This document shows positions 1 through 23,977 of a stretch of DNA of 23,977 nt, one piece after another. Under the pieces are notes generated by a model. The model did not search any database. It saw only the letters and a list, made by a program, of their open reading frames with translations, and had not been told where the DNA came from. Each line of letters starts with the position of its first letter. Position 1 is the stretch's first letter. Position numbers and translations under genes: made by a program. Source of the stretch: a virus; IMG/VR virus record IMGVR_UViG_3300045747_000138, positions 1-23,977 of that record; one strand, 5' to 3'.

Positions 1-337
1 AGAACAAACTCCCAGAAATCATGTGCGCGGTAATCGAGGTCGCAGCGCCTGCCAGACCCTGCACGAAGCCACCGGGGCCCATCAGCGGCACATCCACGTC
101 CAGGTAATCATTCGCAGCGATGGACTTGCCCGACACGAAGGCATTGCCAGCAGCAGCAGCGCCAGCGAGGGGCACGGCGTAGAGGGTTGCCGTCACAGCC
201 CCGGCGGTCGTGTTAACCAGCCGCATGCGCCCGCCGCGCAGCAGGGTTGATGCCGGAGTGGCCGGAACAGTGAAAAGCGTTGCAGCGGCCACGCCAAGCA
301 CTGTGGGCGCCATGAATTGGGAGTATGAAATGGTCAT
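1..337 (-). CDS. Truncated virion-associated protein of unknown function (5' part only)
   Basis: The reading frame starts with an ATG at 337 and stays open to the left edge, giving about 112 residues with no stop, so the C-terminal part lies outside the window. Its ATG overlaps the TGA of the upstream gene (ATGA), the pattern used throughout this operon. The visible protein begins MTISYSQFMAPTVLG. It is rich in Ala, Thr, Val and Gly with alternating hydrophobic and small residues, which suggests beta structure typical of head, tail or decoration proteins. I do not recognise a family. Its place just after the gp10-like and 124-residue genes suggests a tail or head-completion role, but that is inferred from position only. 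Confidence 0.7.
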   Translation of the reverse strand, partial: MTISYSQFMAPTVLGVAAATLFTVPATPASTLLRGGRMRLVNTTAGAVTATLYAVPLAGAAAAGNAFVSGKSIAANDYLDVDVPLMGPGGFVQGLAGAATSITAHMISGSLF

Positions 338-708
338 TGCAGTCGATCCTCGATTTGTTCAATCCTGCCGCGCAGGTCTGTGAAAGGTTGGCTTTGAAGT
401 TGGGCCAGTGCGTCGTCCAGCATCAGGCGCATGGCGTTCAGGTCTGACTTGGAAAAGGCGAGCTCGTTGCGCAGCTCGTCGATCATTCCCATGGCCTCAT
501 GCGCTGTGGCATCGGTATGCGGGGTCTCAAAGAACATGGGGATGTACTGATCGAAACTGGTGTCTCCGCTCACGCCACCCGTGCGATCAAGCAGCGAGAC
601 AAAGGAGCGCAACCATTCCTGGTCAATCTCCACCGGCACGCGCTGTCCCTGCACCATGGCCCAGCCGAGCGGGATGCGGGCTTGAGGGAATGTGACGACC
701 TTGCTCAT
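334..708 (-). CDS. Unknown 124-residue protein in the tail-joining gene cluster
   Basis: This 124-residue protein has no family I can name. Its first half (MSKVVTFPQARIPLGWAMVQ...) is mixed, and residues about 75-124 form a charged helix with heptad-like spacing (DELRNELAFSKSDLNAM, then ending RGRIEQIEDRLQ), likely a coiled coil. The start ATG at 708 overlaps the TGA of the gp10-like gene by ATGA, and its own TGA overlaps the next ATG in the same way. In P22 the gene after gp10 encodes the trimeric coiled-coil tail needle gp26. This protein is about half that length and shows no clear resemblance, so a needle role is only a weak possibility. Small proteins at this spot could also be assembly factors. 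Confidence 0.8.
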   Translation of the reverse strand: MSKVVTFPQARIPLGWAMVQGQRVPVEIDQEWLRSFVSLLDRTGGVSGDTSFDQYIPMFFETPHTDATAHEAMGMIDELRNELAFSKSDLNAMRLMLDDALAQLQSQPFTDLRGRIEQIEDRLQ

Positions 709-2081
709 TTGGCATCCACCGTGGCGCCATAGATGGAGAACGGCACGTCGTCACTGACCCGGATGCGGAAAACCCGGTTGTAGGCTGCACCCAGGCCAAG
801 CCAGCGCACCTTTTGCATCCAGCGACCAATGGCGCCCATGGAGCGCAACAGCTTTGGGCCGAAGGTTTTGCCGCCGTCGTTGCTGATCTCCAGTGTGACT
901 ACGCCGCCGTACCCGGTGTTCATGGATAGCTCCAGGCCGAAGAAGCTCAGCAGGTCCATGCTGGCCTTTTTCAAGTGCGGCCATGTGCGCTCCCGGACCA
1001 GGACGCGGCCGGCCAGGTTGTTAACGCTGGCATCCAGCCGCACCAGCTTTCCGTCTGCAGTTCCTGCGAAGTGCTCGCCTGCGTAAGAGGTCACCAGCAT
1101 GGAGCGCAATGGAAGCCATCCAGCATCCCATTCGCCGCGCTCGTGCCACTGCTGGACTGCCGCATCAAACACCCATGTAGTGGAAAGGCCCGGGGCATTG
1201 ATGGCGACAAACTCTGCGCCCTGAATCTGGTATGTCCACATTGTTGCGGCTGACAGATCGGTGCTGCCAAGAAGGGATTCTTCGACGGCTCGGGTGCTCA
1301 CGCGCTGCGGCTGGTTTCCGCTGGCCATGTAGACGATGCCTGTGCCGCGATCCGTCTTGCCGATCCAGAACAGCGTATCCGCCGCATTGATGGCAGCACG
1401 CTTTCCAACACAACCCACATCCATGGTGTAGCTGTTGTACCTGGTGAATGGGAATGCAAGCTCACCGCTGTCAATCCAGATTTCAGTGCTGAGGTCACCA
1501 AACAGCCAGAGCTGGCGGTGCATCACACGGTGCGTCACAATGTTGTCAGGTGCTGAATCTGCGCTGGAGAAGTCCAGGGCGTCCAGGCTTGTACCGTTGT
1601 CGATGGCTGAAATGTAGAACTGGTCGGTCTCAGGATCCACGAAGATGAAATAGCCGTCCATCTCGTACACATCGTCCGAGCCGCGCCAGCCGCTGGACGA
1701 AACCAGCGTCAAAGTATTGGTGCCTAAGGTAAAGACGTAGAGGCTTGGACCATCCACGATCGCCATCTGGGTTTTGTTGTCGTCCATCCCGACATAGCCG
1801 GTAGAGCTTGAGAGTGTGCCGCGTGCAGTGGCCACACCCGCCGCAGTGACCTCGTAAAAGGTCGATCCAGCGACTACAAACCAGCGGCCCTGCACATTCT
1901 TGGATGCGCGGATTTCGTGTACCAGATCAGCAATCTGTACTTCGCCAGGGCTGCTGGCCATCATCCAGTTGTCTCCGTCCAGCTTTTGCGGGTAGCAGTT
2001 GATTGCCGACTGGCAAGCCGCCTTCACCTCCGCCAAGTGGTACGAAGGTCCGACGCACTGGACGTAGGCGGCTTTGCTCAT
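705..2081 (-). CDS. P22 gp10-like packaged-DNA stabilisation / tail hub protein
   Basis: The protein has 458 residues; P22 gp10 has 472. In P22, gp10 forms a hexameric ring beneath gp4 that closes the portal channel after packaging and carries the tail needle and tailspikes. The N-terminus (MSKAAYVQCVGPSYHLAEVKA) and the YPQ and GEVQIADLV stretches fit this family. The body is made of repeated beta-strand stretches with turns such as DGYFIFVDPETDQFYIS, MHRQLWLFGDLSTEIW and GTADGKLVRLD, consistent with a propeller-like fold. The start at 2081 overlaps the stop of the gp4-like gene (ATGA), matching the P22 order coat-gp4-gp10. The family call rests on recognising the sequence pattern plus gene order, without a database search. 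Confidence 0.85.
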   Translation of the reverse strand: MSKAAYVQCVGPSYHLAEVKAACQSAINCYPQKLDGDNWMMASSPGEVQIADLVHEIRASKNVQGRWFVVAGSTFYEVTAAGVATARGTLSSSTGYVGMDDNKTQMAIVDGPSLYVFTLGTNTLTLVSSSGWRGSDDVYEMDGYFIFVDPETDQFYISAIDNGTSLDALDFSSADSAPDNIVTHRVMHRQLWLFGDLSTEIWIDSGELAFPFTRYNSYTMDVGCVGKRAAINAADTLFWIGKTDRGTGIVYMASGNQPQRVSTRAVEESLLGSTDLSAATMWTYQIQGAEFVAINAPGLSTTWVFDAAVQQWHERGEWDAGWLPLRSMLVTSYAGEHFAGTADGKLVRLDASVNNLAGRVLVRERTWPHLKKASMDLLSFFGLELSMNTGYGGVVTLEISNDGGKTFGPKLLRSMGAIGRWMQKVRWLGLGAAYNRVFRIRVSDDVPFSIYGATVDAK

Positions 2082-2731
2082 GACGGAAACAGCCGAGGCG
2101 GGAAGTACATGCGGCCAGCCTTGAAGCCAGTGTGATTGACGATGGCCGGAATGTAGTTGTTGATGTTGCTCATGGCCGCTTTCTCAGCGCGCAACATGTC
2201 CGGTGTAACGCCTCCGGAAATGGTGGGCGCCACACGCACAGTCAGGCCAGCGCCCAGGGCCGACTTGTACCCGGCCGGTGCGGTGTATTCGGTGGCCAGG
2301 TCGGCAAACTCTGTCACGGTGTTGCGGGTCTGCACCTTGATGGTCTGACCGGTTGGTACAGGCCACAGATAGACGTTGCTCATGCCATCGTGCGCCCACA
2401 CAGTCGGCAAGCCTGTAACTGTCGGGTTGTAGAGCTCGTTGTACTGCTGCATGGTGATCTGTCCCATCGTCAGATTGTTTGCTGTGGCGCTCACAATCTC
2501 ATCGCCAGGCTTGATGGCAGCCCAAGCGCCAGATCCGAGGGTGATGTGCCCTGTCTGTGCCGAGCTGGTCAGCACGGACTGGAACAGGAACATATTCAGG
2601 CTTGAAAGCTCATCGACCAACAAGTTCAGCTTGCGCAGTGCAAAGGCAGCATCGTCCGCGCTTAGGGGCTCACCTGGCGTGAGCTTGTTGCAGCGCTCAT
2701 AAGCATCGTTGATGATTTCCAGAGCGTTCAT
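2078..2731 (-). CDS. P22 gp4-like head-to-tail adaptor (tail accessory factor)
   Basis: The product is 217 residues, longer than P22 gp4 (166). The N-terminal half is a helical bundle beginning MNALEIINDAYERCNKL, followed by ALRKLNLLVDELSSLNMFLF, the usual opening of phage head-tail adaptors of this class. A beta-rich middle (HITLGSGAWAAIKPGDEIVSA) and a helical C-terminus follow. In P22, twelve copies bind the portal after DNA packaging and form the platform for gp10. It starts three bases after the stop of the 50-residue gene upstream (TAA GCT ATG), so translation is probably coupled; the local Shine-Dalgarno signal is weak. Its stop overlaps the gp10-like start. The extra length is mostly C-terminal. 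Confidence 0.85.
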   Translation of the reverse strand: MNALEIINDAYERCNKLTPGEPLSADDAAFALRKLNLLVDELSSLNMFLFQSVLTSSAQTGHITLGSGAWAAIKPGDEIVSATANNLTMGQITMQQYNELYNPTVTGLPTVWAHDGMSNVYLWPVPTGQTIKVQTRNTVTEFADLATEYTAPAGYKSALGAGLTVRVAPTISGGVTPDMLRAEKAAMSNINNYIPAIVNHTGFKAGRMYFPPRLFPS

Positions 2732-2734
2732 AGC

Positions 2735-2887
2735 TTACTTCTTGGCGGTCTTCTCAACCGGTGCAGCAGGAGCCACATAGGCGGGCAGATAACCTGCCTC
2801 TGTAAGGGCGATGTGATCCGCCTCATCATTTGCAACAGCAAAGCCGATGGCGGGTGCGGGAAGTTTCATATCAAGGGGGTAGTCCAT
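2735..2887 (-). CDS. Small 50-residue protein between coat and gp4-like genes
   Basis: This short frame begins MDYPLDMKLPAPAIGFAVAN and ends PVEKTAKK. Its ATG at 2887 has a good ribosome-binding site (GGAG about six bases upstream) and its TAA lies three bases before the gp4-like ATG. Phages often carry a small protein of this size after the major capsid gene; some are head-completion or decoration factors. No membrane segment or known domain is visible. The Lys/Glu/Thr-rich tail looks flexible. The role is unknown; expression is supported by the ribosome-binding site, tight spacing and lack of any alternative use of this stretch. Confidence 0.65.
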   Translation of the reverse strand: MDYPLDMKLPAPAIGFAVANDEADHIALTEAGYLPAYVAPAAPVEKTAKK

Positions 2888-2915
2888 GGTTTCTCCAGTG
2901 GGTTAAAGATGTGAG

Positions 2916-2942
2916 AAAGGGGCCAGCCATTCAGCCAGCCCC
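2916..2942 (-). terminator. Hairpin just after the coat gene, possible weak terminator
   Basis: Read on the minus strand, GGGGCTGGC and GCTGGCCCC can pair as a nine-base stem with two G-U wobbles and a six-base loop, followed by only a short TTT. The wobble pairs form on the minus-strand RNA but become mismatches on the plus strand, so the signal fits leftward transcripts. It lies 14 bases past the coat stop codon. It could attenuate transcription so that coat protein exceeds downstream tail proteins, or protect the 3' end of coat mRNA. The U-run is too short for a confident terminator. Confidence 0.4.
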
Positions 2943-2955
2943 TCAGGTCCAACAA

Positions 2956-4230
2956 TTAGTTGGTGCGACGCACGCCGAAGTTCGCAAGGGTCACCGCGCC
3001 ACCCCACAGGATGTCGAAGCGGCTCACGAAACGGTTGTTGGTGATGTCGAAGCCGCGCACGAATCGCAGAGACACACCACCCTCATCGGCCATGCTGGCC
3101 TGGTACGCCATATCCATACCACCCGGAATCTCCTGCTTGGGAGACACAAAGGTGAAGGCATTTTTGTGCCACACCAAGTTCTGGGTGTAGGTCGTGTTGG
3201 CTGCACCCGAGGTGATGGTGATCGCAGCCAAGTTGGCAGGGCGCGACGTCACGTTCTGGTACGCGCCACCGGCGATGATCGCGGGGCTGATGATCACAGT
3301 GGCTGCACCACCAGCATCAGACGACACCGCAGCGGTCACCAGGAACGACTGCAGCACACCGGTGCTGGCCTTGGTCTCGGGATTGACCGAGAACACGCCT
3401 GCAATGGTGAATGTGTCGCCTTGAGCCAAGCGGGCAGCTGCTGCCGCAGTCCATCCGCTGGTGGCCAGCGAAGTGGTTGCACCAAACGGGTTATCGGTCG
3501 CGCCTGCGTTGATCAAGCCTTGGTTAGCACCAGCCACCACCGGAGTTCCGCCCAGCGGACCAACGGTGTGGCTCGGCACGTTTTGCGACATTGCGAAGTC
3601 CAGGCCCATACCTGTTTTCAGTACGCCAGTTTTGTACTGGTCACCCAGCATCGCCTGGTTGTTGAACAGGGTGGACAGACCGGCCACGATGGTTGCATTC
3701 GCACCGGGCTCAATGGCAGCCATGCGCATACCGTCGCGGGGCACAGACATGCGATCCAGCGGCACCTGAGCGTTCAGAATGTCAGCAACCGATGCGGGAG
3801 GCGTTCCGGGCGTGCCGACGATCTGGTGGAAGCCGTTTTTCATCAGCGTGGCGATGCGGTAGTCCAGCAAAGCGGCCAACTTCAAACCTGCGGGCTTGAG
3901 GTAACGTTCCTGGAATGCCTTGTTGACATTGCCGTCCGAGCCCACGGAGGTGGTCAGGTCGGTGGAGCCCACAGCGAAGTCCAGACCGAGCAGAGGCTGC
4001 AGGGTCACATCCACAGTGCGCTCGGTCACATCCTGCACGGATGCGGTTTCGCCGTCACGGTGGGTGAACTGGACCGGTGCGCGAGCCTTGACGGTCGTGC
4101 CGGGTTTGTATTGACCTTGCCAGGCGTTGTCATAGTCGGTGTTGACGTTGCCCAGGAAGGCCGAGGAGTTGTGTGCAATCCGCAGGACTTCATTGGTCAC
4201 TACGGTTGCGGTAATAAGTGCGTTTGCCAT
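2956..4230 (-). CDS. P22 gp5-like major coat protein
   Basis: The 424-residue product is close in length to P22 coat protein (430). It builds the icosahedral shell with an HK97-type fold. The N-terminus MANALITATVVTNEVLRIAHN, the VKARAPVQFTHRDG stretch and the long-helix/E-loop pattern match the P22 coat family. Residues about 240-350 are a Thr/Ala/Val-rich beta section (FTIAGVFSVNPETKASTGVLQ) that corresponds in position to the extra I-domain inserted into the P22 fold. A putative Shine-Dalgarno GGAAA lies about eight bases before the ATG. The gene is directly downstream of the scaffold, as in P22. No truncation is visible; the C-terminus ends in WGGAVTLANFGVRRTN. Confidence 0.9.
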   Translation of the reverse strand: MANALITATVVTNEVLRIAHNSSAFLGNVNTDYDNAWQGQYKPGTTVKARAPVQFTHRDGETASVQDVTERTVDVTLQPLLGLDFAVGSTDLTTSVGSDGNVNKAFQERYLKPAGLKLAALLDYRIATLMKNGFHQIVGTPGTPPASVADILNAQVPLDRMSVPRDGMRMAAIEPGANATIVAGLSTLFNNQAMLGDQYKTGVLKTGMGLDFAMSQNVPSHTVGPLGGTPVVAGANQGLINAGATDNPFGATTSLATSGWTAAAAARLAQGDTFTIAGVFSVNPETKASTGVLQSFLVTAAVSSDAGGAATVIISPAIIAGGAYQNVTSRPANLAAITITSGAANTTYTQNLVWHKNAFTFVSPKQEIPGGMDMAYQASMADEGGVSLRFVRGFDITNNRFVSRFDILWGGAVTLANFGVRRTN

Positions 4231-4272
4231 GATTGTTTCCAGCGCTTCTCAGCGTTAAGTGGTGAATGAAAT

Positions 4273-5109
4273 TTAGAGCCCTTTGCGCTCTTGTTCGTTG
4301 CGCCAGCGCATCCAGGCCTTGGTATCTGTTGGGTCCGGTGCACCAGTGACTTTTCCCTGCCCACGCACAGCTTCAAGCGGGGCAGGCGCGTTCGAAACCT
4401 TCGTCTTGGGCTTTGGCGCTTGCGTGGAGAGCTTTGCTTCGAGCTTGGCAATTGCCTTGCCTGCCTGCATGGGGCCCATCTTCGCAATGCGTTCGGCTTC
4501 TTCGAGGTTGTCAGGGTCCGCGAGGTACTCGATAACCTTTGCAGGTTCATCGGCTTCGAAGATAGCTTCGATGGCAGGCTTGATGCTGCCGCTGCTGTCT
4601 GTCAGTCCGCCGACGGCATCATCCAGATCGGATGACAGCTCGTCGAATTTCTCTTGGCCCCAGGTCTTGGCAAGCGACTGAATAACGCTCTGACGGCGCT
4701 CGACTTCGAGGGCTTGATCTTTGAGGGTCGGCGCGAGCTTTTCAGCTTCAGCTTTGACCATCTCGTTGATCTGGGCCCGAGTCAGCGACAGAGGTTCGCT
4801 ATCGTCTGCGGATGCTGGATTGTCTTGCTTGCCACGGCCTTGTGTCAACTGCTGGCGCAGTTGGTCGGCTTCAGCTCGTGCTTCGGCAAGTTGGCGAGTA
4901 CGGCGATCGATGCCACGTTGCATGCGCTGGCGTTCTCGCTCCTCCGGAGTTTTCTCAGGCTTGGCTGCGGCTTCTTCATCATCCTTGCCTTCGCCCCCGG
5001 GGTTTTCCTCACCGGTCTTGACCTCTGTTGCCTCCACGTCAATAGTCGTTTTGGCTTCAGGGCTTGCCGCGTTTGCTGGGTTGGCAATGCTCAGTTCTTC
5101 AGTGGTCAC
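4273..5109 (-). CDS. Capsid scaffolding protein (P22 gp8-like)
   Basis: This is a highly charged, mostly helical protein: acidic and disordered at the N-terminus (GEENPGGEGKDDEEAAAKPE), a long coiled coil near residues 50-110 (EERERQRMQRGIDRRTRQLA), and a short basic C-terminal helix (AWMRWRNEQERKGL). That layout is the hallmark of P22-type scaffolding proteins, whose basic C-terminal helix-turn-helix binds coat protein. Length is about 278 residues; P22 gp8 has 303. It lies immediately before the coat gene. I chose the GTG at 5109 because GGAG sits eight bases upstream. GTG at 5118 and TTG at 5127 are in frame and remain possible, with a G-rich site nearby. Scaffold assignment comes from position and composition, as these proteins diverge strongly. 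Confidence 0.85.
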   Translation of the reverse strand: MTTEELSIANPANAASPEAKTTIDVEATEVKTGEENPGGEGKDDEEAAAKPEKTPEERERQRMQRGIDRRTRQLAEARAEADQLRQQLTQGRGKQDNPASADDSEPLSLTRAQINEMVKAEAEKLAPTLKDQALEVERRQSVIQSLAKTWGQEKFDELSSDLDDAVGGLTDSSGSIKPAIEAIFEADEPAKVIEYLADPDNLEEAERIAKMGPMQAGKAIAKLEAKLSTQAPKPKTKVSNAPAPLEAVRGQGKVTGAPDPTDTKAWMRWRNEQERKGL

Positions 5110-5201
5110 GTTGGACACTCCATTCAAACCCTCCCCTCAAAGTCACCAGGGGTTCAGGTGCGGCGCTTCGCAGCGGACGCTAAATGCCGGGTGAACGGCG
5201 G

Positions 5202-6194
5202 TTACATCATCAGCATCAGGTCGTCGTCCTGCTGCCTACGTTTTGCACGGGTGGCGCGTTGAATGCGCTCCTCCACATCGATCTGGTTGACTTGATTTAT
5301 TTGGGCTGCGGCCTGCTTACCGACGAGCTGGGCCAAGCTGATCGTTCCGCTGCGGCGTGGCTTTGCCAATTCGGTTATCACCACGGCCTCATCGAGCTTG
5401 CGCTGCTCTTCCTCGTAGCGCTTGCGCATGCGCTGGACGTTGCCGGTGATGACCTGGATCAGTCGATCAGGCGGGCCGATCTGCTGGACGCTGACGGATA
5501 CGTCATCGAGCGCAATGCTGATGGTTTGGTCTTGCGTCGTTGGACCCAGTGACTGGCTGACCGACACCACAACGTCATCCAGGCTGAAAGCCAGCGCTTG
5601 GGGATGGGTTGCAGTCTGAGCCGCGGCGATGGAGACTCCATCCAGCACAGCAGTAACGGACTGCGGGTGCTGCAAATTCTGTGCGCTGGCGCTTGTTGCA
5701 TCGTCCAGCGTGAAGGCAATGGACTGGCTCCACGATCCTCCTGCAGATCCGGTATTGGTCTGGCTTGCAGCAACCACCACATCATCGAGCGTGAACGCGA
5801 CCGACTGTGGGTGCTGTGCTGTCTGCGCCGCTGCTGCTGTCAGGTCGCCCAGGGTGAAGGCTACGGACTGGCCGTGCTGTGCCGCCTGTGCAACGCTGAC
5901 CGCAATGGTGTCCAGCGTGATCGCTGCGGATTGCGCATGCTGGAGCGTCTGGGCTGAGGCGATTGCAATGCCGTCAAGGGTGAATGCGATGGTCTGGCTG
6001 TACGTTGCAGGCCCGCCTCCGCCAGCAGTCCAGGTCGTGAGCCCTAGAACCCCATCAACAGGCTGCGCTGTGGCGCTGGCACCAGCCGCAAACTGGCTGT
6101 GTGCTAAACCATCCTGCAGGACAAACGTCCCTGCCGTGGCCGGTGTGGCAAACGCATCATTGGCAATTACGCCATCAATGAGTTGCCAGGTCAT
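5202..6194 (-). CDS. Tandem-repeat virion-like protein with C-terminal helical domain
   Basis: The product is 330 residues in three parts. Residues 1-66 are a non-repeated head (MTWQLIDGVIANDAFATPATA). Residues 67-240 hold eight consecutive units of about 21 residues with the pattern Q-S/T-hydrophobic-A-F-T-L-D-D/G-V/I, ending in a Ser/Ala-Gln turn and often His-Pro. Residues 241-330 are a charged helix (RMRKRYEEEQRKLDEA) followed by a Gln/Arg-rich tail. The repeats look like paired beta strands and may form a fibrous or solenoid module. The ATG abuts the TAA of the upstream gene. The ribosome-binding site is weak, suggesting coupling. It lies between portal and scaffold, a position that in P22 has no such gene. 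A head fibre, decoration or ejection role is possible but unproven; I do not recognise a family. Confidence 0.8.
   Translation of the reverse strand: MTWQLIDGVIANDAFATPATAGTFVLQDGLAHSQFAAGASATAQPVDGVLGLTTWTAGGGGPATYSQTIAFTLDGIAIASAQTLQHAQSAAITLDTIAVSVAQAAQHGQSVAFTLGDLTAAAAQTAQHPQSVAFTLDDVVVAASQTNTGSAGGSWSQSIAFTLDDATSASAQNLQHPQSVTAVLDGVSIAAAQTATHPQALAFSLDDVVVSVSQSLGPTTQDQTISIALDDVSVSVQQIGPPDRLIQVITGNVQRMRKRYEEEQRKLDEAVVITELAKPRRSGTISLAQLVGKQAAAQINQVNQIDVEERIQRATRAKRRQQDDDLMLMM
5475..5996 (-). repeat. Eight tandem 21-residue coding repeats
   Basis: Units begin at residues 67, 88, 109, 130, 157, 178, 199 and 223 of the 330-residue protein, giving spacings of 21, 21, 21, 27, 21, 21 and 24 residues. 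The longer spacers hold Gly/Ser/Thr insertions (NTGSAGGSWS and GPTTQD). Conserved positions are the first Gln, a Ser/Thr next to it, the Leu-Asp pair at positions 7-8 and a Gln near position 16. The DNA is diverged between units, so the array is old or under selection at protein level. It is not a CRISPR array: there are no identical repeats or unique spacers. Confidence 0.85.
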
Positions 6195-6866
6195 TTAGTT
6201 GAACTCAAACCAGGCGCCGTTGATCAGAATCTTGCGGTTGCCAGTCGTAACGGCAAATGTTGACCAAACCACAATGCCCTCACCCGGAAGCAGTATCAAT
6301 TCATCGTCTTCATCGCGTGGGTTCCACTCGTCGGTCTGCGCAGACCAATGCCCACCGCCACCTGTCACCAGGTCCATGGTCATGCCGATCATCGAAAAGA
6401 TCGCCGCCACGTTGGTGACAGTCAGGCCAGTCGAAGCAAGGGCCAGCAATCCCTGTGCAGTGGCATCAGCAGTTTTTCGTTTCGCTGGCGTAGTGACAGC
6501 AGCCGATAGCGTTCCGGTGAAGCTGATGCGGTTGATTTGGATCAGCGGTGCGATCAGGTCTACGGCAAGTGTGGTACTGAAATTGTGCTTCATGGTCACC
6601 CGGTCTACCGCCATCTTGATGGTGCTCGATAGCGGGTTGATCAAGAACATGAAGCCGGTGGTAGTGCCAGTGTGCACAGCGGCTGGAATGGCCTGTGCAG
6701 CCAGGGTGAACTTGTACTGCCCGGTTACGTCACGTTCGGACGATTGAATGAAGAAATATTCCTCCACTGTATTGGCACCGACAACACTCCGTTTGGTACG
6801 AATACTTTTGCCGGTGTTCCCTGTATCGAGAGGCAGGACGACGACTGAATCGGTCTTGGCGGCCAT
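6195..6866 (-). CDS. Unknown 223-residue structural-type protein
   Basis: The protein starts MAAKTDSVVVLPLDTGNTGK and is rich in Thr, Ala, Val and Gly with regular hydrophobic stretches (GFMFLINPLSSTIKMAVDRV, ILLPGEGIVVWSTFAV), which suggests a beta-sandwich virion protein. There is no signal peptide or clear membrane segment. GAGGGG lies about nine bases before the ATG, which itself overlaps the intergenic boundary of the preceding gene (TTA/CAT adjacency). It is the second of three genes between portal and scaffold, and its stop abuts the start of the repeat protein. A decoration, head-fibre base or minor capsid role would fit. I do not recognise a named family. Confidence 0.8.
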   Translation of the reverse strand: MAAKTDSVVVLPLDTGNTGKSIRTKRSVVGANTVEEYFFIQSSERDVTGQYKFTLAAQAIPAAVHTGTTTGFMFLINPLSSTIKMAVDRVTMKHNFSTTLAVDLIAPLIQINRISFTGTLSAAVTTPAKRKTADATAQGLLALASTGLTVTNVAAIFSMIGMTMDLVTGGGGHWSAQTDEWNPRDEDDELILLPGEGIVVWSTFAVTTGNRKILINGAWFEFN

Positions 6867-7241
6867 TTATGGATTCCCCTCTGTGATTGTCATGCTGGAA
6901 GTCGTAACTACATCGCTGACTGCAATCGTGGTATTCGTGATGATTACGTTCGTTGCGGCCGTCCCAACGGTCAATCCCTCCATGACCATCGTCACACCGT
7001 CATTTTTGTACAGCCTGGCAATGGCCGCCGTACCTGCGCCGGTAGCCGTGGCGCTCCCGATCGCGTTAGCAGTCAGCACACCTGCAGCAGCAGCTGGGGC
7101 CAGCGTGGCCGAACAAAGCGACTCGTACAGCAATGCGCCATAAGCTGCGGTGTAAACCCGCAACTTGGCATTGGCACCTGCGAAGGCGGTGATCTGGTCT
7201 GCGCGGTTGTTGCGCAGCGTTGCGGCTAACGTGATGGCCAT
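6867..7241 (-). CDS. Unknown 124-residue structural-type protein downstream of portal
   Basis: The sequence MAITLAATLRNNRADQITAF opens a small Ala/Thr/Gly-rich protein with predicted beta strands (AKLRVYTAAYGALLYESL, VTMVMEGLTVGTAATNVIIT). GGAG lies six bases before the ATG, inside the last bases of the intergenic gap after the portal gene. Proteins with this opening occur next to structural genes in many tailed phages, but I know of no experimentally defined function. Together with the 223-residue and repeat genes it forms a three-gene insert between portal and scaffold. It could be a small head decoration protein. No Cys pairs, membrane spans or nucleotide motifs are present. Confidence 0.8.
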   Translation of the reverse strand: MAITLAATLRNNRADQITAFAGANAKLRVYTAAYGALLYESLCSATLAPAAAAGVLTANAIGSATATGAGTAAIARLYKNDGVTMVMEGLTVGTAATNVIITNTTIAVSDVVTTSSMTITEGNP

Positions 7242-7244
7242 GGG

Positions 7245-9632
7245 TTACTCCTGCGTGTCATCCGAGCCCTGCTCGATGACGTGGGTGATGTTTCCGTGCT
7301 TGTCTCGCACCGGTATCTTGGTTCTGGGCTTGCCAAGAGAGTGTGCAAGCTGCGCGATTGAGTCAGCCATAGCCCCATGGTTTTGCGCCTGCATGCCGAT
7401 GGCTTGCACCATGGCTGCCACGTCCGGAGAAGGCCCTGCGGGTTGTGCTGGACTTGGGTTCTGTAATTCCTGCGGCTCCGGTGCTTCGCCTTCTGCCTGC
7501 TCATGACCGGGGGAACCGTCAGGGCCCGGGCCTTCAATGGGCTCCACTTCACCCTGCTCTGGAAGAGCTGCGCCCTGCCCCATCTGCTCACCAGGCAGCG
7601 GATCGGGATGGCTCAGCATCTGCTCGATCAGGTCGCGCGTCACGGCTTGGATCTGATCCACGTTCGCGCCGGTGATCTTCAGTCGATTGGTCTCGGCGTC
7701 ATATGCCTTGATGTCGAGCTCGCGTTCTTTGACCTCGGCCATGCGCTTGGAGTCGGCCACGGCTGCAATGGCCTGGTCTGCATCTTCTTGGGCATCCTTG
7801 GCGTGCTGAATGGCTTCCTGCAAGGCCTGCTGTGTCTGCTCCAGCATTTGCTGCATTTCCTGCATCTGCTGGGCCAGCTTGGCGGGGTCCGGACCTTCAT
7901 CTTGTCCCTCGGGCTGGATGATTGCCTTCACCGGAGGCGGGGCCATTGCGGCCATAGCCTGGGCGAACTTGTCAGATCCGGGGAAGTCCAGCGTCTGTGC
8001 CCAGAACGGGGCCACGGTGGGAGCCAGCTCCGGATTGCCACGCATGATCTCGCCAAAGGCTGCATTGGTCTGGCTGCGCTGGGTGCTGTAGCTGGCGCCG
8101 ACCACCACCCGCACGCCGTACTTGCCGACATTGGGATTGATCGACACGCCACCACCTGGAAGACGCTCAAAGCTTGTCTCTTGCTCCGGGTTCACATCGA
8201 TCTTGCCGGCAGATCCGTCCACGCCGATGATTGGCTGCTCTCGCTGGGTGTCGGTCAGCTTGGCATCCATCTGCATCACGATCTTGCCAACCTGCCCTAG
8301 GCTGGCAGACAGGTGGGATGGGAAATGCGCGGTGCTGGCCTCGCCCTGCTGCTTGCGGGACTCGATGGCAACGCCGCTGGATTCGTTGCTGGGTGCACCA
8401 AGGTTGGCCTGGTACATGCCGATACTCGCTTGAATGTCGCGCAATGCGCTCTCTGCGCCGCCCACGTGGTCCACCAGTGATGAACCAATCTTGATCAGCG
8501 ATGGCGCAGAGATGGGGCCATCTTCATCCTGGTCGTTGTAGGGCATGTACGCCCTGCGCTCGACCATGTTTTTGTCCCATATGCGCTCGACCCCAGACAA
8601 TGCACGCTTGGATGCCAGCAACTGCGCACCGGGCATCATCAATTCCGACTTGTGATAGTTGTAGGCCTGCTGGGCAGTGCGCGCACGCCGTGGGATTCCG
8701 CAATAGGTCATGCGGCCATCGGTGAACCCGACATAGCCATAGACCGGCACGATGCCGATTGAGTCTGCCGGGTAGATCGACTCTTCCAAGATGTCTGCGC
8801 CTGACATGCGTGACCACTTCACGCAGTCGTACTTGTCGGTGTAGTTGCGGATGAATTGCAACTGCGCACCGGCTGCCATGCATGCCTCGTGGTATTCCTC
8901 TTCACCATCGGATACCTCTTGTCCAGCTTGGTCAAAATACACGATCACATTGCGCGTCTTGGCTTCTTTCCCCCAGTGCTCAGCCAACAGTACCGACTTT
9001 CGGTTGTTGTCACGGCGTGAATATTCAGGGTCGCCAAAGTCTGCAGAATCCTTGCCTTTCCACTTGGACTGAAACATGGCAATCGACATGCTGGTCAGCA
9101 CAAAACCAAAATCAGCGTCACTGCCGTCTGTCTCTGTGCTCCATGGATCAAACACCACCTTGAGTGGGTCGGGCTCACTGCCAATGCGCGGTTCCTGCCA
9201 GCCCAGTGCACGGTCCACATAGACCGGTCGAACGGTCAGGTAGCCGACACCCGTGCGTGATGCGCTGGTGAGTGCCCTGGCGTAGTGCTGCATGGCGCAA
9301 GATGCGTGCTCGATGTGGCGAAAGCGTCCGTCGATCTGCTCGGCCGCCTTCTTGTCGGCGCCACCACCGACAGGGATTGCGTGGATTGCCGGAGGTTGCT
9401 TTTCCACCTGGCCAGCAACATTTGAGACGTACTGGCCGGTTTGGTCCAGCACCAAACATGGACGGCGACCACCTGGGTCACCTTCACGCTGGATCTTGAT
9501 TGCCGCATCCCACTGCTGTGGGTCTGAAGGGTCGGAGAATTTCAGATCTTCTTCAACTTGAAGGCGCTGGTCCCTCGTAGCTGATAACGATTCCTGGTAG
9601 AGCTTCTGAGCGTCCTTGAGAACGTCAGACAT
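7245..9632 (-). CDS. Portal protein (P22 gp1-like)
   Basis: This large protein (795 residues from the chosen start; P22 gp1 has 725) forms the dodecameric ring at the DNA-entry vertex, which docks the terminase and later the tail. Features of the P22 portal family include the N-terminal MSDVLKDAQKLYQES, QPPAIHAIPVGGGADKKAAE, the VVFDPWSTETDGSDADFGFV stretch, and PYNDQDEDGPISAPS. Residues about 580-650 are a long Gln/Glu/Ala helix, corresponding to the barrel helix of P22. A Pro/Gly/Glu-rich linker (about 675-735) and a short helical tail follow. The frame extends upstream to a TTG at 9695, but I prefer ATG 9632: the TTG would lie upstream of a predicted promoter's start point. No strong Shine-Dalgarno precedes 9632. 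Confidence 0.9.
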   Translation of the reverse strand: MSDVLKDAQKLYQESLSATRDQRLQVEEDLKFSDPSDPQQWDAAIKIQREGDPGGRRPCLVLDQTGQYVSNVAGQVEKQPPAIHAIPVGGGADKKAAEQIDGRFRHIEHASCAMQHYARALTSASRTGVGYLTVRPVYVDRALGWQEPRIGSEPDPLKVVFDPWSTETDGSDADFGFVLTSMSIAMFQSKWKGKDSADFGDPEYSRRDNNRKSVLLAEHWGKEAKTRNVIVYFDQAGQEVSDGEEEYHEACMAAGAQLQFIRNYTDKYDCVKWSRMSGADILEESIYPADSIGIVPVYGYVGFTDGRMTYCGIPRRARTAQQAYNYHKSELMMPGAQLLASKRALSGVERIWDKNMVERRAYMPYNDQDEDGPISAPSLIKIGSSLVDHVGGAESALRDIQASIGMYQANLGAPSNESSGVAIESRKQQGEASTAHFPSHLSASLGQVGKIVMQMDAKLTDTQREQPIIGVDGSAGKIDVNPEQETSFERLPGGGVSINPNVGKYGVRVVVGASYSTQRSQTNAAFGEIMRGNPELAPTVAPFWAQTLDFPGSDKFAQAMAAMAPPPVKAIIQPEGQDEGPDPAKLAQQMQEMQQMLEQTQQALQEAIQHAKDAQEDADQAIAAVADSKRMAEVKERELDIKAYDAETNRLKITGANVDQIQAVTRDLIEQMLSHPDPLPGEQMGQGAALPEQGEVEPIEGPGPDGSPGHEQAEGEAPEPQELQNPSPAQPAGPSPDVAAMVQAIGMQAQNHGAMADSIAQLAHSLGKPRTKIPVRDKHGNITHVIEQGSDDTQE

Positions 9633-9683
9633 GGCAAGGCGTATTAGACATCCGGACGTTTCCCAACGGTGCGAAGATGCAGG

Positions 9684-9712
9684 ATTATGAATCAAATGCT
9701 TTGAACGATCAA
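9684..9712 (-). promoter_or_regulatory. Possible sigma70-type promoter in front of the portal gene
   Basis: On the minus strand, TTGATC (9712-9707) and CATAAT (9689-9684) are separated by exactly 17 bases, matching sigma70 spacing with four of six and five of six consensus bases. Transcription would begin near 9677, about 45 bases upstream of the portal ATG. The stretch is AT-rich compared with the flanks and lies in the only clear gap between the terminase and portal genes. It could provide structural-gene transcription in addition to read-through from the early operon. Confidence 0.4.
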
Positions 9713-9754
9713 ATTCACATGATTCAGAAGTATTGATTGAAGCTGATCGGATGG

Positions 9755-11251
9755 CTAGATCACGGCGCCTCTAGCTGCGCTGCTTTCGTAGTCGTAGCCA
9801 CCCTGCTTCTTGCGGCCAATGGTGTCAGCTCCTCTGCCCAGCATACCCAGGGTATCAACACCATCATCGGGAGACCCAGCCGGGAATACCAGGCACTGCC
9901 GCTGCAGTTCAGCCACCCAAGCAGCGCGCGGCCAAAGCAAGCGGCCCATGCCGGCCGTTGCGATGATGGATTGCGCCTTGGTGGGCTTGTCGCCAATGTG
10001 GGGAAGCCATTCGATCATGCACATCGCCTCACGGTCGATCATGCGTTGGCGAATGCGCCCCTCGGTTGCCCTGCGTATTGGGCCAGTTTCGCCAAACCAC
10101 TTGATCGGCTTCCAGCGGATGATCATGTCCAGCTTCCTTTCGATCCATTCCTCTGGTCCAGTCTGGCCGCGCCACCAATCGAGCAGGTATAGGGTGCCGT
10201 CCGGCGCAATGCCGCACACACCATGCTCTGTCCAGTCTCCACCCTCAGGGGTTACCGCATAGTCGCTGGCGCCAATGATGCGCATGCCATCAGGAGCCCT
10301 TTCATAGGTGGCCATATCCGCCTTACGGAACAAGATGCCATCGTCAGGGGCTGGGCGCTGCTGGTACAGACTTGACCAGGTGCGACGGTTGAGGCGGAAT
10401 TGAGTCCAGTGCTTGGTATCAAACCATTCTGTCCACAGCATCTGGCCAACCTCGCGGCCAAGCGGATCGCTCTTGGTCTGGGCCTCGGCCTGCAGGCACA
10501 GTACGCGCCAGGTGTTGCCATCACGGCAAACAATGTCACCCGACTCACCGGCCCAGTCTGCCGGGAGGATGCGCCCACATAGATCATCTTCATGCCAACG
10601 CGTGTTGATGATCACGACCCATCCGCCAGGAATCAGACGGGTGAGCAAGTCGTCTTCGTATGCCTCAAAGGTCCTTTTTCGAACGGTCTCGCTGTCGGCC
10701 TGCTCGCGCCCCTTGATCGGGTCATCGATGATGATGCCGTGGGCACGGTTACCGGTGACGCCGCCCATGATGCCGCAGGCAATGTATTCGCTGCCATTGG
10801 TCAGGCCGAACTCATCGGCTGCGCGCGACTCCGGATCAATGGTGCAGTCCAGAATGCTGGTGGTCTCTTTGGAGCGCAACAACTGGCGGGTGCGGCGTCC
10901 ATGTCGACGTGCCAGGTCGTCACCGTAGCTGGCCAGGATCACGCGGCGATCTTCCTGGGTGCCGAGATACCAGGTCGGCGCGACGACACTCGCATAGGTG
11001 CTCTTCGCAGATCCAGGCGGTGCCATGATCATCAGGCGGCCGTGCGGGGTTTCCATGCATCGCTGCATCTCTCGCAAGATCAGCTTGTGATGCTCGGCCT
11101 GCTTGGTCTCGATCAGCGGAATCTTGGCATCGATGTCCTCTTCCTCGGTGGGCGAGCCTGGGACTGGAACGCGCGCGGCGAATGCCTCAAGACTCTTGCG
11201 GCAGGCCCGGCGCACCATCAGAACGGAATGAGCTTGTTCAGGATTTAGCAT
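9755..11251 (-). CDS. terL: Terminase large subunit (ATPase-nuclease)
   Basis: The 498-residue protein is the DNA-packaging motor: it translocates DNA into the prohead and cuts the concatemer. Numbered from the chosen start, residues 77-85 are the Walker A loop APPGSAKST, residues 173-178 are Walker B IIIDDP, and NTRWHEDD near 216-223 is the coupling segment. The nuclease domain starts near GASDYA, with Asp 330 as the first likely metal ligand, and a later acidic pair occurs in PDDGVDTLG. P22 gp2 is 499 residues. I chose ATG 11251 (MLNPEQAH), which overlaps the end of terS by 14 bases and has GGGG just upstream. An upstream TTG/other start at 11281 would add ten unsupported residues. Confidence 0.95.
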   Translation of the reverse strand: MLNPEQAHSVLMVRRACRKSLEAFAARVPVPGSPTEEEDIDAKIPLIETKQAEHHKLILREMQRCMETPHGRLMIMAPPGSAKSTYASVVAPTWYLGTQEDRRVILASYGDDLARRHGRRTRQLLRSKETTSILDCTIDPESRAADEFGLTNGSEYIACGIMGGVTGNRAHGIIIDDPIKGREQADSETVRKRTFEAYEDDLLTRLIPGGWVVIINTRWHEDDLCGRILPADWAGESGDIVCRDGNTWRVLCLQAEAQTKSDPLGREVGQMLWTEWFDTKHWTQFRLNRRTWSSLYQQRPAPDDGILFRKADMATYERAPDGMRIIGASDYAVTPEGGDWTEHGVCGIAPDGTLYLLDWWRGQTGPEEWIERKLDMIIRWKPIKWFGETGPIRRATEGRIRQRMIDREAMCMIEWLPHIGDKPTKAQSIIATAGMGRLLWPRAAWVAELQRQCLVFPAGSPDDGVDTLGMLGRGADTIGRKKQGGYDYESSAARGAVI

Positions 11252-11786
11252 GATGCCCCATTGAAATTTCCAACAGCTCATCGTCTGAATAGTCGGCAGC
11301 GCGCTTCTTGACAGTCACATCAGCGGACACCATAACTTTGTCGGTAAACATGCCAAGATGCCTTGCGACGCTATCCAGTGCACCCTTCTTGTCCGCAAAC
11401 TTCACCTTCTTTGTGGTGACTGTTTGTTGTGACTCTTTGTCGTAGCTGTCGGTCACATCCACGCCAACGAGCGCAGCCGCCACATCTGCATCCAGCAAGT
11501 GAACAGGCTTCAATACGCCTGAATCATCATAAAAGCGACGTGGGTCAAGGAATGCTAACTTTGCGTACTCAGCAAGAACACGATCTTGAGTTATCTCAGT
11601 TCGGCGCTCTCTAGCCTTCATACGCAATGCGATTTCCATAGAAACGTGAGTTTTCGTGAGTAGCTGCGGGCCAATCCATTCAGCGGTTTTCTTGCTGTAG
11701 CCTGCTCGAATAGCAGCCTGAGTCGCATTCAGATCGATAAGATATTCATCAGCAAACACCTTTTGCCGTGCTGTTAGTTGCTTCAT
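11238..11786 (-). CDS. terS: Terminase small subunit (Terminase_2 family)
   Basis: The product has 182 residues. The N-terminal MKQLTARQKVFADEYLIDLN followed by ATQAAIRAGYSKKTA is the characteristic helix-turn-helix of the Terminase_2 (PF03592) small subunits, which recognise the packaging start site and recruit the large subunit. The middle (RVLAEYAKLAFLDPRRFYDD) and the LDSVARHLGMF motif are also typical. The C-terminus is basic and then acidic (VKKRAADYSDDELLEI), probably the segment touching TerL. The start at 11786 overlaps the TGA of the preceding zinc-knuckle gene by ATGA, and the stop lies inside the start of terL. Packaging sites (pac) for such phages are often inside or near this gene, but I cannot define one. 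Confidence 0.92.
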   Translation of the reverse strand: MKQLTARQKVFADEYLIDLNATQAAIRAGYSKKTAEWIGPQLLTKTHVSMEIALRMKARERRTEITQDRVLAEYAKLAFLDPRRFYDDSGVLKPVHLLDADVAAALVGVDVTDSYDKESQQTVTTKKVKFADKKGALDSVARHLGMFTDKVMVSADVTVKKRAADYSDDELLEISMGHHAKS

Positions 11787-12037
11787 TTGTCACCATCCTT
11801 TATCCAGGCGCGAGCCCGAGCGGTTGCACTATCTTGCGGGCTCAGTGCGGTTAGATGCCATTTCTTGCACAGAGGGCATTTGTACGGCGTTTGATCTTTA
11901 CGGTCGTCCTTTTTTACATTGCGCTTTGCGAAATCACGAGCATCGTTCTTCGTGTCGTGAATCTTCTTATCGAAGCACATGCGGTGGGCAGACTCCAAAG
12001 CTATGTGAATTCCAAGATGGTCCATTCCATGTCTCAT
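11783..12037 (-). CDS. Small zinc-knuckle protein upstream of terS
   Basis: The chosen ATG at 12037 gives 84 residues (MRHGMDHLGIHIALESAHRM) and has GAGG seven bases upstream; it also overlaps the TGA of the 33-residue gene (ATGA). A longer in-frame start at 12088 only re-reads that smaller gene. The middle is strongly basic (KRNVKKDDRKDQ), followed by YKCPLCKKWHLT, a C-x2-C-x3-H pattern that may bind zinc. Very similar CPxC-x-x-WHLT knuckles are seen in small proteins of other phages, without a known job as far as I know. It could bind nucleic acid, for example in late regulation or packaging, but this is inference. Confidence 0.75.
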   Translation of the reverse strand: MRHGMDHLGIHIALESAHRMCFDKKIHDTKNDARDFAKRNVKKDDRKDQTPYKCPLCKKWHLTALSPQDSATARARAWIKDGDK

Positions 12038-12135
12038 TTCTTTTCCCTCATAGCCCGTTGATGTTGACCAGCTGAACGGTTGATCCATTCTTTGAGGCGC
12101 TTCATTGCTGCAATTGCCATTAGTTCGGGTGTCAT
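12034..12135 (-). CDS. 33-residue peptide coupled at both ends
   Basis: The frame begins ATG at 12135 (MTPELMAIAAMKRLKEWINR) and ends TGA at 12034. Its ATG overlaps the TGA of ninG and its TGA overlaps the ATG of the zinc-knuckle gene, both as ATGA. This double coupling is the best evidence that it is translated. The peptide is an amphipathic basic helix with Trp, ending QRAMREKK. No function is known; it may be a small DNA-binding or regulatory peptide. Confidence 0.6.
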   Translation of the reverse strand: MTPELMAIAAMKRLKEWINRSAGQHQRAMREKK

Positions 12136-12680
12136 TGCTTGGCCTCCAGTTCTTTCAGCTTGGCTCGGTACTTGGCCTTGATCACCTTAAGTTCGTCGAC
12201 TGACCACTTGTGCACCTGGTTGTTTGCTTCTAGTGCTTCAACGCGCTGCAGGCCGATCCTTGCTATCAGGCCGATGCGGTAATCGACTGCCCTGCCGGCG
12301 CCGTGTCGGTTGCATACCTTTCTCTGCCCGTGAGCGTTGTCTTCGTCAAAACGGAGGTGACTGGCGCTACCAGTACTGCGGTAGTGCCCACAGTCGTAAC
12401 CGCCGCCAACTGCTTCTTTGATGAGAGGTTGTCCACAGCAGATACACGGAAATGAACTATCTCTTGCACGTACATAAGCGTTGAATGCAAACTGGGCCTC
12501 CTTGATTAAGTCGGGGATTCGTTTCAGCGCGGCTTTGCGTGCCTTGTCGCGCTCAACAATTTCCTTTTTCTGTGCACGTACCAAGCGACTTGCACAAACC
12601 GGCGAGCAAACCGATTGCAGAGGACGCATGGGGACAAAACACCCGCCACAATGCTTGCACTCCTTCTGGTGGACGGTCAT
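12132..12680 (-). CDS. ninG: NinG/Rap-like recombination protein
   Basis: NinG (Rap) of lambda is a structure-specific endonuclease that acts on recombination intermediates. Here the 182-residue protein carries an N-terminal zinc site, C8-x2-C11 with C25-x3-C29 (KECKHCGGCF...VCSPVCASRL). A basic helix (RDKARKAALKRIPDLIKEAQ) comes next, and the core follows with FPCICCGQPL, GYDCGHYRSTGSASHLRFDE and QRKVCNRHGAG, which is the conserved NinG (PF05766) signature. The start ATG 12680 overlaps the stop of ninB (ATGA); an upstream in-frame start at 12698 is less likely because it breaks that pattern. The lambda nin region has the same ninB-then-ninG order. The C-terminal KELEAKQ tail is helical. Confidence 0.88.
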   Translation of the reverse strand: MTVHQKECKHCGGCFVPMRPLQSVCSPVCASRLVRAQKKEIVERDKARKAALKRIPDLIKEAQFAFNAYVRARDSSFPCICCGQPLIKEAVGGGYDCGHYRSTGSASHLRFDEDNAHGQRKVCNRHGAGRAVDYRIGLIARIGLQRVEALEANNQVHKWSVDELKVIKAKYRAKLKELEAKQ

Positions 12681-13135
12681 GGCCTGTACCCCATCCAATC
12701 TGTAGTGCTGAACTCCACGCCAAGCTCGGTTGCGCCATAGGCAAGAACCTGCTCAATGAAGGCGCTCATCTTCTTGACGCTCAGGCCCTTGGTGGTGCCG
12801 ATGGTGGTGGAAATTACCGGACGCTTCTTGCCAGCCACATGCGATTTGGTTTTCTTGCGCGGCAGGTACATGCGCTTGAACAATTCATGCCATGCGTCCG
12901 AGGTGTACCGAACGCCGTCAATCTTTGCCTGGTGCGCAATCTCGTGATAGACCACGCCCCACAGGAATTTGCCCTGCTGGACGGTCTTTGCATCTTCCTC
13001 TGGCTCGACGGTCACGGTCAGCCGCTCGATGCCATTGGCCCACATGGATTTACAAAATGGGGCAATCTGATGGCTGATGCAGGCTTTTGCCTGATCGGGG
13101 TTGATGAAATAGGTTTGAAGGGCGTATTCACTCAT
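12677..13135 (-). CDS. ninB: NinB/Orf-like recombination mediator
   Basis: The 152-residue product matches lambda NinB (Orf, 146 residues) in architecture. Lambda NinB is a dimeric ssDNA/SSB-binding mediator that can replace RecFOR. Recognisable parts are the VTVEPEEDAKTVQQGKFLWG segment (lambda has the equivalent R-x-x-x-Q-N-x-x-LW), the YTSDAWHELFKRMYLP helix, TTIGTTKGLSVKKMSAFIEQ and the C-terminal ATELGVEFS, comparable to GTERGVKWS in lambda. ATG 13135 overlaps the TGA of the 58-residue upstream gene. The protein is followed by ninG with ATGA overlap. It probably acts with the Sak4/SSB/exonuclease set encoded at the right end of the window. Confidence 0.88.
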   Translation of the reverse strand: MSEYALQTYFINPDQAKACISHQIAPFCKSMWANGIERLTVTVEPEEDAKTVQQGKFLWGVVYHEIAHQAKIDGVRYTSDAWHELFKRMYLPRKKTKSHVAGKKRPVISTTIGTTKGLSVKKMSAFIEQVLAYGATELGVEFSTTDWMGYRP

Positions 13136-13308
13136 TTCAGTAACTCCTCACGCCAGATCACACGCATATATGCCTTGATACGTAGGCCGGAGCCCTTGCC
13201 ATAAATGCGTTCAGAAACCTTCAATGCCATCTCAAGCCATTCCTTGTTTTTGAAGTTTTGAGCCAAAACCCTTGCTTCTGCCATTTCTAAAATCTCCCTA
13301 TCAGTCAT
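13132..13308 (-). CDS. 58-residue basic protein upstream of ninB
   Basis: The frame reads MTDREILEMAEARVLAQNFK to WREELLK and overlaps the ninB ATG by ATGA. The ATG at 13308 overlaps the TAA of the short start-less frame upstream (TAATG). An internal ATG at 13284 has a better Shine-Dalgarno (AGGGAG about nine bases upstream), so the shorter 50-residue form is also possible. The protein is helical and basic, with no visible domain. The gene was found by reading the strand directly, as it is short, and its tight packing between neighbours supports it. Function is unknown. Confidence 0.65.
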   Translation of the reverse strand: MTDREILEMAEARVLAQNFKNKEWLEMALKVSERIYGKGSGLRIKAYMRVIWREELLK

Positions 13309-13427
13309 TACTTACTTGGTATGTATTGGTTGATTGCCTTGAGCTGGACGGACCTAGCCCCCTTAGGGATAAGTCCTTCACATGTCTTGCCTCTCGCAGT
13401 TACATGACCCGGTAGCCGCTTCGTTCA
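13308..13427 (-). other. Short reading frame without a start codon (possible tiny gene, remnant or RNA)
   Basis: On the minus strand one frame ends in RSVQLKAINQYIPSK, with its TAA overlapping the ATG of the 58-residue gene (TAATG). This coupling is the pattern of the real genes here, and the peptide looks protein-like. Yet back to the in-frame TGA at 13427-13425 it has no ATG, GTG or TTG. A different frame begins with GTG at 13381 behind GAGAGG and gives a 26-residue peptide ending at 13301. The RNA can also fold: GGAC/GTCC enclose CCC/GGG. Possibilities are a gene with a rare start, a frameshifted remnant, or a structured RNA. I cannot decide among them. Confidence 0.4.
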
Positions 13428-13540
13428 CAGGTGCTGCCTTCGCCGCCTGCCGGGGTGTTTCAGAACTTCCTCACAGTCCCCCGCTCTTCCCTTGCCGCTG
13501 CCGTTGGTGCCCGATCAGCAAGGTGCTTGGTTCAATTCCG
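13428..13540. other. Gap between primase and the ninB block
   Basis: This 113-base stretch is GC-rich and holds no frame with a start codon of meaningful length on the minus strand. A CCCGG...CCGGG pairing spans part of it and its neighbour to the left, so an RNA structure is possible. GGTTCAATTCC on the plus strand looks like a tRNA T-loop but no matching acceptor or anticodon stems could be found. Confidence 0.35.
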
Positions 13541-14392
13541 CTAGCTCATACGGACCTTCATGAGTAATTGCGCTGCCGTCATCAATCCGGCTCGTGCATG
13601 GAGGTCGTTAAAGTCCTCTCCCAATACGGGTGACATGCAATAAGGCAGATTGGTTTTTTCAGCAGCGCGTTGACCGGCGCCAGATTTATCGTTGTCCGCG
13701 CATACGAATGCACGGCCTTTGACCATTGATGCGATGTGCACCATGTTTGAATCCGAGAAACAGATGAGTACAGCGGCGTTCAACCGCATCAGGCGGGCCG
13801 CAAGATCAATAGATAGGCCAGTTGCATACCCTTCGCATAAAAACGTCTCCATGGCCGTTTTTGGCCCTAAGCGCAAGGAGCAGGCCTTAGCTCTCATGCC
13901 TGGAAGCATCTTCTTTTCGTAGATGCGATCTTCCGGTAGCCAGCGCACAACTTGGACGCCCTGCAAAGCGTTGTCCTGAAAATTCCGCATCGGGATCAGC
14001 AACTCGTTTTGTACGGTTACCAGGCCAAGCGAATCCTTCAATCCTTTGTATTGCAGGTAGTCGTGATTTTTTAGTTCAATGTCTCGGAGCATCAGGCCAG
14101 CCTGCATTGCAGCGCGGCCCCAACCTTCTGCCTGGCGCTGTTGTGCGGCCTGCTTACGCTGCACCCATGCCTTGCGGTCTGCATCAGTCCATGACTTTGC
14201 ATCAGGGTTATCGAACCAGTGAAGCTCGCCGCCTTGCGCCCAGTCACTAACCCATCCTTTAAACCCATCCCAAAAGAAGGCTCCATTTTTCGAGCGAGGC
14301 TTATCGACTGTTGCGCAGCGCTGCACTTTGTCAGCGGGGTGGAGATATGAAATCTCAAGCCCATGGGATATTGCGAAAGCGTGAAAGCTCAT
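13541..14392 (-). CDS. TOPRIM-type DNA primase
   Basis: The 283-residue protein has a TOPRIM catalytic core in its second half: LCEGYATGLS with Glu 187 as the general acid, a hydrophobic strand near 207-212, then CADNDKSGAG with Asp 233/Asn 234/Asp 235, and GEDFNDLH with Asp 260. The metal-binding D-x-D (here DND) and the glutamate are intact. The N-terminal half (HPADKVQRCATVDKPRSKNG, FFWDGFKGWVSDW) is the usual partner of this phage primase type, without the CHC2 zinc finger of DnaG. It presumably lays primers for phage replication. ATG 14392 overlaps the helicase stop by ATGA, so primase and helicase are made together, a standard phage replication pair. Confidence 0.88.
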   Translation of the reverse strand: MSFHAFAISHGLEISYLHPADKVQRCATVDKPRSKNGAFFWDGFKGWVSDWAQGGELHWFDNPDAKSWTDADRKAWVQRKQAAQQRQAEGWGRAAMQAGLMLRDIELKNHDYLQYKGLKDSLGLVTVQNELLIPMRNFQDNALQGVQVVRWLPEDRIYEKKMLPGMRAKACSLRLGPKTAMETFLCEGYATGLSIDLAARLMRLNAAVLICFSDSNMVHIASMVKGRAFVCADNDKSGAGQRAAEKTNLPYCMSPVLGEDFNDLHARAGLMTAAQLLMKVRMS

Positions 14393-15918
14393 GCGACCGC
14401 CTTTTGAGCAATCTTGTACTGCGCATTTTTGGCAGCAATACGATTTAGGAAGTTCCGCGACATCGGGACATTAGGCGTATCACTCAAACCCCATTCCTTT
14501 GGGGGCTCAATGCCTGCCATATCAAGAAATATGTACTTAGCCCGTGCCCGCTGCTTTTCTGGCTGGCTGTGAGCGCGGGCATAGGTACAGGCCTGTTCCC
14601 AAAGGTGACGCTGGTCATCAGCAACCTTCTTTTTCCCCATGGTTATTTCCACCATTTCACCTGGAAGAGCTTCAACCAGAGAAAGGGATTGCTTTTCATA
14701 CCCGCAAGCCATGCAGCGCTTATGGAAAGGCGAATACCCACAAGATGGACAACCCTTTTTCATATCCATCTTGTCATCTTGGCGGATAGTCTTATCGAGC
14801 TTTTCACCCATATCAAGGCTCTGCAGACCATTAAAGTAAATGTCTGTGTAGTCCTCAAGGAAGCGATGAATATTCCCCGAGTGATCCAATAGCAGGCAGT
14901 CCTTTTTTCCTGTATCTGGAGAGCTACGAAGTCCGCGGCCCCACATCTGAATCGCGGTAGAAAGCGATTTGCGCAGCGGCCGGCAGTCCACGACACAACC
15001 AACGTCAGGCACATCAAAGCCCTTTGCAAGTGCCTCAACCGAGACCAGAACACGCAAAGCAGAGTCATGCTTTTTGTATTCCTTGAGTAAGAAATCACGT
15101 TCTATCTGGCTGGTTTTTGAGGTAAACACAGCAGCCATAACGCCAATTTCATTGAACTGACGGCATAACTCTTCGCAGTGCTTTATGGTTGATCCAAAAA
15201 CGATCGTCTTACGGTTTTGACCATGTTTTACCCACTCCGTCACCACATCACCAATAATCTGCATGCCCCGCTCTTCTGCCGCGCGATCAGTCCATTCGCC
15301 CCCTGCAATTGCAGCACCATCCATGTTTGCAACAGTGCAGGACATAACTCGCATGGGCACCAAAACGCCAGACTCAGTGAGCTCATGCATGGTGGTGGCG
15401 TTAATCAGGTTAGTGAACAACTTGCCAAGCCCAACACTGAATGGAGTAGCAGAAACGCCAACGACCCGAGCCCGGCATGTCAGGATGTACTCCACCCAAG
15501 CGGCCATTTGCGTGTGAGCTTCATCAATCACAATCACATCGGCATCTGGCCAGTCCCGGCGTGCAATGGTCTGGGCGCTGCAGATTTGAAATGGAAGGGA
15601 AGAATTGGCCCGCCAGTGGCTGGCCTGCAGAATCCCATGTGAGACCAGGCCGTATTTGTCTGCAGCTTCACTCGTCTGATTTATCAGCGTTGTGCGATCG
15701 CAGACAAATGCGGCCTTCTTCCCTTTTGCAAGCGCTTCATAAATTATGCGTAGCCCGAGATATGTCTTGCCCGCCCCAGTAGGGGCCATAACCATTTGGT
15801 TTTTATGACCCTGAGCCACGCCAGCCCGTAGAGCTTGGTGGGCAGACTCCTGGAATGGTCGAGGGGTTGGGAACGACATGCTCCCATAGTTCGCCTCATC
15901 TGAAAATAGGTCCTTCAT
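14389..15918 (-). CDS. DEAH-box SF2 DNA helicase with C-terminal zinc ribbon
   Basis: A 509-residue superfamily 2 helicase. Motif I is APTGAGKT (45-52), motif II is DEAH (132-135), motif III is SATP (156-159), and motif VI is QMWGRGLR (324-331). The second RecA-like domain contains VLVSVEALAKGFDVPDVGCV (motif V). After it, four cysteines (C390-x2-C393 and C402-x2-C405) form a probable zinc ribbon. It probably unwinds DNA during phage replication or loads replication proteins. The ATG 15918 overlaps the stop of the 244-residue gene upstream, and its own stop overlaps the primase start. Related phage helicases sit in the same place beside a primase. The C-terminal helical extension has no known domain I recognise. 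Confidence 0.92.
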   Translation of the reverse strand: MKDLFSDEANYGSMSFPTPRPFQESAHQALRAGVAQGHKNQMVMAPTGAGKTYLGLRIIYEALAKGKKAAFVCDRTTLINQTSEAADKYGLVSHGILQASHWRANSSLPFQICSAQTIARRDWPDADVIVIDEAHTQMAAWVEYILTCRARVVGVSATPFSVGLGKLFTNLINATTMHELTESGVLVPMRVMSCTVANMDGAAIAGGEWTDRAAEERGMQIIGDVVTEWVKHGQNRKTIVFGSTIKHCEELCRQFNEIGVMAAVFTSKTSQIERDFLLKEYKKHDSALRVLVSVEALAKGFDVPDVGCVVDCRPLRKSLSTAIQMWGRGLRSSPDTGKKDCLLLDHSGNIHRFLEDYTDIYFNGLQSLDMGEKLDKTIRQDDKMDMKKGCPSCGYSPFHKRCMACGYEKQSLSLVEALPGEMVEITMGKKKVADDQRHLWEQACTYARAHSQPEKQRARAKYIFLDMAGIEPPKEWGLSDTPNVPMSRNFLNRIAAKNAQYKIAQKAVA

Positions 15919-16649
15919 GCTGGCTGCTCCAGTTTTTTGACCTTGTTCTGCAAGCTTTTGATGGTCTTTATTTGATGCATTGACTGGTTCTGCAACCCAA
16001 CAATCCGCGCATTCAAGCGCTCCACCTGGATCAATGCTTGTTCATATTTGGCAGTCATATCCGCCAAAGGCTCATCACTTGCCAGCAGCAAGCGCATAGA
16101 CATCTGCTCGGCTTTTTCAGCGGCGGCTACAGAATCAAATTCGGCTTTGTCTGGGGCCCCTTCTTCGTCCAACTTGATGGGCTTTTCTCTAGTGGCCGCA
16201 ATGGGGTTGTCTTTGGGCTTTGCATCCACTGCCGCAATTGCTTTTGCAATGGTTATGTTCCCCAGACGAACCTGCTCGAACTGCTTTTCAGGAAGTGCCG
16301 CCAACTTCTGAGCGACGGCAGATTCCTTTTTTGACAGGCCAAGTTCTTCAAGTGTTGGAACTGAAATTCTCCGTGGTTCCATTTTGTTACCACGGAGAAT
16401 TTCCCCTTTTGCCTTGGGTGTCGTCATCAGGATTTCACCCAGCTTGCGGGTGGCATCTACCTTGACAGACAAAGCGCGTCCGATTGCCTCATCACTCAAG
16501 TGGTGACGCTTGGAGTAAATCTCTGCGGCATGGGCCACATCAATCAGAGTCTTGGTTTGTCCGATAGTCACTGCCTCAGCCAGGGCTTGGCTGGCACGAG
16601 TCATGCTGACGATGACTGAATCAGATTCAATGATGGATAGTTTGCTCAT
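15915..16649 (-). CDS. Unknown early protein, possibly replication or DNA-binding
   Basis: The 244-residue protein is mostly helical. The centre (DAAHA-like DVAHAAEIYSKRHHLSDEAI, KVDATRKLGEILMTTPKAKG, PTLEELGLSKKESAVAQKLA) recalls a common phage family with the spaced R-K-LGE-x-L, T-L-x-E-x-G-L-x-K and K-L-A-x-L-P-E motifs. These are often linked to ParB-like or replication genes, but I know of no biochemical function. The segment EELGLSKKESAVAQKLAALP could be a helix-turn-helix. The C-terminal third (YEQALIQVERLNARIVGLQN) is a coiled coil. Its position just ahead of helicase and primase suggests an origin-binding or loading role; this is inference. ATG 16649 overlaps the preceding stop. Confidence 0.8.
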   Translation of the reverse strand: MSKLSIIESDSVIVSMTRASQALAEAVTIGQTKTLIDVAHAAEIYSKRHHLSDEAIGRALSVKVDATRKLGEILMTTPKAKGEILRGNKMEPRRISVPTLEELGLSKKESAVAQKLAALPEKQFEQVRLGNITIAKAIAAVDAKPKDNPIAATREKPIKLDEEGAPDKAEFDSVAAAEKAEQMSMRLLLASDEPLADMTAKYEQALIQVERLNARIVGLQNQSMHQIKTIKSLQNKVKKLEQPA

Positions 16650-16933
16650 AGTCCTATGGCGCGTTGGATTGCGGTAAAGGTTTCGTACTCGGCTTCCAGG
16701 CTGTTGCCGATGGAAATTGCTTTGCGCTTGTGCAGTTGCATGGCAGCGCAGATCGAGTCGATTTCTTGCGGGTTTAGGGTTGTCACCATTGACGATCCAT
16801 CCTCCTGAGTTATCAGCAGAATTCCGCCAAGCCTGCTAGCTACGACTCCAACCTTGCGTGCTAGGTGATCCACCAGAAGCAGCCCCTCATCACGCAAGCC
16901 ATCGAAATATTCATCGTCAATGTGCTGATTCAT
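16646..16933 (-). CDS. Unknown 95-residue early protein
   Basis: The protein begins MNQHIDDEYFDGLRDEGLLL. It has an acidic first half, a beta-like middle (GVVASRLGGILLITQEDGSS) and a helical end (CAAMQLHKRKAISIGNSLEA). No named domain or catalytic motif is visible. The ATG at 16933 overlaps the TGA of the preceding gene and its TGA overlaps the ATG of the 244-residue gene. As an early gene just after the Cro-like gene, it could act in regulation, replication or host takeover, but nothing in the sequence tells which. Confidence 0.7.
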   Translation of the reverse strand: MNQHIDDEYFDGLRDEGLLLVDHLARKVGVVASRLGGILLITQEDGSSMVTTLNPQEIDSICAAMQLHKRKAISIGNSLEAEYETFTAIQRAIGL

Positions 16934-17133
16934 CTCGGGGCCTTTTGGGAATTGGTCAGGCCGCCACTCAATGAGCGCTCCTGGTTGATACGAGTCGCTG
17001 CTTTTCTAGATACGCGGGTGGGCGGGATGTAAATCGCCGGACCGGTGGCCGTGAATGCGTTGTGTGCGACATCCAACCGACAAACCGGTTGCGCACCGAC
17101 GACACTGCTATTGGTGGGGAATGTCTTGCTCAT
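16930..17133 (-). CDS. Unknown 67-residue early protein
   Basis: The chosen ATG at 17133 begins MSKTFPTNSSVVGAQPVCRL and overlaps the TGA of the upstream 90-residue gene (ATGA); the longer frame from 17157 has no such support. The protein ends in a basic, polar tail (RVSRKAATRINQERSLSGGL). It contains a PAIYIPPTRV strand-like stretch. No domain recognised. The gene seems genuine from its coupling on both sides and its position in the early operon, yet its composition is unremarkable and its function is unknown. Confidence 0.65.
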   Translation of the reverse strand: MSKTFPTNSSVVGAQPVCRLDVAHNAFTATGPAIYIPPTRVSRKAATRINQERSLSGGLTNSQKAPR

Positions 17134-17402
17134 ATAGGTCTGTGCGGTTCCGCACATTGAGAGCTAGAACAAGTAGGCGTGTTGTCGGCCTCACCTCGCC
17201 CTTGGTTTGACATCACACTGCGACGATCATTGGCAACATGATCCAAGTACGTTGCACCAGTGAACACCAGGTAGATCGCATCACGCACCAGGTCGGATGG
17301 ATTGCACTTGGCCAGGCGCGCCTTGTCGGCAAGCAGCTCATGCATCGACTCGGTAAGAGTCGTCTTGGCTTCCTCGGTCAACTTGCCGACGTGGTAGGCC
17401 AT
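17130..17402 (-). CDS. Small early protein with ribbon-helix-helix-like core
   Basis: The 90-residue product contains MHELLADKARLAKCNPSDLV followed by RDAIYLVFTG. This resembles the helical half of ribbon-helix-helix DNA-binding proteins, in which a Pro/Ser starts the second helix (NPSDLVRDAIY). The tail after residue 60 is polar and rich in Ser, Arg and Pro and looks disordered. Similar proteins occur early in lambdoid phages, but I do not know a tested function. The ATG at 17402 abuts the TAA of the Cro-like gene, so the two are probably translated together. A role as accessory regulator of the early operon is inference. Confidence 0.7.
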   Translation of the reverse strand: MAYHVGKLTEEAKTTLTESMHELLADKARLAKCNPSDLVRDAIYLVFTGATYLDHVANDRRSVMSNQGRGEADNTPTCSSSQCAEPHRPI

Positions 17403-17630
17403 TTATGCGGCCTGCACTGCTGGCTGAGGGATAGCCAATTCACCACGATCAACTGCTGCAAAGAAGTCCAGGAGCGGCTGGATCGTTTGAACGCCAGGGT
17501 TCTCGCGGTCGGAATATGCAATCTTCCTTGGAAGGGTCTTGGCTACTCCGCATTCAGTAGCTATCAACTCCCAACTGGATGGGCCTGCGTCTTGGAGCTT
17601 GCGCTTCAGATAGTCAATGATTGGTTCCAT
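17403..17630 (-). CDS. Cro-like small repressor (helix-turn-helix)
   Basis: The 75-residue protein starts MEPIIDYLKRKLQDAGPSSW. It then has the helix-turn-helix candidate SWELIATECGVAKTLPRKIA (about residues 19-38). It is the first gene of the leftward operon, divergent from the larger repressor, exactly where lambda has cro; size (Cro 66, P22 Cro 61 residues) also fits. It presumably binds the operators at 17642-17682 to turn down repressor and early synthesis. No Shine-Dalgarno precedes ATG 17630, and the predicted transcription start falls on or next to the ATG, so the mRNA may be leaderless. The C-terminal tail (AIPQPAVQAA) is disordered. Confidence 0.75.
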   Translation of the reverse strand: MEPIIDYLKRKLQDAGPSSWELIATECGVAKTLPRKIAYSDRENPGVQTIQPLLDFFAAVDRGELAIPQPAVQAA

Positions 17631-17636
17631 TGGCTC

Positions 17637-17666
17637 ATTTTAATCCCAGATTTGGGAACTGCACAA
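17637..17666 (-). promoter_or_regulatory. Leftward early promoter (PR-like) of the Cro-like operon
   Basis: On the minus strand TTGTGC (17666-17661) and TAAAAT (17642-17637) are 18 bases apart and sit directly upstream of the Cro-like ATG at 17630. The spacer is almost entirely filled by the first operator (17642-17659), while the second operator touches the first bases of the -35 box. A repressor bound to either site would block polymerase, as at lambda PR. The layout is nearly identical to the rightward promoter at 19611-19639. Confidence 0.65.
17642..17659. promoter_or_regulatory. Operator site 1 (OR-like)
   Basis: The site is AATCCCAGATTTGGGAAC, an 18-base inverted repeat with arms TCCCA/TGGGA around a four-base core (perfect five-base arms). 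It matches the other three sites of the window (consensus AAKCCCRnAnnTGGGMTT). It covers the spacer and the end of the -10 box of the leftward promoter. Its centre is 23 bases from the centre of the neighbouring operator, about two helix turns, so cooperative binding is plausible. Confidence 0.75.
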
Positions 17667-17682
17667 GCCCATAGATGGGATT
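17665..17682. promoter_or_regulatory. Operator site 2 (OR-like)
   Basis: AAGCCCATAGATGGGATT is an 18-base imperfect palindrome with CCCA/TGGG arms. It overlaps the first bases of the -35 box of the leftward promoter and ends 22 bases before the repressor gene. From here a bound repressor could both block the leftward promoter and influence its own promoter. A weaker third match may lie around 17682-17695 but is too degenerate to count. Confidence 0.72.
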
Positions 17683-17704
17683 CCGCATCTGGCAGACTAA
17701 TTTA

Positions 17705-18352
17705 ATGTCTATACGCGATGTTTTGGCTGGGAATTTCAAGAAGCTGAAGGATGCGACTCCTGCGCTTGGAACGCCTGCCCTGCTCGTTGCAAGAGGTGTT
17801 CTGTCAAACGGAACACTTGGCCGGATTGCCAACAGTGAAGTAAATCTGGGAATTGATCATCTGGAGCCTCTTGCAAATGCTTATGGCGTTGAGCCTTGGC
17901 AACTCTTAGATCCTGATTTTTATCCTCCCAATGAAGATTCAGGTTCATTTTTCCAATTGTTCGACAGTGCCGAGAACTTGAACGGTGACTTGGCAAGGGC
18001 AACGATAGAGGCTGATGACAATGTGTCTCAACAGCGATCCTGGCACAAGGAAATTTACGAGCACTACCGCGCCAAGTCGCCGCCGGAGGCCAAAGAAGCC
18101 CCACCAAGCGTTAACGCAAGAATTCGCCCTGCCCTAACTACTGCAAGCCATTTATTCGAGCTGAGCAAGCTATTGGGACAGTTGGATGACGACAACAAGG
18201 CGGTGGCCGCCGTGATCTTGTCGAACTGGGCGAAGAAGCCCGAGAGCTATTCAGCGGTCGCAGCGCATCTAGATCTGATGGTGAATGCGGGAAACACCAG
18301 CGCAGAGACAGGCCGTCGGCAAGAATTTATCAGTTCGGGAAAGCAAGGGTAA
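17705..18352 (+). CDS. Phage repressor (CI-like), HTH without visible peptidase domain
   Basis: From the ATG at 17705 the protein has 215 residues. Residues about 5-65 form a helix-turn-helix of the XRE class (MSIRDVLAGNFKKLKDATPA, GVLSNGTLGRIANSEVNLGI, DHLEPLANAYGVEPWQLLDP). The rest is helical (SLFELSKLLGQLDDDNKAVA-like; here HLFELSKLLGQLDDDNKAVA). No S24/LexA-type Ser-Lys catalytic pair or Ala-Gly cleavage site is evident, so RecA-driven self-cleavage is doubtful. It is divergent from the Cro-like gene across the operators. There is no Shine-Dalgarno before this ATG; an earlier in-frame ATG (17675) would start inside an operator. The gene stands in the position of cI and presumably maintains lysogeny. 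Confidence 0.82.
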   Translation: MSIRDVLAGNFKKLKDATPALGTPALLVARGVLSNGTLGRIANSEVNLGIDHLEPLANAYGVEPWQLLDPDFYPPNEDSGSFFQLFDSAENLNGDLARATIEADDNVSQQRSWHKEIYEHYRAKSPPEAKEAPPSVNARIRPALTTASHLFELSKLLGQLDDDNKAVAAVILSNWAKKPESYSAVAAHLDLMVNAGNTSAETGRRQEFISSGKQG

Positions 18353-18404
18353 TCACCCAAAAGAGTGAAAGAACAGAATTTGCAGTTTTACAACAGGGGG
18401 AAAT

Positions 18405-18782
18405 ATGAAGAAATTAGTAGCAGTACTTGCTGCATTAGTCGCCTCATCAAGCATGGCAATAACCGGGAATCAGGCAGTTCAAACGTTTATTGGCACCGAG
18501 CATCGTGAGACGATGCTGATGATTTATTCAATGGCATTTATGGATCAAGAAGTAGTTGTACGGATCAATGCAAAGGCGGCAATTCTTGCAGGGAAAGATT
18601 TTGTCTCTCCGTTTTGCGCTCCTGAAGGAGCTAATTCTGCACAGCTTGCATCAATTATTAGCAATGAGCTAAGAAGCCACCCTGAAAACAACCACCAGGT
18701 ATTTGCATTTATTGCACGCCAAGCAGCTACAAAAGCATGGCCATGCACAGAAGACCAGGTCGCGAACTTTCCATCAAAGTAA
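18405..18782 (+). CDS. Secreted Rap1a/Tai-like immunity-domain protein (moron candidate)
   Basis: A 125-residue protein with a classic signal peptide (MKKLVAVLAALVASSSMA, residues 1-18), so it is probably periplasmic. The mature part carries the pattern FCAPEGANSAQLASIISNEL, then LRSHPENNHQVFAFIARQAA, then WPC, matching the Rap1a/Tai domain (PF18602) known from immunity proteins that neutralise type VI secretion peptidoglycan-amidase toxins. Two cysteines (FC and PC) likely form a disulphide. GGGG lies about six bases before the ATG. GC content is about 42% by hand count over 18481-18660, compared with about 62% at 10021-10080, so it looks acquired. It follows the repressor on the same strand and could be expressed in the lysogen, protecting the host or excluding other phages; that is inference. 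Confidence 0.78.
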   Translation: MKKLVAVLAALVASSSMAITGNQAVQTFIGTEHRETMLMIYSMAFMDQEVVVRINAKAAILAGKDFVSPFCAPEGANSAQLASIISNELRSHPENNHQVFAFIARQAATKAWPCTEDQVANFPSK

Positions 18783-18823
18783 CCGCCGCACGCGACCCGT
18801 GGGAATCTCAGGAGGTGCGGAAG

Positions 18824-18853
18824 ATGGTGATCTGTGAGATACTGAAATTGTGA
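18824..18853 (+). CDS. Nine-residue leader peptide with strong ribosome site
   Basis: A perfect AGGAGG ends eight bases before ATG 18824, opening a nine-codon frame (MVICEILKL) that stops at 18851-18853. The stop overlaps a GTG start of the next frame (GTGA). CCGCAC (18786-18791) and GTGCGG (18815-18820) can pair and would enclose the Shine-Dalgarno region, so translation might be controlled by folding. It may serve only to deliver ribosomes to the 70-residue frame. Evidence is the ribosome site and the overlap alone. Confidence 0.4.
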   Translation: MVICEILKL

Positions 18854-19062
18854 CGAACCTACTTGCAGCCCTTCCGACCATGTTTGCATCACGCAGGCCG
18901 TCTTATCGCCTGCCGCAGACAGGGCAACCCCTGACAAAGCCAAAAAGCGCATCAGCCATGGCCAACTCCGCCATGGAAAGCACCATTCGGCAGTTCAACC
19001 AGGCATACGTACAAGTAGTGACACATGGCGAAAAGCAAACCAACACAGAACGCCCCCTATAA
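18850..19062 (+). CDS. Possible 70-residue protein coupled to the leader peptide
   Basis: The frame opens with GTG at 18850, overlapping the leader stop, and reads VTNLLAALPTMFASRRPSYR, ending GEKQTNTERPL. It overlaps the start of the DUF2335-like gene by 38 bases. No domain, signal or membrane segment is clear. The composition is plausible for a polar basic protein but not distinctive. It may be real through coupling or may be a chance frame; an alternative view is that this stretch is only the leader region of the membrane-protein gene. Confidence 0.4.
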   Translation: MTNLLAALPTMFASRRPSYRLPQTGQPLTKPKSASAMANSAMESTIRQFNQAYVQVVTHGEKQTNTERPL

Positions 19063-19498
19063 GGGACAGCAAACGCAGGTTGGGTCGGTGGTGTCTCACC
19101 AGCAACCAAGTCACTCTCAGGTCTTCACACAGACACAGCAAGTCACAACGATTTTTGATCCTGACGTATTGCGTAAGTACTCTGAGATGGTCCCCAATGC
19201 TCCTGAGCGTGTGCTGGTGGTCTTCGAGAAAAACTCCGACACTGAACGTGCATTGCAAGAGGCCTTGATTGCACAGCAAAAAGCCGCTTCTGATATGCAA
19301 GCGAATGCCATGAACTACCAGGCGGCTGACAACAAGCGCCGCGACTGGATGGCATTCGGAATCATCATCGCCGGACTGATCGCATCAGGCGTTTTCGCCT
19401 ACCTCAAGACCGAATGGCTATCTGGCGTCACCCTGGTAGCAATCATCGGCTACGCCGTGGCTGGATACTTGCAAAAGCAGAAGAAGCCGGACCAGTAG
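19025..19498 (+). CDS. DUF2335-like membrane protein
   Basis: The 157-residue protein has a Gln/Thr-rich soluble start, then TTIFDPDVLRKYSEMVPNAP followed by ERVLVVFEKN, a pattern of the DUF2335 family (PDPELL-RQYEEILPGAADRIL-type). A charged helix and two C-terminal membrane helices come next, about residues 109-127 (MAFGIIIAGLIASGVFAYL) and 132-149 (SGVTLVAIIGYAVAGYLQ). It ends KQKKPDQ, in the cytoplasm if the N-terminus is also inside. The function of DUF2335 is not established, but such proteins are common in phage and mobile elements. Being last in the repressor operon, it may act in the lysogen, for example in superinfection exclusion; this is inference. A rho-independent terminator follows. 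Confidence 0.8.
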   Translation: MAKSKPTQNAPYKGQQTQVGSVVSHQQPSHSQVFTQTQQVTTIFDPDVLRKYSEMVPNAPERVLVVFEKNSDTERALQEALIAQQKAASDMQANAMNYQAADNKRRDWMAFGIIIAGLIASGVFAYLKTEWLSGVTLVAIIGYAVAGYLQKQKKPDQ

Positions 19499-19520
19499 CG
19501 AACTAACCACCCTCACCCAC

Positions 19521-19546
19521 AAGCCGCCCACCGAAGCGGCTTTTTT
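19521..19546 (+). terminator. Rho-independent terminator ending the repressor operon
   Basis: AAGCCGC (19521-19527) pairs with GCGGCTT (19536-19542) across an eight-base loop, followed by TTTT. This is a textbook intrinsic terminator 23 bases past the DUF2335-like stop. It separates the lysogenic transcript from the operator pair and promoter of the right early operon. Confidence 0.88.
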
Positions 19547-19594
19547 ACGTCCTGAACACACTCAGGGTTAGCACCTAGGAAATATTTTAGTTTC

Positions 19595-19612
19595 AAGCCC
19601 ACATTTGGGCTT
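19595..19612. promoter_or_regulatory. Operator site 3 (OL-like)
   Basis: AAGCCCACATTTGGGCTT is the best of the four sites: seven-base arms AAGCCCA/TGGGCTT are perfect around a CATT core. It overlaps the first two bases of the -35 box of the rightward promoter. Confidence 0.8.
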
Positions 19613-19639
19613 GTTAAATCCCGTATCTGGGATTACACT
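19611..19639 (+). promoter_or_regulatory. Rightward early promoter (PL-like)
   Basis: TTGTTA (19611-19616) and TACACT (19634-19639) are separated by 17 bases. Operator 4 fills the spacer exactly and operator 3 touches the -35. The predicted start near 19646 leaves a short leader before the 65-residue gene. It should drive the right early operon and be silenced by the repressor in the lysogen. Confidence 0.68.
19617..19634. promoter_or_regulatory. Operator site 4 (OL-like)
   Basis: AATCCCGTATCTGGGATT has perfect AATCCC/GGGATT arms around a six-base core. It lies inside the spacer of the rightward promoter, and its centre is 22 bases from operator 3. It corresponds to operator 1 of the other pair in both sequence and place. 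Confidence 0.78.
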
Positions 19640-19674
19640 TGCCCCATCGCAACAAACAGCGCAAGGGGAACTAG

Positions 19675-19872
19675 ATGGAAAAGACAGAAGCACAACGCGC
19701 CACTGATTTCGCGGCATACATGAAAGCCGGGAAAATTTACTTCGTTGCAGGCGTTGCCTACCGCAGCCAGCCTGAAAAGCATCCGCAGTTAACAGAAGCA
19801 CAGCGTATCGCAGTGTTTTCGTCTGAGCTTGCCGATAACAAGATTTTTGCCAAGTTGCAGGTAGCAGCATGA
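19675..19872 (+). CDS. Unknown 65-residue first gene of the right early operon
   Basis: It begins MEKTEAQRATDFAAYMKAGK and has no recognised domain. The protein is helical with an Ala/Lys/Glu-rich profile and a short hydrophobic strand (KIYFVAGVAYR). AAGGGGA lies six bases before the ATG, giving a good ribosome site. As the first gene behind the OL-like promoter it takes the place of genes such as lambda N, but it has none of the Arg-rich N-terminal motif of N proteins, so an antiterminator role is not supported. Its stop overlaps the next start. Confidence 0.78.
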   Translation: MEKTEAQRATDFAAYMKAGKIYFVAGVAYRSQPEKHPQLTEAQRIAVFSSELADNKIFAKLQVAA

Positions 19873-20222
19873 GCTACACCGCTAACCCGCACAGAGATGC
19901 TGAAAGCTACTGGGATCGTCAATACGAAGAAGCAGAGCACCTAGAGGCTGAACAGCTTAAGGCGGGTAACGAAATCCGCGAATGTTTCCAAGCCTTCAAG
20001 CCAGTGCCTTATGTACAAACAAATGGGTTCGGCGGATCGGCAAAAGTGCGTTACATGCCTTTCATTGAGGCCATGAATGACACGATTGGAGACGAAAGAA
20101 TCGGCGCAATGCTGATTAACGTATTCAAAACAAGCGAGTGCCCAAAGGTTAAAGCACTGCTTTCCGCAATGGCTGAAGTGCACGTCCAATCGTGGGCTGA
20201 CGAAGTAGGCGGTGCAGCATGA
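19869..20222 (+). CDS. Unknown 117-residue early protein
   Basis: The protein starts MSYTANPHRDAESYWDRQYE and is acidic and helical at first (EEAEHLEAEQLKAGNEIREC). It then has a mixed stretch with YVQTNGFGGSAKVRYMPF and a helical end (VKALLSAMAEVHVQSWADEV). No family recognised. ATG 19869 overlaps the previous TGA (ATGA), as does the next start. Early genes of this type often modulate the host, for example by blocking a nuclease or replication factor, but nothing in the sequence shows which. Confidence 0.78.
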   Translation: MSYTANPHRDAESYWDRQYEEAEHLEAEQLKAGNEIRECFQAFKPVPYVQTNGFGGSAKVRYMPFIEAMNDTIGDERIGAMLINVFKTSECPKVKALLSAMAEVHVQSWADEVGGAA

Positions 20223-20461
20223 CCGATCAAGAACGTGACGCCCTGCGGTACATCTACATCCGCGAGTACCTCTACCTGCGCTCAGGTGAGTTCGACGCAG
20301 ACATCATCAAATTGTTCTCCATGCAGTCAAAGGAATTTGACGCAGAAATTGACAAGCAGATGGATATCTGCCCCAAGGGCCAGTGGAAGAAAAAAGTATT
20401 CCACCAGTGCGATGAAGAAGGTGCACGCCAACAGTACGCATCACGCATGGAGGATGTATGA
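20219..20461 (+). CDS. Unknown 80-residue early protein
   Basis: It begins MTDQERDALRYIYIREYLYL, an aromatic amphipathic helix, and is acidic overall (FDADIIKLFSMQSKEFDAEI) with a short basic patch near GQWKKKVFHQ. The pattern is compatible with a small helical binding protein. There is no Walker, zinc or membrane motif. It is coupled by ATGA to both neighbours and so is very likely translated. The function is unknown. Confidence 0.75.
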   Translation: MTDQERDALRYIYIREYLYLRSGEFDADIIKLFSMQSKEFDAEIDKQMDICPKGQWKKKVFHQCDEEGARQQYASRMEDV

Positions 20462-21102
20462 CCGAAAAAATGAAAGACATGACAGGCATGCGCTTTCATA
20501 GACTGCTAGTCATCGACTGCGCTGGCAAACCAAACGGACGATCTTATGCATGGAATGTCGTATGCAATTGCGGAAAGTCGTTTTCTACTATGGGCAGCAA
20601 TCTGCGCAGTGGGGCGGCAAAAAGCTGCGGATGTCTGCAACGGGAAAAGGCCCGAGCAGCTGGGGATAGAACTCGCACTCACGGCATGACGAACACATCG
20701 ATCTATTCGATTTGGGATTCTATGCACCAGCGCTGCAGTAACCCGAACCGCAAAGATTTCCGCAAATACGGCGGCCGGGGAATCAATGTCTGTGATGCCT
20801 GGAAAAGCTTTGGGCAGTTTCTTGCCGACATGGGCCCACGCCCAACTGGAATGTCACTGGACCGTATCAACAACGACCTTGGATATTCGCCAGAAAACTG
20901 CCGTTGGGCTACTGCCAAACAACAAGCACGAAATCAAAGAACAAACCGGCTTATCACCTATTTGGGAGAGACGCTTTGCTTATCTGAGTGGGCAGAAAAG
21001 TTATCAATCAGCCAAATCACATTGCAAACGCGAATTACTAAATACAAGTGGTCTGTGGAGCGCGCATTAACCCAACCGGTACAGAAGCACCATGCCAAAT
21101 AA
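20458..21102 (+). CDS. Phage HNH-type/zinc-ribbon DNA-binding protein
   Basis: A 214-residue protein with three parts. Residues about 35-60 (VVCNCGKSF...KSCGCLQ) form a four-cysteine ribbon. Residues about 80-155 carry the IWDSMHQRCSNP, YGGRGINVCDAW, MSLDRINNDLGYSPENCRWA series found in a large phage family usually annotated as HNH or homing-type endonucleases. The C-terminus (LSEWAEKLSISQITLQTRIT) resembles a helix-turn-helix. The typical HNH catalytic histidines are not obvious, so it may only bind DNA. It is coupled to the upstream gene by ATGA and overlaps the next gene. It could be a self-spreading element or a regulatory DNA-binding protein; both are inference. Confidence 0.75.
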   Translation: MTEKMKDMTGMRFHRLLVIDCAGKPNGRSYAWNVVCNCGKSFSTMGSNLRSGAAKSCGCLQREKARAAGDRTRTHGMTNTSIYSIWDSMHQRCSNPNRKDFRKYGGRGINVCDAWKSFGQFLADMGPRPTGMSLDRINNDLGYSPENCRWATAKQQARNQRTNRLITYLGETLCLSEWAEKLSISQITLQTRITKYKWSVERALTQPVQKHHAK

Positions 21103-21289
21103 AAAAGAATGCTGTAACTCAATGTGTGAGCAAGGTCGTACTTGTTCCGTTCGCACCAACTCCTACAAGGCCGCGTTCGACGAGTTTGGCCAGGAACGTA
21201 GCCCACCACCTTGGACCATCCCCGATCTGTTGATGGTCACCTTCTTCATCTTGACCCTTATCGGCCTCATGACTGGAGTTTTCCAATGA
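21092..21289 (+). CDS. Small Cys-rich membrane protein
   Basis: 65 residues. The N-terminal half has four closely spaced cysteines (KKECCNSMCEQGRTC), possibly a metal site. The C-terminal half is one hydrophobic span (IPDLLMVTFFILTLIGLMTG, about residues 43-62). The ATG 21092 overlaps the end of the HNH-type gene by 11 bases, and its TGA overlaps the ATG of the next gene. It likely sits in the inner membrane, with the Cys-rich part inside the cell. No named family; roles in exclusion or host interference are possible. Confidence 0.75.
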   Translation: MPNKKECCNSMCEQGRTCSVRTNSYKAAFDEFGQERSPPPWTIPDLLMVTFFILTLIGLMTGVFQ

Positions 21290-21432
21290 GCGAATGGCTT
21301 GATTTCCTCTACTGCATCGGATGCGAGTTCGACTTGACCGAAGACGACATTCGCAATCTTTGCCGAGCTTTCGGAATCGATTTTGAAGCCCTTCAAAAGC
21401 ACACCGGCCCATCCACACACACAAACACATAG
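21286..21432 (+). CDS. 48-residue acidic peptide
   Basis: The frame starts MSEWLDFLYCIGCEFDLTED at 21286, overlapping the upstream TGA (ATGA); an earlier in-frame start at 21211 would cover the membrane gene and is rejected. It is acidic and helical, with two cysteines and a threonine-rich tail (HTGPSTHTNT). No function is known. Ten bases separate its stop from the ATP-binding protein gene. Confidence 0.7.
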   Translation: MSEWLDFLYCIGCEFDLTEDDIRNLCRAFGIDFEALQKHTGPSTHTNT

Positions 21433-21441
21433 GAACACACC

Positions 21442-22092
21442 ATGAGCGCAGCAACACTTATTCTGGGAAACAGCGGATCAGGAAAATCTACCGCTCTTCG
21501 CAATCTTGACCCTTCCAAAACACTGCTTATCCAGTGCATTAAGAAGCCCCTGCCATTCCGTGCAGCCGGATGGAAAACTCGCCTTAGCTTGAAGTCTGAG
21601 GGAAATGTTATCCAGGCAGACGAACCGGCCTTGATCGAAAAGTTACTTCGCACTTCCCCGCATGAGATTGTGATCATCGATGACTACCAGGCAGTCATGG
21701 TCAACGAGCTGATGAATCGCAGCAGTGAAACAGGGTTTGCGAAGTTCACAGACATTGGCAAAAACGCCTGGAACATCTTTCGTGCAGCCGGTGACCTTGC
21801 AGAGCATCGCCGGGTCTACATCATGGCCCACACGACTACGGATGAATTCGGCAACGTGCGCATGAAGACCGTGGGAAAGCTAGTTGACCAGCACATCGTG
21901 CCCGAGGGTTTTTTCACCGTTGTCCTGCGCACCGAAGTGATCAACAGCAACTACACGTTTCGCACACAGACCAACGGGCAGGACTGCTGCAAGTCGCCTA
22001 TCGACATGTTCATAGACCAACACATCCCGAATGACCTCAAGGTTGTTGATGACGCGATCTGTGACTTCTACCAAATTTCAACCACCGCTTAA
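21442..22092 (+). CDS. Sak4-like RecA-type ATPase (recombination)
   Basis: The 216-residue protein has Walker A GNSGSGKST (9-17) and Walker B IVIIDD (76-81) followed by YQAVMVNELM. This is the compact AAA_24/RecA-like core seen in Sak4-type phage recombinases, shorter than bacterial RecA (about 350 residues). A likely sensor or active-site part is YIMAHTTTDEFGNVRMKTVG, and the end is HIPNDLKVVDDAICDFY. Sak4 proteins anneal ssDNA in homologous recombination and usually need an SSB partner, which is the very next gene. The Shine-Dalgarno is weak (AGGAACACACC). It forms a recombination cassette with the SSB-like protein and exonuclease. Confidence 0.85.
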   Translation: MSAATLILGNSGSGKSTALRNLDPSKTLLIQCIKKPLPFRAAGWKTRLSLKSEGNVIQADEPALIEKLLRTSPHEIVIIDDYQAVMVNELMNRSSETGFAKFTDIGKNAWNIFRAAGDLAEHRRVYIMAHTTTDEFGNVRMKTVGKLVDQHIVPEGFFTVVLRTEVINSNYTFRTQTNGQDCCKSPIDMFIDQHIPNDLKVVDDAICDFYQISTTA

Positions 22093-22108
22093 CCAAAGGA
22101 AAAGCACC

Positions 22109-22735
22109 ATGTATCAGCTCGACACACAAGAGGCACGAAAGGCCGATTCAACCGGAGGGATGATTTCCGAGATTGGGAAATACATCGGCACATTCACCCA
22201 GGCCGTGGATGTGACTGCCAGAACTGGAACCAAGGGTGTTGCCCTGAACTTCCAATCTAACGCAGGCCAGAAGGCTCGCCTGTCGATCTACACCATGAAG
22301 ACTGATGGCGAGAAGCTGATGGGCTACCAGGCACTGATGGCAATCATGACCTGCTTGAAGCTGCGCCAGATCGTGGACAAAGAAGGCGTAGCCATGAAAT
22401 GGGACAACGACAGCAAGAGTGAAGTGTCCGTTCAGGCTGTCATCTTCCCAGAACTCTGCAACAAGCCGATCGGCGTCCTACTGGAGACTGAGGACTACAT
22501 CAAGAACGATGGCGGTACCGGTACCCGCATGGTTCTGCGCGGAATCTTCCAGGCAGAAACAGAGCTAACTGCCACAGAAATATTGGACAAGAAGACCAAG
22601 CCGGAGCAACTGGAAAAGATGGTCATCAGCCTACGTCACCGTCCAGTCAAAGGAGCTAAGCCAATGCCGGCACGCCAGCACGCTCCGGCTGCCGCTGCTG
22701 GTGCCGATTTCGATGACGGAGACATACCCTTCTGA
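22109..22735 (+). CDS. Single-stranded-DNA-binding-like protein
   Basis: From ATG 22109 the protein has 208 residues, with AAAGGA eight bases upstream; the longer frame from 22031 would run into the preceding gene. The first part (MYQLDTQEARKADSTGGMIS, KGVALNFQSNAGQKARLSIY) is a beta-rich domain of a phage family that often sits beside recombinases. The C-terminus is Pro/Ala-rich and ends DFDDGDIPF. This acidic tip with a final Phe is the signature tail by which SSBs bind partner proteins. It thus probably coats ssDNA and works with Sak4 and the exonuclease. The fold may differ from bacterial SSB, and the N-terminal OB-fold is inferred. Confidence 0.82.
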   Translation: MYQLDTQEARKADSTGGMISEIGKYIGTFTQAVDVTARTGTKGVALNFQSNAGQKARLSIYTMKTDGEKLMGYQALMAIMTCLKLRQIVDKEGVAMKWDNDSKSEVSVQAVIFPELCNKPIGVLLETEDYIKNDGGTGTRMVLRGIFQAETELTATEILDKKTKPEQLEKMVISLRHRPVKGAKPMPARQHAPAAAAGADFDDGDIPF

Positions 22736-22745
22736 GGAACACATC

Positions 22746-23405
22746 ATGACCAAAATATATTTAGACATTGAGACGATCCCAACTATGCGTGAGGACATAA
22801 AAGATGAACTTCGCGCCAATCTGAAACCACCAGGCCAATACAAGAAGGCCGAGTCCATCGCTGAGTGGTTTGAACGCGAGGGTGCAGAAGCACTTGAGCA
22901 GGAATATCGCAAGACTGCACTGGATGGGTCTTATGGCCAGGTCATCGTGATCGGAGTGGCCATAGGGGATGCAGAGCCCATCACCTGGTGGGGTGAAGAG
23001 ATTGACACGCTCACTTCCTTGAATGACTACCTGGACAACATTCAGCATCCCTATGACGCGATGGTGATCGGACACAACGTGCTGTCATTTGATCTGCGCT
23101 TTCTGTTGCAGCGCTACATCATCAATGGCATCAAGCCAAACGGAATCATTCGTCGCTGCGCCCAAGCCAAGCCATGGGATACAGAGAAGGTATTTGACAC
23201 CATGACCCAGTGGGCCGGTGTTGGAAACCGTGTGAGCCTGGACAAGCTGTGCCGAGCCCTTTCCATCCCCTCACCAAAGGGTGGTATTGACGGCTCCAAG
23301 GTTCTGGATTACGTGCGTCAAAACCGTGTCCAAGAGGTCGCCGACTACTGTGCAAAAGACGTTGCCGCCACGCGCACCGCATACAAGCGGATGACCTTTC
23401 AATGA
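22746..23405 (+). CDS. DnaQ/PolB-type 3'-5' exonuclease
   Basis: ATG 22746 gives 219 residues. All three exonuclease motifs are there: Exo I YLDIETIP (D7/E9), Exo II GHNVLSFDL (H110/N111, D116) and Exo III YCAKD (Y201/D205). The tyrosine marks the DEDDy class, and the sequence resembles predicted 3'-5' exonucleases related to the PolB proofreading domain (PF10108). It follows the Sak4-like and SSB-like genes, so it may trim 3' ends in recombination or replication. The longer frame from 22701 overlaps the SSB gene by 35 bases and lacks support. The stop overlaps the next ATG by ATGA. Confidence 0.88.
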   Translation: MTKIYLDIETIPTMREDIKDELRANLKPPGQYKKAESIAEWFEREGAEALEQEYRKTALDGSYGQVIVIGVAIGDAEPITWWGEEIDTLTSLNDYLDNIQHPYDAMVIGHNVLSFDLRFLLQRYIINGIKPNGIIRRCAQAKPWDTEKVFDTMTQWAGVGNRVSLDKLCRALSIPSPKGGIDGSKVLDYVRQNRVQEVADYCAKDVAATRTAYKRMTFQ

Positions 23406-23500
23406 GCGACTTTTTCTACATGATTCGCTTCTATCGGCGCGCTGGATGGACGCTGAAGAACGCAATCAAAACTGCTTGGAAGGTTTGCCGCAACACCTGA
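23402..23500 (+). CDS. 32-residue basic peptide after the exonuclease
   Basis: The frame reads MSDFFYMIRFYRRAGWTLKN to AWKVCRNT, with the ATG overlapping the exonuclease TGA (ATGA). It is strongly basic and aromatic, likely an amphipathic helix. Such peptides are common downstream of phage replication genes; the function is unknown. Confidence 0.6.
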   Translation: MSDFFYMIRFYRRAGWTLKNAIKTAWKVCRNT

Positions 23501-23593
23501 TTTAAATGCCGCACTTTGAAAAAGTGTGATGTCTCATAAAGGGGAAATCGGCGAGTACCCCACCCTTAATTTTTAGTCAACCCGAAAGCAATC
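23501..23593. other. Gap before the DUF1566-like gene
   Basis: This stretch has a stable hairpin, CGCACTTT/AAAGTGTG with a three-base loop, and further on a GGGG...CCCC pairing followed by a T-rich tail. Either could slow or end transcription, but neither has both a strong stem and a proper U-run. No promoter is clear. Confidence 0.4.
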
Positions 23594-23977
23594 ATGACCA
23601 CCAAAACCGTTATCGCATCCGTCATCTTGTCTACCCTCCCCGCGTTGGGCGCCGACTTCGAAGGGGCACCTTTGCAGGCGTCACCACCACCAAGGAAGGT
23701 CTTCACTGCGCCGTTGTCCTGCTGCCTGGCAAGGCTGAGGACCTAACCTGGCAGGACGCTATCACCTGGGCCACAGAGCAAGGCGGAGAACTGCCTACGC
23801 GCCCGGTCGCTGCCCTCCTATTCGCCAACGTGCAGCCATCCCTTTCGCCTGAGTGGCACTGGACCGCTGACGAATACAACGCCTCCTACGCCTGGCTTTG
23901 CACCTTCAGCTACGGCTACCAGCACGGCTACCGCAAGCTCACCGAGCTTGCGGCTGTTGCCGTCCGCTTGATTCCCC
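23594..23977 (+). pseudogene. DUF1566-like (C-type-lectin-fold) gene, frameshifted and cut by the window edge
   Basis: Frame 1 opens at ATG 23594 with MTTKTVIASVILSTLPALGA, a likely signal-like hydrophobic start, and runs to GADFEG. Then frame 3 takes over with TFAGVTTTKEG, LPGKAEDLTWQDAITWATEQ, GGELPTRPVAALLFANVQPS, the usual DUF1566 pattern, followed by YAWLCTFSYGYQHGYRKLTE and AVAVRLIP at the edge. The two halves join if the G run at 23663-23666 had five G instead of four, so a single-base loss is the simplest explanation. It may be a sequencing or assembly error, a true pseudogene or a slippage-regulated gene. The C-terminal end is missing. DUF1566 proteins are often surface or ligand-binding. 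Confidence 0.7.

Follow-up and report, generated by a model that had tools for sequence, protein, structure and literature searches.

Organization of the locus

The window, that is, the whole stretch of DNA analyzed here, is a virus contig of 23,977 bases. An open reading frame on its minus strand (5202 to 6194) starts with ATG and encodes a protein of 330 amino acids. This protein has three parts, a leader, a repeat block and a C-terminal tail, and with a matched partner gene it forms a modular cassette inside the virion structural gene block, with a P22-type portal gene on one side and scaffold and coat genes on the other. The features are as follows.

7245 to 9695, minus strand: P22-type portal protein, the upstream boundary of the cassette (PF16510, E 5e-108)
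6867 to 7241, minus strand: 124-aa protein matching PHROG 3758, "virion structural protein" (E 6e-9)
6195 to 6866, minus strand: 223-aa partner protein, an N-terminal arm plus a predicted jelly roll (residues ~46 to 223)
5202 to 6194, minus strand: 330-aa repeat protein, leader plus eight repeats plus helical tail
5997 to 6194, minus strand: leader, residues 1 to 66, conserved in 28 loci, with its boundary taken from the comparison with contig L002
5466 to 5996, minus strand: repeat array, residues 67 to 243, eight units with strands at matching positions in the AF2 model
5205 to 5465, minus strand: charged helical C-terminal tail, residues 244 to 330, with AF2 helices at 253 to 276 and 287 to 329
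5205 to 5234, minus strand: acidic-then-hydrophobic C-terminus QQDDDLMLMM, a motif enriched in these proteins
4273 to 5127, minus strand: scaffold protein, the downstream boundary of the cassette (phrog_8865, head scaffolding, E 5.5e-28)
2956 to 4230, minus strand: P22-type coat protein (PF11651, E 1e-34)

The original prediction had placed the repeat gene between portal and scaffold, where it does lie; it does not, however, adjoin the portal gene, since the genes at 6195 to 6866 and 6867 to 7241 intervene. The 124-aa neighbor matches PHROG 3758 over its full length (residues 1 to 121 on positions 1 to 137 of the 140-position profile), and the stop codon of the 223-aa gene, whose product has no family match, directly abuts the ATG of the repeat gene. 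In other phages the same interval is filled differently. Rhodoferax phage P26218 has scaffold and coat genes directly after the portal gene, and in Acetobacter phage phiAX1 a single 813-nt gene separates portal from coat, so that, unlike in the window, the gap is empty or nearly so. Phage DSL-LC05 (L085), the best portal relative, has several genes in its portal-scaffold gap, including those for a tailspike and a pectate-lyase-family protein; its interval, like that of the window, is occupied by inserted genes, whereas the window holds a predicted jelly roll and a putative repeat shaft instead. The contents of these three gaps indicate that genes can be inserted at this position, and in one phage at least they are adhesion genes. 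DSL-LC05 is a P22-like lake phage, and its tailspike and pectate-lyase-family genes (8118 to 12967) stand at an unusual place for receptor-binding genes.

Repeat array and C-terminal tail

The eight units start at residues 67, 88, 109, 130, 157, 178, 199 and 223, giving spacings of 21, 21, 21, 27, 21, 21 and 24, and thus bear out the earlier count of eight 21-residue units with two expanded spacers (27 and 24). The autocorrelation at lag 21 was 1.02 (z = 10.4 over 1000 shuffles, with 0.33 as the largest shuffle value at any lag). The unit consensus is Q-S-h-A-h-T-L-D-D-h-x-h-A-h-A-Q-T followed by a loop, and insertions in the array are placed in one loop. Q1, L7 and Q16 occur in all eight units and D8 in seven, so the constant Leu-Asp and terminal Gln noted before are correct. 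Positions 3, 5, 7, 10, 12 and 14 are mostly large hydrophobic residues, positions 2, 4, 6, 11, 13 and 15 are mostly A/S/T, and D-D or D-G stands between the two 7-residue amphipathic strands of each unit. This pattern, together with a low-confidence AF2 model, supports the paired beta strands originally proposed and suggests that each unit would be a beta hairpin with a two-residue turn, one hydrophobic face and one face of small residues.

At the DNA level, Tandem Repeats Finder reported nothing at the array, and the periodicity is visible only in the protein. Codon agreement at identical residues between units was 0.46, compared to 0.44 predicted from codon usage. Synonymous codons are thus randomized between units, which argues that the units are old and that the protein pattern has been held by selection rather than produced by recent expansion. 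Across the whole window, the program listed a single DNA tandem repeat, with 2.5 copies of 13 bases, at 11408 to 11440, inside a 182-aa open reading frame (11238 to 11786).

The charged helix noted after the repeats is also supported: the last 85 residues carry many charges, and helices are predicted at 253 to 276 and 287 to 329, with block-mean pLDDT of 79 to 93 across the last 40 residues of the AF2 model. An acidic-then-hydrophobic C-terminus was found in 22 of 40 repeat proteins versus 7 of 349 control open reading frames (Fisher p = 3e-19, an optimistic value because the 40 proteins are related), and 6 more of the 40 have a basic cluster at the C-terminus.

The AF2 single-chain model of the repeat protein was poor (mean pLDDT 54, pTM 0.37). 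It displays a regular 16-strand pattern, each unit contributing two strands of ~7 residues, and its C-terminal helix is confident; Foldseek with this model gave no significant fold match. The predictor may be unable to fold a fiber from one chain. OspA single-layer sheet mutants formed the top Foldseek rows (E 0.05) and were discarded, the model being poor.

Family and literature searches

With a family match defined by the curated cut-off or E < 1e-3, the repeat protein matched no family in Pfam (best, DUF6764 at 16.7 bits against a cut-off of 27), NCBIfam (best, 17.6 bits against 40) or PHROGs (best E 0.18), and a PDB sequence search returned nothing for the partner or the repeats; the view that no known family is present stands in all four. 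In 50,697 deposited phage genomes, tblastn found no relatives of the window repeat protein, its L017 relative, a 124-aa relative or the 491-aa partner from L002. A profile of the 223-aa protein found none in 84,980 bacterial and archaeal genomes, where the repeat profile gave a single locus; it lies in a metagenome-assembled genome of Methylibium, a member of the Burkholderiales, with HK97-like head genes as judged by eye. Similar "VSVTG" repeats may occur in marine phages; a search with such repeats gave no match, and BLAST masks sequence of this type. Literature searches found no description of the family.

Pairing of leader and partner

Among virus contigs the 223-aa protein has 34 relatives (64 to 85% identity), and the gene that follows them is nearly always a leader plus repeats, where the contig continues. 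The conserved part of the leader is ~55 aa long (MAFTLIDGVIANDAFATPATPGTSQLVDGINNQAFATPASATAQPVDAVLGLTTW-like) and apparently consists of two to three degenerate ~20-residue copies (L-x-D-G-V ... F-A-T-P-A). When only the leader served as query, 28 loci were recovered, and a 223-aa relative lay immediately or almost immediately upstream in all 28, counts that are not independent because many of the related contigs derive from samples with similar numbers and several are near-duplicates. In L076 and L063, ~210 bases separate the two genes. This co-inheritance of leader and partner could in part reflect mere adjacency on the DNA. One extra ~20-residue copy is present within the leader in L027 (6674 to 6904) and L031 (6682 to 6903), where the leader is thus itself repeat-like.

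The comparison with contig L002, a close relative and the clearest case, locates an exchange within the cassette. L002 and the window share 81% DNA identity from the portal through the end of the 124-aa gene and 89% from codon 66 of the repeat gene, which adjoins the first repeat, through the scaffold gene into the coat gene. Between these stretches, the 223-aa gene and its leader have given way in L002 to two genes, of ~100 aa and 491 aa, and a different leader. Leader and partner are thus exchanged separately from the repeats, and the crossover point, where the leader meets the repeats inside the open reading frame, argues for a functional link between leader and partner.

The window-type repeat, searched as a profile, occurs at 15 loci, in which the leaders before the repeat vary (MSLLL..., WFDxEL x3, AFQSNAFQ/AFDSGAFD, or a 231-aa domain in L043) and the upstream genes also differ. 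MSLLL-leader proteins have a ~500-aa partner family upstream in three of four cases, and WFD-leader proteins have a 395-aa partner family in three of three. In L043 and in phage ctEqG8 (MW202795; L081), the repeats are fused behind an N-terminal domain, of 231 aa and ~199 aa, respectively; neither domain matched a Pfam family, which counts against taking an adhesin nature as proven. A guess that the L043 domain is LamG-like received no support from Pfam or the PDB.

Turnover of repeat sequence at a constant period

In all four pairs with 90 to 99.5% identical 223-aa partners, the repeats are unrelated, and BLAST sorts the repeat regions of the leader-type proteins into 12 clusters. What is conserved is the period, with a top value of 20 to 23 residues in 23 of 27 proteins that share the leader. 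L017 and L061 peak at a doubled lag, 44 or 47, and have 21 or 22 in second place; L007 (14) and L028 (18) are exceptions.

Wholly different repeats in close relatives are what would be expected if the repeats were low-constraint filler, generated by DNA-level expansion through slippage or recombination and lacking a selected structure. We consider this very improbable: no DNA tandem repeat was detected at the window array, slippage would not fix a period of 20 to 23 residues in most of 27 proteins, and the randomization of synonymous codons while residues were kept marks the window units as old and selected, which for the window already contradicts this explanation.

Distribution among capsid types

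The capsid types of phages carrying the cassette, of either the window-repeat or the leader kind, include P22 coat (PF11651), Phage_capsid_3, HK97 Phage_capsid, GP7 and phrog_9953. A relative of the PHROG 3758 protein was present in 7 of the 7 first-tested contigs with the window-type repeat and in 12 of 20 contigs of a second, mostly leader-type set. The cassette lies away from scaffold genes in L047, L048 and L051, and near tail or other late genes in other carriers. Its presence in phages with unrelated capsids indicates that it is not a trait specific to the portal-scaffold gap. In L047 and L048 it adjoins genes related to the giant family phrog_9880. Two open reading frames in L048 (3 to 9207) match adjacent parts of this family (profile positions 947 to 1325 and 1301 to 2213 of 2231), and the 124-aa, partner and repeat genes occupy precisely the interval between the two, which looks like a giant gene split by the cassette. 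In L047 (1 to 2703), the upstream open reading frame stops at the same profile position as in L048.

These locations bear on the idea that the repeat protein is an assembly protein, that is, a chaperone, scaffold or portal-vertex helper that serves the partner or the procapsid off the finished surface, the specificity of the leader then being client recognition. The match between leader type and partner type would fit such a role, as would the charged helical tail, the position between portal and scaffold in the window, and the direct abutment of the partner stop codon and the repeat-gene ATG, suggesting translational coupling. However, the complete turnover of beta-repeat sequence between close relatives would be unusual for a chaperone, and the cassette also occurs away from scaffold genes and with HK97-type and other capsids. 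An assembly role is, in our judgment, unlikely, at roughly one chance in five.

Predicted fold of the partner and a possible relation to head fibers

The model of the 223-aa partner (pLDDT 76) consists of an N-terminal arm and a jelly roll. Its best PDB match by VIA-align was the trimeric cement protein of H. pylori phage KHP40 (Z 8.0 over 114 residues, 3.1 A), which is to be taken as a hint only, because a Z of 8 is near the aligner background of 7 to 8, a level that unrelated models often reach. The next matches were a plant nanovirus capsid, the turret of the archaeal virus HFTV1 (Z 7.6), geminivirus capsids and C1q/TNF domains. Foldseek of the partner in BFVD returned uncharacterized phage proteins, including ones from Pantoea phage LIMEzero and Citrobacter phage CVT22; their lengths point to late genes close to the lysis genes and not to neighbors of the portal, so they do not decide the location.

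A special case of the shaft interpretation developed below is a head fiber or capsid decoration, in which the jelly-roll partner would be a cement protein of the shell and the repeat protein the fiber protruding from it. Head fibers are documented on phages, for instance the capsid fibers of phage 7-7-1 (PMC12796354), and those of phi29 consist of helix-turn-helix repeats according to the title of a reference cited in PMC12796354. The window genes adjoin capsid genes, as do those of such head fibers and cement proteins (7-7-1, phi29 and KHP40, PDB 7dou), the repeat block suggests a protruding rod, and the jelly roll is most similar to the KHP40 cement protein, at the near-background Z given above, with the HFTV1 turret close behind. 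On the other hand, C1q/TNF domains, plant virus capsids and tail-tip proteins score similarly for the partner, other jelly rolls reaching Z of 7 or more; the cassette is found close to tail or other late genes in further carriers; and with several unrelated capsid proteins among the carriers, a direct contact with the capsid would need to arise anew in every case, unless the 124-aa protein serves as an adapter. The predicted hairpins also differ from the helix-turn-helix repeats of phi29, and no sequence relation of the window protein to any known head fiber was found. This special case is somewhat improbable, with about one chance in four.

A putative exchangeable shaft module

At about even chances, we propose an exchangeable module on the virion surface, an adhesin or fiber, in which the protein would serve as the shaft subunit. 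A virion shaft or fiber is plausible, and a head fiber and a tail-attached adhesin stalk fit the data alike. The original suggestion of a new virion component with beta strands and outside known families is supported on the last two points, and the protein is one case of a wider modular cassette. The proposal is supported by the maintained periodic pattern, the leader-partner pairing, the swap in L002 and the conserved period; we also count in its favor the "virion structural" PHROG 3758 neighbor, the KHP40 match, the tailspike gap of DSL-LC05, the differing capsid families of the carriers and the fused domains of L043 and ctEqG8. We infer the rod shape, the oligomeric state, the location on the virion and the role in attachment, and the module might work as follows: (i) each ~21-residue unit would fold as a beta hairpin with a hydrophobic and an Ala/Ser/Thr face, as the sequence pattern and a weak model suggest; (ii) stacked units would form a rod, probably a homo-oligomer, in which the length of the coil and not its sequence would be under selection; (iii) the leader, given its strict co-inheritance, would dock the rod to the partner encoded just upstream, which is the 223-aa jelly roll in the window and an unrelated protein in other phages; (iv) the helical, acidic-hydrophobic tail could fix the other end to the virion or assemble the oligomer; and (v) the whole module may serve attachment to a host or surface, the least certain step. 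A swappable shaft with a leader tag and a tail would jointly account for the maintenance of the pattern, a period that stays fixed while the sequence varies freely, the pairing and the differing capsid types.

Two-strand repeats are familiar from other systems. The adenovirus triple beta-spiral is trimeric, with a ~15-residue repeat and a conserved Gly/Pro turn, and curli CsgA is a two-strand beta-solenoid of ~22-residue repeats with stacked Gln and a Gly-Asn consensus. Like both, the window units would comprise two short beta strands with alternating small and hydrophobic residues and insertions in one loop. Their period of 21 to 22 is close to that of curli, with Gln in both, and unlike the ~15 of the adenovirus shaft; by PDB sequence search they are unrelated in sequence to either. 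A CsgA-type beta-solenoid was rejected, since period and two strands fit but the window units have D-D/D-G at the turn and no Gly-Asn.

Phage adhesins with repeats, like phage head fibers, are known in general; the unusual aspects here are the conservation of period without sequence and the tag-matched exchange. More tentatively, and at somewhat less than even chances, the cassette may represent a widespread, undescribed class of virion shafts in which the length of a coil (~21 residues, one beta hairpin) is all that selection holds constant while the sequence turns over completely, and in which short N-terminal address tags match shaft and partner, allowing shaft and tip to be mixed and matched across unrelated capsids. 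If so, (i) a component that recurs unannotated in the virions of many environmental phages would gain a name; (ii) a partner-matched leader, a ~21-residue period and an acidic-hydrophobic C-terminus would provide a rule for spotting proteins that sequence searches miss; (iii) a natural protein rod would have its spacing, not its sequence, conserved; and (iv) short address tags would permit the exchange of parts between unrelated viruses, the last two ideas being directly testable with purified pieces.

Among named phages, the podovirus ctEqG8 resembles the window in having a 141-aa gene and ~21-residue-repeat proteins, which end in a basic cluster, and its 269-aa protein is related to the WFD-type partner; unlike in the window, its genes follow the coat gene, and its repeat sequence and leader differ. 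Its two repeat proteins lie at 2332 to 3453 and 4262 to 4639, one annotated as hypothetical (behind the ~199-aa domain) and one unannotated.

Elsewhere in the window, a 214-aa open reading frame (20458 to 21102) has a CGC zinc-ribbon-like start and YGGRGI and LDRIN motifs. In another phage with the cassette, a look-alike (L003, 6031 to 6675) is inserted behind the coat gene, which suggests a mobile HNH-type gene common to these phages.
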